DNA from: Sporichthya polymorpha DSM 43042
GTDB taxonomy: Bacteria > Actinomycetota > Actinomycetes > Sporichthyales > Sporichthyaceae
Direction: 5' to 3'
Length of the DNA stretch: 64,000 nucleotides
Assembly: GCF_000384115.1 (NCBI RefSeq)
Contig: NZ_KB913029.1
Coordinates: 4,067,057-4,131,056 of the forward strand
Shown here: positions 1 to 64,000 of the stretch, one piece after another
How the letters are laid out: each line of letters begins with the position of its first letter
Numbering within the stretch: the first letter of the stretch is position 1
The notes under the pieces: generated by a model
The model's database searches: none
What the model saw: only the letters and a program-made list of their open reading frames with translations
What the model was told of the DNA's origin: nothing
Position numbers and translations under genes: made by a program

Positions 1-32
1 ACACGCTGCCGCCCGAGGTGGATCACCTGTGA
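1..32 (+). CDS. paaB: PaaB C-terminus (partial)
   Basis: Only the last nine codons are present, reading TLPPEVDHL followed by TGA. This ending and the position just before paaC fit PaaB, the small structural subunit of the phenylacetyl-CoA epoxidase. Its stop overlaps the GTG start of paaC, so the two are probably translationally coupled. The identification rests mostly on gene order. Confidence 0.6.
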   Translation, partial: TLPPEVDHL

Positions 33-781
33 CGTCGCCGAACGCCGTCGCGGCCTACGCCCTCGCCCTCGGCGACGACGCGCTGATCCTCGGGCAGCGG
101 CTGCTCGAGTGGATCACCAACGCGCCCGAGCTCGAGGAGGAGGTCGCGCTCGCCAACATCTCCCTCGACCTGCTCGGTCAGGCCCGTGCGCTGCTGACCT
201 ACGCCGGGTCGTTCGACGGTCGCGACGAGGACGCGCTGGCCTACCGGCGCGCGCCGGAGCAGTTCCGCTGCGTCCACCTCGTCGAGCGTCCCAACGGCGA
301 CTTCGGCGCCACCGTCGCGCGCCAACTGCTGTTCTCGGCCTACCAGTACGAGCTCTACGCCGCGCTGACCCGCAGCTCCGACCCGACGCTCGCCGGCGTG
401 GCGGGCAAGGCGGTCAAGGAGGTCGCGTACCACCGCGACCACGCGACGATGTGGACGCTGCGCCTCGGGGACGGCACGGGGGAGTCGCACCGACGCATGC
501 AGGCCGGGCTGGAGGCCATGTGGTCGTTCGCCGAGGAGCTGTTCGCGCCGGACTCGGCCACCGCCGGGCTGGTCGGCCTCGGGGCGGCCGTCGACGCCTC
601 GTCGCTGCGGCCCGCGTGGTCGAAGTACGTCGAGGCCGTCCTGTCCGAGGCGACGCTGACGGTGCCTCAGGTCGAGTCGGCGCCCGGCGGCGGACGCGCG
701 GGCGTCCGGACGCCGGAGTTCGCCGCGCTGATCGAGGAGATGACCTCGCTGCACCGCGCCCACCCGGGGGCGACATGGTGA
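29..781 (+). CDS. paaC: Phenylacetyl-CoA epoxidase subunit PaaC
   Basis: PaaC (250 aa) is the non-catalytic ferritin-like partner of PaaA in the PaaABCE multicomponent oxygenase, which converts phenylacetyl-CoA to its ring 1,2-epoxide in the cytoplasm. The protein is helical throughout, with a typical N-terminal ALGDDALILGQRLLEW block (residues 12-27) and a YHRDH motif at 134-138; length matches the family. The GTG start overlaps the preceding stop, and the 3' end overlaps paaD. It is the first complete gene of a paaB-C-D-E-I-K-R operon; paaA presumably lies upstream of the window. Confidence 0.95.
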   Translation: MTSPNAVAAYALALGDDALILGQRLLEWITNAPELEEEVALANISLDLLGQARALLTYAGSFDGRDEDALAYRRAPEQFRCVHLVERPNGDFGATVARQLLFSAYQYELYAALTRSSDPTLAGVAGKAVKEVAYHRDHATMWTLRLGDGTGESHRRMQAGLEAMWSFAEELFAPDSATAGLVGLGAAVDASSLRPAWSKYVEAVLSEATLTVPQVESAPGGGRAGVRTPEFAALIEEMTSLHRAHPGATW

Positions 782-1275
782 CCGCCGCCGATGTTCGCTC
801 CACCGAGCAGGCGATCCGCGCCGCCGTCGCCGGGGTCCTCGACCCCGAGCTGCCGCTGATCACGATCGCCGACCTCGGCATCCTCCGCGACGTCGAGATG
901 GACGGCACCGCCGCCGTCGTCACCATCACCCCGACCTACTCCGGCTGCCCCGCGATGGAGGCGATCGCGAACGAGGTCCGCGCGGCCGCGACCGCCGCCG
1001 GCGCGACCGACGTCGAGGTCCGCACCGTCCTCGCCCCGGCCTGGACGACCGACTGGATCACCGAGACCGGCCGCGCGACCCTCGCCGCGCACGGCATCGC
1101 GCCGCCGAGCCCGCGCCGCGGTGACGGCCCGGTCGCGTTGGCGCTCTCCGTGCGCTGCCCGCAGTGCGGGTCGCTGAACACCCGCGAGCTCTCGCGGTTC
1201 TCGGGGACGGCCTGCAAGGCCCTGCACGCCTGCAACGACTGCAAGGAGCCCTTCGAGCGGATGAAGGCGCACTGA
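775..1275 (+). CDS. paaD: Phenylacetate degradation protein PaaD
   Basis: PaaD (166 aa) belongs to the MIP18/DUF59 family, whose members help assemble iron-sulfur clusters; in paa operons it is thought to mature the PaaABCE oxygenase. The N-terminal DUF59 domain carries the DPE motif and an SGCPAM loop. The C-terminal 40 residues form a zinc-ribbon-like tail with cysteines at about 128, 131, 147, 153 and 156, as usual for PaaD. The ATG at 775 lies inside the end of paaC, and the stop overlaps the start of paaE (TGATG), so the operon is tightly coupled. Confidence 0.93.
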   Translation: MVTAADVRSTEQAIRAAVAGVLDPELPLITIADLGILRDVEMDGTAAVVTITPTYSGCPAMEAIANEVRAAATAAGATDVEVRTVLAPAWTTDWITETGRATLAAHGIAPPSPRRGDGPVALALSVRCPQCGSLNTRELSRFSGTACKALHACNDCKEPFERMKAH

Positions 1276-2366
1276 TGACGGTGGTCGAGGAGACGGCGCC
1301 GGGAGTCCGCGCCGCGTTCCACACGCTGACCGTGGCGGCGGTCGAACCGCTGACCTCGGACTCGGTCGCGGTCACCTTCGACGTCCCGCCCGAGCTCGCG
1401 GAGGCGTACCGGTTCCGGCCCGGCCAGCACCTGACGATCCGCAGCGACCACGGGCGGGCGAACGCGCGCCGCAGCTATTCGATCGCCACGCCCGTCGGCG
1501 GTCCGCTGCGCATCGGCATCAAGCGGCTGCCCGGCGGAGCGTTCTCCACGTGGGCGTGTTCGGACCTGCGCCCCGGCATGCAACTCGAGGTGATGACGCC
1601 GAAGGGCAATTTCGGCACCGACATCTCGCCCGACACCGCGCGGCACCACGTCGCGCTCGGAGCGGGGTCCGGCATCACGCCGCTGCTCTCGATCGTGGCG
1701 AGCGTGCTGGCGGGGGAGCCGAGGAGCACCGTCACGCTGCTCTACGGCAGCCGCGGGTCGGCGCAGATCATGTTCGGCGAGGAGCTCGCGGACCTCAAGG
1801 ACACGTACCCGTCGCGGTTCCAGCTGCTGCACTTCCTCTCCCGGGAGCCGCAGGCGTCGCCGCTGCGGGCCGGTCGCCTGGACGCCGACAAGCTCAACAG
1901 CGTCCTCGGCCCGCTGGTCCCGCTCGACGCCGACGCCTGGTACCTGTGCGGCCCGAACGACGCGGTCGGCACGTGGGCCGGCGTCCTGCAGGCGCGGGGG
2001 GTGGACCCGGAGCGGGTGCACCGCGAGATCTTCCACCGCGGGGCGCCGGTGTCGCCGGCGAAGGTCGACACCACGCACGTCGACGGCCCGCACAGCACCG
2101 TGTACTTCACGCTCGACGGGCGCAGCGGCGAGGTCGAGATCGGCCCGGAGGAGACCGTGCTCGACGGTGTGCTCCGCCTGCGCCCGGACGCCCCGTACGC
2201 CTGCCGGGGCGGCGTCTGCGGCACCTGCCGCGCCACCGTCACCTCCGGCACGGCTGCCATGGACGCCAACTTCGCCCTCGAGGACGACGAACTCGAACGC
2301 GGCTTCGTGCTCACGTGCCAGGCCCGGCCGACCGGCCCCGAGCTGACCGTGGACTACGACCGATGA
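1275..2366 (+). CDS. paaE: Phenylacetyl-CoA epoxidase reductase PaaE
   Basis: PaaE (363 aa) passes electrons from NADPH through FAD and a [2Fe-2S] centre to the PaaAC oxygenase. An N-terminal ferredoxin-reductase module carries the FAD-binding RRSYS motif (65-69) and a GAGSGITP nucleotide-binding loop. The C-terminal plant-type ferredoxin domain has its four cluster ligands at Cys310, 315, 318 and 348 (CRGGVCGTC then C). The start overlaps the paaD stop and the stop overlaps paaI (ATGA). All expected cofactor motifs are intact. Confidence 0.95.
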   Translation: MTVVEETAPGVRAAFHTLTVAAVEPLTSDSVAVTFDVPPELAEAYRFRPGQHLTIRSDHGRANARRSYSIATPVGGPLRIGIKRLPGGAFSTWACSDLRPGMQLEVMTPKGNFGTDISPDTARHHVALGAGSGITPLLSIVASVLAGEPRSTVTLLYGSRGSAQIMFGEELADLKDTYPSRFQLLHFLSREPQASPLRAGRLDADKLNSVLGPLVPLDADAWYLCGPNDAVGTWAGVLQARGVDPERVHREIFHRGAPVSPAKVDTTHVDGPHSTVYFTLDGRSGEVEIGPEETVLDGVLRLRPDAPYACRGGVCGTCRATVTSGTAAMDANFALEDDELERGFVLTCQARPTGPELTVDYDR

Positions 2367-2827
2367 CCGCGCCCGATCCGCTGAAGGTCGCGGACGCCGT
2401 CGCCCACGCGATGATGCTCAACGACCGGGCGTCCAACGCGGCCGGCATCGAACTCGTGTCCGTCGCGCCGGGTAAGGTCACCCTGCGGATGACGGTGACG
2501 AAGGATCACGTCAACGGCTTCGACATCTGTCACGGCGGCGTGCTGTTCCTGTTCGCCGACACCGCGTTCGCCGTGTGCTGCAACAGTCACGGCCCTCAGA
2601 CTGTCGCCTCCGGCGGCGAAATCACTTTCTGCCGGCCCGCGTCCGTCGGCGAGGTCCTGACCGCGCGTGCGGTGGAACGGACGCGCTTCGGCCGCAGCGG
2701 CGTGTACGACGTGACCGTGACGCGGGACGACGGCGAGATCGTCGCCGAGTTCCGCGGCCGGTCGCGCACTATCGGCGAGACCCAGCCCGGCTCGGACGGC
2801 GTTCGAATCACGGAGCGACTGACATGA
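2363..2827 (+). CDS. paaI: Hydroxyphenylacetyl-CoA thioesterase PaaI
   Basis: PaaI (154 aa) is a hotdog-fold thioesterase that hydrolyses dead-end (hydroxy)phenylacetyl-CoA esters and so rescues CoA when the pathway stalls. The signature HGG at residues 57-59 followed by the catalytic Asp66 (FADTAFA) is intact, and length is normal. The ATG overlaps the paaE stop and the TGA overlaps the paaK start, both as ATGA. The reverse strand also has long open frames here, but they lack any family pattern. Confidence 0.93.
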   Translation: MTAPDPLKVADAVAHAMMLNDRASNAAGIELVSVAPGKVTLRMTVTKDHVNGFDICHGGVLFLFADTAFAVCCNSHGPQTVASGGEITFCRPASVGEVLTARAVERTRFGRSGVYDVTVTRDDGEIVAEFRGRSRTIGETQPGSDGVRITERLT

Positions 2828-4116
2828 CTGACACCGCCCACGCAGTCCTCGACCCCATCGAGACCGCCTCCGCCGACGAGGTGGCCGCCCTCGCGGAGGA
2901 GCGACTGCGCTGGTCGGTGCGACACGCGTACTCCAACGCCCCGGCGACGCAGGCCGCGTTCGACGCGGCCGGCGCCCATCCGGACGACATCTCCGGCCTG
3001 GCCGACCTGGCCAAGCTGCCCTTCACCACCAAGGCCGACCTGCGCGCCGACAACTGGGGCCGCTTCGCGGTCCCGCGGGAGCAGCTCGCGCGCATCCACG
3101 CTTCCAGCGGGACGACCGGCCTCGCGACCGTGGTCGGCTACACGCGTGACGACATCGACACCTGGGCCGCGTTGATGGCCCGTTCGATCCGCGCGGCCGG
3201 GGGCCGGCCGGGGCAGACGATCCACATCGCCTACGGCTACGGCCTGTTCACCGGTGGCCTTGGCGCGCACTACGGCGCGGAGAAGCTCGGCTGCACCGCC
3301 GTGCCGGTTTCCAGTGGCCTGACTGAGCGTCAGATCAAGTTGATCGGCGACCTGCAGCCCCAGGTCATCATGGTCACGCCGTCCTACCTGCTCGCGATCG
3401 GGGACGAGATGGAGCGGATGGGCGTCGACCCGGCGTCGACCTCACTGCGGGTCGGCATCCTTGGCGCCGAGCCGTGGACCGAGGCGATGCGCGCGGAGAT
3501 CGAGTCCCGGTTCGGCATGGCCGCCGTCGACATCTACGGCCTGTCGGAGGTGATGGGCCCGGGCGTCGCGCAGGAGTGCGGTGAGACCAAGGACGGCCTG
3601 CACATCTGGGCCGACCACTTCTGGCCGGAGATCGTCGACCCGCAGACCGGTGACCCGCTGCCCGAGGGCGAACGCGGCGAGCTCGTGCTGACCTCGCTGA
3701 CCAAGCAGGCTTTCCCGGTCATCCGCTACCGCACCGGGGACCTGACGCGGCTGCTGCCCGGCACCGCGCGTCCCGGCTTCCCGCGCATCGAGCGCATCAC
3801 CGGCCGCGCCGACGACATGATGATCGTCCGCGGCGCGAACGCCTACCCCTCGCAGGTCGAGCAGATGGTGCTACGGGTGCCCGGGCTCTCGCCGCACTTC
3901 CTCTGCGTCCTGACCCGGCCCGAGCGGCTCGACGTCCTCACCGTCCGCACCGAGGCCCGGCCCGACGTCGAGTCCTCGCGCTACGCCGACCTCGCCGGCC
4001 AGCTCGAACGGCTCCTGCTCGCCGAGCTCGGCCTCGGCGCGCGGGTCGAGGTGGGGGAGCCCGGCGCCATCGAACGGTCGGTCGGCAAGGCCAAGCGGGT
4101 GCTGGACCTGCGATGA
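2824..4116 (+). CDS. paaK: Phenylacetate-CoA ligase PaaK
   Basis: PaaK (430 aa) activates phenylacetate with ATP and CoA, the entry step of the pathway. It belongs to the adenylate-forming superfamily: the phosphate-binding loop SSGTTG is at 94-99, followed by YGLSEVMGPG and YRTGDLTRL core motifs. The C-terminal AMP-binding-associated domain ends in the usual GKAKRV segment with the likely catalytic lysine. Length fits the family. It is sandwiched by ATGA overlaps with paaI and the regulator gene, so the ligase is co-translated with the oxygenase genes. Confidence 0.95.
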   Translation: MTDTAHAVLDPIETASADEVAALAEERLRWSVRHAYSNAPATQAAFDAAGAHPDDISGLADLAKLPFTTKADLRADNWGRFAVPREQLARIHASSGTTGLATVVGYTRDDIDTWAALMARSIRAAGGRPGQTIHIAYGYGLFTGGLGAHYGAEKLGCTAVPVSSGLTERQIKLIGDLQPQVIMVTPSYLLAIGDEMERMGVDPASTSLRVGILGAEPWTEAMRAEIESRFGMAAVDIYGLSEVMGPGVAQECGETKDGLHIWADHFWPEIVDPQTGDPLPEGERGELVLTSLTKQAFPVIRYRTGDLTRLLPGTARPGFPRIERITGRADDMMIVRGANAYPSQVEQMVLRVPGLSPHFLCVLTRPERLDVLTVRTEARPDVESSRYADLAGQLERLLLAELGLGARVEVGEPGAIERSVGKAKRVLDLR

Positions 4117-4727
4117 GCACCGCCGAACGACCCGCGCGGCCCGCGGAGAAGCGCAGCCGGTACGACGTCGAGTCGCTGCTCGCGGTCGCCGTCGAGGTCT
4201 TCGGCGAGCGCGGCTACGACGGGACGAGCATGGACGACCTCGCCCGCGCCGCCGGGATCACCAAGTCGTCGTTCTACCACCACGTCAAGGGCAAGGAGGA
4301 GCTGCTCGGGCGCTCGCTGGACCGCGCGCTCGGCGGACTGTTCGCGGCGCTGGAGACCGCCGAGTCCGACGACGGCCCGGCCGTGAAGCGGCTCGAGGGC
4401 CTGCTCCGCGGGTCTGTGCAGGTGCTGGTCCGCGAGTTCCCGCACGTACGGCTGCTGCTGCGCGTCCGCGGCAACACCGAGACCGAGCGCGCGGCCCTGG
4501 CCCGCCGGCGCGAGTTCGACCACCGCGTCACCGCGCTGGTGGCCGCGGCCGAGGCCGAGGGCGACCTCCGCTCCGCGGCCGACCCCGGCCTGACCGCCCG
4601 GCTCCTGTTCGGCCTGATCAACTCCCTCACCGAGTGGTACCGCCCGGGCGGGGGGCTCGGGGACCGCGAGCTCGCCGACGCCGTCGTCGACCTCGCCCTG
4701 AGCGGGCTGCGGGTGCGCCCGGCCTGA
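4113..4727 (+). CDS. TetR-family regulator, PaaR-like
   Basis: A 204-aa TetR/AcrR repressor with an N-terminal helix-turn-helix (about residues 15-60, including TSMDDLARAAGITKSSFYHH) and a ligand-binding helical C-terminal half. Its ATG overlaps the paaK stop, so it is the last gene of the paa operon. PaaR proteins in actinobacteria and beta-proteobacteria respond to phenylacetyl-CoA; that this one controls the same operon is inferred from position only. No operator can be assigned because the promoter of the operon lies outside the window. Confidence 0.85.
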   Translation: MSTAERPARPAEKRSRYDVESLLAVAVEVFGERGYDGTSMDDLARAAGITKSSFYHHVKGKEELLGRSLDRALGGLFAALETAESDDGPAVKRLEGLLRGSVQVLVREFPHVRLLLRVRGNTETERAALARRREFDHRVTALVAAAEAEGDLRSAADPGLTARLLFGLINSLTEWYRPGGGLGDRELADAVVDLALSGLRVRPA

Positions 4728-4748
4728 CCGTCGGGCCCCCTCCACTCG

Positions 4749-4843
4749 CTCATGCATGAGCAGAAGGTCGAAAATCGGACACTCCAGGGGCGAATTTCGA
4801 CCACCCAGTCATGCAAGAGCCACCACTCGCTCATGCATGAGCA
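4749..4843. repeat. Palindromic repeat family A, copy 1 plus a half unit
   Basis: The intergenic region between the two TetR genes holds a 72-bp imperfect palindrome (4749-4820) ended by GCTCATGCATGAG on the left and TCATGCAAGAG on the right, with inner arms GGTCGAAAATCGG and CGAATTTCGACC. A further isolated CTCATGCATGAG follows at 4830-4841. The same element occurs in reverse orientation at 49599-49671. No T-tract follows, so it does not look like a simple terminator. Confidence 0.75.
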
Positions 4844-4923
4844 GACGGAGGGGCGGCGGGGGCGCGGCCGAAACGAGCTGTGGAACGTTGTTCCACCGCT
4901 GCGGGAGCGGGCAGGATGACGGG

Positions 4924-5517
4924 GTGAGCACCTCCCGGGTCGCGCCGCAGCGGACGCCCAGTTCGGACGTCGGTACCTCGCTGCTGCGGGCCGCCGACGA
5001 CGTGCTGCGCCGCGACGGGCTCGCCGGCGTCACGGTCCGGGCCGTCGCGGCGGAGGCCGGCGTCGCCCCGATGGGCGTCTACAGCCGGTTCGGCAGCAAG
5101 GACGGTCTCGTCGACGCGCTGCTGATCCGCGCGATCGAGGACTTCCAGGCCGCCGTGGGCCGCAACAGCGAGCCGGACCCGCGGGAGCGTCTGATGGCCG
5201 GCGGGCGCCGGTTCCGTGAGTGGGCGCTCGCCAACCGTCAGCACTACGAGGCGATCTTCCTGGCGCGGATCGGGCTCGGGTCCGACGAGGTCGCCGAGGC
5301 CTCGATGCGGGCGTTCGGCGAACTGCTCGCCCGGGTCGAGTACGCCATGGACGGCGGGGTCCTGGCTCGCGCGGACATCACCGAAGTCGCCCAGCAGATC
5401 TGGGACGCCGTGCACGGCGCGGTCGCCCTCGAGCTCAACTCGCTGGTCCTGACCGCCGACCCCGGCGCGACCTACGAGCGGTTGCTCGACACGATCGTCC
5501 GCGGCCTCGCGCCCTGA
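4924..5517 (+). CDS. TetR-family transcriptional regulator
   Basis: A 197-aa TetR-type repressor. The N-terminal DNA-binding domain spans roughly residues 10-65, with a recognition helix around GVAPMGVYSRFGSKDGL. The GTG at 4924 is chosen because upstream sequence in the same frame runs through the palindromic repeat and codes for nothing recognisable; an ATG eight bases earlier is out of frame. It is separated from the paa operon by repeat family A, so it is probably its own unit. Its target and ligand cannot be read from the sequence; a convergent GNAT gene ends 17 bp downstream. Confidence 0.8.
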   Translation: MSTSRVAPQRTPSSDVGTSLLRAADDVLRRDGLAGVTVRAVAAEAGVAPMGVYSRFGSKDGLVDALLIRAIEDFQAAVGRNSEPDPRERLMAGGRRFREWALANRQHYEAIFLARIGLGSDEVAEASMRAFGELLARVEYAMDGGVLARADITEVAQQIWDAVHGAVALELNSLVLTADPGATYERLLDTIVRGLAP

Positions 5518-5533
5518 CGCACCCTCAGGACTG

Positions 5534-6325
5534 TTACGCCTCAGCCGGCGGGCGGTGCCAGAGCGTCAGCCGGAACAACGGCAGGTAGCCCATGCGCTCG
5601 TAGATCGCGCGGCCGGCGTCGCTGGAGTACAGCACCGCCGGCAGCGACGAATCGGCGAGCGTGGCCTCCCAGGTGAGCGCCTCGCCGTAGCCGCGGCCCT
5701 GGCAGTCGGGGAGCGTCGCGACGGCCTCGACGTCGACGATCCCGTGCCCGAGTCGCGCCGCCGCGGTGCTCACCGCGCGGCCGTCGGCGTAGCCGACCCA
5801 GACCCGGACGGGCCCGCCGAGGACGCGCGGGTCGCCGGCGGGGCTGCCGTCGGCGGGGAAGCCGAAGCCCTCGCCGAGGACCGTGAGCGCGTCGGCCAGC
5901 GTCGCGGCGTCGGTCGCCTCGACGATTGTCAGCCCGTCCGGCACCGGCGGCCGCACCCCGCCCGCCGCGCGGACCATGAACGGCGGGTGACCCATCAGCG
6001 CGAAGCCGTCGGCGGTCAAATCGGGGGTCGGCCAGACCGAGAGCAGCGCGAAGTGCCGGTCCGGCGGGTAGAAGGCCGTCAGGCGCGCGAGGACGTCGTC
6101 GAGGTCCCCGTACGCCGGCGGCGCGAGCAGCACGGCGAAGTTGTCGAAGAAGATCGGCGACGCGGGGTCCGCCGCCGCCAGGTCGTCCCAGCGGCCGACC
6201 CGGCCGCCGACCCGCTCGGTCACCCAGGCCGTCGTGTCGGCCGTGCTGAGCACGAACGACCGCAGCACCGAGCGCTCGTCGGGAGCCGCGGCCTCCCAGC
6301 CGTGGGCGAGGTGCTCGTCACTCAT
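5534..6325 (-). CDS. GNAT-family N-acetyltransferase
   Basis: A 263-aa protein whose C-terminal third is a GNAT domain: the acetyl-CoA-binding turn is the CQGRGYGEAL segment after a DVEAVATLP strand. The N-terminal half (FFDNFAVLLAPP, ARLTAFYPP) is less typical and may be a divergent GNAT-like domain, as in two-domain acetyltransferases. Substrate unknown. The ATG at 6325 is preferred because earlier in-frame starts overlap the divergent lipoprotein gene; an ATG at 6373 remains possible. Confidence 0.7.
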   Translation of the reverse strand: MSDEHLAHGWEAAAPDERSVLRSFVLSTADTTAWVTERVGGRVGRWDDLAAADPASPIFFDNFAVLLAPPAYGDLDDVLARLTAFYPPDRHFALLSVWPTPDLTADGFALMGHPPFMVRAAGGVRPPVPDGLTIVEATDAATLADALTVLGEGFGFPADGSPAGDPRVLGGPVRVWVGYADGRAVSTAAARLGHGIVDVEAVATLPDCQGRGYGEALTWEATLADSSLPAVLYSSDAGRAIYERMGYLPLFRLTLWHRPPAEA

Positions 6326-6393
6326 GGGCTGAACCAACCACAAACGCAACGCGCGTTCATATAGCGGTGACATTACGGATCTACCGTCCGGAC

Positions 6394-6926
6394 ATGCCCC
6401 TGCACGCTCGAACCGCGCTGCCCGCGCTCGCCCTGGCCACCAGCCTTGCCGCCACCCTCGCCCTGGCCGGCTGCGGCGGCGGTGACGACACCACCCCGAC
6501 CGCGGCCGCCGGGACCGCCCCGCCCGCGGCCTCCGCGCCGCGAGCCCCGCCCCCACGACGTCCGCGGCCGCGCTCCCGGCCGCCGGGAAGCAGGTGAAGC
6601 CCGGTCGGTCCACCGTTGCTCCGGAGGTCGTGGTCCCGACGAAGACTGACGTCCGGTCCTCAGCTGCCCTGACCGGCTGGCAGGCCCGCGTCGTCGCCGC
6701 CCTCCGGCAGCTCGACCAGCGGCTGGTGACCGACCGCCCCGCAACGATCCGGAAGGTCCGCGCCACCTGCGACCAGATGGCGACGGGGATGTTCGAGACC
6801 AAGGTGATCCCGATCATCGTGAAGCGGTTTCGCACCGCGCAGATCACCGTCGACGAGAAGCTCGCCTCCGCGATCTACGCGGTGCTCCTCCACGAGGCCT
6901 GCTACGTCATGAGCGACGAGGCCTGA
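6394..6926 (+). pseudogene. Lipoprotein gene with a probable frameshift
   Basis: The reading begins with a clear lipoprotein signal (MPLHARTALPALALATSL, then LALAGC lipobox) and a Thr/Ala/Pro linker, then runs into an Arg/Pro-rich out-of-frame tail ending at TGA near 6597. Shifting by -1 near position 6540 continues the linker as SPAPTTSAAALPAAGK and joins an open frame to 6926. That frame encodes a roughly 100-residue helical domain (TGWQARVVAALRQLDQRL) with two cysteines. Together they make one 177-residue lipoprotein. The shift sits in a GC-rich run, so sequencing error, programmed slippage and true inactivation are all possible. I do not recognise the C-terminal domain. Confidence 0.6.
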
Positions 6927-6949
6927 CGGAGCGTCAGTAAGGGTAGAGG

Positions 6950-8152
6950 TCAGACCCGAATTTTGTAGTCCTCGAGAAGGCGCCGGCCGATGATCATGCG
7001 CTGGATGTCGGCGGTGCCCTCGCCGATCAGGAGCATCGGGGCCTCGCGGTAGAGGCGCTCGATCTCGTACTCCTTGGAGAACCCGTAGCCGCCGTGGATG
7101 CGGAACGAGTCCTCGACGACGTCGCGGCAGTACTCCGACGCGAGGTACTTGGCCATGCCGGCCTCGAGGTCGTTGCGCTCGCCGGAGTCCTTCTTGCGGG
7201 CGGCCATGACCATCATCTGGTGGGCGGACTCGACCTTGCAGGCCATGTCCGCGAGCCGGAACATCACGGCCTGGTGGTCGGCGATCTTCTTGCCGAACGT
7301 CTCGCGCTGTTGGGCGTACTGGACACCGAGCTCGAAGGCGCGGATCGCGACCCCGCAGCCGCGGGCGGCGACGTTGACGCGACCGACCTCGACGCCGTCC
7401 ATCATCTGGTAGAAACCGCGGCCGCGGCCGGCGGCGCCGCCGAGGACCTGGGCCTGGGCGATGCGGAAGTCGTCGAAGACCATCTCGGTCGTGTCGACGC
7501 CCTTGTAGCCCATCTTCTCGATCTTGCCGGGGACCGTGAGGCCGGGCGCGACCTCGCCGAAGCCCGGCTCCTTCTCCACCAGCAGGACGGTCATGTTCTT
7601 GTAGACCGACTCCGCGCCCTCGTCGGTGCGCACGAGCACCGCGGTCAGGTTCGACGAGCCGCCGTTGGTCAGCCACATCTTGGCGCCGTTGACGACGAAG
7701 TCCTCGCCGTCCTCCTTGGCCTTGGTCTTGATCGCCGAGACGTCGGAACCGCAGCCGGGCTCGGACATCGAGAACGAGCCGCGGACCTCGCCCTCGGCCA
7801 TGCGGGGCAGGTACTTCTGCTTCTGCTCGTCGGTGCCGTGCTGCATGAGCATGTAGGCGACGATGAAGTGGGTGTTGATGATGCCGGAGACGCTCATCCA
7901 GCCGCGGGCGATCTGCTCGACGACGAGGGCGTAGGTGAGCAGGGACTCGCCGAGACCGCCGTACTCCTCGGGGATGGTGAGCCCGAACAGGCCCATCTCC
8001 TTCATCCCGTCGACGATCTCCTGCGGGTAGATGTCGCCGTGCTCCAGCTCCTGCGCGTTCGGGATGATCTCCTTCTCGACGAAGTCGGCCACCGTGCGCA
8101 GGATCTCCTGCTGGACATCGGTCAGGTTCTCGGTCTGCGCGAGCCGGCCCAT
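6950..8152 (-). CDS. Acyl-CoA dehydrogenase
   Basis: A 400-aa FAD flavoprotein that introduces the alpha-beta double bond into an acyl-CoA. All three family domains are present: the N-terminal helical domain, the middle beta domain with FSMSEPGCGSD and WLTNGG, and the C-terminal helical domain with FGKKIADHQ and RIHGGYGFSKEYEIERLYR. The catalytic base is probably Glu378 in LIGEGTADIQ. Chain-length preference cannot be read off. It is monocistronic and divergent from the phosphatase gene at 8311. The ATG has no serious competitor. Confidence 0.93.
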   Translation of the reverse strand: MGRLAQTENLTDVQQEILRTVADFVEKEIIPNAQELEHGDIYPQEIVDGMKEMGLFGLTIPEEYGGLGESLLTYALVVEQIARGWMSVSGIINTHFIVAYMLMQHGTDEQKQKYLPRMAEGEVRGSFSMSEPGCGSDVSAIKTKAKEDGEDFVVNGAKMWLTNGGSSNLTAVLVRTDEGAESVYKNMTVLLVEKEPGFGEVAPGLTVPGKIEKMGYKGVDTTEMVFDDFRIAQAQVLGGAAGRGRGFYQMMDGVEVGRVNVAARGCGVAIRAFELGVQYAQQRETFGKKIADHQAVMFRLADMACKVESAHQMMVMAARKKDSGERNDLEAGMAKYLASEYCRDVVEDSFRIHGGYGFSKEYEIERLYREAPMLLIGEGTADIQRMIIGRRLLEDYKIRV

Positions 8153-8310
8153 CGTGCGGTACTCCCTGTCAGCGGTGTCACAGTCCTGGCGGATTATCGG
8201 AGTACAGCTTCCCGCTACGGTCGAGGGGGCGTACGACCGGGTACCGACCGACGGGTCGGGAGCCCTGCTGCGACCGGCAGTACCGAGAGCACCGACGGCA
8301 GGAGACGGCC

Positions 8311-9024
8311 ATGTCGAACGACGACGTCGACCCGAAGGTCGCCTACGCCCAGAAGGCGTTCGAGGCCCCGGAGGGCGCGACCGACCTCCTGCTGATCCGC
8401 CACGGTCAGTCCGAGGGGATGAGCTCGTCCACCTACCCGCGGCTTCCGAGCGGGCAGGCGGACCCGGCGCTCTCGCCGCTCGGCCACCAGCAGGCCGCCC
8501 TCATGGGGGAGCGGCTCGCCGCCGTCGGGATCCAGGCCATCTATTGCTCGACGCTCGTCCGGACCCAGCAGACCGCCGCGCCGCTCGCGAACTTCACGGG
8601 CCTGGACCCGGTCGTGGTCCCCGAGCTCCGCGAGGTCGAGCTCGGCGAGTGGGAGGGCGGCGAGTTCCGCAAGCGCTCGCAGCAGAAGGACGCCTCCTTC
8701 CTCGAGATGATGCGCAAGGGCGACTGGGGCGTTGTTCCGGGCGGGGAGGACAACGAGGCGTTCGGCGCCCGCGTCCGCGGAGCGCTGGAGAAGATCCAGG
8801 CCGCGCACCCGGCGCAGCGCGTGGCGGTCGTCTGCCACGGCGGGGTCATCGGGATCGCGATCGCGCTCGCCACGGGCTGCTCGCCGATGGCGTTCATGCA
8901 CGTCGACAACGCCTCGATCACCCAGATGCTTCTGGTCGACGACCTCTGGATCGTCCGCCGTGTCAACGACACCGCGCACCTGGGCCCGGCGTTCGCCCCG
9001 GTCACCGACGAACCGGTGATGTAG
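8311..9024 (+). CDS. Histidine phosphatase family protein
   Basis: A 237-aa phosphoglycerate-mutase-like phosphatase. The phosphohistidine motif is RHGQSE with His31, and the second catalytic histidine is in VVCHGGVIG. The YCSTLVRTQQTA segment is also typical of this superfamily. The substrate is not predictable. The next gene starts on the base after the TAG stop, so the two are co-transcribed. A good Shine-Dalgarno (GGAGACGGCC) precedes the ATG. Confidence 0.88.
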   Translation: MSNDDVDPKVAYAQKAFEAPEGATDLLLIRHGQSEGMSSSTYPRLPSGQADPALSPLGHQQAALMGERLAAVGIQAIYCSTLVRTQQTAAPLANFTGLDPVVVPELREVELGEWEGGEFRKRSQQKDASFLEMMRKGDWGVVPGGEDNEAFGARVRGALEKIQAAHPAQRVAVVCHGGVIGIAIALATGCSPMAFMHVDNASITQMLLVDDLWIVRRVNDTAHLGPAFAPVTDEPVM

Positions 9025-9615
9025 ATGGCGGTTGCGGGCCTCGTCCTGGCGGCGGGATCCGGCAGCCGTCTCGGCGCCCCGAAGGCGCTTGTCGAGCTCG
9101 GGGGAGAGCGGCTCGTCGACCGCGCGGTCCGCGTCCTGCGCGACGGCGGGTGCGACCCGTTGGTCGTCGTCTCCGGCGCCGCGCCGTTCACCGTCGCGGG
9201 CGCCACGGTCGTCCCGAACCCGGACTGGGCAACCGGCATGGGCTCGTCCCTGCGCGTCGGGCTCGGCGCGCTGGCGGCGACCGACGCCGCGGCGGTCGTC
9301 GTCTCGCTGGTCGACCAGCCCGACATCGGGGCCGACGTGGTCCGGCGGGTGATCGACGCCTTCGCCGCCGGCGCGAGCGTCGCCACCGCCACCTACGAGG
9401 GCAAGCGGCGCAACCCCGTCCTGTTCGCCCGGCCGACGTGGGACGAGGTCGCCCGCCTGGCCGAGGGGGACGCCGGCGCCCGGCCGTTCCTGGCCGCGCA
9501 CCCGGAGCTGATCACCCCCGTCGCCTGCGACGACCTGGGCTCCCCGGCGGACATCGACACCCCGGCCGACCTGGCCCGGGCCCGCGGGGAAGCAGACGGG
9601 GCCCCGGGGCGTTAG
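9025..9615 (+). CDS. MobA/MocA-like nucleotidyltransferase
   Basis: A 196-aa NTP-transferase. The N-terminal VLAAGSGSRLGAPKAL loop (residues 7-22) is the nucleotide-binding signature of MobA/MocA enzymes, followed by SLVDQPDIGADVV with the metal-binding Asp. In molybdopterin pathways such proteins add CMP or GMP to the cofactor; no molybdoenzyme genes are nearby, so the specific role is open. It abuts the phosphatase gene with no gap (TAGATG), which suggests coupled translation. Confidence 0.82.
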   Translation: MAVAGLVLAAGSGSRLGAPKALVELGGERLVDRAVRVLRDGGCDPLVVVSGAAPFTVAGATVVPNPDWATGMGSSLRVGLGALAATDAAAVVVSLVDQPDIGADVVRRVIDAFAAGASVATATYEGKRRNPVLFARPTWDEVARLAEGDAGARPFLAAHPELITPVACDDLGSPADIDTPADLARARGEADGAPGR

Positions 9616-9713
9616 GTCCCGAATGTGACGGTCGCCAAAGTCGACCCACGCGGTTTACATTGAGGCCGTCAGGCGTAGACTTGCTCGCCTGGCACCCGAA
9701 CGAGGAGCGCGGA

Positions 9714-10268
9714 ATGAGCCTGCCCGACACCCTGAGCCCCACCACGCTGCGCCAGAAGAACGGCTCCGTCCGTCTGCTGGACGTCCGCACGCCCGGCGAG
9801 TTCGCCGCGTCGCGGATCCCGGGCTCGCACAACATCCCGCTGGGCGACCTCGAGAGCTACGCCGACGCCCTCGCCAAGGCCGACACCGAGCTCGTCGTCG
9901 TCTGCCAGTCCGGTGGCCGGGCCAAGCTCGCGGCCGACGCGCTCCGCGCCAAGGGCCGGAGCAACGTCTCCGTCCTCGACGGTGGCCTCGGCGCCTGGGA
10001 GTCCGCGGGCGGCGACACCGAGGGCGGCGCGTCCGCGTGGACGATCGAGCGGCAGGTCCGCCTCGTCGCCGGCTCGCTGGTCCTGACCGGCATCCTCGCC
10101 AGCCTGAAGTACCCGAAGGCCAAGTTCCTCTCCGGCGCGATCGGCGGCGGTCTCACCTTCGCGGCCCTGTCGAACACCTGCATGATGGGCTCGCTGCTCG
10201 CCAAGCTGCCCTTCAACCGGGCCGCCTCGGCCGACATCGAGTCTGCGATCGTGGCGCTCAACACCTAG
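9714..10268 (+). CDS. Membrane-anchored rhodanese (rhodanese-DUF2892)
   Basis: A 184-aa protein with an N-terminal single rhodanese domain (residues 10-105) and a C-terminal DUF2892-type membrane hairpin (about 113-172). The active-site cysteine is Cys64 in VVVCQSGGRA, so sulfur transfer should be possible. Such fusions are usually linked to detoxification or delivery of reactive sulfur at the membrane. It stands alone, with a GAGGAGCG Shine-Dalgarno before the ATG and a strong double hairpin after the stop. Confidence 0.9.
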   Translation: MSLPDTLSPTTLRQKNGSVRLLDVRTPGEFAASRIPGSHNIPLGDLESYADALAKADTELVVVCQSGGRAKLAADALRAKGRSNVSVLDGGLGAWESAGGDTEGGASAWTIERQVRLVAGSLVLTGILASLKYPKAKFLSGAIGGGLTFAALSNTCMMGSLLAKLPFNRAASADIESAIVALNT

Positions 10269-10285
10269 GTTCCCCGCAACTTCTC

Positions 10286-10357
10286 CGGCGCGGCGCGCCC
10301 TTCCCCGACCCGGGAAAGGCGCGCCGCGCCGCTGTAGTTGGCCCCGGAGGGGCCAAC
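10286..10357 (+). terminator. Double hairpin after the rhodanese gene
   Basis: Two GC-rich hairpins follow the stop codon. The first has 14-bp perfect arms, CGGCGCGGCGCGCC (10286-10299) and its complement at 10318-10331, with a further TTCCC/GGGAA pair inside. The second is GTTGGCCCC, GGA loop, GGGGCCAAC (10337-10357). There is no T-tract, as is common for actinobacterial terminators. They probably insulate the iol operon from upstream transcription. Confidence 0.6.
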
Positions 10358-10486
10358 CGCTGCCCGATTCGCCCGAATTGCCGGGCTCAGGATCATCCGT
10401 ACGGCCACGGTTGGGCGGTTCGTGCTGCGCCGACCGGGGCGGAAGCGGGACGCTTTGCCTCCTGGACTCATCTGGTGGGGGGAAGC

Positions 10487-11536
10487 GTGCGGATCGGGGT
10501 AGCCGGCGTCGGACGCATCGGTGCGTTGCACGCCCAGAATCTGGTCGCCGCGATCGGCGCGGCGAACGTCGTGATCGCCGACGCCGACCCCGCGCGCGCC
10601 CGCGCGACCGCGGCCGGCCTCGGTGTCGCGACCGCCGCTGACGTCGAGACCCTTCTCGCCGCCCGGGTCGACGGTTTGGTCGTCGCGACGCCGACCGACA
10701 CGCACGCCGCGCTGGTGCTGCGCGCGGTCGCGGCCGGGATCCCGGTGTTCTGCGAGAAGCCGGTCGCCCCGGACATCGCCTCGACCCGGGCCGTGCTCGC
10801 GCAGGTGCAGGCGGCGGGCGGGCTCGTGCAGGTCGGGTTCCAGCGCCGGTTCGACCCCGGTTACGTGGCGGCGCACGAGGCCGTCGCGTCCGGCGTGCTC
10901 GGGCCGGTCCACACGATCGTCGGGCAGACGCTCGACCCGTCGCCCCCGCCCGCGGCCTACGTCGCGGTCTCCGGCGGCATCTTCCGGGACTGCCTGGTGC
11001 ACGACCTCGACATCCTGCGCTGGGTCACCGGGCAGGAGGCGGTCGAGGTCTACGCGACCGGCGCGAACCTCGGCGACGACTACATCCGCGCCGCCGGCGA
11101 CGTCGACGCCGTCGCGGTGACGCTGACGATGACCGACGGCTCGCTCGCGATGCTCTCGGCCAGCCGGTACAACCGTGCCGGGTACGACGTCCGCATGGAG
11201 GTCCGTGGGCACCGCGACTCGGTGGCCGTCGGCCTGGAGCCGCGGACGCCGATCCGGTCGATGGAGCCGATGACCTACCCGTCGGAGCCCGCGTTCCCAG
11301 GGTTCCTGGAGCGCTTCGGCGCCGCCTACGCCGCGGAGATGGCGGCATTCGTCTCGCTCGTCCGCAGCGGGGGAGCGAGCCGGTGCACCGTCGCGGACGC
11401 GCTGGCCGCGTTCGTCCTCGCCGAGGCGTGCGAGATCTCCCGTCGGGAGCGTCGGCCGGTGGCCGTTGCCGACATCGAGGCGGCCGGGGTCCTGCCCGGC
11501 CAGCAGGGTCGCGTCAGTCTGGAAGGTGTGGCATGA
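10487..11536 (+). CDS. iolG: Inositol 2-dehydrogenase-like oxidoreductase
   Basis: A 349-aa Gfo/Idh/MocA-family dehydrogenase that, by context, oxidises myo-inositol to scyllo-inosose. The Rossmann fold begins at once (RIGVAGVGRIGALHAQN), followed by the EKPVA lysine motif and the GIFRDCLVHDLDILRW block containing the catalytic Asp and His. The GTG at 10487 is chosen for its GGGGGAAG Shine-Dalgarno and because translation then starts directly at the Rossmann strand. It heads the iolG-E-C-B-D run and its stop overlaps the next gene (ATGA). Other cyclitols are possible substrates. Confidence 0.88.
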   Translation: MRIGVAGVGRIGALHAQNLVAAIGAANVVIADADPARARATAAGLGVATAADVETLLAARVDGLVVATPTDTHAALVLRAVAAGIPVFCEKPVAPDIASTRAVLAQVQAAGGLVQVGFQRRFDPGYVAAHEAVASGVLGPVHTIVGQTLDPSPPPAAYVAVSGGIFRDCLVHDLDILRWVTGQEAVEVYATGANLGDDYIRAAGDVDAVAVTLTMTDGSLAMLSASRYNRAGYDVRMEVRGHRDSVAVGLEPRTPIRSMEPMTYPSEPAFPGFLERFGAAYAAEMAAFVSLVRSGGASRCTVADALAAFVLAEACEISRRERRPVAVADIEAAGVLPGQQGRVSLEGVA

Positions 11537-12447
11537 CCGCTCCGTGGATCCACCGGCTGGCGGGGGCCCCGATCTCCTGGGGTGTCTGCGAGGTGCCGGG
11601 CTGGGGACATCAGCTCCCGGCCGACCTCGTCCTCTCCGAGATGGCAGCGGCCGGTCTGCGCGCGGCGGAGTTCGGCCCGGACGGCTTTTTGCCTGACGGT
11701 GGCTCAGAACGCGCTGCGGTGCTGCACCGGTTCGGCATGAGCGCGGTGGGCGGGTTCGTCCCCGTCGTCGTGCACGCCGGCGAGGTCGAGGCGGCGGACT
11801 TCGACCCGCTGTTCGGCGCGTTCACCGAGGCCGGTGCCGGGGTCGTCGTGTTCGCCGCCGTCAGCGGGCAGGACGGGTACGACTCCCGCCCCGAGCTCGA
11901 CGACGACGCGTGGACGCTGCTCTGCATGAACCTCGACCGGCTCGCCGAGCGCGCCGCGGCGTTCGGCCTCGTCGGCACGCTGCACCCGCACGTCGGCACG
12001 CTGGTCGAGCGGCCGCAGGAGATCGACCGCGTTCTGCTCGGCGCGACGATCGGTCTGTGCCTCGACACCGGCCACTGCCTGGCCGGCGGCGGTGACCCGC
12101 TCGCCCTGGCGAAGGTCGCGACGCGGCGGATCCGCCACGTGCACCTGAAGGACGTCGACGCCGCCCTGGCCGCGCGCGTCCGTACCGGGGAGCTCACCTA
12201 CACCGAGGCCGTGGCCGCGGGGATGTACCGCCCGCTCGGCGCCGGCGACGCCCGGGTGGCCGACATCGTCGCGACGCTCGAGGCCGGCGGTTACAGCGGC
12301 TGGTACGTCCTCGAGCAGGACCGCATCCTGCCCGCGCCCCGCGGCGGCGAGGCCGATCCGATGGACGCCAACCTGCACGCGGCCGCGGCGATCCGCGCCG
12401 ACGTCGACGCCAGCCTCGCCCACCTGCGGGCTGCCCTGCCGGTGTGA
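11533..12447 (+). CDS. iolE: Inosose dehydratase-like TIM-barrel protein
   Basis: A 304-aa sugar-phosphate isomerase/epimerase-type TIM barrel. In this operon position it should be the IolE-type 2-keto-myo-inositol dehydratase or the related IolH. Characteristic strand ends are APISWGVCE, GTLHPHVGT, LCLDTGHC and HVHLKDVD, which supply the metal-binding Glu, Asp and His residues. The ATG overlaps the iolG stop. The following gene starts 10 bp after its stop. IolE and IolH cannot be separated with certainty from the sequence alone. Confidence 0.8.
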   Translation: MTAPWIHRLAGAPISWGVCEVPGWGHQLPADLVLSEMAAAGLRAAEFGPDGFLPDGGSERAAVLHRFGMSAVGGFVPVVVHAGEVEAADFDPLFGAFTEAGAGVVVFAAVSGQDGYDSRPELDDDAWTLLCMNLDRLAERAAAFGLVGTLHPHVGTLVERPQEIDRVLLGATIGLCLDTGHCLAGGGDPLALAKVATRRIRHVHLKDVDAALAARVRTGELTYTEAVAAGMYRPLGAGDARVADIVATLEAGGYSGWYVLEQDRILPAPRGGEADPMDANLHAAAAIRADVDASLAHLRAALPV

Positions 12448-12457
12448 GTGCGTCGCG

Positions 12458-13402
12458 ATGAGCATGCCTGCAGAGGTTCTGACGATCGGTCGGCTCGGCG
12501 TCGACGTCTACCCGCAGCAGGTGGGCGTCGGGCTGGAGGACGTCACGAGCTTCGGCAAGTACCTCGGCGGGAGCGCGGCCAACGTCGCGGTCGCGGCGGC
12601 CCGGCACGGCCGGCGGGCGGCGCTGGTCAGCGGCGTGGGTGACGACCCGTTCGGTCGCTTCCTGCGTCGCGCGCTCGCGGGCTTCGGGGTCGCGGACGAC
12701 CACGTCGCGACCGTCCCCGGCGGCCGGACGCCGGTGACCTTCTGCGAGATGTTCCCGCCGGACGACTTCCCGCTGTACTTCTACCGGGACGACGCTCCGG
12801 ACCTGCAGATCTCGGCCGACGACGCGATGCTCGCTGCGGTGCGCAGCGCGGCCCTGTGCTGGACGACCGTGACCGGCCTGTCCCGTGAGCCGAGCCGCGC
12901 CACGACGCTGGCGGCCCTGGCGGCGCGGGAACGCCGCGGGCACACCGTCCTCGACCTCGACTGGCGTCCGATGTTCTGGCCCTCGCCCGAGGAGGCGTAT
13001 CCGTGGATCCGCGCCGCGCTGGCGCGCTCGACCGTCGCGATCGGCAACCTCGACGAGTGTGAGGTCGCGACGGGGGAGCGCAACCCGCGCGCGGCGGCCG
13101 AGGAACTGCGCGAGGCCGGGGTCCGTATCGCGGTCGTGAAGATGGGCCCCGCCGGGGTGCTCGGGCTCGACGACGACGGCTTCGTCGAGGTCCCGCCGTA
13201 CCGGGTCGACGTGCTCAACGGCCTCGGTGCCGGCGACGCGTTCGGCGGGGCGTTCTGCCACGGCCTGCTCGCCGGATGGTCGCTGGAGCGGATCCTGCAC
13301 TTCGCGAACGTCGCCGGGGCGCTGGTGGCGGCCCAGATCGCGTGCTCCGACGCGATGCCGACCACCGCGGAGGTCGAGGCTCACCTGGCGGCCCGCTCGT
13401 GA
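12458..13402 (+). CDS. iolC: 5-dehydro-2-deoxygluconokinase IolC
   Basis: A 314-aa PfkB/ribokinase-family kinase that phosphorylates 5-dehydro-2-deoxy-gluconate in inositol breakdown. The sugar-binding GGSAANVAVAAARHG motif lies at about 41-55, and the NGLGAGDAFGGAF anion hole carries the catalytic Asp260. Typical IolC features are the FYRDDAPD segment and a DLDWRPMFW loop. It ends in a GTGA overlap with iolB. It is of the short, kinase-only type without the C-terminal DUF2090 domain seen in fused forms. Confidence 0.92.
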   Translation: MSMPAEVLTIGRLGVDVYPQQVGVGLEDVTSFGKYLGGSAANVAVAAARHGRRAALVSGVGDDPFGRFLRRALAGFGVADDHVATVPGGRTPVTFCEMFPPDDFPLYFYRDDAPDLQISADDAMLAAVRSAALCWTTVTGLSREPSRATTLAALAARERRGHTVLDLDWRPMFWPSPEEAYPWIRAALARSTVAIGNLDECEVATGERNPRAAAEELREAGVRIAVVKMGPAGVLGLDDDGFVEVPPYRVDVLNGLGAGDAFGGAFCHGLLAGWSLERILHFANVAGALVAAQIACSDAMPTTAEVEAHLAARS

Positions 13403-14268
13403 ACCTGCACCTGCCGGCCGGCTCGACGGCGACCCACCCCTGGGCCCTCGAGATCCCTTCCGGGCGTCCGGAGTGGACGCACACTTCGCTCCGGATCCTC
13501 GACCTGCCCCCGGGCGGCTCGCACCGGTGGGAGACCGGGGACGAGGAGGCGGTCGTCCTTCCGCTCGCCGGCTCGGGGACCGTCGGCTGCGACGGGGAGA
13601 GCTTTGAACTGACAGGGCGTCAGAGCGTGTTCGAGCGCGTCAGCGACCTGGCGTACGTGCCGCGGGACTCCGCGGTGTCGGTGTACTCGATCCGGGGCGG
13701 CCGGTTCGCGGTCGCCGGAGCGCGGTGCGAGCGCCGCCTGGCCCCGGCCTACCTGCCCGCCGAGAGCGTCCCCGTCGAGGTCCGCGGGGCCGGCAGTGCG
13801 ACGCGGCAGGTCAACAACTTCGGCGTCCCCGGGGTGCTGGAGGCCGACCGACTCATTGCGTGCGAGGTCCTCACGCCCGGTGGGAACTGGTCCTCGTTCC
13901 CGCCCCACAAGCACGACTGCGAGCGGCCGGGCCTGGAGTCCGAGCTCGAGGAGATCTACTACTTCGAGCTCTCCCGACCGGGTTTGGCGTATCACCGCGT
14001 CTACGGCACCGCGGACCGTCCGATCGACGTCCTCGCCGAGGTCCGCGACGGCGACGTCGTCCTCGTCCCGCACGGGTGGCACGGCCCGTCGATCGCCGCG
14101 CCCGGCGTCGACCTGTACTACCTGAACGTCATGGCCGGCCCGGGCCCCGAGCGCGCCTGGCGAATCTGCGACGACCCCGCCCACACCTGGGTCCGCGGCA
14201 CCTGGCTGTCGCAGGAGTGCGACCCGCGGGTCCCGATGACCTCCGCCGCCGGGCGGATCACCCACTAA
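13399..14268 (+). CDS. iolB: 5-deoxy-glucuronate isomerase IolB
   Basis: A 289-aa bicupin that isomerises 5-deoxy-glucuronate to 5-dehydro-2-deoxy-gluconate. The metal site is visible as the FPPHKHDCERPG motif (His170, His172) followed by ELEEIYYFEL with the Glu ligand and VPHGWHGP with a later His. The GTG start overlaps the iolC TGA. Length is at the usual family value. A 42-bp palindrome sits between its stop and iolD, the only sizeable gap in the iolG-D block. Confidence 0.92.
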   Translation: MNLHLPAGSTATHPWALEIPSGRPEWTHTSLRILDLPPGGSHRWETGDEEAVVLPLAGSGTVGCDGESFELTGRQSVFERVSDLAYVPRDSAVSVYSIRGGRFAVAGARCERRLAPAYLPAESVPVEVRGAGSATRQVNNFGVPGVLEADRLIACEVLTPGGNWSSFPPHKHDCERPGLESELEEIYYFELSRPGLAYHRVYGTADRPIDVLAEVRDGDVVLVPHGWHGPSIAAPGVDLYYLNVMAGPGPERAWRICDDPAHTWVRGTWLSQECDPRVPMTSAAGRITH

Positions 14269-14310
14269 CGTCCGACGATGTGGCTGCTATTGCAACCACA
14301 TCTTCGGACG
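14269..14310. repeat. Palindromic repeat family C, copy 1
   Basis: A 42-bp stem-loop directly after the iolB stop: CGTCCGACGATGTGG (14269-14283) pairs with CCACATCTTCGGACG (14296-14310) with one mismatch, around a loop containing GCTATTGCA. A second copy with the same loop core lies at 49683-49732. Being inside an operon, it may act on mRNA stability or partial termination before iolD. Confidence 0.7.
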
Positions 14311-14329
14311 CAAGGAAAGGTAAGACGGC

Positions 14330-16210
14330 ATGCGGCTGACGGTGGCCCAGGCGCTGGTGCGATTCCTCGCGGTCCAGTACTCCGAGCGGGACGGGACGCG
14401 GCAGCGGCTGATCCCCGGCTGCTTCGGGATCTTCGGCCACGGCAACGTCGCCGGCGTCGGGCAGGCGCTGCTGGAGAACGCGGCCCAGGCGCCGACGACC
14501 GGCGAGCCGGTGCTGCCGTACCACCTCGCGCGCAACGAGCAGGCGATGGTCCACGCGGCGTGCGGCTACGCGCGCATGCGCGACCGGCTGCAGACGCTCG
14601 CGTGCACCACGAGCATCGGCCCGGGCGCGACGAACATGGTCACCGGCGCCGCCCTCGCGACGATCAACCGGCTCCCGGTCCTGCTGCTCCCCGGCGACGT
14701 CTTCGCCACCCGCGCGGCCGGTGCACTGCTGCAGGAGCTCGAGCGGCCCGGCGAGCCCGGGACGAGTGTCAACGACGCCTTCCGGCCGGTGAGCCGGTTC
14801 TTCGCGCGCATCGAGCGGCCGGAGCAGCTGCCGCAGGCGCTGCTCGGTGCGATGCGCACGCTGACCGACCCGGCCGAGACCGGCGCCGTCACCCTCGCGC
14901 TGCCGCAGGACGTGCAGGCCGAGGCCTACGACTGGCCCGACGAGCTGTTCGCCGAGCGCACGTGGCTGGTCCCGCGTCCGGCGCCGGACACGACCGCGCT
15001 CGCCCGCGCCGCCGAGCTCCTGCGCGGCGCCCGGCGACCGCTGGTCGTCGCGGGCGGTGGCGTGACGTACGCGGCCGCGGAGTCGGCGCTGCGTTCGTTC
15101 GCCGAGGCGACCGGCATCCCCGTCGCGGACACCCACGCCGGCAAGGGGACGCTGCCGTTCGACCACGCGCTGAGCGCGGGACCGCTGGGCGCCACCGGCA
15201 CCCCGGTCGCGAACTCGCTCGCCGCCGAGGCGGACGTCGTGCTCGGCGTCGGCACCCGGTGGAGCGATTTCACGACCGGTTCCCGCACGGTGTTCGGGCC
15301 GGCGACCCGATTCGTGAACCTCAACGTCGCGGCCTTCGACTCCGCGAAGCACGGCGCGCTGATGCTGACCGCCGACGCCCGCGCCGGGCTGGAGGCCCTC
15401 ACCGCGGCGCTCGCCGGCCACCGCGCGCCCGCGGAGTGGACCGCCCGGCTCGACCGCGCCCGCGCCACGTGGACGCCGGTCGCCGACGCCGCGCTCACCG
15501 GGAACGGGGGATCAGCCCCGGTGCAGACGGCCGTGCTCGGCGCCGTGAACGAGGCTCTGAACGCCCGGAGCGGGACGATGGTCGCGGCCGCCGGCAGCAT
15601 GCCCGGCCAGCTCCAGATGCTGTGGCGCGCCCGGACGCCGAAGGGCTACCACGTCGAGTACGGGTACTCCTGCATGGGCTACGAGATCGCCGGCGCGCTC
15701 GGGGTGAAGATGGCGGCCCCGGAGCGGGACGTCGTCGCCCTGGTCGGCGACGGCTCGTATCTGATGATGAGTCAGGAGATCGTCACCGCGGTCTCGGAAC
15801 GCATTCCGCTCACGGTCGTCCTCGTCGACAACGCCGGCTTCGGTTCGATCGGCGCGCTCTCGGAGTCCCTCGGCAGTCAGCGGTTCGGCACCGCCTACCG
15901 CTATCGCAACCCGGCGTCCGGACGGCTCGACGGCGACCACCTGCCGGTCGACCTCGCCACCAACGCCGCGAGCCTCGGCGCGGAGGTGTTCGGTCCGAAG
16001 ACCCTCGACGAGTTCCGCGCGGACCTCGACAAGGCTCTCGCCTCACCGGCCGTCAGCGTCGTCTACGTCCAGGTCGACCCGCTCGCGCCGGCCCCGTCCT
16101 CGGGCTGCTGGTGGGACGTCCCCGTCGCCGAGGTCTCCGCGCTGGAGAGCACCCAGGCCGCCCGGTCCGCCTACGAGGGCGCGAAGAAGGCCCAGCGCCC
16201 CCTGCTCTGA
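14330..16210 (+). CDS. iolD: 3D-(3,5/4)-trihydroxycyclohexane-1,2-dione hydrolase IolD
   Basis: A 626-aa thiamine-diphosphate enzyme that opens the ring of the inositol catabolite. The cofactor-activating glutamate is Glu70 (LARNEQAMVHAACGYA), and the ThDP/Mg motif starts GDGSYLMMSQEI at residue 473 and ends at the VLVDN asparagine 501. The three-domain layout and length match IolD. The start ATG has an AAGGAAAGG Shine-Dalgarno just after the family-C palindrome. Convergent exported-protein genes follow beyond the family-B repeats. Confidence 0.95.
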   Translation: MRLTVAQALVRFLAVQYSERDGTRQRLIPGCFGIFGHGNVAGVGQALLENAAQAPTTGEPVLPYHLARNEQAMVHAACGYARMRDRLQTLACTTSIGPGATNMVTGAALATINRLPVLLLPGDVFATRAAGALLQELERPGEPGTSVNDAFRPVSRFFARIERPEQLPQALLGAMRTLTDPAETGAVTLALPQDVQAEAYDWPDELFAERTWLVPRPAPDTTALARAAELLRGARRPLVVAGGGVTYAAAESALRSFAEATGIPVADTHAGKGTLPFDHALSAGPLGATGTPVANSLAAEADVVLGVGTRWSDFTTGSRTVFGPATRFVNLNVAAFDSAKHGALMLTADARAGLEALTAALAGHRAPAEWTARLDRARATWTPVADAALTGNGGSAPVQTAVLGAVNEALNARSGTMVAAAGSMPGQLQMLWRARTPKGYHVEYGYSCMGYEIAGALGVKMAAPERDVVALVGDGSYLMMSQEIVTAVSERIPLTVVLVDNAGFGSIGALSESLGSQRFGTAYRYRNPASGRLDGDHLPVDLATNAASLGAEVFGPKTLDEFRADLDKALASPAVSVVYVQVDPLAPAPSSGCWWDVPVAEVSALESTQAARSAYEGAKKAQRPLL

Positions 16211-16213
16211 GCC

Positions 16214-16320
16214 GTCAAGAAAGGGTGTCACCCTTTTTCGACGCGGCCGGATGTCAAGAAAGGGTGTCACCCTTTCTTGACCACTCCCGCGTTCGAAAAG
16301 GGTGTCACCCCTTGTTGAAC
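16214..16320. repeat. Palindromic repeat family B, three tandem units
   Basis: Three palindromes in a row between the convergent iolD and exported-protein genes. Unit 2 (16253-16281) has perfect 14-bp arms, GTCAAGAAAGGGTG and CACCCTTTCTTGAC. Units 1 (16214-16242) and 3 (16291-16320) are degenerate versions with the same AAGGGTGTCACCC core. Unit spacing is about 38 bp. Related elements recur at 31676 and 40839. Bidirectional termination is plausible, but no T-tract is present. Confidence 0.75.
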
Positions 16321-16332
16321 GGGGGGACGGCG

Positions 16333-17787
16333 CTACTGGGTCTTGTACAGGGCGGCGGTGAGGGTCGCGGCGACGGTGCCGTTCGGCCGGCTGAGGGTGA
16401 TCGTCACGTCGTCCTTCCAGTCCGCGTTGCCGGGGTGCATGTACCGGAAGGTGACGGAGCTGGCGCCGGTCGCGGGGATCGTGTGCGTGAGCGGGTTGCC
16501 GGCCCGGCCTTCGACGGTGAAGTCGCCCGTGCCCTGGCCCTTGGTCTTGACGGCGACGAAGGTGAGCGACCAACCGGTGCCTGGGTTCGCGGCGGGGTTG
16601 CCGTAGGCGTCGGTGAGCGCGATAGTGCCCTCGATGCCGCCCTCGTTGCCCAGCTGGAACGCGGAGCAGTTCTGCCCGGCGCAGTTGACGAGTCCGGTCC
16701 CGGGGACGACGGAGGAGATCCCGGCCCAGGCGGCGGAGGTCGGCAGGCCACCCCCGACGGTGATCCGCAGCGCGCTCGGGGTGGTGATGCCGCCGGTGGT
16801 CGCCCGCAGCATCGCGGTCTCGGCCTTCACCAGCGTCAGGGCGACGTTGGTCGCGACGCCGCCCGTGAAGGTCGCGGTCGTGGACGCGGTCGGGGTGGCC
16901 CCGTTGGCCGCGGTGCCGGCGCCGGACCAGGTCAGCACCCGGCTGCCGGTGTGCCCGGTGGCGAGGTTGCCGTACGCGTCGGTCGCGGTGACCTTGGCGA
17001 GCGTGTACGTGACGCCGGCCTGCGCCGTCGCCGGCCCGGTGAGGGCGTAGGTCGCCGCGCTCGCGGGAGCGACGGGAAACGACGAGCTCGAGCCGGAGCG
17101 GCCCTCGCTCACGACGGTCAGCACCGTCGGCGCGGCGTTGGTCAGCACGACCGAGACCGTCGCCCGGCCGGCGGAGAAGGTGGCGGTGACCGGGTAGGTC
17201 GGCGCGGTGCCATTGGGGCTGTCCGCGGCGCCGGTGATCAGCAGGTTCCTGGTTCCGTTGTAGAGCAGGTCCCGCAGGCCGGCGGTGGTGGCGGTCAGTT
17301 CCAGCGTCGTGCTCGATCCGGCCGTCGCGGGGGACACCGCGACGGTCAGGGCCCGGTCGACGACCGGGACGAAGATGCTCGTCGTCGGCGCGTTCGCGGG
17401 CAGCGCCGTCCACGGGCCGGCGACGGCGAAGACGCGGTAGGTGTTGGTCGCCAGCACCGACGGGTCGTTGTCGAGGCAGGTCCCGACGCCGGCGGAGTCC
17501 GCGGTGATCGTGCAGACGCCCGACTTCGCCGACGGCGACGTGCGGTCGACGCGGTAGGAGGTGGGGACCGGCCCGGACCCGGGAGCGGTCACCGCGATGC
17601 GGACCTCGCCCCCGCTGAGGCTGGCTTGGACCGACGGCGAGCCGATCACGTCGGCGCGCGCGGAGCCGTTCACGTCGGAGGACGTGACGGTCCAGAACCC
17701 GTACGCCGCCGTCGGCCCGAGGACCGCGGCCGCGAGCGCCAGCGGCACGAGGTAGCGGGAACGCCGCCGTGGCATGCGCAGAGTCAC
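16333..17787 (-). CDS. Large exported Ig-like protein, SipW/TasA-type N-terminus
   Basis: A 484-aa exported protein, last gene of a four-gene minus-strand operon. After RRRSRYLVPLALAAAVLGP comes AAYGFWTVTSS, the aromatic [AY]-x-W motif seen after the signal segment in all but one of these proteins and typical of SipW-processed substrates such as TasA and camelysin. The remainder is Thr/Ala/Gly-rich beta sequence with at least three Ig-like stretches (for example TDAYGNLATGHTG and the very similar TDAYGNPAANPG, which mark repeated domains). No sortase motif or C-terminal membrane anchor. The GTG at 17787 overlaps the upstream stop; an ATG four codons later is the alternative. Function unknown; a structural surface role is inferred. 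Confidence 0.8.
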   Translation of the reverse strand: MTLRMPRRRSRYLVPLALAAAVLGPTAAYGFWTVTSSDVNGSARADVIGSPSVQASLSGGEVRIAVTAPGSGPVPTSYRVDRTSPSAKSGVCTITADSAGVGTCLDNDPSVLATNTYRVFAVAGPWTALPANAPTTSIFVPVVDRALTVAVSPATAGSSTTLELTATTAGLRDLLYNGTRNLLITGAADSPNGTAPTYPVTATFSAGRATVSVVLTNAAPTVLTVVSEGRSGSSSSFPVAPASAATYALTGPATAQAGVTYTLAKVTATDAYGNLATGHTGSRVLTWSGAGTAANGATPTASTTATFTGGVATNVALTLVKAETAMLRATTGGITTPSALRITVGGGLPTSAAWAGISSVVPGTGLVNCAGQNCSAFQLGNEGGIEGTIALTDAYGNPAANPGTGWSLTFVAVKTKGQGTGDFTVEGRAGNPLTHTIPATGASSVTFRYMHPGNADWKDDVTITLSRPNGTVAATLTAALYKTQ

Positions 17788-18278
17788 GAGATCCGTCCGG
17801 TCACGGTGACGGGCACCGAGAAGTTTGCACCCTGGCACCCGTTGTCGGCCTGTCCCATGGTCACTGCGCCGGGAAGCGGAATCGAAACGCTCGCGCCCGG
17901 GGCGACCACGGTCGACAGCCCGGTCTGGGGCACGACGGTGACGGCGGGGTTGGTGCAGGTGCCGAGCGAGCCGCTGACGCCGACCGCGCCGGCGCCGGCG
18001 GTCACCGCGGTGACGGTGATCGGCATCGAGTTCGGGTTGCGCACGGCGAGCACCAGCGTGCCGACCGAACCCGGAGCCAGCGTGCCGGCGACGGAGGCCG
18101 TCGAGGCCACGCCGGTCAGCGGCGAGAGGTTGCCCGCGGTCGCGGAGCCGGTGCCTGAGCCGGTCGTTCGCCAGTACGCCTGCGCGACCCCGGTCGGGAG
18201 CGTGACGGCGCCGACGACGAGCGCGGCGGTCACCGCGGCTCGGCGGACGCGCGTCTTCGGCGCGGCGTGGCGGCTCAC
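17784..18278 (-). CDS. Small exported SipW/TasA-type protein
   Basis: A 164-aa exported protein, third in the minus-strand operon. A basic N-terminus and hydrophobic segment (residues 14-33) end in AQAYWRTTGSGTGSATAG, the camelysin/TasA-like motif also found in the operon's first gene. The mature part is a single beta-rich domain with two cysteines, Cys108 and Cys148, at positions matching those in its two upstream neighbours. It ends without an anchor. Start and stop overlap the flanking genes as GTGA, so translation is coupled. I infer a secreted or polymerising surface subunit; no function is established. Confidence 0.8.
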   Translation of the reverse strand: MSRHAAPKTRVRRAAVTAALVVGAVTLPTGVAQAYWRTTGSGTGSATAGNLSPLTGVASTASVAGTLAPGSVGTLVLAVRNPNSMPITVTAVTAGAGAVGVSGSLGTCTNPAVTVVPQTGLSTVVAPGASVSIPLPGAVTMGQADNGCQGANFSVPVTVTGRIS

Positions 18279-19081
18279 GAGGCCCGCCCGGTGGCGCCGT
18301 AGGTGAAGCGCAGCGCGGCGTTCTTGCAGCCGTCCTGGTTCACCGGGGTGTTGAGCATGCGGACCCGCGGCCACTGCGCGGCGGGAATCCCGAGCTCGGA
18401 CAGCGTCCGGGTGGTGCCGGCCGGCAGCGTCAGCGTCGGGCCGGTGTACGGCGTGACGTCGAAGTCCGCGACGGTGCACACCAGGCGGCCGGTCGCGTTC
18501 GGGGCGGCCGCGATGGCGAGGTCCACGCCGAGCGCCTCGACGGCGAGGTCGGTCGCGTTGTTGTTCGTCAGCTCGACGTCGATGGGCGCGGTGATGCCGG
18601 GGCGCAGGGTCGTCGCCGGCAGGCCGGTCAGCGTGAGCGGAAGGCCGGGCGCCGCGGAGGCGGCGGGGCGCAGCGTCAGGCGGACGGTGGTACCCGCGAC
18701 GGCGTCGTTCCCGGTGGCGCGCACGACGATGTCGTAGTCGCCGGCCGGGGTGAACTTCTCGTCGACGGTGACGACGAGCGTGGAGCTGACGCCGCTGGTG
18801 GTCGCCGGCGTGAACTGCGCCGAGGCGAACGGCGGGAGCGCGGCCGCGGTGAAGGTCACCGGGCCCACCTCCGAACCACGCAGCAGCGTGAGGGCGTACT
18901 CGGCGGACCGCTGGTCCCCGAGGACGACCGCCCCCGGCTCGACCGCGATCCGCAGCGGCGGCGCCGCGGCACCGGTCGCCAGCGAGGCGAGGAACGCGAA
19001 CACGCCGGTGAGGAGCAACGCGAGCAGACCGAGAAGAACGGCTCCGCGGCGTCGGCGCCGCTCCTCCGTCTGCTCGGTCAT
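18275..19081 (-). CDS. Membrane-anchored beta-rich protein of the exported operon
   Basis: A 268-aa protein with a charged N-terminus (TEEQ-type, then RRRRR), one hydrophobic segment at about 13-36, and an extracytoplasmic part made of two beta domains. It lacks the AYxxW motif, so it probably stays anchored. Its C-terminal domain nevertheless matches the small secreted neighbours: CTVADFDV at Cys202 and NQDGCK at Cys252. This suggests it is the membrane base of whatever the others form. The ATG at 19081 follows a GAGGGGAA Shine-Dalgarno; a GTG ten codons earlier is possible. It overlaps the downstream gene. Confidence 0.78.
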   Translation of the reverse strand: MTEQTEERRRRRGAVLLGLLALLLTGVFAFLASLATGAAAPPLRIAVEPGAVVLGDQRSAEYALTLLRGSEVGPVTFTAAALPPFASAQFTPATTSGVSSTLVVTVDEKFTPAGDYDIVVRATGNDAVAGTTVRLTLRPAASAAPGLPLTLTGLPATTLRPGITAPIDVELTNNNATDLAVEALGVDLAIAAAPNATGRLVCTVADFDVTPYTGPTLTLPAGTTRTLSELGIPAAQWPRVRMLNTPVNQDGCKNAALRFTYGATGRAS

Positions 19082-19151
19082 CGCGTTCCCCTCGGTCCCC
19101 GTGGTGTTCACTTCGGCGGTGTCGGTCCGGACCTGACGCCCGGGCGTGCGA

Positions 19152-19179
19152 GGGCCGGCGGAACTCGCTCCGCCGGCCC
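19152..19179 (-). terminator. Hairpin between the first and second exported genes
   Basis: GGGCCGGCGGA (19152-19162) pairs perfectly with TCCGCCGGCCC (19169-19179) around a 6-base loop, just downstream of the first gene of the exported operon. Such an intercistronic stem could raise the level of the first transcript relative to the rest, which would suit a major subunit. Role inferred. Confidence 0.55.
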
Positions 19180-19189
19180 GGGTCGATCC

Positions 19190-19654
19190 TTAGTTGGACG
19201 TGAAGGCCAGGGTGACCGTCGCGCCCTTGCAGTTGTCCTGGTTCGCGTTGGTGTTCTTGAGCATCACGACGGCGGTGCCCGTCTGGCTCGAGTTCCCAGC
19301 GATCTGACCGGCGGCGATGGCGACCTGGTCGACTTGGTAGTCCGCGACGGTGCACGCCGGGCCGCTGCCGTTGCCGGTGGTCGTGCCCGCGACCGAGGCG
19401 GTGACGCCGGTGAGGTACTGAGCGAAGTTGGCGCCGTTGTTCACCTTGAAGTTCACGGTCTGCGGGACTCCGGGGACGAGACCGGTGACGTTGCCCACCT
19501 GGGTGATCGTGAAGGCGGTGTTGGTGCCGGCGGCGCCGGTCGCGGAGCCCTCACCGGAAGTGGTCCAGTAGGCGTACGCGCCACCCGCACCGGCGATCGC
19601 AACAGCGGCGACGGCGACGACAACAGCGGCCTTCTTCTTGGTGACGATGCGCAT
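19190..19654 (-). CDS. Exported SipW/TasA-type protein, probable major subunit
   Basis: A 154-aa protein encoded first in the minus-strand operon. MRIVTKKKAA is followed by a hydrophobic segment and AYAYWTTSGEGSATG (residues 26-40), a textbook SipW-type/camelysin N-terminus. The mature domain is Thr/Asn/Ala-rich beta sequence with only two cysteines: Cys101 in CTVADYQV and Cys142 in NANQDNCKG, probably a disulfide. It is the smallest product, first in the operon, and separated from the rest by a hairpin, features expected of an abundant fibre subunit. The ATG follows AAAGGGGAC. No dedicated signal peptidase lies in the window, so processing would depend on an enzyme elsewhere. Confidence 0.82.
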   Translation of the reverse strand: MRIVTKKKAAVVVAVAAVAIAGAGGAYAYWTTSGEGSATGAAGTNTAFTITQVGNVTGLVPGVPQTVNFKVNNGANFAQYLTGVTASVAGTTTGNGSGPACTVADYQVDQVAIAAGQIAGNSSQTGTAVVMLKNTNANQDNCKGATVTLAFTSN

Positions 19655-19911
19655 CTCGGGAGTCCCCTTTGAGTTCGTGTTTCGCAGGTGCTCCCTGCGG
19701 GCGCCCGCTCCGTGCGGGCTGACACCAACTTCGACGAAAGGGGCCCATCGGGTGACGAGACCAAAGTCCCGAAACCGGGCAACCAAAGACACCAAGCCAA
19801 GGAGGACCTAAGTACGAACGGGTCGGCCCGAACCGGTCGGGGGAATGGAGCACGGCGGGCGGTCCCGGGCCCCGATACTGGTGATCCACTTCGAACTCCC
19901 GTGGAGGCCCG
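19655..19911. promoter_or_regulatory. Divergent leader between exported operon and iolA
   Basis: This 257-bp gap must hold the promoters of the exported operon (minus) and of iolA (plus). It is less GC-biased around 19770-19815 and contains three similar ACCAAAG-like words (around 19770, 19792 and 19801) plus a hairpin-prone GCCCGCTCCGTGCGGGC stretch near 19707-19723 on the exported operon's leader. I cannot place -10 and -35 boxes with confidence. Confidence 0.4.
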
Positions 19912-21396
19912 GTGCGCGAGATCGGCCATTGGATCGGTGGCGCCCAGACGCCCGGGGCCTCGGGCCGCCGGGGTCCGGTGTTCCAGCCGGCGACGGGGGA
20001 GATCCAGGCCTCGGTCGCGCTTGCGGACCCCGCCGAGGCCGACGCGGCCGTCCAGGCGGCGGTCAAGGCCGCCGACGGCTGGCGGGAGACGTCCCTGGTC
20101 GCGCGGGCGCGCATCCTGTTCGCGTTCCGGGAGCTGCTGCACCGCAATCTCGACGCCGTCGCCGAGGCGATCACCGACGAGCACGGCAAGACCCTCGCCG
20201 ACGCCCGGGGCGAGGTGACGCGCGGCCTCGAGGTCGTCGAGTTCGCCTGCGGGATCCCGCACCTGCTCAAGGGCGAGTACTCCGACCAGGTCTCGACCAA
20301 CGTCGACGCGTACTCGTTCCGCCAGCCCCTCGGCGTCTGCGCCGGGATCACGCCGTTCAACTTCCCGGCGATGGTCCCGCTGTGGATGCACCCGATCGCG
20401 ATCGCGGCCGGCAACACGTTCGTCCTCAAGCCCAGCGAGCGGGATCCGTCGGCGTCGATGCTCGTCGCGAAGCTCTACGCCGAGGCCGGACTGCCGGCGG
20501 GCGTGTTCAACGTCGTCCACGGCGACAAGACCGCGGTCGACGCCCTGCTCGACCACCCGGACGTCGCGGCGGTCTCCTTCGTCGGCTCGACGCCGGTCGC
20601 CCGGTACGTGCACGGCCGGGCGAGCGCGGCGGGCAAGCGCGTGCAGGCCCTCGGCGGGGCCAAGAACCACGCTGTGGTGCTGCCCGACGCCGACCTCGAC
20701 AACGCCGCCGCCGAGCTCACCGCCGCCGGGTACGGGTCGGCCGGCCAGCGCTGCATGGCGATCTCGGTCGTCGTCGCGGTGGGCGACGCCGCCGACGGGC
20801 TCGTCGAGCGCCTCGCCGCCCGCGCGTCCGCGATCGCGGTCGGTCCCGGCCGGGCCGCGGGCTCCGAGATGGGCCCGCTGGTGACCGCCGAGGCCGCCGA
20901 TCGCGTCCGCGGGTACGTGGAACGCACCGACGCCCGGGTCGTCGTCGACGGCCGCGCCGTGGTCGTCCCGGGGCACGAGAGCGGCTTCTGGGTCGGCCCC
21001 ACACTGCTCGACGGCGTCAGCCCGGCCAGCGAGGCGTACGCGGACGAGATCTTCGGCCCGGTGCTCTCGGTCGTCCGGGTGGGGAGCTTCGAGGAGGCGG
21101 TCGCGCTGGTCAACGCGAACCCGTACGGCAACGGCGTCGCGATCTTCACCGGCAGCGGGGCGGCGGCCCGGCGGTTCACCCGTGAGGTCTCGGTCGGGAT
21201 GGTCGGGGTCAACGTGCCGATCCCGGTGCCGATGGCGTTCTACAGCTTCGGCGGCTGGAAGGACTCGCTGTTCGGCGACACCCACGTGCACGGAGCGGAG
21301 GGGGTCCGGTTCTACACACGGGCCAAGGCGGTGACCAGCCGGTGGCCGGAGAGCGCCGCCTCCGACGCTGCGTTGCACTTCCCGACCGCGCGTTAG
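19912..21396 (+). CDS. iolA: Methylmalonate-semialdehyde dehydrogenase (acylating)
   Basis: A 494-aa CoA-dependent aldehyde dehydrogenase (IolA/MmsA) that turns malonate or methylmalonate semialdehyde into acetyl-CoA or propionyl-CoA, the last step of inositol and valine breakdown. The nucleophile is Cys281 in GSAGQRCMAIS; the ITPFNFPAMVPLWM substrate-tunnel motif and ALGGAKNH, in which the general-base Glu of ordinary aldehyde dehydrogenases is replaced, are diagnostic. The GTG start follows a GGAGGCCC Shine-Dalgarno. It belongs functionally to the iol block but is cut off from it by the exported operon, so it needs its own promoter. Confidence 0.93.
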   Translation: MREIGHWIGGAQTPGASGRRGPVFQPATGEIQASVALADPAEADAAVQAAVKAADGWRETSLVARARILFAFRELLHRNLDAVAEAITDEHGKTLADARGEVTRGLEVVEFACGIPHLLKGEYSDQVSTNVDAYSFRQPLGVCAGITPFNFPAMVPLWMHPIAIAAGNTFVLKPSERDPSASMLVAKLYAEAGLPAGVFNVVHGDKTAVDALLDHPDVAAVSFVGSTPVARYVHGRASAAGKRVQALGGAKNHAVVLPDADLDNAAAELTAAGYGSAGQRCMAISVVVAVGDAADGLVERLAARASAIAVGPGRAAGSEMGPLVTAEAADRVRGYVERTDARVVVDGRAVVVPGHESGFWVGPTLLDGVSPASEAYADEIFGPVLSVVRVGSFEEAVALVNANPYGNGVAIFTGSGAAARRFTREVSVGMVGVNVPIPVPMAFYSFGGWKDSLFGDTHVHGAEGVRFYTRAKAVTSRWPESAASDAALHFPTAR

Positions 21397-21484
21397 GCCG
21401 AACGGGTTACCGGGGGGCCGGGGTGCCCACAGGTTAAACATTCGCGAAACCTGTACGGCCCCGTACTTCCTTACCGTGTCGAGA

Positions 21485-21790
21485 ATGAACGCCCCCGCTC
21501 AAACCCTGGAACACCCGCTCGACCGCACCGGCGACTTCACCTCCACCATCACCCTGGTCGGCCGGGTGATCGCCCTTCAGGGCACCCGGATCGCCCGGGA
21601 GCAGGCCCGCCCCCGTCCGGACCGCGCGGCGATCGCCGAGCTGCAGAACGCCCGCGACGCGGCCGTCGCCCTCTGCCGGACCCTGGCTCAGGCCGACCCC
21701 GCGACGCTGGACGAGATCCGGGAGACCTACGCCGCGCTCCTCGCGGAGCTCTCCACCGGCCTGACGCCCCTCGGCGGTTCCGGGGCCTGA
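21485..21790 (+). CDS. Small hypothetical protein
   Basis: A 101-aa soluble, mostly helical protein (IAREQARPRPDRAAIAELQNARDAAVALCRTL) with no signal peptide or membrane segment and one cysteine. I do not recognise it. The ATG at 21485 is used; a GTG three codons earlier is equally possible. Codon usage and GC pattern resemble its neighbours, which supports it being real. It sits in the same orientation between iolA and a ROK kinase gene, without overlap to either. Confidence 0.55.
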   Translation: MNAPAQTLEHPLDRTGDFTSTITLVGRVIALQGTRIAREQARPRPDRAAIAELQNARDAAVALCRTLAQADPATLDEIRETYAALLAELSTGLTPLGGSGA

Positions 21791-21832
21791 CCTGCGAACT
21801 CCGCCCGACCGGGCCGCGTATCGTCTCCTCAC

Positions 21833-22615
21833 GTGGACGATCCGGAGCAACCTGCCGGGGGACCGGGTGCGCCCGGTGAGCGGACCCTCACGTTCGACGT
21901 CGGCGGGACCGGTCTCAAGGCCACCGTGCTCGACGGCGCGGGCGTTCCGCTCGTCGACCGCGTGCGCGTCCGCACGCCCTACCCGTGCCCGCCCGAGCGG
22001 CTGATCGGCACGCTGCAGGACGTCGCGGAGCAGCTGCCGGCCTTCGACCGGATCTCGGTCGGCCTGCCCGGGATGATCCGCGGCGGGTGCGTGCTCGCCA
22101 CCCCGCACTTCGTCACCGAGGCCGGCCCGTTCACCCCGGTCCGGCCCGACCTGCTCGCGGCCTGGCGCAACTACGACGCCGCGACCGCGATCCACAAGGC
22201 GTTCGCCTGCCCCGTCCGCGTCGTCAACGACGCCGAGCTCGCCGGGTTCGGGGTCGTGACCGGTCAGGGGTTCGAGGTGCTCCTCGCGCTCGGGACGGGC
22301 CTCGGCGCGGCGCTGTTCGACAACGGCCGGATCCTGCCCAAACTCGAGCTCTCCCAGGCCCCGTTCCGCCGCGGCGAGACCTACGACCAGCAGCTCGGCG
22401 ACCACGCCCGCCGGGCCATCGGCAACCGCTCCTGGACCCGCCGCTTCGATCGCGCGCTGGCCCGCTGGCACGCGGTCCTGTGGTGGGACCGGCTCTACGT
22501 CGGCGGCGGCAACGCCAAACACCTCGTCGGCGACCTGTCGTTCGAGCACACCCGCGTCGGCAACGAGGCCGGGCTCCGCGGGGGCTTCCAGCTCTGGCAG
22601 CAGAGCTGGGACTGA
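21833..22615 (+). CDS. ROK-family kinase, polyphosphate glucokinase-like
   Basis: A 260-aa sugar kinase of the ROK fold. Motifs in order: phosphate-binding FDVGGTGLKA at residues 21-30, the catalytic base Asp133 in VVNDAELAGFG, and the adenosine/phosphate loop LGTGLGAALF (153-162). The overall length and single-domain layout resemble actinobacterial polyphosphate/ATP glucokinases, but the usual zinc-binding cysteine cluster of repressor-type ROK proteins is absent. Substrate is therefore only probably glucose. The 3' end converges closely (29 bp) with the penicillin-binding protein gene. Confidence 0.72.
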   Translation: MDDPEQPAGGPGAPGERTLTFDVGGTGLKATVLDGAGVPLVDRVRVRTPYPCPPERLIGTLQDVAEQLPAFDRISVGLPGMIRGGCVLATPHFVTEAGPFTPVRPDLLAAWRNYDAATAIHKAFACPVRVVNDAELAGFGVVTGQGFEVLLALGTGLGAALFDNGRILPKLELSQAPFRRGETYDQQLGDHARRAIGNRSWTRRFDRALARWHAVLWWDRLYVGGGNAKHLVGDLSFEHTRVGNEAGLRGGFQLWQQSWD

Positions 22616-22644
22616 GCGGCCTGCTGACCAGCCGTCAGGATCGG

Positions 22645-24678
22645 TCAGAGGATCGCGTTCAGGAACGCCCGCGCGAGCGGGCCGGCGGTCGCGGCGCCGC
22701 TGGTGCCGCGCTCGACGATGACGGCGAACGCGATGTTCCCGTTGTACCCGACCAGCCAGGCGTGGCGGCCGGGCTCGGTGTCGCTGCCGTAGAGGGCGGT
22801 GCCGGTGGTGGCGCCGACGGTCGGCCGCACGTGGGCCGGCTTCGCGGTGCCGTGGCTCGCGCCGACCTGGAGGAGCTCGCGCAGCTCCGAGGCGTAGGGG
22901 AGCGGCGGCAGCGTCGGGCGGTCGTCCTCGGCCGGGACGAACTCGGGCGTCGGTGACGGGGACGGCGGCACCGGCGGCTCGGTGCTCGGGACCGTGCCCG
23001 GCTGGGGCACGATCGCCGGGTTCGCCGGCGGGGAGGTGCGCGGGGGCCGGTCGTCGAGCACCAGGCGCGGGTAGCGCGGGGTGCCGTCCGCGATCGCGGC
23101 GGCGACGACGGCCATCGCGAGCGGGCTCATCAGCACGCGGCCCTGGCCGATCGCGGCGTTGGCGAGGTCGAGGCGGTCGCGGGCCGGGGGCACGTCGCCG
23201 GAGAACGTGTTGACCAGCAGGTCCCAGTTGCCGCCGACGCCGAACGCCTCGGCCGCGTCGGCGAGGGCGTCGGTGTCGAGGTCGGCGATGCGCCGGGCGA
23301 AGGACGTGTTGCAGGACTGCGCGAAGTTCTGCTCCAGCGAGAGCTGCCCGCGATTGCCGAGACCGTCGTAGTTCTCGAACTTCTTGCCCTCGATCGTCAC
23401 CGACGCGGGGCAGCCGATCGGGTCGCGCAGCGTCAGCCCGCTCTGCAGCAGGGCGAGCGCGCCGACCATCTTGAACGCGGTGCCGGGCGCGTACTGGCCG
23501 TTCAGCGCACGGTCCTCCCCGGCCTTGTCGGGCGGGCCGCTCGCGACGGCGAGGACGTGGCCGGTCGTCGTGTCGATCGCGACCAGCGAGGAGTTCTCAT
23601 CGGTCAGGGCGACGGCCTGTTCGGCCGCGGTCTGGATCCGTGTGTCCAACGTCGTGTGCACCGGGCTGCCGGGCACGCCGACGAACTCGATGAGCGTCTC
23701 GACCGGCTCGCCGGTGTCGATGTCGACGAGGTCGATGCGTCCGCTCGCCCGGCCGGCGAGTTGCTTCTGGTACAGCGCCTGCAGGCCGAACAGGCCGAGC
23801 GAGTCCTCGTCGCTCGCGGTCGGGCCGGCGTTCGCGAGGGCGTTCGGCGTCGCGTTGCCGACGGTGCCGAGGACCTCGCGCGCGAACTGCCGCGTCGGAG
23901 CGAGCGTGAGGGTGTCGCGGACGATGACCGCGCCGTCGACCGCCTCGATCTCGGAGCGGAGCGCGTTGAACTGCGGCTCGCGCAGCACGACCGCCTCGAC
24001 GAGGTCGCCCTCCTCGGCCTGGGCCGTACGGATCCGCAACCCGTCGACGTTGACGTTGGTGATCTCGGCGATGTCCTCGATCGCGCCGTCGGGCACCGAA
24101 CCCGCCCGCACGCCGATGCGCACGACCGGCTCCTGACGGACCAGGGGAGTGTTGTTGCGGTCCAGGATCGGCGCCCGGGGCGGCAGGGCACGCAGGCGGC
24201 TGAAGGCCGTCTGCTCGGTCATCCGGGGGTGCAGGATGCTCGGCGCCCAGCGGACCTTCCACTCGCTCTCGCCCGCGGAGGTCTGCACGCTCACGATCTG
24301 GAGCGAGGACTCGTAGCGCCACTCGCCGAGGCCGCCGAGTTCGACGGCGGCGTCGAAGTCGAGCCGGCACCCGTTGGCGCTGTCGCAGTCGCCCGAGAGG
24401 CCGCCGGCGTCGAACTCGCGCTTGCCGAGGCGCAGCGTGTCCTGCATGTCGGTCAGGGCGCCGGAGGCGGCGGTCGGCTCCGTCGTCCGCCTGCCCGCCT
24501 CGGGGTACTTGCCGGCGGCCCAGTCGGCGAGGAAGCTCTCGCCGGCCCCGCGGGGGCCGCTGCCGCCCGGGCCGGCGCCTTCTCCGCCGCCCCCGAACAC
24601 ACCGCAGCCACTGATCAGCAACGCCGCCGCCAGGGTGGCGGCGGCGCTGCGGACCGACCGGGTCGTAGAAGCAGGCAT
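22645..24678 (-). CDS. Penicillin-binding-protein-like lipoprotein with altered active site
   Basis: A 677-aa lipoprotein (lipobox LISGC, Cys25) built like class B penicillin-binding proteins of the MecA/PBP2 type: an NTF2-like domain (about 45-150), a dimerisation region (160-330) and a transpeptidase domain (340-677). The normal catalytic triad of motifs is changed. The SxxK position reads Thr400-Ala-Phe-Lys403 within APGTAFKMV, SxN is intact as Ser455-Cys-Asn457, and KTG reads Thr624-Thr-Gly626. A Pro/Ser/Thr-rich insertion spans 545-590. Both changes were checked against the codons (ACC at 23479-23481 and 22807-22809). Either a Thr-dependent or a catalytically silent transpeptidase is implied. 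It lies downstream of the PepD-like gene on the same strand. Confidence 0.88.
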   Translation of the reverse strand: MPASTTRSVRSAAATLAAALLISGCGVFGGGGEGAGPGGSGPRGAGESFLADWAAGKYPEAGRRTTEPTAASGALTDMQDTLRLGKREFDAGGLSGDCDSANGCRLDFDAAVELGGLGEWRYESSLQIVSVQTSAGESEWKVRWAPSILHPRMTEQTAFSRLRALPPRAPILDRNNTPLVRQEPVVRIGVRAGSVPDGAIEDIAEITNVNVDGLRIRTAQAEEGDLVEAVVLREPQFNALRSEIEAVDGAVIVRDTLTLAPTRQFAREVLGTVGNATPNALANAGPTASDEDSLGLFGLQALYQKQLAGRASGRIDLVDIDTGEPVETLIEFVGVPGSPVHTTLDTRIQTAAEQAVALTDENSSLVAIDTTTGHVLAVASGPPDKAGEDRALNGQYAPGTAFKMVGALALLQSGLTLRDPIGCPASVTIEGKKFENYDGLGNRGQLSLEQNFAQSCNTSFARRIADLDTDALADAAEAFGVGGNWDLLVNTFSGDVPPARDRLDLANAAIGQGRVLMSPLAMAVVAAAIADGTPRYPRLVLDDRPPRTSPPANPAIVPQPGTVPSTEPPVPPSPSPTPEFVPAEDDRPTLPPLPYASELRELLQVGASHGTAKPAHVRPTVGATTGTALYGSDTEPGRHAWLVGYNGNIAFAVIVERGTSGAATAGPLARAFLNAIL

Positions 24679-24795
24679 CGCGCTCTATTCAACCCGCCGG
24701 GGCGGAGAAATGATCATCCGAATCCCCGGGGTGTGACCAAAAAGCAAGCGCATCGGGTCAAGCTCGGCACTGCGACCGGACGGTTGGCGCGACGG

Positions 24796-26142
24796 TCAGT
24801 CACTTCCGAGCGTGACGTCGGCCGTGCGGGTCTCCCCGTCCCGGACGTAGGTCAGCTTGACCTTGGTGCCCGGCTGCTGGGACCGGACGCCCGCGACGAG
24901 GGCGGCCTCGTCGGAGATGACGCGGCTGTCCATGCGGGTGACGACGTCGCCGCTGCGCAGGCCGGCCTTCTCGGCCGCCCCGCCGGGGGTGACCGCGCGG
25001 ATCAGCGCGCCGCGCTGGGTCGCGTTGGTCGAACTGGTGACCTGGACGCCGAGCAGCGCGTGCTTGACGGTCTGACCCTTCGCCAGCTGCTCGGCGATGA
25101 TCTTGGCCTGGTCGATCGGGATCGCGAAGCCGAGACCGATCGAGCCGGACTGTCCACCGAACGCGCTGCCGAGCGAGGCGATCGCCGACGTGATGCCGAT
25201 CAGGTTGCCGTTGAGGTCGACCAGCGCGCCGCCGGAGTTGCCCGGGTTGATCGGGGCGTCGGTCTGGATGCCGTCGATGACGCTGTCGTCGCCGCCCTGG
25301 CCCTCCTGGGGGATGACCGGCCGGTTCAGCGCGCTGACGATGCCGGTCGTGACCGTGCCGGCCAGACCGAGCGGGGCGCCGATCGCCACGACCTCCTGAC
25401 CCACCCGCAGATCACCGGAGCTGCCGAACGTGATCGGCACCGCGTCGGTGACGCCCTCGGCCTTGATGACGGCGAGGTCGGTGCTCGGGTCGGCCTTGAC
25501 CAGGCGCGCGCGCACGGAGCGGCCGTCGGAGAACACGACCGAGAGCTGACCCTGGCCGGCGACGTGGTTGTTGGTCAGGATCAGGCCGTCGGAGCTGATG
25601 ACGACGCCGCTGCCGGAGCCGAGGCCGGCGCCCTGGAAGACGTCGATCGAGACGACGCTGGGCAGCACCTTCGCCGCGACCTGCTCGATCGTGCCCTGAG
25701 GCGCGGCGGCGACCGGCTTGACCTCGCCGTTCGCGTTGGTGCTCAGGGAGCTGATCGCCGGGCTGGGGCCGTCGTCGCTGGAGGCGATCGTGCCGCCGAC
25801 GGCACCGCCGATCAGCGCCGCGACGACCGCGATCGCGGCCAGCGCCCCGTAGTTGCGCCGCGGCTCGGGGGCCGGCGTGTAGACGGGCGGCTGGGTGGGC
25901 CAGCCGCTGCCCGCCGCCGGGGCCGGGTCGGCCGCCGGCGGGGAGTAGCCGTAGTCCCACGACGACGGGGGCGGCGTGGACGCCGGGGGCGTGTACGCGC
26001 CGTACACGGGCTGGGTGCCGTAGGGGCCCGCGGCGCTGTCGTCGGTCCCGTAGCTGGACTGCCCGTAGACCGCGCCCGAGGCCCAGGAGTCCTCGCTGGG
26101 TGGGTTGTTCGGCGGAAAGGTCCCCCCGCGTTCGTCGCTCAC
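24796..26142 (-). CDS. pepD: HtrA/PepD-type membrane serine protease with PDZ domain
   Basis: A 448-aa trypsin-like protease. A Pro/Tyr-rich cytoplasmic N-terminus precedes one membrane span at about 99-120, placing the protease outside. The catalytic triad is visible: His193 (TNNHV), Asp222 (STDLAVIK) and Ser303 (NPGNSGGAL). A PDZ domain occupies the C-terminal 90 residues (AEKAGLRSGDVV). Gene order mprA-mprB-protease is the same as mycobacterial MprAB-PepD, an envelope-stress circuit in which PepD feeds back on the sensor. The GTG at 26142 follows AGGGAGACAGGGCGAC; an ATG at 26190 would add 16 residues. Confidence 0.9.
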   Translation of the reverse strand: MSDERGGTFPPNNPPSEDSWASGAVYGQSSYGTDDSAAGPYGTQPVYGAYTPPASTPPPSSWDYGYSPPAADPAPAAGSGWPTQPPVYTPAPEPRRNYGALAAIAVVAALIGGAVGGTIASSDDGPSPAISSLSTNANGEVKPVAAAPQGTIEQVAAKVLPSVVSIDVFQGAGLGSGSGVVISSDGLILTNNHVAGQGQLSVVFSDGRSVRARLVKADPSTDLAVIKAEGVTDAVPITFGSSGDLRVGQEVVAIGAPLGLAGTVTTGIVSALNRPVIPQEGQGGDDSVIDGIQTDAPINPGNSGGALVDLNGNLIGITSAIASLGSAFGGQSGSIGLGFAIPIDQAKIIAEQLAKGQTVKHALLGVQVTSSTNATQRGALIRAVTPGGAAEKAGLRSGDVVTRMDSRVISDEAALVAGVRSQQPGTKVKLTYVRDGETRTADVTLGSD

Positions 26143-26224
26143 CGTCGCCCTGTCTCCCTCACGACCCCACCCGGGTCCTGTTCGCGTCATGTGATCACGG
26201 TGCCGACCCTCACTATGCGTCGGC

Positions 26225-27700
26225 TTAAAGCTCCGTGTGCGTCACCGAGGAAGAGTGTGGCAGCCGTAATGTCAGTAGTGCCCCGCCCCCGGGGGCCTTA
26301 TCCGCGGTCACCGACCCTCCGTGGCGCTCGGCCGCCTGGCGCACGATCGCGAGCCCGAGCCCGGAGCCGGGCATGTTGCGCGACTCCTCGGCCCGGTAGA
26401 AGCGGTCGAAGATGAACGGCAGATCCCCCTCGGCGATGCCCGGACCCTGGTCGGCGACGGTGATCACACCATCCGTCAACCGGACGGTGACGGTCCCGCC
26501 CGGCGGGCTCCATTTGCCCGCGTTGTCCAGCAGGTTCAGCACGGCCCGTTCGAGCGCGCGGGCGTCGCCGAAGACCGTCCAGGGCCGGAGTGTGACGTCG
26601 AAGTCGACGGTCGGGGCCCGTCGGCGTGCGCGCTCGACGGCGGTGCCGAGGATCTCGGCCATGTCGAGCTCGCGGCCCTCGAACCGGTCGACGTCGTCCC
26701 GCGAGAGCTCGACGAGGTCGCCGACCAGGCCGGTGAGCTCCTCGACCTGGGCGCGGACGTCGTCGAGCAGTTCGGACCGGTCCTGGTCGGAGAGCCCCGC
26801 CCGGCCCTCGGCCTGGGCCAGCAGGTCGAGGTTGGTGCGCAGGCTGGTCAGCGGTGTCCGCAGTTCGTGGCCGGCGTCCCCGACGAGGCGGCGCTGCAGC
26901 TCCCGGGACCGCTCGACGGCGGTGAGCATCTCGTTGAAGCTCGTGCCGAGCCGGGCGAGTTCGTCGTTGCCGTGGATCTCGATCCGGCGCAGGTCGCCGG
27001 TCCGCGCGACGTGCTCGGCGGCCTCGGTGAGCTGGCTGACCGGGCGCAGGCCCTGCCGGGCGACGTAGACCCCGGCGTAGGCCGCGAGCCCGATCCCGAC
27101 GCCGCCGATGACGAGCAGGGCGGTGGCGAGCGAGCGCAGCGTGCGGTCGATGTCCTTGGTGGTCTGGGCGAGGACGAAGGCGGTCCGCGGCTCCGAGCCC
27201 CGTTCCGACGGGATCGCGACGACGCGGAACTGCTCGCCGTCGATCGTCCGTGCGGTCCGCAGGGAGAAGTCCGACGCCCCGAGCGCGACCGCGATCTCGG
27301 GCTGGCCGACCGGCGGCTGGTCGTCGGGGCCCTTGGAGGAGAACGGCGTCCCGTCGGCGTAGACGATCGCGAGCCGGGTGCCGGCGGCGGCGAACGTGCC
27401 CTCGGGGAAGCGGACGACCTGCGTGGGGTCCGCGGCCGGCGTCTGCAGCAGTGCTCGCGCGCGGCCGACGAGCGTGTCGTCGAAGTTGTCGTAGTACTGC
27501 ACGCGCGCGGTGAGCCACACCGCGAGCGAGGTGATGGCGACCGTGAGGCCGACGACGAGTGAGATGAACGCGGCGACGCGGACCCGGAGGGTCAGCCGGC
27601 CCCACGTCCGCTGGACGATCTGCCCCGCGGCCCGGCGGTGGCGGCGGTGACCCGGCTCCGGAGCCGGCGATTTCTCCGGCGGGAGGCCGTTCTGACGCAT
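26225..27700 (-). CDS. mprB: Sensor histidine kinase, MprB-like
   Basis: A 491-aa membrane sensor kinase. Two membrane spans (about 43-63 and 188-210) flank an extracytoplasmic sensor of roughly 125 residues, then come HAMP (211-262), the dimerisation domain with phospho-accepting His278 in GDAGHELRTPLTSL, and the ATPase domain with NLLDNAGKWSPPGG, DQGPGI and GSGLGLAI boxes. It lies 14 bp after the response regulator gene and upstream of the PepD-like protease gene. Function in cell-envelope stress sensing is inferred from that order. Confidence 0.9.
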   Translation of the reverse strand: MRQNGLPPEKSPAPEPGHRRHRRAAGQIVQRTWGRLTLRVRVAAFISLVVGLTVAITSLAVWLTARVQYYDNFDDTLVGRARALLQTPAADPTQVVRFPEGTFAAAGTRLAIVYADGTPFSSKGPDDQPPVGQPEIAVALGASDFSLRTARTIDGEQFRVVAIPSERGSEPRTAFVLAQTTKDIDRTLRSLATALLVIGGVGIGLAAYAGVYVARQGLRPVSQLTEAAEHVARTGDLRRIEIHGNDELARLGTSFNEMLTAVERSRELQRRLVGDAGHELRTPLTSLRTNLDLLAQAEGRAGLSDQDRSELLDDVRAQVEELTGLVGDLVELSRDDVDRFEGRELDMAEILGTAVERARRRAPTVDFDVTLRPWTVFGDARALERAVLNLLDNAGKWSPPGGTVTVRLTDGVITVADQGPGIAEGDLPFIFDRFYRAEESRNMPGSGLGLAIVRQAAERHGGSVTADKAPGGGALLTLRLPHSSSVTHTEL

Positions 27701-27714
27701 CGTCAGGCCCGTGC

Positions 27715-28416
27715 TCAGGGGGGAGACTCGCGCAGCACGTATCCGACGCCGCGCACCGTGTGGACCAGGCGGGACCCGCCCTCGGCCTCGGTCTTGCGGC
27801 GCAGGTAGCCGACGTAGACCTCGAGCGAGTTGGCGGTCGTCGGGAAGTCGAACCCCCAGACCTCCTCGAGGATCCGCTCGCGGCTGAGGACCTCGCGGGG
27901 GTGACGCATGAACAGTTCGAGCAGGGCGAACTCGGTGCGGGTCAGCCGGACGTGGTGCTCGCCGCGGCGGACCTCCCGGGTGATCGCGTTCAGGGAGAGG
28001 TCGGAGAACACGAGCGGCGCGTTGGTCGCGGCGCCCTCGGTCGCGGTCGCGCTGCGGCGGAGCAGGGCGCGCAGCCGGGCCAGCAGCTCCTCGAGGGCGA
28101 ACGGCTTCGGCAGGTAGTCGTCGGCGCCCGCGTCGAGCCCCGCGACCCGGTCCTCGACCGAGTCCCGTGCGGTGAGCACGAGGATCGGGACGTCGTCGCC
28201 GCCCGCGCGGAGCTGGCGGCACGCGTCCAGCCCACCCATGCGGGGCATCATCACGTCGAGCACGAGGGCGTCCGGCCGGCTCGTCGCGACCTGGGTGAGG
28301 GCCTCCTCACCGTCCGCCGCGACGTCGACGTCGTACCCGTTGAAGGTCAACGACCGACGCAGCGACTCCCGCACGGACCGGTCGTCGTCGACCACAAGGA
28401 TGCGCATGGCGCTCAT
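27715..28416 (-). CDS. mprA: OmpR-type response regulator, MprA-like
   Basis: A 233-aa two-component regulator. The receiver domain has the acidic pocket VVDDD near the start, phospho-acceptor Asp54 in [12 protein letters not shown] and the LTARD and KPF switch residues. A winged-helix DNA-binding domain follows, with [21 protein letters not shown] and the VRGVGYVL hairpin. The ATG at 28416 overlaps the dinB stop as ATGA, which favours it over an internal ATG at 28407. Partner kinase is the next gene. Confidence 0.92.
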
Positions 28417-29744
28417 CCTGCCCCAGGGGTACCGCCTCCCGGCAGCACCGCGGGGCGTTCGGTGAGGTCCGGGTCGTCGATCGCGAACGTCCGGACCCGG
28501 CCCGGCGGGGTCCAGCGGGTCTCGAACCGGACCGTCACCCGGCCGACCCCGCTGCCCTGCACCCACCCGTCGCCGTGGACGGCGTGGCGGACGTCCTGAC
28601 CCGGCGTCCAGCGCCGGACCGTCGGCCCCGCGGGCTCGGGGGTGGGCTCGGGCGCCTCGTCCTCGGCGTCCTCGGCGAACAGGTCCTCCTGGGCCCAGTC
28701 GACCAGTCCGGAGACCCCGACCCCGAGCAGCCGGATGCCGTCGGAGGTGTCGATCTCGGCCAGGAGCCGGCGCGCGGTCGCGGAGATCGTGCGGGCGTCG
28801 TCGGTCGGGCCGGGCAGGGTCGTCGAGCGGGTGTGGGACTGGAAGTCGTGGCGGCGGATCTTCACCGTGACGGTCCGTCCGGACAGGGACGCGGCGCGCA
28901 GGCGGCGCGAGACCGTCGCGGCCATCCGGTCGCAGGTCTCGGTCAGCAGGGCGCGCTCGACGACGTCGCGTTCGAAGGTGTCCTCGACGCTGACCGACTT
29001 CGACTCCCGGTGCGGGGAGACCGGACGGTCGTCCTCGCCGCGGCTGAGGCGGGCGAGCAGCTTGCCGTGCGCCTGTCCGAGCAGCCCGACGAGCTCGGAC
29101 TCGTCGACCGCGGCGAGGTCCGCGACCGTGTGCACCCCCGCCCGGCGCAGGCGTTCGGCGGTCGCGGGGCCGACCGTCCAGAGCTTGCGGACCGGCATCG
29201 GGTGCAGCAGGTCCAGCTCGGTGCCGGGTTCGACGACGACGAGCCCGTCGGGCTTGTCGAGGTCGGAGGCGATCTTGGCGAGCAGCTTCGACGTGCCGGC
29301 CCCGACGGAGGCGGTCAGGCCCGTGGCGTCGTGGACGGCAGCCCTGAGGTCCGCAGCGACGGTCCGGACCCGTTCGACGTCCCAGCCGGAGCCGGTCACG
29401 GCGAGGTCGGCGAACGCCTCGTCGAGCGAGAGCGGCTCGACGGCGGGGGAGAGGTCGCGCAGCAGGCCCATGACGATCTCGCTGACCGCGCGGTACGCAT
29501 CGAACCGGCCGCCGAGGAAGGCAGCGTTGGGGCAGAGCGCGCGGGCCTGGGCCGTCGGCATCGCCGACCCGATCCCGAACGCCCGCGCCTCGTAGGACGC
29601 GGTCGCCACCACCCCGCGGGGGCCGATGCCGCCGACCACGACGGGCTTGCCCCGCAGCGAGGGCTTGTCCCGCTGCTCGACCGCCGCGAAGAAAGCGTCC
29701 AGGTCCAGGTGGAGGACGGACGGTTCGGTGCGCACGGGCGTCAT
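28413..29744 (-). CDS. dinB: DNA polymerase IV (DinB)
   Basis: A 443-aa Y-family translesion polymerase. The palm catalytic acidic residues are in [14 protein letters not shown] (N-terminal) and SLDEAFADL; the fingers, thumb HhH segment ([20 protein letters not shown]) and little-finger domain are complete. A C-terminal extension of about 80 residues contains a [18 protein letters not shown] beta segment, as in several actinobacterial DinB paralogues, instead of a simple beta-clamp peptide at the end. Its stop overlaps the mprA-like start, tying lesion bypass and envelope-stress genes into one transcript. Confidence 0.92.
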
Positions 29745-29786
29745 TGTGGCCGGTCAGTGCGGTCGGAGATTTTCGATGGAACGGAC

Positions 29787-29815
29787 TTGTATCGAATACA
29801 TGGCTGTTCTAATCT
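29787..29815 (+). promoter_or_regulatory. Promoter with overlapping dyad for the TetR-hemerythrin operon
   Basis: TTGTAT (29787-29792) and TAATCT (29810-29815) are spaced by 17 bp and form a good sigma-70-type promoter in AT-poor surroundings. The likely start of transcription falls about at the GTG start of the TetR gene (29823), so the mRNA may be leaderless. A dyad TGTAT-CGA-ATACA (29788-29800) overlaps the -35 box and could be the TetR operator. All roles are inferred. Confidence 0.6.
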
Positions 29816-29822
29816 TCCGGCC

Positions 29823-30479
29823 GTGGCCCCTCCCGTCCACTCCGCGACCCGCACCTACGACTCCCGCCGTCGGCGGGAGGCGGCGGCCGCGACCCGCCTC
29901 GACGTGGTGGCCGCCGCGACGCGGCTGTTCACCGAGCGGGGGTGGGCGCGCACCTCGGTCCGGGACGTCGCCAAGGAGGCGCGGGTCTCGGTCGAGACCG
30001 TGTACTCCGCGGTCGGGTCGAAGGCCGAGATCCTGCGGGCGGCGCTGGACGTCAGCGTCGTCGGCGACAACGAGCCGGTGCCGCTGGCGGACCGTCCCGA
30101 GTTCCGGGCGCTCGCCGCCGGGAGCCCACGGGAGCGGGCCGAGGCGGTCGCCGGGTTGCTGGCCGGGATGTTCCCTCGCACGGCGCCGCTCTTCCGCGCC
30201 CTGGAGCACGGCGCCGCGGCCGACCCCGCCCTGGCCGAGATGTACGCCTGGGCGCTCGGCAGTCAGCGCGAGTCCGCGCGGCAGGCCCTGGCCCTCGTCC
30301 TCGATCGCGAGCCCAGCGACCTCGAGGCCGACGGCGTGCACGCCCTGTTCAGCAACATCGTGTTCCTCCAGCTGACCGAGTACGCCGGCTGGAGCCTGGA
30401 GACCTACCGGACCTGGGTGACCGAGAGCGTTCTCCGCCTCTTCGACCTCGACCACACCCCGCGACCTGGAGATTCCTGA
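29823..30479 (+). CDS. TetR-family transcriptional regulator
   Basis: A 218-aa TetR-type regulator. The DNA-binding domain lies at about 20-70 (RLFTERGWARTSVRDVAKEARVS then VETVYSAVGSK). The C-terminal ligand domain is unassigned. Its stop overlaps the start of the hemerythrin-SRPBCC gene (TGATG), so regulator and enzyme-like gene form an operon. The GTG start sits right at the predicted transcription start, and the dyad over the -35 box is a natural autoregulatory site. Confidence 0.85.
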   Translation: MAPPVHSATRTYDSRRRREAAAATRLDVVAAATRLFTERGWARTSVRDVAKEARVSVETVYSAVGSKAEILRAALDVSVVGDNEPVPLADRPEFRALAAGSPRERAEAVAGLLAGMFPRTAPLFRALEHGAAADPALAEMYAWALGSQRESARQALALVLDREPSDLEADGVHALFSNIVFLQLTEYAGWSLETYRTWVTESVLRLFDLDHTPRPGDS

Positions 30480-31690
30480 TGACCGGCGCCCCCACCACCG
30501 CCGAGCCCCCGACCGTGCCGACCGACCCCGCGCCCGCGTACCGCGTCCCCGCCGACTTCGTGCCGGCCGAGACCCGCACGATGGGCACCGTCCACAACGC
30601 CCTGCGACGCGACCTGCCGCGCGTCCGGGCCGTGCTCGACACCCTGCCGTACCCGCACGACCGTCAGCGCGTGGCGCTCGCCGACCACCTGCTGATGATG
30701 ATGGCGTTCCTGCACAAGCACCATTCCGCCGAGGAGATCGGGCTCTACCCGTTGGTCCGGCGCGACCCGGCGGCCGCCGCGCTGCTCGACGAGATGGAGG
30801 CCGACCACGACGCCCTCGACCCCGGCATCGCCGCGGTGGAGAGCGCCGCTCGGGCCTACCGGCTCGACGCGGCGGCGCGCGAGGCCGTGATCGCCGCCCT
30901 CGATCTGCTCAACCCGGTGCTGATGCCGCACCTGGACCGGGAGGAGCAACTCCTCATGCCGGTCGTCGAACGGACCGTCAGCAAGGCCGAGTGGGACGCC
31001 TGGGAGAAGGGCATCGCCAAGGGCCGCTCGCTGGGCGAGTTGGCCACCGAGGGGCACTGGATCCTCGACGGGGCGACCCCGGACGAGGTCGACCTGATGC
31101 TCGCCCTCGTCCCCGGGCCCATGCGCTGGATCCTGCTGAACGTCTCCGGCCGCGGCCACCGCAAGCGCGCCTTCGCTCGCTGGTGGACCCAGGAGTACTC
31201 CCCGTGGAAGGTCGCGTGCGGCGGCAGCAACAGCGTCACCGTCTCCGCGTCACCGGAGCAGGTGTGGGCCGTGCTGACCGACGTCACCCGCGTCGGTGAG
31301 TGGAGCCACGAGTGCCGCAGCGCCCGCTGGCTCGCCGGGTCCGGTGGCGTGGGTGCCCGCTTCGTCGGCGCGAATCAGGCGGCCTGGTCGCGCTGGAAGC
31401 GCCCCTGCGTCGTCACCGCCTGGGAGCCGGGCCGGCTCTTCGCGTTCCGCACCCAGGGCCCGCGGCTGGTTCGCGACTGCTCGGAGTGGACCTTCGCCCT
31501 CGAGCCCGTCCCCGGCGGGGGCACCCGCATCACGCAGACGTTCCGGATCCTGAGCCTGCCCGTCCCCGTCGAGCGGCTGATCTGGCTGACCCTGCCGCCG
31601 CACCGCATCGCACCGCCGCCCTCGCCGGCGACCTCGAGCGCCTCGGCGCCCTCGCCGCCCGCCGCCGCCACCCCTGTCAGAAAAGGGTGA
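30479..31690 (+). CDS. Hemerythrin-like / SRPBCC fusion protein
   Basis: A 403-aa fusion. The N-terminal half is a hemerythrin-like four-helix bundle with candidate iron ligands His39, His79/81/82, Glu85/86, His110, His151 and Glu155. From about residue 240 comes an SRPBCC (polyketide-cyclase/START-like) lipid-binding fold, starting SVTVSASPEQVWAVLTDV. The last 28 residues look out of frame: shifting by -1 near 31609 restores RTAALAGDLERLGALAA, the normal last helix of an SRPBCC domain. Both frames run into the family-B palindrome, which supplies the stop codon. Fusion of an oxygen/NO-sensing bundle to a hydrophobic-ligand pocket suggests redox or lipid sensing; substrate unknown. Confidence 0.78.
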   Translation: MTGAPTTAEPPTVPTDPAPAYRVPADFVPAETRTMGTVHNALRRDLPRVRAVLDTLPYPHDRQRVALADHLLMMMAFLHKHHSAEEIGLYPLVRRDPAAAALLDEMEADHDALDPGIAAVESAARAYRLDAAAREAVIAALDLLNPVLMPHLDREEQLLMPVVERTVSKAEWDAWEKGIAKGRSLGELATEGHWILDGATPDEVDLMLALVPGPMRWILLNVSGRGHRKRAFARWWTQEYSPWKVACGGSNSVTVSASPEQVWAVLTDVTRVGEWSHECRSARWLAGSGGVGARFVGANQAAWSRWKRPCVVTAWEPGRLFAFRTQGPRLVRDCSEWTFALEPVPGGGTRITQTFRILSLPVPVERLIWLTLPPHRIAPPPSPATSSASAPSPPAAATPVRKG

Positions 31691-31731
31691 CACCCCTTAC
31701 TGCGCAGTAAGGGGTGTCACCCTTTCTTGAC
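31676..31731. repeat. Palindromic repeat family B, long form
   Basis: A 56-bp near-perfect palindrome: two 28-bp arms meeting at ACTGC/GCAGT, identical except for one AG/GA swap. The core is AGGGTGACACCCCTT. It lies across the 3' end of the hemerythrin-SRPBCC gene and faces the convergent gene ending at 31762. The same long form, with the same centre, is at 40839-40896. Confidence 0.8.
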
Positions 31732-31761
31732 GACGGGGCCGGACGGCCGGCGGGTGGGGTG

Positions 31762-32193
31762 TCAGGGGTCGATCTGGACCGGGGCGGAGGCGGCGTCGGA
31801 GCCGGTGTCCTTGAGTCGGTAGGTGCCGGCGCGGGACGTGATGATGTAGGTCGAGTAGCTGCCGTCGCTCGCGGCGGTGGCGCGGGCGGGGAAGTCCTGC
31901 CAGCCACCGGACTCCTTGCGCTGGACGACGAGCTTGGCGCCCGGCTCGGCACCGGTGCCGGTGATAACGATCCGCTTGCCTTCCGAGATCGCCTCGGCGG
32001 TGAAGCCGCCCTTGCCCTTCGCCTTCGGTGTCGGGCTCGGGGTCGTGGTCTCCTCGTCGGAGGTGGGGTTGAACGGGATCGTCGTCCCGTTCGCGGCATC
32101 GCCGCCACCGCCGAGGAGGATGCCGCCCCCGACCGTGCCGACGATGAACGCGCACGCGAGAGCGGCGACGGCGTGACGCGGCTGGAGGGACAT
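31762..32193 (-). CDS. Exported hypothetical protein
   Basis: A 143-aa protein with an N-terminal membrane segment (residues 7-30, LACAFIVGTVGGGILLGGG), a Thr/Pro/Lys-rich linker (TTTPSPTPKAKGKGG) and a compact beta domain (IVITGTGAEPGAKLVVQRKE ... YSTYIITSRAGTYRLKD) that resembles small Ig-like or bacterial adhesion folds. The ATG at 32193 follows CAGGAG, a good Shine-Dalgarno. Whether the membrane segment is cleaved is unclear. I do not recognise a family. Monocistronic, with family-B repeat downstream. Confidence 0.72.
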   Translation of the reverse strand: MSLQPRHAVAALACAFIVGTVGGGILLGGGGDAANGTTIPFNPTSDEETTTPSPTPKAKGKGGFTAEAISEGKRIVITGTGAEPGAKLVVQRKESGGWQDFPARATAASDGSYSTYIITSRAGTYRLKDTGSDAASAPVQIDP

Positions 32194-32267
32194 GGTGAAC
32201 TCCTGCAACTTCCGAGGGGACTGGCAGAGGATAAGCAGCAGAAAGCGCGACAGAAACGTGGTGCTGC

Positions 32268-35200
32268 TTACCCGTTACCTTCCGTCGCCACGCCGGAGCG
32301 TGGACCGTAACCACCGCCACCCGGGGTTGTGACGACGAGCACGTCGCCGGGCCCTGCTTCGATCCGGTCGCAGCCACCCAGCGGGACCTCGGTGCCGTCC
32401 GCGCGCACGAGGGCGTTTCGCCCGAGTTCTCCCGGTTCGCCCCCGGCCAGGCCGTAGGGCGGGATCCGGCGGTGGTTGCTCAGCAGGCTGACGCTGACGG
32501 GCTCGGTGAACCGCAGCCGGCGGACGGCACCGTTCCCGCCGCGGTGGGCGCCGTCCCCGCCGCTGCCGCGCCGGATCGAGAACTCCTCGACGAGGACGGG
32601 GAACCGGGCCTCGAGGACCTCGGGGTCGGTCAGCCGGGAGTTGGTCATGTGGGTCTGGACGACGTCGGTGCCGTCGAAGTCCGGGCCCGCGCCGGAGCCG
32701 GAGGCGACGGTCTCGTAGTACTGCGCCCGGGCGTTGCCGAAGCTGACGTTGTTCATCGTCCCGCTGCCCTCGGCCGCGACGCCGAGGGCGGCGTACAGCG
32801 CGCCGGTCACCGCCTGCGAGGTCTCGACGTTGCCGGCGACGACGGCCGCCGGGTAGGTCGGCGCGAGCATGCTGCCGGGTGGGATCACCAGTCGCAACGG
32901 GCGCAGGCAGCCGTCGTTGATCGGGATGTCCTCGCCGACGAGCGTGCGGAACACGTACAGCGCGGCGGCGGTGACGACGGAGGAGGGCGCGTTGAAGTTG
33001 TCGTCGCGCTGGGGCGAGCTGCCGGTGAAGTCCAGCGTCGCAGTGCGCTCCGCGCGGTCGACGGTCACGCGCACCGCGATGACCGCCCCGGTGTCCATCT
33101 CGTACCGGTACTCGCCGTCGTCGAGGGCGTCGATCACTCGGCGCACCGCGTCGGCTGCGTTGTCCTGCACGTGGTCCATGTACGCGGTGACGACGTCGAG
33201 GCCGTGCTCGTGCACGGCCCGTGCCAGCTCCGTCACGCCCTTGGTGTTGGCGGCGACCTGGGCGCGCAGGTCGGCGAGGTTGAGGTCCGGGTTACGCGAA
33301 GGGTAGGGCCCGGACGTCAAGAGCTGACGGATGCTCACTTCGCGGAAGTCCCCGTCGCGCACGAGCAGGTCGGCGTCGAAGCGGATGCCCTCCTCGTCGA
33401 GGGTCCGGCTGTCGGCCGGCATGGAGCCGGGGGAGATCCCGCCGATCTCCGCGTGGTGGCCGCGCGACGCGACGAAGAACAGCGGCACCTCCGGCACGTG
33501 CGGCGCCGGGGCCGGGCCGAGGTCGGCGGGGAAGACCGGCGTCACGACCGTGACGTCGGGCAGGTGCGTCCCGCCCCGGTACGGGTCGTTGACGACGTAG
33601 ACGTCACCGGCTCGGATCGCCGTCCCGTGCTTGGCGAGCACCGCCCCGACGCTCGCGCCCATCGACCCGAGGTGCACCGGCATGTGCGGCGCGTTCGCGA
33701 TCAGGTGGCCCGCGGCGTCGAAGACCGCGCAGGAGAAGTCGAGCCGCTCGGCGATGTTCACCGACTGCGCCGTCGCCCGCAGTCGCGCGCCCATCTGCTC
33801 GGCGATCGAGGCGAACAGATTCGCGAAGATCTCCAGTCGCACCGGGTGTGCAGCGGTCGCGTCCCGCGACTCGAGTCGATCGGCCCGGCGCTCCGTGCGG
33901 CGCAGCACCAGGTGGCCGCTCGGCACCGACTCCGCCGCCCAGCCCGGCTCGACGACGGTCGTCGCCCCGTCCTCGACGATCAGCGCCGGTCCCGCGACCG
34001 GTTCGACGACCGCGGACCGCGTGAGCAGCGGGACCTCGTGCCAGGCGTCGCCGGCATGGAGCGGCACCGTCGGTGGAGATGTCGTCTCCACCGATTCGGC
34101 CGACGACGGTGGAGATGACATCTCCACCGGGCCGGCGGCGATCGCCTCCACCGTCAGCGATCCGACGACCAGCGGGCGGTCGAGGCGGAAGGCGTAGGTC
34201 TTCTCGTGGGCCGCGACGAACGCCTTCGTCATCGTCGCCGCGTCGGTGAGCGGGACCTCGATCAGGGTGTCGGTCCCGTCGTAGCGCAGGTGCGCGACCC
34301 GGTCGACGCGGATGCCGTCGACCGGCACCCCGTGCTCGGTGAGTTCGGCGGTCGCCTCGGCGGCGAGGGAGTCGGCGAGTGTCTCCAGCTCGGTCTCCGA
34401 CGCCGGGTCCAGCGCCCGCTCGACGGCCTGCGTCCGACGGGCCGTCAGATCCGCCAGCCCGATGCCGACCGCGGAGAGCAGACCCGCCAGCGGCGGCACG
34501 AGGACCGTCGTCACCCCGAGCGCGTCGGCGACCGCGCACGCGTGCTGCCCGCCGGCGCCGCCGAAGGAGACCAGCGCGTACCGGCTCAGGTCCCGCCCCT
34601 TCGCGACCGTGATCCGCCGGATCGCGTTCGCCATGTTGTCGACCGCGACCGCGAGGAACCCGGCCGCGAGCTCCTCCACCCCGCTCTCCACTGCGGGGGC
34701 GAGGGCGGCGATCGCGGCGCGGGCGGCGTCAGGGTCGAGGGGCTGGTCGCCGTCGGGGCCGAAGACCGCGGGGAAGTGCGCGGGCGAGATCCGGCCGAGC
34801 ACGACGTTCGCGTCGGTGACGGTCGCGGGACCGCCGCGGCGGTAGCAGGCCGGGCCCGGGTGCGCGCCCGCCGACTCGGGGCCGACGCGGAAGCGACCGT
34901 CGACGATGCGCAGGATCGACCCGCCCCCGGCGGCGACGGTCGAGATGTCGAGCATCGGGACCTGCAGCCGGATCCCCGCGACCTCGGAGTCGACCACCCG
35001 CTCGTACGCGCCGGCGTAGTGCGAGACGTCCGTCGACGTCCCGCCCATGTCGAAGCCGATCACGGCCGAGAACCCCGCCGCGGCCGAGGACCGCGCCATG
35101 CCGACGATCCCGCCGGCCGGGCCGGAGAGGACCGCGTCCTTGCCGCGCACGGTCGCGGCGTCGGTCAGCCCGCCGGTCGAGCGCATGAACAGCAGCCGGA

Positions 35201-35924
35201 CGCCGGGTAGCTCGGCCGCCAGGGCGTCGACGTAGCGGCGCAGTCCGGGGGACAGGTACGCGTCGAGCAGGGTCGTGTCCCCGCGCGGGACGAGCTTGCG
35301 CAGCGGGCTGACCTCCGCGGAGGCGGCGACCTCGCCGAACCCGAGCTCCCGGGCGAGCTCCGCGGCGGCGGCCTCGTGCTGCGGGTGCAACGGTGCGTGC
35401 AGCGTCACGACGGCGACGGCTTCGACGCCATCCGCACGGGCGGCCTCGAGCTCGGTCCGCAGCGCGGCCAGGTCGGGCGCGCGGACGACGGTCCCGTCGG
35501 CGGCGATCCGCTCGGCGAAGGCGATCACCCGCTCCGCGGGCGGGGTCGCGCGCTCGATCCTCCGCGCGAAGATGTGCGGCCGGTTCTGGTAGCCGATCGT
35601 CAGGGCGTCGGTGAACCCGTCCGTGATGACCAGGGCCGTCCGCGCCCCGCGCCGCTCCAGCAGCGCGTTGGTTGCCACCGTCGTCCCGAGCCGGACCTCC
35701 GCCACGGCGCCCGGCGGGATCTCCTCGTCCGCCCCCAGGCCGAGCAGGAAGCGGATCCCGGCCACCGCGGCGTCGGCGTACCGCTCCGGGTTCGACGAGA
35801 GCAGCTTGTGCGTGACGACCCGTCCGTCGGGCCGGCGGGCGACGACGTCGGTGAAGGTCCCGCCGCGGTCGATCCAGAACCGCCAGCCCCCGTCGCGCAC
35901 GTCCACCGGAACAGGTTCTCGCAT
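32268..35924 (-). CDS. Hydantoinase/5-oxoprolinase, fused A and B subunits
   Basis: A 1218-aa ATP-dependent amidohydrolase of the HyuA-HyuB/OPLAH family, which opens hydantoins, 5-oxoproline or related rings. The HyuA half starts with the phosphate-binding FWIDRGGTFTDVVA and contains RLGTTVATNALLER and IGFDMGGTSTDVSHY. The HyuB half begins near residue 700 (RLEIFANLFASIAEQMG) and contains VVNDPYRGGTHLPDV. Single-chain length matches bacterial 5-oxoprolinases. A duplicated palindromic 36-bp unit is inserted in frame near residues 599-618. The ATG at 35924 precedes the conserved start by about a dozen residues. Substrate not determinable. Confidence 0.9.
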   Translation of the reverse strand: MREPVPVDVRDGGWRFWIDRGGTFTDVVARRPDGRVVTHKLLSSNPERYADAAVAGIRFLLGLGADEEIPPGAVAEVRLGTTVATNALLERRGARTALVITDGFTDALTIGYQNRPHIFARRIERATPPAERVIAFAERIAADGTVVRAPDLAALRTELEAARADGVEAVAVVTLHAPLHPQHEAAAAELARELGFGEVAASAEVSPLRKLVPRGDTTLLDAYLSPGLRRYVDALAAELPGVRLLFMRSTGGLTDAATVRGKDAVLSGPAGGIVGMARSSAAAGFSAVIGFDMGGTSTDVSHYAGAYERVVDSEVAGIRLQVPMLDISTVAAGGGSILRIVDGRFRVGPESAGAHPGPACYRRGGPATVTDANVVLGRISPAHFPAVFGPDGDQPLDPDAARAAIAALAPAVESGVEELAAGFLAVAVDNMANAIRRITVAKGRDLSRYALVSFGGAGGQHACAVADALGVTTVLVPPLAGLLSAVGIGLADLTARRTQAVERALDPASETELETLADSLAAEATAELTEHGVPVDGIRVDRVAHLRYDGTDTLIEVPLTDAATMTKAFVAAHEKTYAFRLDRPLVVGSLTVEAIAAGPVEMSSPPSSAESVETTSPPTVPLHAGDAWHEVPLLTRSAVVEPVAGPALIVEDGATTVVEPGWAAESVPSGHLVLRRTERRADRLESRDATAAHPVRLEIFANLFASIAEQMGARLRATAQSVNIAERLDFSCAVFDAAGHLIANAPHMPVHLGSMGASVGAVLAKHGTAIRAGDVYVVNDPYRGGTHLPDVTVVTPVFPADLGPAPAPHVPEVPLFFVASRGHHAEIGGISPGSMPADSRTLDEEGIRFDADLLVRDGDFREVSIRQLLTSGPYPSRNPDLNLADLRAQVAANTKGVTELARAVHEHGLDVVTAYMDHVQDNAADAVRRVIDALDDGEYRYEMDTGAVIAVRVTVDRAERTATLDFTGSSPQRDDNFNAPSSVVTAAALYVFRTLVGEDIPINDGCLRPLRLVIPPGSMLAPTYPAAVVAGNVETSQAVTGALYAALGVAAEGSGTMNNVSFGNARAQYYETVASGSGAGPDFDGTDVVQTHMTNSRLTDPEVLEARFPVLVEEFSIRRGSGGDGAHRGGNGAVRRLRFTEPVSVSLLSNHRRIPPYGLAGGEPGELGRNALVRADGTEVPLGGCDRIEAGPGDVLVVTTPGGGGYGPRSGVATEGNG
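34072..34128. repeat. In-frame pair of 21-bp palindromes
   Basis: Two near-identical 21-bp palindromes with GGTGGAGA and TCTCCACC ends, at 34072-34092 and 34108-34128, lie 36 bp apart inside the HyuA half of the oxoprolinase gene. The 36-bp spacing is a multiple of three, so the frame is kept and the protein gains a Ser/Thr/Pro-rich loop (VEMSSPP and VETTSPP) in a variable region. It looks like a mobile or duplicated mini-repeat. Confidence 0.7.
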
Positions 35925-36018
35925 CACGCAAATCGCGGTACCGCGAGCCTCCGAGGTTTCTCCTGTCTCGCTAGGTAACTTCAGTACCACGCGTGACCGG
36001 ACCAGAGAGGGCCCCGCA

Positions 36019-37146
36019 ATGATCCAGGCGCGGAACCTGCGCAAGAAGTACGGCGGCGTGGCCGCCGTCGACGACCTGTCCTTCGACGTCCGTCCCGGCG
36101 TGGTCACCGGCTTCCTCGGCCCGAACGGCGCCGGCAAGTCCACGACGATCCGCCTGATGCTGGGCCTCGACCGCGGCGAGGGCGAGACCCTCTTCGACGG
36201 CGTGCCCTACCGGAAGCTGCGTCAGCCGCTGCGCGAGGTCGGGTACGTCTCCGACGTCCGCGCGCTGCACCCGGGGCGCAAGGCGCGTACGCACCTGCGC
36301 ATGCTCGCCGCCTCGCAGGGCATCGGCCGCAAGCGCGTCGACGAGGTGCTCGACTGGGTCGGCCTGACCACGGTCGCGAGGAAGCGTCCCCGGGCGTACT
36401 CGCTCGGCATGGTGCAGCGCCTCGGCCTCGCCGCCGCGCTGCTCGGTGACCCCCGCGTCCTGATTCTCGACGAACCGGCCAACGGCCTCGACCCGGCCGG
36501 CATCCAGTGGCTGCGCGGCTTCCTCCGCGCCTACGCCGCCGAGGGCCGCACGGTCTTCGTCTCCAGCCACCAACTGGCGGAGATGTCCCAGATGGCCGAC
36601 CACCTCGTGGTCATCGGCCAGGGCCGCCTCATCGCCGACGAGCCCGCCGACGTCTTCGCCGGCCGCAGCTCGACCGCCGGCCGGGTGCTGGTCCGCACCC
36701 CGCACGTCGAGCGGCTGCGCCGTTTGCTCGCCGAGGTCGGCGCCGACGTCGAGCGCGGCGAGAACTCCGAGCTGGCCGTCGGCGGCGTCGACCGCGCGAT
36801 CATCGGCGAGCTCGCGTTCCGCAACGGCATCGTCCTGCACGAGCTGACGCTGCGGTCGGCTCCGCTGGAGGACGCGTTCCTTGAGCTCACCGCCCCGCGA
36901 TCGCAGTTCACCGCCCGCGCGGTCGTTCCGGCCCACGCCGCCGGGCCCCGGATCCCGGCCCAGGCCACCTCGAGCGGCCCGGCGGACTGGGACACGCAGA
37001 CCTTCGACGTCGTCGGCGAGTTCGAGCGGGACGGCGCCGCCGCCGCCGACTCCGCCTCCGACTCCGAGTCCGACACCGAGTCCGACACCGAGTCCGCCAT
37101 CGAGGCCGACGGCGCCGCCGCCGGTTCCGCCGCCGGGAAGGGCTGA
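36019..37146 (+). CDS. ABC transporter ATP-binding protein with acidic tail
   Basis: A 375-aa ABC-2-type ATPase. Walker A is GPNGAGKS (34-41); the signature is YSLGMVQRL and Walker B is VLILDEPANGLDPAG, followed by the SSHQL switch. After the normal ATPase and regulatory region (to about 300) comes a 70-residue tail ending in a Ser/Asp/Glu repeat (DSESDTESDTE) and Ala/Gly, probably disordered. The ATG has an AGAGAGGG Shine-Dalgarno. The permease gene follows after 3 bp. Substrate unknown. Confidence 0.9.
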   Translation: MIQARNLRKKYGGVAAVDDLSFDVRPGVVTGFLGPNGAGKSTTIRLMLGLDRGEGETLFDGVPYRKLRQPLREVGYVSDVRALHPGRKARTHLRMLAASQGIGRKRVDEVLDWVGLTTVARKRPRAYSLGMVQRLGLAAALLGDPRVLILDEPANGLDPAGIQWLRGFLRAYAAEGRTVFVSSHQLAEMSQMADHLVVIGQGRLIADEPADVFAGRSSTAGRVLVRTPHVERLRRLLAEVGADVERGENSELAVGGVDRAIIGELAFRNGIVLHELTLRSAPLEDAFLELTAPRSQFTARAVVPAHAAGPRIPAQATSSGPADWDTQTFDVVGEFERDGAAAADSASDSESDTESDTESAIEADGAAAGSAAGKG

Positions 37147-37149
37147 GCA

Positions 37150-37959
37150 ATGCGTACGTTCATCGGCGCTCTGCGCTACGAGTCGATCCGCCTGCGGTCG
37201 ATCCGCTCGACGTGGGTGCTCGTGCTCGCCGCGATCGCGTCGGCCGCCCTGGTGGCCGAGATCGTCGCCCGCGAGATCCTCCGGGGCGAGGAGTTCCTGT
37301 CCGAGCCCGAGACGATCGTCAGCCTGCTGACCGGCTCCTCCGGCGTCGGCCCGCTCTCGTTCCCGGCGCTGTTCGCGGGCCTGATCGGCGTTGCCGCCCT
37401 CGGCACCGAGTACCGCCACGGCCTGATGCACTCGACGCTCACCGCGGTCCCGCGGCGCGGGGTGCTGCTGTTCGCGAAGCTGATCGTGGTCGGGCTGTTC
37501 GCCGCCCTGACCGCGGTCCTGTCTCTGGGGGCCGCGTTCGCGGTCGGCCGCGCGGAGATCGGATCGGGCTTCGGCACGGGCCTGCTCACCGCGGGGGACA
37601 CCGAGCGGGCGCTGGCCGGCTTCGTCGCCCTCGTCGTCCTGACCGCGCTCCTCGGCGTGGGCCTCGGCGCCCTCCTGCGTAGCGCGACCGCGGCGGGCAT
37701 CGTCCTCGTCGCGCTCCCGGCGCTGGTCGAGCCGCTCGCGATCTGGGCCCTCACCGGTCCCAAGTCCGGCCTCGGCGAGGACATCGCCGCGCACCTGCCC
37801 TTCACGGCCGGCGCGCAGATGGTGAACCTGCCCGGCGGCGACGGCCCCGGCTTCGACCTCGTCGCCCTCGGCGCGCTGGCCGGCGGCCTGACGTTCCTGG
37901 CCTTCGTCGCCGCGACCACCCTCGTCTCGTCCGCGGTCTTCGCCCGCCGGGACGCCTGA
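37150..37959 (+). CDS. ABC-2 family transporter permease
   Basis: A 269-aa integral membrane protein with six predicted spans, the partner of the ATPase gene just upstream. The first span begins at about residue 20 (STWVLVLAAIASAALVAEIVA); the YRHGLMHSTLTAVPRRGVLL loop is typical of ABC-2 permeases of the bacitracin/NatB kind. The last span ends at residue 262. Direction of transport is probably export, as usual for this class. A large inverted repeat follows the stop. Confidence 0.88.
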   Translation: MRTFIGALRYESIRLRSIRSTWVLVLAAIASAALVAEIVAREILRGEEFLSEPETIVSLLTGSSGVGPLSFPALFAGLIGVAALGTEYRHGLMHSTLTAVPRRGVLLFAKLIVVGLFAALTAVLSLGAAFAVGRAEIGSGFGTGLLTAGDTERALAGFVALVVLTALLGVGLGALLRSATAAGIVLVALPALVEPLAIWALTGPKSGLGEDIAAHLPFTAGAQMVNLPGGDGPGFDLVALGALAGGLTFLAFVAATTLVSSAVFARRDA

Positions 37960-37996
37960 CCTCGATTCCGCCCGCTGTCACACCCGCTGTAGGAGC

Positions 37997-38082
37997 ACGG
38001 CCCCGCTTCACCCGTCGTACCTGCGCTTCACCGGTCCCACCCGTCCGGTGGAGCGCGGATCCGGCGGGTGAAGCGGGGCCGT
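37997..38082. terminator. Nested inverted repeat after the ABC operon
   Basis: Perfect 18-bp arms, ACGGCCCCGCTTCACCCG (37997-38014) and its complement at 38065-38082, enclose a second stem GCGCTTCACCGG (38023-38034) with CCGGTGGAGCGC (38045-38056). The sequence could form a two-stage hairpin or a cruciform. No T-tract; it probably marks the end of the ABC operon, but may be a dispersed repeat. Confidence 0.55.
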
Positions 38083-38104
38083 TGCGCGTGGCAGGATCGC
38101 GCTC

Positions 38105-38674
38105 ATGGGATTCCAGATCGCCGGTGTGCCGGAGGCTGACGCGGTTCTCGACCAGTACCCGCTGGCGGTGGTCATCGGGATGCAGCTCGACCAGCAGTAC
38201 CGGGTCGAGGATGCGTTCAAGGGTGGCTGGAAGCTGCTGACCCGGTTCGGGTCGCTGGACCCGGCCGAGATCGCCGCCGCCGACCCGGAGGCGTTCAAGA
38301 ACCTGTGCAGCACCCCGCCGGCGATCCACCGGTTCCCCGGGGCCAAGGCGAAGGTCATCCAGGAGCTCGCGGCCCTCGTCGTCGAGAAGTACGACGGCGA
38401 CGTCACCCGCCTCTGGACCGAGGCGAAGGACGGCGCGGACCTGCTCAAGCGCTTCCAGGAGCTCCCCGGCGTCGGGGCGCAGACGGCGAAGATCCTCGTC
38501 GCGCTGGTCGCCAAGCAGATGGACGTGCGGCCGAAGGGCTGGGAGAAAGCTGCGGGCGACTACGCCCTGGACGGCTACCGCTCCGCCGCCGACATCGTCG
38601 ACGCCGATTCCGCGGTGAAGGTCCGGGAGTTCAAGCAGGCCGCCAAGGCCGCCGCGAAAGCTGGATCGAAATAG
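38105..38674 (+). CDS. HhH-GPD-type base-excision-like protein
   Basis: A 189-aa protein of the actinobacterial HhH-GPD family related to endonuclease III and 3-methyladenine glycosylases. The helix-hairpin-helix is LPGVGAQTAKI at 120-130. No iron-sulfur cluster cysteines are present: the C-terminus ends with helical, Lys/Ala-rich sequence. Glycosylase activity is inferred from the fold only; the family is poorly characterised. The ATG follows a CAGGATCG Shine-Dalgarno-like stretch. Confidence 0.85.
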   Translation: MGFQIAGVPEADAVLDQYPLAVVIGMQLDQQYRVEDAFKGGWKLLTRFGSLDPAEIAAADPEAFKNLCSTPPAIHRFPGAKAKVIQELAALVVEKYDGDVTRLWTEAKDGADLLKRFQELPGVGAQTAKILVALVAKQMDVRPKGWEKAAGDYALDGYRSAADIVDADSAVKVREFKQAAKAAAKAGSK

Positions 38675-38877
38675 CCGGAGCGGCCTCCCGGCGTGTCGCC
38701 CGTCCGCGCGCTATACAGGGATGCGGCCCGGGTTCGGCGAGTGTCCGGGGCCGTGCGGCAGGACCCGCTCCGACACGAACACGGATCACGTGTCAAAATG
38801 CCGTGCGCCGGAACGTGACCGCGCCAAGCTCGACCGGCGCTCCCTCCGGACGCGCCTCGATCGTCGGAAGGTAGTTC

Positions 38878-40242
38878 GTGTCGGCCACCCCCATGCCACC
38901 TGAGTCCGCTTTGTCCGCCGCAGACGGAACTGCGCGCACCGTTGCCGCCCGTGCGGCGACCGCGCGCACCACCGCTTCGGCGAGCGTGGCGAAGAAGGCG
39001 CCTGCGAAGGCTGCCCCGGCGAAGAAGACCGCCGCCAAGGCCCCGGCCGCCAAGAAGGCCGCCGAGAAGGCCCCGGCGAAGAAGGCGGCCGCCCAGGAAC
39101 CCGCCGAGAAGGTCACTGCCAAGAAGGCGGCGACCAAGAAGGCCGGCAAGGCCACCGAGGCCGAGCTCGCCGGTGCGCCCGGCGAGGAGGTGGCCGAGGG
39201 CGAGCTCGCCGGTGACCTCACGGCCGAGCCCCTGGCCGAGGAGCCCGCGGGCGAGGAGCTCGAGGCCGAAGAGTTCGTCATCTCCGACGAGGACGACGCC
39301 GACGAGCCCGCCGCGCAGGTCGCGCAGGCCGGCGCCACGGCCGACCCGGTCAAGGACTACCTCAAGCAGATCGGCAAGGTCCCGCTCCTGAACGCGGAGC
39401 AGGAGGTCGAGCTCGCCAAGCGCATCGAGGCCGGCCTGTTCGCCGAGGAGAAGATCAACGGCGAGGAGAAGCTCAACGCGAAGCTGCAGCGCGAGCTGCA
39501 GATCATCGCCGAGGACGGCCGCCGCGCGAAGAACCACCTGCTCGAGGCGAACCTCCGCCTTGTCGTCTCCCTCGCCAAGCGCTACACCGGCCGCGGCATG
39601 CTGTTCCTGGACCTGATCCAGGAGGGCAACCTCGGTCTGATCCGCGCGGTCGAGAAGTTCGACTACACCAAGGGCTACAAGTTCTCGACCTACGCGACGT
39701 GGTGGATCCGCCAGGCGATCACCCGCGCGATGGCCGACCAGGCCCGCACCATCCGTATCCCGGTGCACATGGTCGAGGTCATCAACAAGCTCGCCCGCGT
39801 CCAGCGTCAGATGCTCCAGGACCTGGGCCGCGAGCCCACCCCGGAGGAGCTGGCCAAGGAACTCGACATGACCCCCGAGAAGGTCATCGAGGTTCAGAAG
39901 TACGGCCGCGAGCCGATCTCGCTCCACACCCCGCTCGGTGAGGACGGCGACTCCGAGTTCGGTGACCTGATCGAGGACTCCGAGGCGATCGTCCCCGCGG
40001 ACGCCGTCTCGTTCACGCTGCTCCAGGAGCAGCTCCACTCGGTCCTCGACACGCTCTCCGAGCGCGAGGCCGGCGTCGTCTCGATGCGCTTCGGCCTGAC
40101 CGACGGCCAGCCGAAGACCCTCGACGAGATCGGCAAGGTCTACGGCGTGACCCGCGAGCGGATCCGCCAGATCGAGTCGAAGACGATGTCGAAGCTGCGC
40201 CACCCGTCGCGCTCGCAGGTCCTGCGCGACTACCTCGATTGA
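38878..40242 (+). CDS. sigA: Principal RNA polymerase sigma factor (SigA/HrdB)
   Basis: A 454-aa group 1 sigma-70 factor. The first 155 residues are variable, with Lys-Ala-Pro repeats ([12 protein letters not shown]) and then a Glu-rich stretch; region 1.2 begins at [16 protein letters not shown] (156-171). Region 2 carries [20 protein letters not shown] and [12 protein letters not shown] for -10 recognition; region 4 has [12 protein letters not shown] for -35 recognition. This architecture is typical of actinobacterial housekeeping sigma factors. The GTG follows GGAAGG. A TATACA at 38712 may be part of its promoter. Confidence 0.96.
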
Positions 40243-40270
40243 TCCGTCTGCGCGCGTAGCGCCGCCGACT

Positions 40271-40331
40271 CCCGAAAGCGCAGTACAGCACGTCCGGAAG
40301 CAAAATCCGGGTGCCGTACTGCGCTTTCGGG
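40271..40331. terminator. Long hairpin between sigA and the convergent VOC gene
   Basis: CCCGAAAGCGCAGTAC (40271-40286) pairs perfectly with GTACTGCGCTTTCGGG (40316-40331), and TCCGGA/TCCGG extends the stem inward. It lies 28 bp after the sigA stop and 13 bp before the convergent gene's stop, so it is well placed to serve both. No T-tract on either strand. Confidence 0.6.
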
Positions 40332-40344
40332 GTTAAGGCACGGG

Positions 40345-40752
40345 CTAGTGCGCCTGGTCGACCATCACCATCCAGCTGACGCCGAAGCGGTCGACGCAGG
40401 CGCCGAAGGCGGGGGAGAAGAACGTCTCACCCAGGGGCATCTGGACCTCGCCACCCTCGGCGAGCGCGTCGAAGATGCGCTTGGCCTCGCCGGCGTCCGG
40501 GGCGGTGTGGCAGACCGCGACGCCGACCTTCGGACCGTCGTTGCCGGTCGGGTCGTCCGAGGCCATGAGGTAACGGTCGCCGATCGTCAGACCGGCGTGG
40601 AGGACGGCGTCCGCGCCGGCGCCGGGCATGCCCTCGCCCTCGGGCGCCTCGCCGTTCGTCATGATCGACAGCTCGCCGCCGAAGATCTCCTGGTAGCGGG
40701 ACATCGCCTCGCGGCAGTTGCCGGTGAAGAACAGGTACGGGTCGAAGCTCAT
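40345..40752 (-). CDS. VOC/PhnB-like family protein
   Basis: A 135-aa protein of the glyoxalase/bleomycin-resistance fold, PhnB/DUF1428-like subgroup, beginning MSFDPYLFFTGNCREAMSRY. Repeated beta-alpha-beta-beta-beta units are visible, ending FGACVDRFGVSWMV. These small cytosolic proteins are dimers and often bind metal or small hydrophobic ligands, but most lack a known activity. The ATG at 40752 follows GGAGG with ideal spacing, which rules out longer starts. Confidence 0.85.
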   Translation of the reverse strand: MSFDPYLFFTGNCREAMSRYQEIFGGELSIMTNGEAPEGEGMPGAGADAVLHAGLTIGDRYLMASDDPTGNDGPKVGVAVCHTAPDAGEAKRIFDALAEGGEVQMPLGETFFSPAFGACVDRFGVSWMVMVDQAH

Positions 40753-40838
40753 CAAGACCTCCGGGTCAGTGGGTGACACCGATCCTGACGGCAGGGACCG
40801 ACAGAACTCATCGGCCGGGTCGAAGGAACTTCTGCGCG

Positions 40839-40896
40839 GTCAAGAAGGGGGTGACACCCCTTACTGCGCAGTAAGGGGTGTCACCCCTTGTTGTCC
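40839..40896. repeat. Palindromic repeat family B, long form, copy 3
   Basis: Two 29-bp arms meeting at ACTGC/GCAGT, with a perfect core GGGGTGACACCCCTTACTGC pairing over at least 20 bp; outer parts are more divergent. It lies between two minus-strand genes, just upstream of the VOC gene start and after the DUF456 gene. A TTGTCCACA word overlaps its right end. Confidence 0.78.
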
Positions 40897-40903
40897 ACAG
40901 CCC

Positions 40904-41392
40904 TCAGGCGGTCGCGATCGCGCCGGCGAGCCAGATCCCGGCGCAGACGACGCCCGCGGCGAACTCGATCGCGATCGAGAGCAGGGCGCCCCGGAGTGCG
41001 GTCTTCGTGGCAGCCCAGGCGGGGTCGTGCGCGCCGAGGCGGGAGCGTTCGGCCAGGTAGACGCCGAGGACGAAGCCGATCAGCGCGCCGACGACGGGGA
41101 TCACGAAGAACCCGACGACGCCGAGCCCGGCGCCGAGCAGCAGCGTGCGGGTCGGGATCCCGGCGGCCTGCATCTGGCGGCCCGGGATGAGGAACTTGAT
41201 CACCTGCGACGCGGCCGCGACCGCGCTGACCAGCGCGAGGACGACCCACCGGCCGTCGCCCTCGGACGCGAGGGTCCAGACCAGCACCGCGCCCCAGATC
41301 AGGAGCACGCCCGGCAGCGCGGGAACGACGACCCCGACCAGCCCGACCAGGATGACCGCGCCGACCAGCAGGTTCAGCGCGAGGGTGTCCAC
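40904..41392 (-). CDS. DUF456 family membrane protein
   Basis: A 162-aa membrane protein of the DUF456 family: Gly-rich hydrophobic segments at about 5-40 (two spans), 50-70 and 83-110, and a last one at 135-160. The PVVGALIGFVLGVYLAERSR loop is characteristic. Function is unknown across the family. GTG start at 41392; the neighbouring 51-aa membrane peptide gene lies 22 bp upstream on the same strand and may be co-transcribed. Confidence 0.82.
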   Translation of the reverse strand: MDTLALNLLVGAVILVGLVGVVVPALPGVLLIWGAVLVWTLASEGDGRWVVLALVSAVAAASQVIKFLIPGRQMQAAGIPTRTLLLGAGLGVVGFFVIPVVGALIGFVLGVYLAERSRLGAHDPAWAATKTALRGALLSIAIEFAAGVVCAGIWLAGAIATA

Positions 41393-41414
41393 GCACCGAA
41401 CCTAGCCGAGCCGA

Positions 41415-41570
41415 TCAGGGGTCCTGGAAGTTCCGGGTCTCGGAAGTGCCGGCGTCCACGCGCGGCTCCCAGTGGGTCGCGCCGTAGCTCAGGCCGCCGA
41501 CGACGCCCAGCAGCACCATCAGCAGCGCGAAGCGCACCGCGAGGGTGTACGTGAACTCGACCACCGACAT
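41415..41570 (-). CDS. Small single-span membrane protein
   Basis: A 51-aa protein with one clear membrane span (residues 10-31, LAVRFALLMVLLGVVGGLSYG) and a short hydrophilic C-terminus ending RNFQDP. It begins at ATG 41570 and precedes the DUF456 gene by 22 bp, so the two may work together. It is too short for confident family assignment, but its strongly protein-like hydrophobicity pattern and compact position between genes support it. Confidence 0.5.
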   Translation of the reverse strand: MSVVEFTYTLAVRFALLMVLLGVVGGLSYGATHWEPRVDAGTSETRNFQDP

Positions 41571-41632
41571 GGGCCTTGGACGTCCGAAGTGTCCGTTTGG
41601 ATCCGAACGATCTTCGGCCGTGTTAGGGCGCG

Positions 41633-42490
41633 TCAGGCCGCGGCGCTGAGCCGGGTGAACTCCTCGTCGCTGAGGGTGACGTCGACGGCGGCGACGTTCT
41701 CCTCGAGGTGGGCGACCGACTTGGTCCCCGGGATCGGGAGCATCACCGGCGAGCGGCGCAGCAGCCACGCCAGCGCGAGCTGAGCGGGCGTCGCGCCGTG
41801 GCTCTTCGAGAACTTGTCCAGGATCCCGCCCGGACGCGCGAGGGCGCCGGTGGCGACCGGGTACCAGGGGATGAACGCGATGCCCGCGGCCTCGCAGTGG
41901 TCCAGGACGGCCTCGTGGACGCGGTCGGCGAGGTTGAAGCGGTTCTGGACGCTGACGATCTCCGCGACCGCCTGGGCGGCCTGGATCTGCGGGACGTCGA
42001 CCTCGGAGAGGCCGATGTGCACGATCTTGCCCTCCTTCTGGAGGGCGACCAACTCGCCGACGGAGTCTTCGAGCGGGACGAGCGGGTCGACGCGGTGCAG
42101 CTGGTAGAGCGGGATCTGCTCGAGCCCGAGCCGGCGCAGCGACATCTCGACCTCCTGGCGGAGGTACTCCGGCCGCGCGCACGGGTGCCACTCGCGCGGA
42201 CCGGTGCGCAGCAGACCGCCCTTGGTCGCGATCGTGACGCCGTCGTAGGGGTGCAGCGCCTCGCGGATCAGCTCCTCGCTGACGTACGGGCCGTAGGAGT
42301 CGGCCGTGTCGACGAAGTCGACGCCGAGCTCGACAGCCCGGCGCAGGACGGCGATCGCCCCGTCCCGGTCCGCCGGCGGGCCCCAGACCCCCTCGCCGGT
42401 GATCTGCATGGCGCCGTAGCCCATGCGAGAAACGGACAGTGACCCCAGCTGCACCGAGCCGGCGCGGCCGGCTGCTCCTCGATCGCTCAC
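41633..42490 (-). CDS. Aldo/keto reductase
   Basis: A 285-aa NAD(P)H-dependent TIM-barrel reductase. The catalytic tetrad is visible: Asp and Tyr in [15 protein letters not shown], Lys in IATKGG and His in LYQLHRVDP. The C-terminal [18 protein letters not shown] segment binds the nucleotide. Length is at the short end of the family but complete. Substrate unknown. The GTG at 42490 is used. Monocistronic, divergent from nothing on its left; a partial family-C-like stem lies just after its stop. Confidence 0.9.
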
Positions 42491-42542
42491 GATCAGGAAA
42501 CTACCCGGCCGGCCCGATGCATTCCGGGGTCGACTCGACGCG

Positions 42543-43439
42543 TCAGCGCTGATTCAACGGCAGCGCCAGACCGATGATCTCGCCTCGCTTGGCCGCGAAT
42601 CGGCCGAGGGAGACGACGCTCCCGTCGAGGAGGTCCACCCGGTACAGCGCGGTACGGGAACCGGTGCGCAGGGCGGCGAACGCCACGTTGCGGGTCGCCA
42701 CGCCCTTGCTGAGGTAGGAGTAGACGTCGAACCCGTTCTCCGCGGCGACGTCGATGCCGAGCCTGCCGGTCGGTGCCAGGGTCCCGGCGTTGGCCGGGGA
42801 CTGGAGCGCCACCCGGTCGAGCACCGTGTCGATGTCGAACAGCGTGGTGGCGGTGTCGGTCCGGGCCAGTTTGTCGTTGTTGGTGTACGCGGCACCGGTC
42901 ACGCCCCGGGCGCCCTGGGTGCCGGTGCCGGGAGCCGGCACCGGGTTGGTCAGGTCGGTGTCCGCGGTGGTGGCGCCGGTGGCGACGTCGACACGCAGAT
43001 TCTGGCCGGTGTCGCTCACGATGCGGAGCCGGTCGACGACCGGGTTGAAGTCGACCCCGAAGGTCGCCCCGGACGGCGTAATGCTCATCGTCGCGACCTT
43101 GGTCGCCTTCGCGGTGCCGGTGTGGATCGTGTACAACCCGCCGTTCGTGCCGACGCCGTAGAGCTTGCCGTTCTCCGGCCGGTAGTCGATGCCGATCAAC
43201 CGGCTACCGGAGTCGAGCCCGGTCACCTTGCCGATCGCGCGGGCGTCGCCGGGGTTCCGGACGTCGAGGCAGAGCAGCGTGCCGCTCGCGGCGATCGCCA
43301 CCGCCTCCAAGCCCGCGCTCCGGTCCGCGCCGCAGGCTTTCGTGGGGCCGGTGGGTGCGGCGCTCGCGCTCGGCATCGCGGTGAGGGTCAGCGTGCTCAC
43401 GGCGGCGCCGGCGGCGAGCGCAGCGATCAAGGCCTTCAT
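42543..43439 (-). CDS. Secreted DUF4394 protein
   Basis: A 298-aa secreted protein. Signal peptide residues 1-27 ([20 protein letters not shown] then ASAAP). The mature part matches DUF4394, a beta-propeller-like domain with repeated blades ([36 protein letters not shown]), commonly found in exported proteins of unknown role. ATG at 43439 preceded by GGAGACTCCCCC. It ends 52 bp after the aldo/keto reductase start. No membrane anchor or sortase motif. Confidence 0.87.
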
Positions 43440-43548
43440 GGGGGAGTCTCCGTACGTCGGGGGCGGAATCACCCCCTATACGCCGCCGAGCGGACTCCGG
43501 ATTGGACCGAGGCGGACCCGGTCCTCAGGTGCCGTGCCGAGAGACGAC

Positions 43549-43578
43549 GACGGCGGCCACCCACAGGTGGCCGCCGTC
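43549..43578 (-). terminator. Hairpin after the DUF7455 gene
   Basis: GACGGCGGCCACC (43549-43561), loop CACA, GGTGGCCGCCGTC (43566-43578): a perfect 13-bp stem 31 bp beyond the stop of the minus-strand DUF7455 gene and upstream of the DUF4394 promoter region. Probably an intrinsic terminator without T-tract. Confidence 0.65.
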
Positions 43579-43608
43579 GAAAGTCGTCGGCTGGCAATCG
43601 GCTGGGAA

Positions 43609-43839
43609 TTACCGCTCGTCGGCGGAAGCGGTCGCCGGAGTGCCCGCGAGCCGGTCGGTCTCGTCGTGGAACTCGGTGGCGATCTCGCGCAGCTTGAGCT
43701 CGTACTGGCGGCCGTGGTGGGCGCAGAAGAGCAGGTCGCTGCCCTCCGACAGCACGACGCGAATGTAAGCCTGGGCGCCGCAGCGGTCACAACGGTCGGC
43801 AGCCGTCAGCGAGGTGGTCGTGGCAAGCAGTGTGGTCAC
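43609..43839 (-). CDS. DUF7455 zinc-ribbon-like small protein
   Basis: A 76-aa protein with a probable metal site C-x2-C (RCDRCGAQAYIRV) and C-x2-H (LLFCAHHGRQY), then a helix. Genes for this family are commonly found next to the parE gene in actinobacteria, as here. Role unknown; a small zinc protein linked to transcription or topology is a guess. GTG start. Complete. Confidence 0.82.
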   Translation of the reverse strand: MTTLLATTTSLTAADRCDRCGAQAYIRVVLSEGSDLLFCAHHGRQYELKLREIATEFHDETDRLAGTPATASADER

Positions 43840-44215
43840 GGTCGCCCCTCTCGATCGGTGGTACCCGGGCTAACAATCCTCCGACGTGATTGGTTCCCGT
43901 CCTTGGACGTTACCCGCTAGGTCTTTCCGATCACGCATGTTGTGAATCACAGAAGCCACTTGTTGGCGACTGCGGTCCTGCTCGACCTCTTCCGAGATCT
44001 CTTTCGAGTCTGCCTGAAGTCGTTCGTGCGGGACGGAACCTTGGATGGGTTCACAGGCGTGTCCGGTTCCTCCCGGACTTGCGACAGTTCCGGTAATCAC
44101 CCGTTCGGCGGCTTCCCCTCCACCGTACGGACGATGTGGAACACATGCGGCGCGCCGCCAAATTGCCGGTCAGCGCCCGCAGGTAGCCTTCCGCTGTGAG
44201 CGAATGCGAGGCCCT
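43840..44215. promoter_or_regulatory. Divergent upstream region of DUF7455 and parE genes
   Basis: About 375 bp with lower GC than the rest of the window and no supported gene. It contains TTGCCG (44163-44168) and TAGCCT (44184-44189), a possible promoter for parE with a short 15-bp spacer. A 76-codon open frame on the minus strand (43870-44100) has no family pattern and is not called. The low GC and length suggest a regulated leader. Confidence 0.4.
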
Positions 44216-46321
44216 GTGACTGCCCAGACGACTGCACTGTCCGGGGCCCCGGACTCCGGCTACACCGCACGCCACCTGCTCGTTCTCGAGGGGCTGGAGG
44301 CGGTGCGCAAGCGCCCCGGCATGTACATCGGATCGACGGACTCCCGCGGTCTCGTGCACTGCCTGTGGGAGATCATCGACAACGCCGTCGACGAGGCGCT
44401 CGGCGGCTACTGCTCGACGATCGAGGTGTTCCTCCACGCCGACGGTTCGGTCGAGGTGCGGGACGACGGCCGCGGCATCCCGGTCGACAAGGAGCCCAAG
44501 ACCGGTCTGTCCGGTGTCGAGGTCGTCATGACCAAGTTGCACGCCGGCGGCAAGTTCGGCGGCGGTTCCTACGCCGCGACCGGTGGTCTGCACGGTGTCG
44601 GTGCCTCCGTCGTGAACGCGCTCTCCGAGCGGCTCGACGTCGAGGTCGACCGGGACGGCGCGACGCACGCCATCAGCTTCCGCCGCGGCACGGCGGGCAC
44701 GTTCGACGGCGACGGGCCGAAGGCGAAGTTCAAGGGCGAGGGCGGGCTCACCAAGGTCCGCCGCGTCGCCAAGCGCGTCACGGGCACGCGCGTGCGCTTC
44801 TGGCCCGACAAGCAGATCTTCCTGCCCGACGCGAAGATCTCGCGCGATGAGCTGCACAACCGCGCGCGGCAGACCGCGTTCCTCGTTCCCGGTCTGACGA
44901 TCCGGGTCACCGACGCGCGCAAGGTCGCCGGCGAGGCGAGTGGCCCCGCCGAGGAGACCTTCCACTTCGACGGCGGCATCAGCGCGTTCTGCGACTTCCT
45001 CGCCCCCGACCAGGCCGTCATGGACACGCTGCGGCTGTCCGGGTCGGAGACGTTCGTCGAGACCGTGCCGGTGCTCGACGAGGCCGGCCACATGACCGCG
45101 ACGGAGGTGACCCGCGAGCTCGGCGTCGACATCGCGCTGCGGTGGGGCACCGGGTACGACACGACGGTCCGCTCGTTCGTGAACATCATCGCCACGCCCA
45201 AGGGCGGCACGCACGTCCAGGGCTTCGAACGCGCTCTGGTGAAGACCCTCAGCGACGTAGCGAAGGCCACGAAGGCGCTCAAGGCGAACGACGAGCCGCT
45301 GGTCAAGGACGACGTTCTCGAAGGCCTCACCGCGGTCGTGACGGTCCGTCTGGCCGAGCCGCAGTTCGAGGGTCAGACCAAGGAGATCCTTGGCACCTCG
45401 GCCGCGACGCGCATCGTGAACAACGTCGTCGCGCGCGAGCTCAAGACCTTCCTCACCGCGAGCCGCGGGGCGAACAAGCAGGCCGCGCGCACGGTCATCG
45501 ACAAGGTCGTCTCCGCGGCGCGCACCCGCGTCGCGGCACGGCAGCACAAGGAGACCCAGCGCCGGAAGAACGCGCTGGAGACCTCGTCGCTGCCGGCGAA
45601 GCTGTGCGACTGCCGCAGTGAGGACGTCGACCGCAGCGAGCTGTTCATCGTCGAGGGTGACTCCGCGCTCGGTACCGCGAAGCGCGCGCGCAACGCGCAG
45701 TTCCAGGCGCTCCTGCCGATCCGCGGCAAGATCCTCAACGTCCAGAAGGCGACGCTCGGCGACATGCTGAAGAACGCCGAGTGCGCCTCGATCATCCAGG
45801 TGATCGGGGCCGGCTCGGGCCGCACGTTCGACATCGACTCCGCGCGCTACGGCAAGGTCATCCTGATGACGGACGCCGACGTCGACGGCGCGCACATCCG
45901 GACCCTGCTGCTGACGCTCATTCACCGCTACATGCGGCCGCTGGTCGAGGCGGGGCGCGTGTACGCGGCGATGCCGCCGCTGCACCGCATCGAGGTCGTC
46001 AACTCGGGCCGCAAGGCGAACGAGTTCATCTACACCTACACCGACGCCGAGATGCGCCGGACGGTCGCGGAGCTGACGAAGAAGGGCCGCAAGCTCAAGG
46101 ACCCGATCCAGCGCTACAAGGGTCTCGGTGAGATGGACGCGGACCAGCTCTCCGACACCACGATGAACCCCGCCACGCGCACGCTGCGCCGTATCACCGG
46201 CGGGGAGCTCGACGAGGCCGAGCGCGTCTTCGATCTGTTGATGGGCAACGACGTCGCGCCCCGCAAGGAATTCATCGTCAGCTCGGCCGCCTCGCTGGAC
46301 CGCTCGCGCATCGACGCCTGA
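44216..46321 (+). CDS. parE: DNA topoisomerase IV subunit B (ParE)
   Basis: A 701-aa type IIA topoisomerase ATPase subunit. The GHKL ATP site is complete: RKRPGMYIGST, EIIDNAVDEALGG, DDGRGIPVD and GGLHGVGASVVNA. The TOPRIM domain has EGDSALGTAKRARN and MTDADVDGAH. The start GTG follows GAGG at ideal distance and gives an N-terminus like known actinobacterial ParE (TAQ-type); an ATG four codons earlier is possible. It pairs with parC across the methyltransferase gene; the gyrB/gyrA pair of an actinomycete lies near oriC, which is not seen here. Confidence 0.92.
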   Translation: MTAQTTALSGAPDSGYTARHLLVLEGLEAVRKRPGMYIGSTDSRGLVHCLWEIIDNAVDEALGGYCSTIEVFLHADGSVEVRDDGRGIPVDKEPKTGLSGVEVVMTKLHAGGKFGGGSYAATGGLHGVGASVVNALSERLDVEVDRDGATHAISFRRGTAGTFDGDGPKAKFKGEGGLTKVRRVAKRVTGTRVRFWPDKQIFLPDAKISRDELHNRARQTAFLVPGLTIRVTDARKVAGEASGPAEETFHFDGGISAFCDFLAPDQAVMDTLRLSGSETFVETVPVLDEAGHMTATEVTRELGVDIALRWGTGYDTTVRSFVNIIATPKGGTHVQGFERALVKTLSDVAKATKALKANDEPLVKDDVLEGLTAVVTVRLAEPQFEGQTKEILGTSAATRIVNNVVARELKTFLTASRGANKQAARTVIDKVVSAARTRVAARQHKETQRRKNALETSSLPAKLCDCRSEDVDRSELFIVEGDSALGTAKRARNAQFQALLPIRGKILNVQKATLGDMLKNAECASIIQVIGAGSGRTFDIDSARYGKVILMTDADVDGAHIRTLLLTLIHRYMRPLVEAGRVYAAMPPLHRIEVVNSGRKANEFIYTYTDAEMRRTVAELTKKGRKLKDPIQRYKGLGEMDADQLSDTTMNPATRTLRRITGGELDEAERVFDLLMGNDVAPRKEFIVSSAASLDRSRIDA

Positions 46322-46336
46322 CCGGCGTTGCGGTTT

Positions 46337-46354
46337 CGGCAACAAAGGTTGCCG
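46337..46354. terminator. Small hairpin after parE
   Basis: CGGCAAC, loop AAAG, GTTGCCG (46337-46354), 16 bp past the parE stop. A 7-bp perfect stem with a short loop; weak by actinobacterial standards, but correctly placed. Confidence 0.45.
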
Positions 46355-46409
46355 GAACACCGACGGGTGCGCACCATCGTTCCCCGGGCCGATCGCCGTG
46401 GGGGAGCCG

Positions 46410-47054
46410 ATGACAACACACACGTTCGACGAGCAGTACTGGGAACGGCACTGGGGCGCGGGCGCCGCCTCCTCGATGGGGACGGCGCCGCCCAACCCGT
46501 ACCTGGTGATTGAGCTCAGCGACCTGTCGCCCGGCACCGCCCTCGACGCCGGCTGCGGGGCCGGGGCCGAGGCGATCTGGCTCGCCGAGCGCGGCTGGCA
46601 GGTCACCGCCGCGGACATCGCCACCGAGGCGCTCGCCCGGGCCGCCGCGCGTGCGTCCGCGGCCGGGGTCGACGGGCGAGTGGACTGGGTTCAGGCCGAC
46701 CTGAGCACGTGGGAGCCGGCCGGCTCGTTCGACCTCGTGATGACCCACTACGCCCACCCCGCGATCCCGCAACTGGAGTTCTACGACCGCATCGCGGCCT
46801 GGGTCGCCCCGGGCGGGACGTTGCTGATCGTGGGCCACCTCGGCGGGCACGGCAACGGCCACGGTCACGGGCACGGTCACGACGGCGAGAAACCGCCCCC
46901 GGAGGCGACGGTGACCGCGGCGTCGATCACGGCGCGGCTGGACCCGGCGGCGTGGGAGATCGTCACCGCCGTCGAGACCGAGCGGACGGTTCCCCGGCCC
47001 GACGGATCGACCAAGCGCCTCGCTGACGTCGTAATCCGGGCCCGCCGCCGCTGA
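46410..47054 (+). CDS. SAM-dependent methyltransferase with His-rich loop
   Basis: A 214-aa class I methyltransferase. The SAM-binding loop is LDAGCGAGAEA (45-55) followed by the acidic end of strand 2 (TAADI). Residues 143-158 form an unusual loop of alternating His and Gly (GHGHGHGHD) that interrupts the catalytic domain and could bind a metal such as zinc, nickel or a metalloid. Substrate unknown. ATG preceded by GGGGGAG. It sits between the convergent parE and parC genes. Confidence 0.85.
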   Translation: MTTHTFDEQYWERHWGAGAASSMGTAPPNPYLVIELSDLSPGTALDAGCGAGAEAIWLAERGWQVTAADIATEALARAAARASAAGVDGRVDWVQADLSTWEPAGSFDLVMTHYAHPAIPQLEFYDRIAAWVAPGGTLLIVGHLGGHGNGHGHGHGHDGEKPPPEATVTAASITARLDPAAWEIVTAVETERTVPRPDGSTKRLADVVIRARRR

Positions 47055-47083
47055 CGGCGGGCTTGGACTGACGAGCTGTCAGA

Positions 47084-49525
47084 TCAAGCGACCGGGCCGA
47101 CGGGTCCGCCGACCGCGGTGACGGGCTTGGCGAGCTTGACGCCGGAGCCGTCGCGGCGGGGGTCGATCTCGGGGAGCTCGACGGGGGCGCCGTTGCCGCT
47201 GGCGCCCTTCGCCGGGGCGGGGCCGGCCCAGCCGAGGGTGAGGACGTCCTCGCCCTTGGTGAACCGGTGGCACCGGACGCCGCCGGTCGCGCGGCCCTTG
47301 TGCGGGAACTCCGCGAACGGGGTGACCTTCACCGAGCCGCCGCCGACGTCGAGGGTCCCGGAGCTGCCGGCGATGGTGACGACCGCGCCGTCGCGGGTGG
47401 GGTCGACGACGCCGAACCACAGCGCCTTCGCACCCTTGCCGAGGTTGATGCCGGCCATGCCCGCCGCGGACCGGCCCTGGGCGCTGACCTTGGCCGCCGG
47501 GAAGCGCAGGAGCTGCGCGTCGGAGGTGATGAAGACCAGGTCGTCGTCCGGCCCGGTCACCGACGCGGCGCCGACGACGCGGTCGCCGTCCTTGAGGGCG
47601 ATGACCTCCCAGTCGTCCTTGTTCGACGGGATGTCGTGCTTGAGGCGCTTCACCACGCCCTGCGCGGTGCCCATGGCGAGACCGGGGCCGTCGGGGTCGA
47701 GGCTGGCGAGCGCGACGACCTTCTCGCCCTTCTCGAGGCGGACGAACTCGCTCAGCGCGCCGCCGCCGGACAGCGCCGGGGGACCGGCCGTCGCCGGGAT
47801 CGCCGGCATGTCGATCACCGGGACCCGGATCATCCGACCGGCGCTCGTGAGCGCACCGACGTGACCGCGGGCCGTGGCCCGAACCGCCGAGACGATGACG
47901 TCGTGCTTGGCGCGTCCGCCCTCGGCCGGGAGCGCCTCGTCGGTCGGGGTGCGGGCGAGCAGGCCGGTCGAGGAGAGCAGCACCCAGCACGGGTCGTCGG
48001 TGACCTCGAGCGGCACCGCGGCGGCCGGGGTGCCGGCCGACTCCAGCAGGACCGTCCGGCGCGGGGTGGCGAACTTCTTGCTCATCTCGGCGAGCTCGTC
48101 CGACACCGTCTTGCGCAGCAGTTCGTCGGACTCGAGCAGGGCGTCGAGGCCGGCGATGGTCTCGCGGAGGTTCTCGGCCTCGCGCTCGAGCTCGAGCTTG
48201 TCGAGGCGGGTCAAACGGCGCAGGGGGGTGTCGAGGATGTACGTCGCCTGGATCTCCGTGAGTTCGAAGATCTCCATCAACCGCGTCTTGGCGGTCGCGG
48301 CGTCGTCACTGGTCCGGATGACCTGGATGACCTCGTCGATGTTGAGCAGCGCGATCAGCAGACCGTCGACGAGGTGGAGTCGGTCGGCGGCCTTGCCGCG
48401 GCGGTAGCGGCTGCGCCGGCGGACGACCTCGAAGCGGTGGTCCAGGTAGACCTGCAGCAGCTCCTTGAGGCCGAGCGTCAGCGGCTGCCCGTCGACGAGC
48501 GCGACGTTGTTGATGCCGAAGGAGTCCTCCATCGGCGTCAGCTTGTAGAGCTGCTCGAGCACGGCCTCGGGGTGGAACCCGGACTTGATCTCGATGACGA
48601 GCCGGAGCGGGTTGTCCTTGTCGGTGTGGTCGGCGACGTCGGCGATGCCGGCGAGCTTCTTGGCGCGAACGAGTTCGGAGATCTTCGCGACCACGCGCTC
48701 GGGGTCGACGCCGAACGGCAGCTCGTCGACGACGACGGCCTTCTTACGCGGCGTCAGGTTCTCGACGTGCGTCGTGGCGCGCGTGCGGAAGGTGCCGCGG
48801 CCGGTCTCGTAGGCCTCGCGGATGCCGTCGAGGCCGATGATCTTGCCGCCGGTCGGCAGGTCCGGGCCGGGGACGAACCGCATGAGGTCGTCGAGGTCGG
48901 CGTTCGGGTGCTTGATCAGGTGCCGGGCCGCGGCGATGACCTCGCCGAGGTTGTGCGGCGCCATGTTCGTCGCCATGCCGACCGCGATGCCGGCGGCGCC
49001 GTTCACCAGCAGGTTCGGGAAGGCCGACGGCAGGACGATCGGCTCGACCTCGGACCCGTCGTAGCTCGGGATCAGGTCGACGGTGTCCTCGCCGATCGCC
49101 TCGACCATGGCCATGGCCGCGGCGTCGAGCCGGCACTCGGTGTAGCGCATCGCGGCGGGGGCGTCGGCGTAGGAGCCGAAGTTGCCGTGGCCGTCGATCA
49201 GCGGCAGGCGCATCGCGAGCGGCTGCGCCATCCGCACCAGGGCGTCGTAGATCGCCCCGTCGCCGTGCGGGTGGAGCTTGCCCATGACCTCGCCGACGAC
49301 CCGGGCGCTCTTGACGTGCCCGTTCTCCGGCCGGAGCCCCATCTCCGCCATCTGGTACAGGATCCGGCGGTGGACCGGCTTGAGCCCGTCCCGCGCGTCC
49401 GGCAGGGCCCGGGAGTAGATGACGGAGTACGCGTACTCCAGGAACGAGCCCCGCATCTCCTCCGAGACGTCGGTCTCGATGATGCGCTCGTCGGGGGCTG
49501 CGGGCGGGGGAGGGGTCTTGGCCAT
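47084..49525 (-). CDS. parC: DNA topoisomerase IV subunit A (ParC)
   Basis: An 813-aa type IIA topoisomerase cleavage subunit. The active-site tyrosine is Tyr128 in [12 protein letters not shown]. The quinolone-resistance region reads [15 protein letters not shown], with Gly where GyrA usually has Ser or Ala. The tower, coiled-coil and C-terminal beta-pinwheel (about 500-780) with degenerate blades follow; it lacks the full GyrA-box pattern (QRRGGKG) that would mark a gyrase, supporting ParC. The ATG is the first conserved start. Convergent with the methyltransferase gene by 29 bp. Confidence 0.93.
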
Positions 49526-49598
49526 GGGCCCATTTTCCCTTCCCCCGTCGACGATCCCCGCCCCGGCACGCCCACCGCCCCCGCCCGCGTGACGTTCC

Positions 49599-49671
49599 GC
49601 TCATGCATGACCGGGTGGTCGAAATTCGGACACCGCGCGCCCGATTTTCGACACCCTGCTCATGCATGAGC
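49599..49671. repeat. Palindromic repeat family A, copy 2
   Basis: A 73-bp palindrome ended by GCTCATGCATGA and TCATGCATGAGC with inner arms GGTCGAAATTCGG and CGATTTTCGAC. Reverse-complementing copy 1 (4749-4820) aligns it nearly base for base. It lies upstream of parC, beside a copy of repeat family C. Confidence 0.75.
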
Positions 49672-49682
49672 AACAGGCGAGG

Positions 49683-49732
49683 CGGACGTCCGAAGATCCG
49701 GTCGCTATTGCAGCCACAATTTCGGACGTCCG
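49683..49732. repeat. Palindromic repeat family C, copy 2
   Basis: CGGACGTCCGAA (49683-49694) pairs perfectly with TTCGGACGTCCG (49721-49732); the inner part keeps GCTATTGCAGCC from copy 1 at 14269-14310. It follows family A copy 2 by 11 bp, so the two families are neighbours here. Confidence 0.7.
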
Positions 49733-49887
49733 GGGTGGGTACCCGGGCGGCGCAGGGCGGATGACGGGGGTCCGAAAAGCCGCTCATGATCGTTCCCGGG
49801 CGTCCGAGGGGAACCGGAGACGGGCGGCCGGCGTCCCAGAGCGGGGGGATCGCCCGGTTCGGGCGATGAAGGGGAGGTTCGGACGTC

Positions 49888-50148
49888 ATGGGCGTCATCA
49901 AGCGGTTCGCGATCGGCTCGACGGTGCTCGGCGTCCTGGCGCTCGCCGGGGGCGCCAGCGCGCTCGCCTTCGACGGTGGCAGCACGGCTCCGGGCAGCCG
50001 CCCGGCGTCTCAGCAGCTCCAGGACCGCGGAGGCTCGGCGTCCGACGCCATCGTCTCCGACGTCCCGGCGGCGTCCGACTCGGACGTCCTGCCCGACACC
50101 GGGGGCTCCGACGCCTCCGCCCGCTGGTTCCGCCCGCACGGCGGCTGA
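49888..50148 (+). CDS. Small exported hypothetical protein
   Basis: An 86-aa protein: signal-like segment MGVIKRFAIGSTVLGVLALAG through ASALAF (cleavage likely near residue 27), then a low-complexity Ser/Asp/Gly tail. No domain recognised; no cysteine in the mature part. The ATG follows GGGGAGG with good spacing. A strong hairpin follows the stop, which supports it as a real monocistronic gene. Confidence 0.6.
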   Translation: MGVIKRFAIGSTVLGVLALAGGASALAFDGGSTAPGSRPASQQLQDRGGSASDAIVSDVPAASDSDVLPDTGGSDASARWFRPHGG

Positions 50149-50182
50149 CCAGCCCCAGGAACGTAGATCGCGCCCGGACAGG

Positions 50183-50220
50183 GCGCGACCCCGCGGCACG
50201 GGGGAACCGCGGGGTCGCGC
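50183..50220. terminator. Hairpin between convergent genes
   Basis: GCGCGACCCCGCGG (50183-50196) pairs perfectly with CCGCGGGGTCGCGC (50207-50220) around a 10-base loop. It follows the small exported protein gene and faces the acyl-CoA synthetase gene, so it can serve both. No T-tract. Confidence 0.65.
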
Positions 50221-50277
50221 AGGGACGGACGCGCGGTGGGCGGCGTCCGCTGGGCCGCCGAGGCGGCCCGGGGAGAG

Positions 50278-52011
50278 CTACTCGGCGCGGAGCTCGGGGA
50301 GGTCCTCCTCCCAGAACTCGGCCTCACCGCGGGGTGCGTAGTCGCCGGCGCCGGTCATCTTGGCCGAGTGCCGCTGGTCCTCGGACTGCCGCAGTTCGAC
50401 GCGGCGGATCTTGCCCGAGATCGTCTTGGGCAGGTCGGTGAACTCGATGCGCCGGATCCGCTTGTACGGGGCGAGCTCGGTCCGGCAGTGGCGAAGGATC
50501 GACAGCGCCGTCTCGCGGTTCGGCTCGTGGCCGGCGGCGAGGACGACGTAGGCCTTCGGCACCGCGAGCCGCAGCGGGTCCGGTGACGGCACGACCGCGG
50601 CCTCGGCGACCGCCTCGTGCTCGATCAGCACCGACTCCAGCTCGAACGGTGAGATCCGGTAGTCGGACGCCTTGAACACGTCGTCGGCGCGGCCGACGTA
50701 GGTGATGTAGCCGTCCGCGTCCCGGGTCCCGACGTCGCCGGTGTGGTAGTACCCGCCGCGGGTGACGTCCGCGTTGCGCTCCGGGTCGCCCTTGTAGCCG
50801 ACCATCAGGCCGAGGTGCGGCTTCGACAGGTCGATGCAGATCTCGCCGTCGTCGCCCTCCTCGCCGCTGACCGGGTCGACCATCGCGATCGTGTAGCCCG
50901 GCAGGGCACGGCCCATCGACCCGGCCTTGATCGGCTGGCCGGGCGGGTTGCCGACGAGCGCGGTCGTCTCGGTCTGGCCGAAGCCGTCGCGGACCGTGAT
51001 GCCCCACGCCTTCTCGACCTGCTCGATGACCTCGGGGTTGAGCGGCTCACCGGCGCCGACGCACTCGCGCAGCGGCAGCTGCCACGCGGACAGGTCCGCC
51101 TGGATCAGCATCCGCCACACGGTCGGCGGGGCGCAGAAGGTGTCCACCTCGGCGCGCTTCATCACTGCGAGCAGCGCGGCCGCGTCGAAGCGGGCGTAGT
51201 TGTAGATCATCACGCAGGCGCCGGCGGTCCACGGCGTGAACAGGTTGCTCCACGCGTGCTTCGCCCAGCCCGGCGAGGAGATGTTCAGGTGCACGTCGCC
51301 CGGCTGCACGCCGATCCAGTACATCGTCGACAGGCAGCCGACCGGGTACGAGACGTGCGTGTGCTCGACGAGCTTCGGCTTCGCCGTCGTGCCCGAGGTG
51401 AAGTACAGCAGCAGCGGGTCCGAGGCGTTCGTGACGCCGTCGGGCGCGAACTCGGCGGGGCCGCTGGTCGTGTCGGGGTAGGTCTCGAACCCGGCCGCCC
51501 CGCCGACCGCGATCTTGCGGTAGTCACCGGGCACCTCGTCGAACTTGCCGGCGTCGCGGCCGTTGGTGATGACGTGGCGGGCCTCGCCGCGGGAGACGCG
51601 GTCGGTCAGGTCCGGCGTGCCGAGCAGCGTCGTCGACGGGATCATGACCGCGCCCAGCTTGATGCAGGCCAGCGCGGTCTCCCACAGCTCGACCTGGTTG
51701 CCGAGCATGACGATGACCTTGTCGCCCCGCGCCACGCCCTGGCCGCGCAGCCAGGCCGCCAGGCGGTTCGAGCGGTCGCGCAGGTCTCCGAAGCTCAGGA
51801 TCTGCTCGGATCCGTCCTCCTCGACGATCCAGAGCGCCTTGGCGTCCGGACTCTCGGCGGCGAGGACGTCGAACCAGTCCAGCGCCCAGTTGAACTGCTC
51901 CAACTCGGGCCAGGCGAAGGTGTCGCGCGCGGCGGCGTAGTCCGTGCGGATCGACAGCAGGTGGTCGCGCGCGGCGCGGAACGCCGCCGTCGCGGCAGGA
52001 TTCGTGCTCAT
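50278..52011 (-). CDS. Acyl-CoA synthetase (AMP-forming)
   Basis: A 577-aa adenylate-forming ligase, medium-chain/acetoacetyl-like class. The phosphate loop is YFTSGTTAKPK; the core signature GFGQTETT, the YHTGDVGTRDADGYITYVGRADD hinge region and the terminal SGKIRR lysine motif are all present. It joins a fatty or aromatic acid to CoA; exact substrate not readable. It ends 58 bp from the hairpin shared with the convergent small gene and is divergent from the GNAT gene at 52155. Confidence 0.93.
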   Translation of the reverse strand: MSTNPAATAAFRAARDHLLSIRTDYAAARDTFAWPELEQFNWALDWFDVLAAESPDAKALWIVEEDGSEQILSFGDLRDRSNRLAAWLRGQGVARGDKVIVMLGNQVELWETALACIKLGAVMIPSTTLLGTPDLTDRVSRGEARHVITNGRDAGKFDEVPGDYRKIAVGGAAGFETYPDTTSGPAEFAPDGVTNASDPLLLYFTSGTTAKPKLVEHTHVSYPVGCLSTMYWIGVQPGDVHLNISSPGWAKHAWSNLFTPWTAGACVMIYNYARFDAAALLAVMKRAEVDTFCAPPTVWRMLIQADLSAWQLPLRECVGAGEPLNPEVIEQVEKAWGITVRDGFGQTETTALVGNPPGQPIKAGSMGRALPGYTIAMVDPVSGEEGDDGEICIDLSKPHLGLMVGYKGDPERNADVTRGGYYHTGDVGTRDADGYITYVGRADDVFKASDYRISPFELESVLIEHEAVAEAAVVPSPDPLRLAVPKAYVVLAAGHEPNRETALSILRHCRTELAPYKRIRRIEFTDLPKTISGKIRRVELRQSEDQRHSAKMTGAGDYAPRGEAEFWEEDLPELRAE

Positions 52012-52154
52012 CTGCGGGCTCCAGCAGGCTCGAAGGGGCGGGGGATCTTCGCAGCCTCATCCCCCCACCAGGGCGGGTCAATTCCCTTCCCAACGGACGG
52101 CGGTACGGCCAAACCCGGTTGCGGACCGTGGACGAGCATGCTCACGCTGGGTGG

Positions 52155-52742
52155 ATGACGACGCCGACCTGGGCGCCCCCGGCGGCCCCGCCCGAGACGC
52201 TCGTCGCGGGCGCGTTGAGCCTGGACCGCTGGCGCCCGGCCGACCGCGACGACCTCTACGCGGCGGTGGACGCCTCCCGCGCCCACCTGGAGCCCTTCAT
52301 GCCCTGGGCGGCCGGGTACGAGCCCGCCTCCGCGGAGTGGTTCCTGAACCAGGCGACCGAGGGCTGGGAGATCCGCAGCGAGTTCAACTACCGGGTCAGC
52401 GGGCCTGCCGTCGCGCCCGGGCGCGTGCTCGCCGGCGTCGGGCTGATGGCGCGCCAGGGGCCGGGCGTGCTGGAGATCGGCTACTGGGTGCACGCCGCCG
52501 CCGTCCGCCGTGGCGTCGCCGGGACGGCCACCGCGGCGCTTACCGACGCCGCGTTCGCGCTGCCGGGCGTGGAGTGCGTGCGGATCCACCACGATCCGCG
52601 CAACGTCGTGAGCGGCCGGGTCCCGGCGCGGCTCGGCTTCACGCAGCTGCCCGACCTCGTCCCCGGGCCGCCCGGCCGGGAGGACGAGCGACACGTGGCC
52701 TGGGTGGTGTGGAAGCACGAGTGGGCGCCGGTGCGAGGATGA
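52155..52742 (+). CDS. GNAT N-acetyltransferase, RimJ/RimL-like
   Basis: A 195-aa acetyltransferase of the ribosomal-protein/amino-acid N-acetyltransferase subgroup. The N-terminal RPADRDDLYAAVDASRAHLEPFMPWA block and EIGYWVHAAAVRRGVAGTATAAL acetyl-CoA-binding segment are characteristic. Substrate could be a protein N-terminus or an amino acid. ATG after GGTGG. The next gene starts 5 bp after the stop, so it probably shares a transcript with DUF5998 and the phosphodiesterase. Confidence 0.85.
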   Translation: MTTPTWAPPAAPPETLVAGALSLDRWRPADRDDLYAAVDASRAHLEPFMPWAAGYEPASAEWFLNQATEGWEIRSEFNYRVSGPAVAPGRVLAGVGLMARQGPGVLEIGYWVHAAAVRRGVAGTATAALTDAAFALPGVECVRIHHDPRNVVSGRVPARLGFTQLPDLVPGPPGREDERHVAWVVWKHEWAPVRG

Positions 52743-52746
52743 CGGC

Positions 52747-53325
52747 ATGGCGGACACCGGCACCACTCGAACCCTGCGAAACGCGATCCAGCGGAGCGGG
52801 TACTACCCCGAGCTGGTCGCGGAGGGCATCGAGTTCGCCGTCGGTGCGGAGGCGATCAAGTCGTGGTTCGTCCACCAGGAGACGACGCTCGACGTCGAGA
52901 CCGTGCGGCGCCACGTCACCGTCCTCGCGCTCACGCCCACGCGCCTGATCGTCGGCCACACCGACGAGCACAGCGCGGACGAGGACAACCCCGTCGCCTA
53001 CGCCACGACGTCCACGGAGAGCATCGCGCTGAGCCGGATCTCCACCGTCGTGCTGTCCCGGACGGTCGCCGACCCGGCGCGCTACGAGGTCGGGGCGCCG
53101 CCGACCGAGCTCGTGCTCACCGTCGGCTGGGGCGCGGTCAGCCGTCTGGACCTCGAGCCGGCGACGTGCGGCGATCCGAACTGCGAGGCCGACCACGGCT
53201 ACACCGGTTCGGTGACCGCCGACGACCTGTCGGTCCGCGTCAGCGAGGCCGGGGACGGCCGCGAGACCGTCGCCGAGATGCTCGTCTTCGCCACGGCGCT
53301 CTCCGCCGCCGTGGGGACGCGGTGA
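52747..53325 (+). CDS. DUF5998 family protein
   Basis: A 192-aa protein of the actinobacteria-restricted DUF5998 family, recognisable from the RNAIQRSGYYPELVAEGIEFAVG-type start, the TLDVETVRRHVTVLALTPTRLIVGHTDE segment and the later CGDPNCEADHGY cysteine pair. Length and order (before an alkaline-phosphatase-like gene) match the common actinobacterial arrangement near sepH. Function unknown. Its stop overlaps the next start as GTGA. Confidence 0.88.
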   Translation: MADTGTTRTLRNAIQRSGYYPELVAEGIEFAVGAEAIKSWFVHQETTLDVETVRRHVTVLALTPTRLIVGHTDEHSADEDNPVAYATTSTESIALSRISTVVLSRTVADPARYEVGAPPTELVLTVGWGAVSRLDLEPATCGDPNCEADHGYTGSVTADDLSVRVSEAGDGRETVAEMLVFATALSAAVGTR

Positions 53326-54476
53326 GCGCGGCCTCGCCGACCGCTGCGATCGGCGAGCTCGCCTACGGCAGCGCCGCGCTGCCGGACCTGCTGCCGTCGG
53401 TCCTGGGCGAGCTCGGGGTGCCGGGGGAGTCCGGGCCGCTCGCGCTCGACCTGCCCCCGCGGGTCGCCGTGCTGCTCGTCGACGGACTCGGTCTGAACCT
53501 GCTCCGCCGCCACGCCGACCTCGCCCCGTACCTCAGCTCGCTGCTGCCCGACGCGGGCACGCTCGCCGTGGGCTTCCCGTCGACGACCGCGACGTCGCTG
53601 ACCTCGCTCGGCACCGGCCTGCCGCCCGGCGCGCACGGCGTGCTCGGTCTGAGCATGCGCGGGCCGGACGGGACCGTGCTGAACGCCCTGCACTGGGACG
53701 CCACGAAGGTCGACCCGCAGCAGTGGCAGCCGCACCTCACCGCGTTCGAGCGGGCCGCTGCGGCGGGGGTCGAGGTGCGTTCCTTCGGGCCGGGGCGCTT
53801 CCGCGGCACCGGGCTCAACGGCGCGGCCTTCCGCGGTGTCCCGCTCGACCCGTCGGAGTCGGCCGGCGAACTTGTCGCGGCCACCCTCGACGCCCTCGCC
53901 GACGCCCCCGGCCGGGACCGCGTTCTCGCGTACACCTACTACGGCGACCTCGACGCGACCGGCCACCGCAAGGGCGTCGGCTCCGCCGCGTGGCGGCACC
54001 AGCTCGCCCACGTCGACCGGCTCGCCGAGCAGATCGGCACGGCGCTGCCGCCGGGGTCGGCGCTGCTGGTCACCGCCGACCACGGCATGGTCGACCTCGC
54101 GGAGGACCTCCGCATCGACGTCGACGCCGAGCCCGAGCTGCGTGAGGGCGTCGAGCTGCTCTCCGGTGAGGCGCGGGCGCGCTACGTCCACGCCCGGCCG
54201 GGTGCCGCCGGCGATGTGCTGGCCGCCTGGCGGGCGCGGTTGACCGACGGCTGGATCGTCCTGTCCCGTGAGGAGGCCGTCGCCGCCGGGTGGTTCGGCC
54301 CGAACCTGGACCCGGCGATGGCCGACCGGATCGGCGACGTTCTCGCCGTCGCCACCGGGGCCGGCAGCCTGGTGGCGACGAAGACCGAGCACCCGTTCTT
54401 CGCCCAGCTGATCGGCATGCACGGATCGCTGTCCGAGGACGAACTCCTCGTTCCGCTCCTGCGCGTGCGTGCCTGA
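53322..54476 (+). CDS. Alkaline-phosphatase-superfamily phosphodiesterase
   Basis: A 384-aa nucleotide pyrophosphatase/phosphodiesterase-like protein. Metal-binding acid VLLVDGLG, the nucleophile Thr region FPSTTATSLTSLGTG, DATGHRKG and TADHGMVD are the classical two-zinc motifs. No signal peptide is visible, so it may be cytoplasmic or exported by another route. Translation is coupled to DUF5998. Substrate could be a nucleotide or phospholipid-like diester. Confidence 0.87.
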   Translation: MSAASPTAAIGELAYGSAALPDLLPSVLGELGVPGESGPLALDLPPRVAVLLVDGLGLNLLRRHADLAPYLSSLLPDAGTLAVGFPSTTATSLTSLGTGLPPGAHGVLGLSMRGPDGTVLNALHWDATKVDPQQWQPHLTAFERAAAAGVEVRSFGPGRFRGTGLNGAAFRGVPLDPSESAGELVAATLDALADAPGRDRVLAYTYYGDLDATGHRKGVGSAAWRHQLAHVDRLAEQIGTALPPGSALLVTADHGMVDLAEDLRIDVDAEPELREGVELLSGEARARYVHARPGAAGDVLAAWRARLTDGWIVLSREEAVAAGWFGPNLDPAMADRIGDVLAVATGAGSLVATKTEHPFFAQLIGMHGSLSEDELLVPLLRVRA

Positions 54477-54498
54477 AGTTCGAGCAACTGACGAGGCG

Positions 54499-55623
54499 TC
54501 AGGCCTGATTCTCCGCCAGCCACTGGGCCATGATCGACCGGAACTTCTCCGCGGTGCGGCCGAAGGTGATCGCGTGGCCCGTCGCCTCGAGCTGGACGAA
54601 GGAGAGCCGCGGTGCCTGCGGGTAGGCGGTCTGGACCTGGAACTCCGGCCCCGGCGGCGGGAACAGTGCGTCCTTGGTGCCGAGGATCAACAGCGTCGGC
54701 ACGTTGATCGCCGGCGTCATGAGGTTGGTGGCGAGGTACCCCTGGGTCGCGCTGAGCAGGTCGCCGCACGCGTCGCGGTTGCGCTTGCGGAGGACGAGCT
54801 CCGCCACCGCGGACTCGACGTCGTGGAAGTGGGCCGCCGCGAATTCGGCGTCGGTGCGCCCGAACGGTGCGTAGTTCGGGGCCCCGGCGTCACCGCGGGC
54901 GTGCTGAGGCGCCGTCAGGCAGTCCTGTCCGGAGGCAAAGAGGGTCTGCAGCGCGAGCGTCGAGGGGTAGTGGGTGTAGCCGATCACGGCCAGCGCCTCG
55001 GCGCTGCCGAAGATTGCCTGGGTGAGCTCGGCGATCAGGCCGCCCGCCGAGTGGCCGGCGAGGATGACCCGGCCGAACCGCGGCAGGACATTCCCGCCGG
55101 CCTTGTAGTTGCCGGCGCGCAGCGCGTCGGCGATCTGGTCGGCGATGTCCGCCTGGGCCGGCAGGCAGGTCGCCATGCCGTCGGGCAGGTCGTCGTGGGC
55201 GGGGTTGCCGAGGCGGTCGATGACCAGCGAGACGTGGCCCTGCGTCGCCTGGTTGAGGGCGTAGTCGTACTCGGGCACCTCGGTGAGGTGGAAGAAGAAG
55301 CTCGAGTAGCCGAGCCCGTGCAGGTACATCGTGACAGCCGGGCTGGAGGCCCGGACCAGGTCGCGCGGGGCGACCAGGTTGGCGTGGACCGTGTAGGTCT
55401 TGCCGTCGGGCTCGGTCTGGCACGGGATGCCCGTGGTGTTCCGGTTGACCACGGTGAACTTGACCGGGATCTCGACGGCGGAGCCGACCACGGCGGGACC
55501 GTTCGCGGCCGCGGTGGCGGGGGAGGACCCCAGGGCGGCGACGGCCGTGGCGGTGAGTGCTCCGGCGAGCGCGATCCGCAGCGTCGCCCCCCAGCGACGG
55601 GCCCGGGACGTGGGAATCGGCAT
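54499..55623 (-). CDS. Secreted alpha/beta hydrolase
   Basis: A 374-aa secreted esterase/lipase-like protein. Signal peptide at 1-39 (RIALAGALTATAVAALG, cleavage after ATA). Oxyanion loop HGLGYSS, nucleophile Ser192 in AGHSAGG, likely Asp in LGTKDALFP and His in EATGHAITF complete the triad. Several cysteines suggest disulfides outside the cell. ATG at 55623 is used rather than an upstream TTG. Substrate unknown. Confidence 0.85.
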   Translation of the reverse strand: MPIPTSRARRWGATLRIALAGALTATAVAALGSSPATAAANGPAVVGSAVEIPVKFTVVNRNTTGIPCQTEPDGKTYTVHANLVAPRDLVRASSPAVTMYLHGLGYSSFFFHLTEVPEYDYALNQATQGHVSLVIDRLGNPAHDDLPDGMATCLPAQADIADQIADALRAGNYKAGGNVLPRFGRVILAGHSAGGLIAELTQAIFGSAEALAVIGYTHYPSTLALQTLFASGQDCLTAPQHARGDAGAPNYAPFGRTDAEFAAAHFHDVESAVAELVLRKRNRDACGDLLSATQGYLATNLMTPAINVPTLLILGTKDALFPPPGPEFQVQTAYPQAPRLSFVQLEATGHAITFGRTAEKFRSIMAQWLAENQA

Positions 55624-55749
55624 AGGCAATTGGAGCCCATTTGCGGCGGTTCCGAAACACCGACACCCACGTTCGGGCGTGCCGGTCCTGTCCCGGCGTG
55701 CCTACCTGCGGTGGGATTGTGACCGCAAACACGTCCGGGAGGTGAGCCC

Positions 55750-56628
55750 ATGGGTGGCGCGAACAGCCTCGTCGGGGTGGAGGCGCTGGCCGCCGAACTG
55801 GCCGGCCCGCGGCCCCCGCGCCTGCTGGACGTCCGGTGGCCTGTGCCGTGGCCGGCCGGTCAGGTGACGGCGGGGCCGGGTCCGGCCGACCCGGCCGCGT
55901 ACCGGGCCGCGCACCTGCCGGACGCCGTCTTCGTCGACCTCGACGCCGATCTGGCCGCCCCGCCCGGGGACGGTTCCCGCGGGCGGCACCCGCTCCCCGA
56001 CGCCGCCGCGTTCACCTCCGCGATGCGCCGGCTCGGCGTGGGCTCCGGGCCGGTCGTCGCCTACGACGACGGCCCGGGCTTCGCCGCGGCCCGCGCGTGG
56101 TGGTGCCTGCGGTACTTCGGGCACCGGGACGTGCGGGTGCTCGACGGCGGGATCGCTGCCTGGCGCGCCGCCGGCCGGCCGACCGAGTCGGGCGAGCCGC
56201 CGCTCCCGCCACCCGGCGACTTCACCGCGGACCCCGGTCACCTGCCGATGCTCGACGCCCGCGGCGCGGCCGCTCACGCCCGGCTGGGGTTGCTCCTCGA
56301 CGCCCGGGTCGCCGAGCGGTACCGGGGCGAGTCGAGCGCCGACCCCGTCCGCGGCCACGTCCCCGGGGCGGTGAGCGCGCCGACGTTCGACAGCGTCGAC
56401 GTCGACGGCCGATGGCATCCGCCGACGTTCCTGCGCACCCGGTTCGCGATCCTCGGCGCCGAGGACGAGGAGGTCGGCGTCTATTGCGGATCGGGGGTCA
56501 CGGCCGCCCACGCGGCGCTCGCGATGACCGTCGCCGGGCTGCCGACGCCGGCGGTCTACGTCGGGTCGTGGAGCGAGTGGATCGCCGACCCGGCCCGGCC
56601 GGTCGCGATCGGGTCCGCACGCGGATGA
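55750..56628 (+). CDS. Thiosulfate/3-mercaptopyruvate sulfurtransferase
   Basis: A 292-aa tandem-rhodanese sulfurtransferase. The first domain lacks the catalytic Cys (DDGPGFAAARAWW) and the second has Cys246 in VYCGSGVTA, the 3-mercaptopyruvate/thiosulfate-type active loop. Typical length. The stop overlaps the kynureninase start (ATGA), an unusual pairing. ATG after GGGAGGTGAGCCC. Confidence 0.9.
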   Translation: MGGANSLVGVEALAAELAGPRPPRLLDVRWPVPWPAGQVTAGPGPADPAAYRAAHLPDAVFVDLDADLAAPPGDGSRGRHPLPDAAAFTSAMRRLGVGSGPVVAYDDGPGFAAARAWWCLRYFGHRDVRVLDGGIAAWRAAGRPTESGEPPLPPPGDFTADPGHLPMLDARGAAAHARLGLLLDARVAERYRGESSADPVRGHVPGAVSAPTFDSVDVDGRWHPPTFLRTRFAILGAEDEEVGVYCGSGVTAAHAALAMTVAGLPTPAVYVGSWSEWIADPARPVAIGSARG

Positions 56629-57896
56629 GCCCGGGAACCGACCGCGCCGCGGCGGAGGCGCTGGACGCCGCCGACCCGCTCGCCGGGTTCCGGGACCGGT
56701 TCGTCGAACCCGAGCCCGGCCTGATCTACCTCGACGGCAACTCCCTCGGCCGGCTCCCGCGCGCCACCGTCGACCGGCTCCGCCAGGTCGTCGAGCAGGA
56801 GTGGGCCGGCGGTCTGGTCCGCTCCTGGCACGACTGGATCGACCTGCCGACCCGCGTCGGCGACCGAATCGGCGAGCATCTCGTCGGGGCGCATCCGGGC
56901 GAAGTCGTCGTCAGCGACTCGACGACCGTGAACCTCTACAAGCTCGCGCACGCCGCCTGCTCGGCGCGTCCGGGCCGGGACGTGATCGTCACCGACGACG
57001 ACAACTTCCCGACCGACCGCTACACGCTCGCCGGGCTCGCCCAAGCGCGCGGGATGACGGTGCGGGTGGTGGCCTCGGACCCGGTCACCGGACCCGACCC
57101 CGCGGATTTGCTGGCGGCGCTCGACGACCGCGTCGCGGTGCTCTCGCTCTCCCACGTCGCCTACCGGTCGGGCGCGCTGCTCGATCTCCCGACGATCACC
57201 GCCGCGGCGCACGGCGTCGGCGCGCTGATGCTCTGGGACCTCTGCCACTCGGCGGGGTCCGTGCCGGTCGGGCTGGCCGACGCCGGCGTCGACCTCGCCG
57301 TCGGGTGCGGCTACAAGTACCTCAACGGTGGCCCGGGCGCCCCGGCGTTCCTCTACGTCCGGCGCGACCTGCAACCGACGCTCCGTCAGCCGATCTGGGG
57401 CTGGTTCGGTCAGCGCGACCAGTTCGCGATGGGCGAGCGTTACGACCCCGAGCCCGACGTCCGCCGATTCCTCACCGGGACGCCCGCAGTGGTCGGTCTC
57501 GCCGCGCTCGAGGAGGGCGTCCGCCTGCTCGCCGAGGCCGGCCTCGACCTGCTCCGGGCGAAGGGCATGGCGATGACGGAACTCGCCCGCGTCCTCGCCG
57601 CGGAGTGGCTCCTCCCACTCGGGTTCGAGCTCGCGAGCCCGGCGGACCCGGCCGCTCGTGGCTCACATCTGACGTTGCGTCACCCCGAGGCGTTCGCGAT
57701 CAGCCGCGCGCTGATCGCGGAGGCGGACGTGATCGGGGACTTCCGCACCCCCGACTGCCTCCGCCTCGGCCCGGCCCCGATCTCGACCCGGTTCACCGAG
57801 GTCTGGGACGCCTTCGACCGCCTGCGCTCCCTCGTCGCCGCCGGCCGCCACCGCGCCCACGCCGACCCGTCCCCCGCCGACCGCCGCGTCACCTGA
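56625..57896 (+). CDS. kynU: Kynureninase
   Basis: A 423-aa PLP enzyme that cleaves kynurenine (and 3-hydroxykynurenine) to anthranilate and alanine. The Schiff-base lysine is Lys231 in VGCGYKYLNGGPGAP; Asp205 (LWDLCHSAG) holds the pyridine nitrogen. The LDGNSLGRLP start and FLTGTPAVVGLAALEEG motif are diagnostic. No tryptophan 2,3-dioxygenase or kynurenine formamidase gene is in the window, so the substrate supply is elsewhere. Translation is coupled to the sulfurtransferase gene. Confidence 0.93.
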   Translation: MSPGTDRAAAEALDAADPLAGFRDRFVEPEPGLIYLDGNSLGRLPRATVDRLRQVVEQEWAGGLVRSWHDWIDLPTRVGDRIGEHLVGAHPGEVVVSDSTTVNLYKLAHAACSARPGRDVIVTDDDNFPTDRYTLAGLAQARGMTVRVVASDPVTGPDPADLLAALDDRVAVLSLSHVAYRSGALLDLPTITAAAHGVGALMLWDLCHSAGSVPVGLADAGVDLAVGCGYKYLNGGPGAPAFLYVRRDLQPTLRQPIWGWFGQRDQFAMGERYDPEPDVRRFLTGTPAVVGLAALEEGVRLLAEAGLDLLRAKGMAMTELARVLAAEWLLPLGFELASPADPAARGSHLTLRHPEAFAISRALIAEADVIGDFRTPDCLRLGPAPISTRFTEVWDAFDRLRSLVAAGRHRAHADPSPADRRVT

Positions 57897-57911
57897 CCTG
57901 CGGGAATGGGC

Positions 57912-57945
57912 GGAGCCCCGGCCCTCCGATGAGGACCGGGGCTCC
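57912..57945. terminator. Bidirectional hairpin after kynU
   Basis: GGAGCCCCGG (57912-57921) and CCGGGGCTCC (57936-57945) form a perfect 10-bp stem between the convergent kynU and glycoside-hydrolase-like genes (16 bp and 23 bp from their stops). Probably a shared terminator, without T-tract. Confidence 0.7.
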
Positions 57946-57967
57946 GGTGGTGCAGGTGCTGGAGTTG

Positions 57968-60007
57968 CTACGAGGTGGCCGAGGGGGACGGGGAGGCGGT
58001 GGCGCCGTCCGTCGACTCGGTGCTCTCGGACTCGGTGCCCTCCGACTGAGTCGACGAATCCGTGGACGAGTCGGTGGACGACTCCGTGCCCTCGGTCTCG
58101 GTGGACGACTCGCTGCCCTCGGTCGTGGCCGGGTCGGTGGTGGTCTGCGAGCCCGGCGGCACGAACGTGGTGCCGTTCTTCTTGGCCTCGAGGTAGGCCT
58201 TGATGTACTCCTCGGCCGCCTTGGCGTCCTTGGTGCCCTCGCCGGGGTTCACGCCCGGGCGGACCATCGAGTAGATCAGCTCACCCGGCTGGGCGTCGCC
58301 CGGCTCCATGGCCTCGAGGGCCGCGGCCGTGTACTTGCTGGACGCGTTCCACAGGTAGAAGCCGTTGACGCCGGCGTCGGCCGCGGCCTTGATCTGGGCC
58401 TTGACCTCCGCGACGCCGTAGCGCACGCCGAGCGAGAAGTCCTGCAGCCACGGGACGACCGCGCAGTCCGTACCGAGGACGAGCCGGTTGAACTCGATGA
58501 CGGAGCGGTTGACGATGTCGTACGGCTGGCTGTTCGGCGAGGCGACGCTGTACTCGCCCGGACCCCAGTGCGACGGGTAGACCATCGGCGCGAGGAAGTC
58601 GAGGTGCTTCGCCATGCCGGGGATGTCCTGCGCGACGGAGACCGGCGTAAAGGCCGAGATGCCGTAGACCGCGGCGCCGACGAAGGCGCCGGCCGCACGG
58701 ACGCGGGGAGCCGCCTCGGCAACGAAGTCGACGATCGCGGTCATCGCGTCACGGTCGCCGATGCCCGGGTAGACCTGGCCCGAGTTCTCCGGCTTGCGGA
58801 TGTAGTCGAACATGATCTGGTCGAAGCCGAGCTTCGCGGCCTCCTCGGCCAGACCGATGTTGTAGTCCTTGATCTCGGAGTTGGCGAAGTTCGTGAACGA
58901 CGCCTGGCCGTACTTGCCGGCGTCGTACGCGCCGCCGGACGTGTTCTGGATGACCAGGTCCATCTTGCCGTTCTTGACGGCCCAGCCGGCCATCTTCGGG
59001 TCGCGGAAGGCCACGATGCGGCCGGTGACCGTGCCACCGAGGTCGTGGATCTGCTTCAGCGCGTCGGCGGCGTTGTAGCGGTCCGTGCCCGTGCCCGCGG
59101 CCTTCGCCAGCGGGACCTCGGACTGGTAGCCGATGATGCCGTCCTCGTCCTTGATGTCGAGCTGGACGTTGTCGATCTTCTTGTCCTTGAGCAGCTGCAG
59201 GACGGGCTCCCGCAGCGTCGAGGACGCCCACCCGAAGGCAGTGATGTGCACCGACCGCACGGCCGGGTTGAAGACCGGGATCTGCGCGGCCTGCTCGGTG
59301 ACGTTGCCGGCCTCGTCGGTCGCCTTGAGGATCGCGCCGCGCGGCGGGGCCGCGAACTCCTTGGAGAACGAGCCGTCGTCGGCGAGGTCGAGCTGCTCGC
59401 CGTTGATCTCGGCGGTCTTGGCGCCCTCGATCTTGCCCTTGAGGGTGAAGGCCTCGTCCATCTTCGCCGGCTCCTCGGGGATCTCGAACGTCACGACGGG
59501 CGCGACGGTGTCGATCTCGAAGGTCTGCGAGGAGGTCGCGGTGCGGCCCGGGAGGCGACCGTCCTTGGAGGCGGAGAAGGTGTGCTTGCCGTCGGCGAGG
59601 TCGGACGGGGCGCGGTAGACGATGTTGTCGCCCTCCTGCGAGCCCTGGACCTCCTGGCCGTCCAGCTTCAGGGTGACGTCGGACATCTTCGCGCCGTTGA
59701 TGGTGAAGACCAGGTTCTTCGCCGCGTCAGCGTTCAGCATTCCCGTCGAGCTGGCGACGAGCTCGACCTTGGAGCCCGCACCGAGCGGCGAGGCCGCGGC
59801 CCCGACGACGAGCAGCAGAGCCGCGACGCCACCGACGATGGCGACGTTCCGACCGGTCTTGCGCTTCTTCGCCACGACCGGCGCAGCGACCGGCGCAGCG
59901 GCCGGCACAGCCGCCGGCACGACCGGCGGCGGTACGGCCGGCGTGCCCTCGCCGCCGTCGCCCGATGCCCCCCACGGGGCGGGCGGCATGCCATCAGAGC
60001 CCGTCAT
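57968..60007 (-). CDS. Membrane-anchored glycoside-hydrolase-like (DUF4015) protein
   Basis: A 679-aa protein. Residues 1-50 are a Pro/Ala/Val-rich cytoplasmic tail, 53-73 a membrane span, then two Ig-like beta domains and a TIM-barrel domain of the DUF4015/putative glycoside hydrolase family (about 250-590; VHITAFGWASS, NVQLDIKDEDG, FDQIMFDYIRKPENSG, FYLWNASSKY). The last 70 residues are a Ser/Thr/Glu repeat (ESSTDSSTDSS), likely wall-spanning. The family is related to the hydrolase domain of PgaB-type exopolysaccharide deacetylases. The ATG follows GGATGGGGAT. Divergent from a deacetylase gene. Confidence 0.85.
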   Translation of the reverse strand: MTGSDGMPPAPWGASGDGGEGTPAVPPPVVPAAVPAAAPVAAPVVAKKRKTGRNVAIVGGVAALLLVVGAAASPLGAGSKVELVASSTGMLNADAAKNLVFTINGAKMSDVTLKLDGQEVQGSQEGDNIVYRAPSDLADGKHTFSASKDGRLPGRTATSSQTFEIDTVAPVVTFEIPEEPAKMDEAFTLKGKIEGAKTAEINGEQLDLADDGSFSKEFAAPPRGAILKATDEAGNVTEQAAQIPVFNPAVRSVHITAFGWASSTLREPVLQLLKDKKIDNVQLDIKDEDGIIGYQSEVPLAKAAGTGTDRYNAADALKQIHDLGGTVTGRIVAFRDPKMAGWAVKNGKMDLVIQNTSGGAYDAGKYGQASFTNFANSEIKDYNIGLAEEAAKLGFDQIMFDYIRKPENSGQVYPGIGDRDAMTAIVDFVAEAAPRVRAAGAFVGAAVYGISAFTPVSVAQDIPGMAKHLDFLAPMVYPSHWGPGEYSVASPNSQPYDIVNRSVIEFNRLVLGTDCAVVPWLQDFSLGVRYGVAEVKAQIKAAADAGVNGFYLWNASSKYTAAALEAMEPGDAQPGELIYSMVRPGVNPGEGTKDAKAAEEYIKAYLEAKKNGTTFVPPGSQTTTDPATTEGSESSTETEGTESSTDSSTDSSTQSEGTESESTESTDGATASPSPSATS

Positions 60008-60083
60008 ATCCCCATCCACCTTTACCGAGTTGAAGCCGAAGCGGCGCGCTGATTTCCCCACCCTCGCCCGCACGGATACGCCA

Positions 60084-60127
60084 TGATCACGTTAATGATC
60101 AGCGAACTGATCCTGGTCGCAAGATCA
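60084..60127. promoter_or_regulatory. TGATC direct repeats in the divergent region
   Basis: TGATC occurs at 60084, 60096 and 60108, exactly 12 bp apart, with AGATCA following 14 bp later at 60122. The repeats lie between the glycoside-hydrolase-like and deacetylase genes and could be a regulator binding site acting on both. No -10/-35 boxes can be assigned. Confidence 0.4.
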
Positions 60128-60169
60128 CGCAGACACAGAGTGGCAGTACCAAACGACTTTGGGGGGAAA

Positions 60170-61330
60170 ATGCGCCCACGCGATGTAGTGGCGGCGGCTC
60201 TCGTTGCCGGATTGTTGCTTTCCGGTTGCGGAGGCGATGACGACGAGCCGAACGCCACGGAGAGCCCGGCGCCGACGGCGGGTGAGACCACCACGCCGAC
60301 GCCCTCCGCGACTCCGGAACCGTCGTCCGTCGACCCGGCCTCGGTGAAGGCCAACGAGCTCGCGGCGATCCCGGTGATGATGTACCACCAGGTGAAGGCC
60401 GAGGTCTGCAGCGCCTGCGTCTACGACCAGACGCCGGCCGAGTTCAAGGCCGAGCTCGAGCGGCTCCACAAGGCCGGGTTCGTCCCGATCACGACCGCGC
60501 AGATGGTCGCCGGTGAGATCGACATCCCGGCCGGCAAGCACCCGGTCGTCCTCACGTTCGACGACTCGTCCGCGAGCCAGATTCAGATCGGCCCCGACGG
60601 AAAGCCGACCGCGGATTCCGCCGTCGGAATCATGGAGGCCTTCGAGGCGGAGAACCCGGATTTCCCGGCAATCGGGTCCTTCTACGTGAACGGGACTTCA
60701 TTCACCGACCCGAAGGCGCTGCCCTGGCTGGTGGAGAACGGCTACGAGGTCGGCGTCCACACCGTGAACCACGCGAATCTCAAGCAGAGCAGCGAGTCCA
60801 CGGTCCAGAAGGAGATCGCGAACAACATCGCGGACATCAAGGCCCAGGCGCCGGACGCGAAGGTCAACACCATCGCGCTGCCGTTCGGCATCGCGCCGGC
60901 GAACCCGCAGTTGCTCCGCGCGGGTGAGTTCGAGGGCAAGTCCTACACCCTCGACGCGGCCCTGCTGGTCGGGTCGAACCCGGCCAAGTCGGTCTTCGAC
61001 GCGGACTTCGACCCGTACAAGATCGCGCGCATCCGCTCCGGCCCGAAGAACAAGCCGGTCGAGACCGACTCGACGTACTGGCTCGACCAGTTCGACGACG
61101 GCAAGTGGGCCGCGTACACCTCCGACGGCGACCCGAACAAGATCTCGTACCCGTCGACGACGTCGAAGAAGCTCGGGTCGAAGTGGGCCGACAAGGCCAA
61201 CCCCTACGAGCCCGCGGGTGAGTCGGGCAGTGGCTCGAGCTCGTCCCCCTCGCCCAGCGCGACCGCGAGCACCCCGCCGTCCTCCTCGCCGGAGGAGACC
61301 CCGTCGGCGACCGCCACCTCCACCTCGTGA
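60170..61330 (+). CDS. Polysaccharide deacetylase lipoprotein
   Basis: A 386-aa NodB-fold deacetylase anchored as a lipoprotein: signal ending LLLSGC (Cys20) then a Thr/Pro linker. Metal and catalytic motifs: TFDDSS (Asp131, Asp132) and HTVNH (His197, His201). C-terminal region ends with Ser/Thr/Pro low-complexity sequence. It removes N- or O-acetyl groups from a wall or extracellular polysaccharide. ATG after GGGGGGAA. Divergent partner at 57968-60007 encodes the matching hydrolase-like domain, as if PgaB were split in two. Confidence 0.88.
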   Translation: MRPRDVVAAALVAGLLLSGCGGDDDEPNATESPAPTAGETTTPTPSATPEPSSVDPASVKANELAAIPVMMYHQVKAEVCSACVYDQTPAEFKAELERLHKAGFVPITTAQMVAGEIDIPAGKHPVVLTFDDSSASQIQIGPDGKPTADSAVGIMEAFEAENPDFPAIGSFYVNGTSFTDPKALPWLVENGYEVGVHTVNHANLKQSSESTVQKEIANNIADIKAQAPDAKVNTIALPFGIAPANPQLLRAGEFEGKSYTLDAALLVGSNPAKSVFDADFDPYKIARIRSGPKNKPVETDSTYWLDQFDDGKWAAYTSDGDPNKISYPSTTSKKLGSKWADKANPYEPAGESGSGSSSSPSPSATASTPPSSSPEETPSATATSTS

Positions 61331-61386
61331 CGATCGGCTGAGGGCCGGCCGTCGCGTCTGACTGCTGGTCAGCAAGTCTCGGCTCA

Positions 61387-61424
61387 CCTCGGCCCGATCC
61401 CCGTTCGCGGGGGTCGGGCCGAGG
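61387..61424 (+). terminator. Hairpin after the deacetylase gene
   Basis: CCTCGGCCCGATCCCC (61387-61402), loop GTTCGC, GGGGGTCGGGCCGAGG (61409-61424): a 16-bp stem with one mismatch 57 bp after the stop. Probably the terminator of the deacetylase gene. Confidence 0.7.
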
Positions 61425-61470
61425 CCGTCCCGGCCCCACATTTCCTGCGGGATGACGTCCCGCAGCGCAG

Positions 61471-61512
61471 CGAGAAGGGCCCCGCAACCTGACGGTGCGG
61501 GGGCCCTTCTCG
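61471..61512 (-). terminator. Hairpin after sepH
   Basis: CGAGAAGGGCCCCGCA (61471-61486) pairs with TGCGGGGGCCCTTCTCG (61496-61512) with one bulged base, 54 bp beyond the stop of the minus-strand sepH. Classic strong stem; no clear T-tract. Confidence 0.72.
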
Positions 61513-61565
61513 ATCTGTCGAGCCATCTGTCGAGCGAACGGTCGAGCGACGGCGAGTCGCTGGGC

Positions 61566-62741
61566 CTACTCCTTCGGGCGGGTGCCGATCAGGATGTCGT
61601 CCCAGCTGGGGACCCGGGCGCGGCGACGGCCGCCGGAGCGGGTCGGAGTCGGGGCGGGCGCGTCGTCCGCGGACGCGTCGTGGGTGCCGGTCCGCCGGGC
61701 GGGCATCGCCTCGGCCGGGGTCGGCGGCGGGTCCATCGGCAGGGTCGGGGTGTCGATGACCGACCGACGCGGCGGGGCCTCGACGGCAGGGGCGGGCGGA
61801 GCCGGGGCACGCTCCTCCATCGGAGCCGGAGCCGGAGCAGCCTTGGCGGCCGGGGCCATCGGGGCCGGAGCCGGGGCGGCCGCCGGGAGCGGCGGGACCA
61901 CACTCGGCGCGGGCGGCGGGGGAGTGACCACCGTCGCCGGGCGCGGGGCCGGGGCCGGCGCGGGCGCCGGCTCGGGACGGCGCGCGATGACGTCCGGCGG
62001 ACGGCGGTTCAGCGTCGGGTCCGGCCGGCGCAGCGAGGGCGGGGCGGCCTGCTCCTCGGCCTCGATCTCGACGTCCTCGTCGTCCTCCACCGCGGTGACG
62101 GGTTCGGCGGCGCGCAGCGGGACCGGCGCGGCGATCCGCGGCCGGAACGGCTCCCGGGCCGGGTGCTGCTCGAGCTCGCCGGTGAGGAAGCGGGCCTGGT
62201 CGTTCTCCGCGACGACCGTGCGGGCGCGCGGGTCGAACAGGAAGGTCGCCCGCTGCGTCAGCGCGTCGTGCTCGTAGCTGACCTGGACGAGCCAGCGGCC
62301 GTCGTCGCGACGCCACGAGTCCCAGGACAGGTCGGTCGGCGCGAGGCTGATGTGCTGGAGCTGGGCGGGCACCGACTCGGCGAGCGTGTTCGGGCGCAGC
62401 TCGGCCTGACCGGGCCGGCGGACCGACGCACGCTGCGACATCTGCGCCATGTGCTCGCGCTCCGCGAGGACCGGGCCCTCGAACCGGCGCACGCGGTCGA
62501 CGTGCACCCCGGCGGCCGCCGCGACCTGCTCCGCCGACTCGCCGGCCCGGATGCGCGCCTGGATCTCGCGCGGCCGCAGCTGGCCGACGCCGGCATCGAG
62601 CTGGGACAGGAGGGTCTTGTCGCCGCGGATCGCGGCGCGCAGGCGCTCGTCGATGGGAACCACGAACTTCTCGCCGTCCGGCGAACGGAGCACCAGATGG
62701 GTGCCGCGTTCATTCGCCGCGACGAGACGGAGATCCTGCAT
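61566..62741 (-). CDS. sepH: Septation protein SepH
   Basis: A 391-aa DUF3071 cell-division protein. The conserved N-terminus MQDLRLVAANERGTHLVL starts the DUF3071 domain, with a helix-turn-helix at about 65-95 (AEQVAAAAGVHVDRVRRFEGP). From about 190 the sequence is a long Pro/Ala-rich disordered region, ending in RRARVPSWDDILIGTRP, the conserved C-terminal tail. In Streptomyces SepH stimulates FtsZ assembly; the motifs here support the same role. Monocistronic between strong hairpins and the MFS gene. Confidence 0.93.
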   Translation of the reverse strand: MQDLRLVAANERGTHLVLRSPDGEKFVVPIDERLRAAIRGDKTLLSQLDAGVGQLRPREIQARIRAGESAEQVAAAAGVHVDRVRRFEGPVLAEREHMAQMSQRASVRRPGQAELRPNTLAESVPAQLQHISLAPTDLSWDSWRRDDGRWLVQVSYEHDALTQRATFLFDPRARTVVAENDQARFLTGELEQHPAREPFRPRIAAPVPLRAAEPVTAVEDDEDVEIEAEEQAAPPSLRRPDPTLNRRPPDVIARRPEPAPAPAPAPRPATVVTPPPPAPSVVPPLPAAAPAPAPMAPAAKAAPAPAPMEERAPAPPAPAVEAPPRRSVIDTPTLPMDPPPTPAEAMPARRTGTHDASADDAPAPTPTRSGGRRRARVPSWDDILIGTRPKE

Positions 62742-62831
62742 GACCGAAGTCCTCCTGCTGCCGACGGCACCTGAGGTCGGTTACGAGTTTGTCCGTTCGA
62801 GCGGCCAAAGCCGTGGAGGCGCGCCCGTGAC

Positions 62832-64000
62832 TCAGGGCACTGTGCCGGGAACTGCTCCGAACGGGTGAACGCCCGGCCCCCGGCGCAGGCGTGGGGCGCC
62901 CGCAGCGGCGAGCGTCGCGGCGCCCACGGCGGCGACCGTCGCCGCCCAGAACCCGTCCGCGGGGCTCACGTGCTCGGCCAGCCAGCCCGCCGCCGCCGAT
63001 CCGGCCATCAGGCCGACGGACAGCCCGGTCGTCGCCCAGGCGAAGCCCTCGGTCAGGCGCGTCGGCGGTGCGAGGTGGCGGACCAGCGCCATGCCGCTGA
63101 TCAGCGTCGGGGAGATCGAGATCCCGGCCAGGACGACCAGGCCGGCCAGGACGCCCAGGGACGGCACGAACGGCATCGCCAGGGCCGAAGCGCCGATGCC
63201 GACGGCTCCGCCGAGGAATCCCTGCCACGGGGGCGCGTGGCGCCGGGCGGTGCCGAAGACGACGCCGGCGACGAGGCTGCCCAGCGCGTAGAGCGCGAGG
63301 ATGCCGCCGGCGGCCCCGCGCGACCCCTCGGCCTCGCTGAACGCCACGACGGCCACCTCCACCGCGCCGAACAGCGCGCCGAGCGCGACGAACACGCCGA
63401 CGACCACCACGAGCCCGGGTGAGGCCAGCGCCGGCCGCGGCCCGGTGTCGGTGGTCCGGGGTGTTCCGGGCGGTTCGGTCGCCCGGGCGGCCGCGAGCGC
63501 GAGCGCCCCGGTCGGCCCGACGGCAAGGACCGCGGCGAGCCCGGCGGCCGGGTGGACCCCGACCGCGAGCAGGGTCGCCGCGATCGGCCCGACGACGAAG
63601 ATGACCTCGTCGACGACCGACTCGAACGAGAAGGCGGTGTGCAGCCGCGCCCTGCTCACCGGCGTCGCGTGCGCCGGGTCCGGCCCGCCGAGCAGGGTCG
63701 TCCACCGCGCACGGACCAGGCCGCCGATGCTCGGCATCGTCATCCCGCTCAGCAGGGAGAGCGCGACCAGTACCGGGCCGGGCGCCTCGGAGGTCCCGGC
63801 GACGATCAGCGCGACCAGCGCGACGGCCTGCGCGAGCGCGGCCGGGCGGAGCACCGCGGCCTGCCCGTAGCCGTCGACGAGGCGGGCCAGACGCGGTCCC
63901 GCGACCACGAAACCGAGGTTCACCGCGCCCGCCGCGGCGCCGGCCAGGGCGTAGGAGCGACCGGTCCCGGAGACCAGCAGCACGACTCCCAGCGTGAGCA
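62832..64000 (-). CDS. MFS transporter (partial)
   Basis: The 3' part of a major facilitator gene: at least 389 residues are open, running off the end of the window with no start found. Ten or more hydrophobic segments are visible, with a longer charged loop in the middle (about residue 190 of what is seen, ATEPPGTPRTTDTG), splitting two bundles. Substrate unknown; an efflux role is common for this layout. It ends 90 bp after sepH starts, on the same strand. Confidence 0.85.
   Translation of the reverse strand, partial: LTLGVVLLVSGTGRSYALAGAAAGAVNLGFVVAGPRLARLVDGYGQAAVLRPAALAQAVALVALIVAGTSEAPGPVLVALSLLSGMTMPSIGGLVRARWTTLLGGPDPAHATPVSRARLHTAFSFESVVDEVIFVVGPIAATLLAVGVHPAAGLAAVLAVGPTGALALAAARATEPPGTPRTTDTGPRPALASPGLVVVVGVFVALGALFGAVEVAVVAFSEAEGSRGAAGGILALYALGSLVAGVVFGTARRHAPPWQGFLGGAVGIGASALAMPFVPSLGVLAGLVVLAGISISPTLISGMALVRHLAPPTRLTEGFAWATTGLSVGLMAGSAAAGWLAEHVSPADGFWAATVAAVGAATLAAAGAPRLRRGPGVHPFGAVPGTVP

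What the first reader, a model, noticed from the sequence alone, without database searches (positions are those of the whole stretch)
16333..19654. Four-gene operon of SipW/TasA-type exported proteins
Three of four products carry the AY-x-W-type motif (AYAYWTTSG, AQAYWRTTG, AAYGFWTVT) that follows the signal segment in camelysin and TasA. The three smaller ones share a two-cysteine pattern (CTVADYQV/NQDNCK, CTVADFDV/NQDGCK, and C108/C148). One stays membrane-anchored, one is small and first in the operon behind a hairpin, and one is a large multi-domain protein. This looks like major subunit, linker, anchor and tip of an extracellular fibre or surface layer. Such systems are well described in Bacillus (TasA) but, to my knowledge, not in this arrangement in actinomycetes. 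No signal peptidase or sortase is adjacent.
Basis: partly seen in the sequence, partly recalled or inferred. Interest (0 to 1): 0.8.

Follow-up and report, generated by a model that had tools for sequence, protein, structure and literature searches.

The report
Four-gene actinobacterial surface-fibre operon (predicted)
A soil-type actinobacterium carries a compact four-gene cassette, found scattered through its whole phylum and matched by no family in the public libraries searched, that looks like a kit for building a cell-surface fibre or complex: a repeated small subunit, an anchor, an adaptor and a variable tip.

Summary
Four genes (A 154 aa, B 268, C 164, D about 484) lie on the minus strand at 16333-19654. 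A, C and D share an A-x-A-x-[W/F] motif right after the signal. A, B and C share a homologous two-cysteine domain. The cassette recurs, mostly as A-B-C-D, in many Actinomycetota; the own genome has a second copy whose B ends in LPGTG.

Two patterns support the fibre reading. (1) The post-signal segment (W-x3-G-x-G-x-G-x-A) is in A, C and D, but a profile of it fits none of 35 B proteins; the A-type domain is in A, B and C, but not D. In a donor-strand model A and C are middle subunits, B an acceptor-only anchor, D a donor-only tip. (2) B-C-D are translationally coupled, while A is set off by a gap often holding a long hairpin, as expected for an over-produced major subunit.

The SipW part is not supported: 8 of 21 cassette-bearing genomes show no SipW-type peptidase, whereas all 17 genomes with true camelysins do. 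A is only a distant relative of TasA/camelysin. Polymerisation itself is not shown.

The parts
19190..19654 (-). Gene A, 154 aa: signal, post-signal strand segment, Ig-like beta-sandwich with C101/C142; proposed major subunit
   Evidence: A26, A28, G34, P61, G62, N73, C101, Q139, D140, C142 invariant in 23; pLDDT 77; domain 44-154 well predicted, 22-40 disordered
19526..19579 (-). A residues 26-43, AYAYWTTSGEGSATGAAG: AxA site plus proposed donor segment (W, then small residues at +4, +6, +8, +10)
19152..19179 (-). Hairpin GGGCCGGCGGA-GCGAGT-TCCGCCGGCCC between A and B (11 perfect pairs, no T run)
   Evidence: in the centroid structure; whole-gap z-score 0.33; 0 of 100 shuffles give as long a stem; 16 of 35 homologous gaps significant; upstream of A 0 of 25
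18275..19081 (-). Gene B, 268 aa: N-terminal TM helix, Ig-like domain (about 41-139), C-terminal A-type domain (about 148-267, C202/C252); proposed anchor
   Evidence: (pLDDT 89.6)
17784..18278 (-). Gene C, 164 aa: signal, post-signal segment, A-type domain (C108/C148); proposed adaptor or initiator
18132..18185 (-). C residues 32-49, AQAYWRTTGSGTGSATAG: AxA site plus post-signal segment
16333..17787 (-). Gene D, about 484 aa: signal, post-signal segment, fn3-like first domain, further predicted Ig-like domains; proposed tip
   Evidence: C-terminal modules of homologues differ
17653..17706 (-). D residues 24-41 (ATG numbering), AYGFWTVTSSDVNGSARA: post-signal segment

Best explanation
The operon encodes a sortase-independent, multi-part cell-surface fibre of an undescribed actinobacterial type. 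All four products leave by Sec. A is made in excess, is cut by a type I signal peptidase at AxA, and polymerises when the freed aromatic-plus-glycine N-terminal segment of one subunit completes the Ig-like domain of the next (donor-strand exchange, as in TasA). C, built like A but made at lower level with B and D, is an adaptor or initiator. B holds the fibre to the cell by its TM helix (by LPXTG in other copies) and offers an A-type acceptor domain but no donor segment. D carries a donor segment but no A-type domain and ends the fibre with exchangeable binding modules: an adhesive tip. Shown: genes, homologies, motif and domain distribution, anchors, coupling, hairpin, conservation. Inferred: disulfides, stoichiometry, strand exchange, polymerisation, adhesion.
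For: Conserved operon: at least 17 further loci in order A-B-C-D, two as A-C-D-B, several without C. Mantel tests show correlated divergence of all gene pairs (p 0.001-0.04). Donor-like segment in A, C, D and not B; A-type domain in A, B, C and not D. B anchors by TM or LPXTG. D modules differ: Big_13, Laminin_G_3, CHB_HEX_C, beta-propeller. A-B gap 19-126 nt with significant perfect stems in 16 of 35 against 0 of 25 upstream of A; most B-C, C-D and B-D junctions overlap by 1-4 nt or are 1-4 nt apart. A aligns with actinobacterial camelysins over 70 columns that include the aromatic and the PG turn; in TasA these are F29 and P62 at the protomer interface (PMC10151520). In the A model residues 22-40 do not fold back on the domain.
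Against: No complex was modelled and no experiment exists. Low confidence at A 22-40 fits a plain flexible linker equally. Fold matches of A are weak (best Z 7.4; TasA fibre 8aur_A E 0.025, TM 0.39). TasA interface residues Q232 and F200 have no tested counterpart in A. Some cassettes lack C or B (L035 has A and D only). The hairpin is not significant in about half of the gaps. The segment profile finds only 17 of 32 D.
Confidence: 0.5

Rival explanations
1. A non-polymeric cell-surface complex: the four proteins form a fixed hetero-oligomer that displays D, in the manner of the Csc/WxL clusters of low-GC Gram-positives; the N-terminal segment is only a cleavage site and linker.
For: Four secreted proteins with Ig-like domains, one TM or LPXTG anchor and one large variable protein; csc clusters are described just so (PMC1534035). 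Foldseek lists WxLIP among weak A matches (E 0.02). No polymer evidence.
Against: No WxL or other Pfam family above cut-off in the window proteins. It does not predict why the W/G segment is absent from B alone, why A and C duplicate the B domain, or the A-B gap with hairpin.
Confidence: 0.3
2. A SipW-dependent TasA/camelysin biofilm matrix system.
For: PF12389 E 7e-4 for A, 7 of 23 A homologues at E 0.01 or better; hhalign E 5e-7 with actinobacterial camelysins. One locus (L052, Nocardioides halotolerans) has a SipW-family gene just upstream of A. SipW presence is enriched among cassette genomes (13/21 against 78/276, p 0.002).
Against: A is below the PF12389 cut-off and no SipW signal model hits it. 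Of 21 cassette genomes 8 show no SipW-type peptidase, five of them at least 96% complete, while 17 of 17 true-camelysin genomes have one. Own SipW sits 3.2 Mb away beside its own candidate substrates.
Confidence: 0.12
3. A sortase-assembled pilus.
For: LPXTG-type signal at the C-terminus of B in the paralogue L011 and in L032, L033, L040, L071, L072; seven sortase-family genes in the genome.
Against: A, C and D carry no LPXTG in the window; B in the window has none; no sortase adjacent (nearest about 0.4 Mb). Only the anchor B, not the repeating subunit, carries LPXTG elsewhere.
Confidence: 0.04
4. An S-layer-like coat of A, B, C and D.
For: Ig-like domains; the first Ig domain of B resembles Sap S-layer domains among many other Ig folds (Z 9.7).
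Against: Small subunits, patchy distribution (21 of 297 and 13 of 296 genomes), anchored B, no SLH domain found.
Confidence: 0.04

Closest known systems
TasA/TapA of Bacillus subtilis and TasA/CalY/CapP of B. cereus (camelysin family, PF12389)
   Same: Small secreted beta-sandwich proteins with an aromatic residue just after the cleavage site and a conserved PG; A is alignable over the N-terminal half. Fibres by N-terminal donor strand, sortase-independent (PMC9674648, PMC10151520, PMC13082335).
   Different: A lacks the camelysin C-terminal half and has a two-cysteine NQDxCK domain; below the PF12389 cut-off; no SipW in the operon; dedicated anchor B and multidomain tip D; anchor or tip absent from tasA operons.
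Csc/WxL surface clusters (DUF916-DUF3324, WxL) of lactic acid bacteria
   Same: Operon of exclusively surface proteins with Ig-like domains, one anchored, one large and variable.
   Different: No WxL domain or DUF916/DUF3324 match; three members built on one homologous two-cysteine domain; W/G segment.
Chaperone-usher pili (type 1, Caf1)
   Same: Proposed logic: middle subunits both donate and accept a strand, end subunits do only one.
   Different: Gram-negative, with chaperone and usher; no sequence relation. PapD-like similarity of the B Ig domain (Z 9-10) is a common Ig-fold match.
SipW-camelysin pairs of actinomycetes (e.g. L081, L082, L084)
   Same: Same class of bacteria; W/F motif, PG turn.
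   Different: Always found with a SipW-type peptidase in the genome (17/17), often next door; no B or D; own cysteine pattern.

Membership tests
Camelysin/TasA (PF12389) | Score over the curated cut-off (22.5 bits) | tested here: not met
   A 19.9 bits, E 7e-4; 7 of 23 homologues at E 0.01 or better, best E is that of the window A; no match in own genome at E 0.001
Camelysin/TasA (PF12389) | Profile-level homology | tested here: inconclusive
   hhalign with 12 actinobacterial camelysin-type proteins: probability 92.5, E 5e-7, only 70 columns of the N-terminal half
Camelysin/TasA (PF12389) | Jelly-roll fold of TasA | tested here: inconclusive
   Foldseek 8aur_A rank 9, E 0.025, TM 0.39/0.28; not among the VIA rows shown
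Camelysin/TasA (PF12389) | Proline box of the protomer interface (F29, P62, Q232, F200) | tested here: inconclusive
   Aromatic at mature +2 (W30) and P61-G62 conserved and aligned; no counterpart of Q232 or F200 identified
Camelysin/TasA (PF12389) | Fibre by N-terminal donor strand | not testable with these tools
   No complex prediction or experiment
SipW-dependent export | SipW-type signal model (TIGR04088) hit | tested here: not met
   No hit for the window proteins at E 1; 1 of 23 A homologues at E 0.004
SipW-dependent export | SipW-type peptidase in the operon or always in the genome | tested here: not met
   Not in the operon; 13 of 21 cassette genomes have one; one locus of about 36 has it adjacent (L052)
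Sortase-assembled pili | LPXTG on the repeating subunit and an adjacent pilin sortase | tested here: not met
   Sequences; sortases all distant
WxL/Csc clusters | WxL and DUF916/DUF3324 domains | tested here: not met
   No Pfam hit at E 1 in any window protein

The most novel reading that the evidence does not exclude
A new class of Gram-positive surface fibre in Actinomycetota in which the position of each subunit is written by which half of a donor-strand pair it carries: acceptor-only anchor B, two-way A and C, donor-only tip D with swappable adhesive modules, exported without SipW and assembled without sortase or chaperone.
Probability: 0.3. Interest if true: 0.78.

Novelty: new variant of a known kind. 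Interest (0 to 1): 0.55.

Why it matters
Apart from sortase pili, type IV pili, chaplins and ESX-type systems (own knowledge), few fibre systems are known in Actinomycetota. If right, this cassette gives soil actinomycetes (Nocardioides, Kribbella, Arthrobacter, Amycolatopsis and others) a self-assembling adhesive fibre with exchangeable tips, and would make testable whether donor-strand fibres arose once, in the TasA lineage, and spread through Gram-positive bacteria. The anchor/tip logic makes sharp predictions about each protein. No Pfam or NCBIfam family covers these proteins above cut-off, so they are likely to be annotated as hypothetical.

Tried and rejected
First query alignment for the genome scan was too diverse; a tighter one gave 28 loci. 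Coordinates out of frame once. PDB sequence searches with A, B and D gave nothing meaningful. VIA-align of A: top Z 7.4, a range in which unrelated Ig-like domains tie, so no fold family is claimed; TasA is not among the rows shown, which excludes nothing. PDB search with an L058 camelysin gave noise. Whole-gap fold energy between A and B is not unusual (z 0.33); only the perfect stem is. A hairpin upstream of A was tested and rejected (0 of 25). Sigma-70 promoter and intrinsic terminator scans: nothing. Conserved neighbours as partners: none recurrent except a LigD polymerase-domain gene at five loci, judged incidental. Apparent LPXTG in D of L057 and L058 judged spurious by position. My hand count of 14 cassette genomes with SipW was corrected to 13 by script. 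Literature searches found no description of the cassette; only open-access papers are covered.
Full report
WHAT IS THERE. On the minus strand of the window four genes follow each other: A (19190-19654), B (18275-19081), C (17784-18278) and D (16333-17787). B-C and C-D overlap as GTGA, so they are translationally coupled; A is separated from B by 108 nt with a perfect 11-pair hairpin at 19152-19179. Against the sister species G002, which has the same operon at the same place, all four are under purifying selection (dN/dS A 0.49, B 0.24, C 0.34, D 0.24).

MOTIFS AND HOMOLOGY. A, C and D carry A-x-A-x-[WFY] after the hydrophobic signal; B does not. Over homologues: A 34/34, C 22/22, D 31/32 (the exception has L in place of the aromatic). 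For B a strict window gives 1 of 33, by eye spurious, and a looser one 7 of 35, so the better test is a profile of the 14 residues from the aromatic on, trained on A only: it exceeds the 99th percentile of shuffles in 20 of 22 C, 17 of 32 D and 0 of 35 B. The segment reads W-T-T-x-G-x-G-x-G-x-A, that is, an aromatic followed by small residues in every second position. A, C and the B C-terminal domain are homologous (hhalign E 1e-22 and 4e-20) with two invariant cysteines each. D has an fn3-like first domain instead.

CONSERVATION. In the same genome a second operon at C1:2782569-2785072 (L011) has the same order; its B ends in LPGTG-TM-RR and its D in a PT-rich stalk. One scan of 84,980 genomes gave 28 loci (Nocardioides, Kribbella, Arthrobacter, Amycolatopsis, Promicromonospora, Solirubrobacteraceae and Conexibacter MAGs, one Chloroflexi MAG that may be misbinned). 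With the relatives, at least 17 loci have A-B-C-D, two have A-C-D-B, several lack C. By even sampling 21 of 297 genomes of the class and 13 of 296 of the phylum have an A protein: patchy but broad. Divergence of all gene pairs is correlated (Mantel p 0.001-0.04), so the cassette travels as a unit. At the window site the cassette interrupts an inositol-catabolism cluster between iolD and an iolA-like dehydrogenase; in G004 the two genes are directly adjacent, in G001 and G003 the gap holds other genes.

STRUCTURE. A model: pLDDT 77, an Ig-like sandwich (44-154), signal helix, and residues 22-40 disordered. B model: pLDDT 89.6, helix 3-35, an Ig-like domain that matches many Ig folds (sialidase Ig-like domain Z 11, PapD-type chaperones Z 9-10), and the A-type domain. 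Fold matches of A are weak; the TasA fibre is among them at E 0.025, TM 0.39. The fold alone therefore decides nothing.

RELATION TO TASA AND SIPW. A scores 19.9 bits with PF12389, below the cut-off. Against twelve camelysin-type proteins of actinomycetes hhalign gives probability 92.5, E 5e-7 over 70 columns of the N-terminal half, starting after most of the signal. These columns include W30 and P61-G62. In TasA filaments the aromatic F29 and P62 meet at the protomer interface and are the best conserved part of camelysins (PMC10151520), and residues 28-38 are the donor strand (PMC9674648). The C-terminal halves differ. SipW: true camelysins coexist with a SipW-type peptidase in 17 of 17 genomes; cassette genomes in 13 of 21 (background 78 of 276); five of the eight without are at least 96% complete. 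One locus, L052, has a SipW-family gene just upstream of A. Export of the cassette by ordinary type I signal peptidase is thus the simpler reading; three weak TIGR02228 hits in tandem at C1:3785747-3787953 may be ordinary LepB-type genes.

HOW IT MOST LIKELY WORKS. Shown: who carries the post-signal segment, who carries the A-type domain, who is anchored, who varies. A and C have both segment and domain; B has the domain but no segment and is anchored by a TM helix or LPXTG; D has the segment but not the domain, and its C-terminal modules change between species: Big_13 Ig repeats, Laminin_G_3 lectin-like, chitobiase-type, beta-propeller. Inferred: a donor-strand fibre running from anchor B through A (and C) to tip D. 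The A-B gap holds a perfect stem that no more than 2% of shuffles match in 16 of 35 loci, with unrelated sequences, against 0 of 25 upstream of A; by analogy with intercistronic hairpins that protect upstream mRNA (established knowledge, e.g. pilin and REP elements) this would raise A over B-C-D. The disulfides, the strand exchange, the stoichiometry and adhesion are not tested.

RIVALS. A fixed surface complex like the Csc/WxL clusters (PMC1534035) explains secretion, anchor and variable display but not the segment distribution or the A-B gap; it remains possible. SipW-dependent TasA matrix, sortase pilus and S-layer fit less well.

VERDICT. It is a new variant of a known kind (Gram-positive beta-sandwich surface assemblies), with a sharp, testable subunit logic.

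Noticed in passing
window 16220-16310, also 31682-31725 and 40849-40886: Palindromic repeat AAAGGGTG[T/A]CACCCTTT in intergenic stretches, three copies between iolD and gene D. The exact 14-mer AAAGGGTGTCACCC occurs 50 times in the genome, often in clusters of up to five, while the reversed control occurs 0 times.
   Followed up: partly
window 10475-21396: The operon lies, on the opposite strand, inside a myo-inositol catabolism cluster between iolD and an iolA/mmsA-like aldehyde dehydrogenase. In G004 the two are adjacent; in G001 and G003 the same gap holds other genes, so the junction looks like an insertion hotspot.
   Followed up: yes
L010 5682-7350 (own genome C1:849681-851349): A separate SipW-type operon: two W-motif proteins (the first over the PF12389 cut-off at 25.6 bits) followed by a SipW-type peptidase.
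   Followed up: partly
L037, L039, L041, L046, L047: A LigD polymerase-domain-like gene neighbours the cassette at five loci. No reason known.
   Followed up: no
L052 4846-6969: A SipW-family peptidase with a C-terminal extension lies directly upstream of gene A, with a second similar stretch before it.
   Followed up: partly
L049, L054, L060 (e.g. L060 9470-11296): In Kribbella a further large secreted protein (about 600 aa) follows D.
   Followed up: no
L070: A and B are found on a contig labelled Chloroflexi MAG; transfer or misbinning.
   Followed up: no
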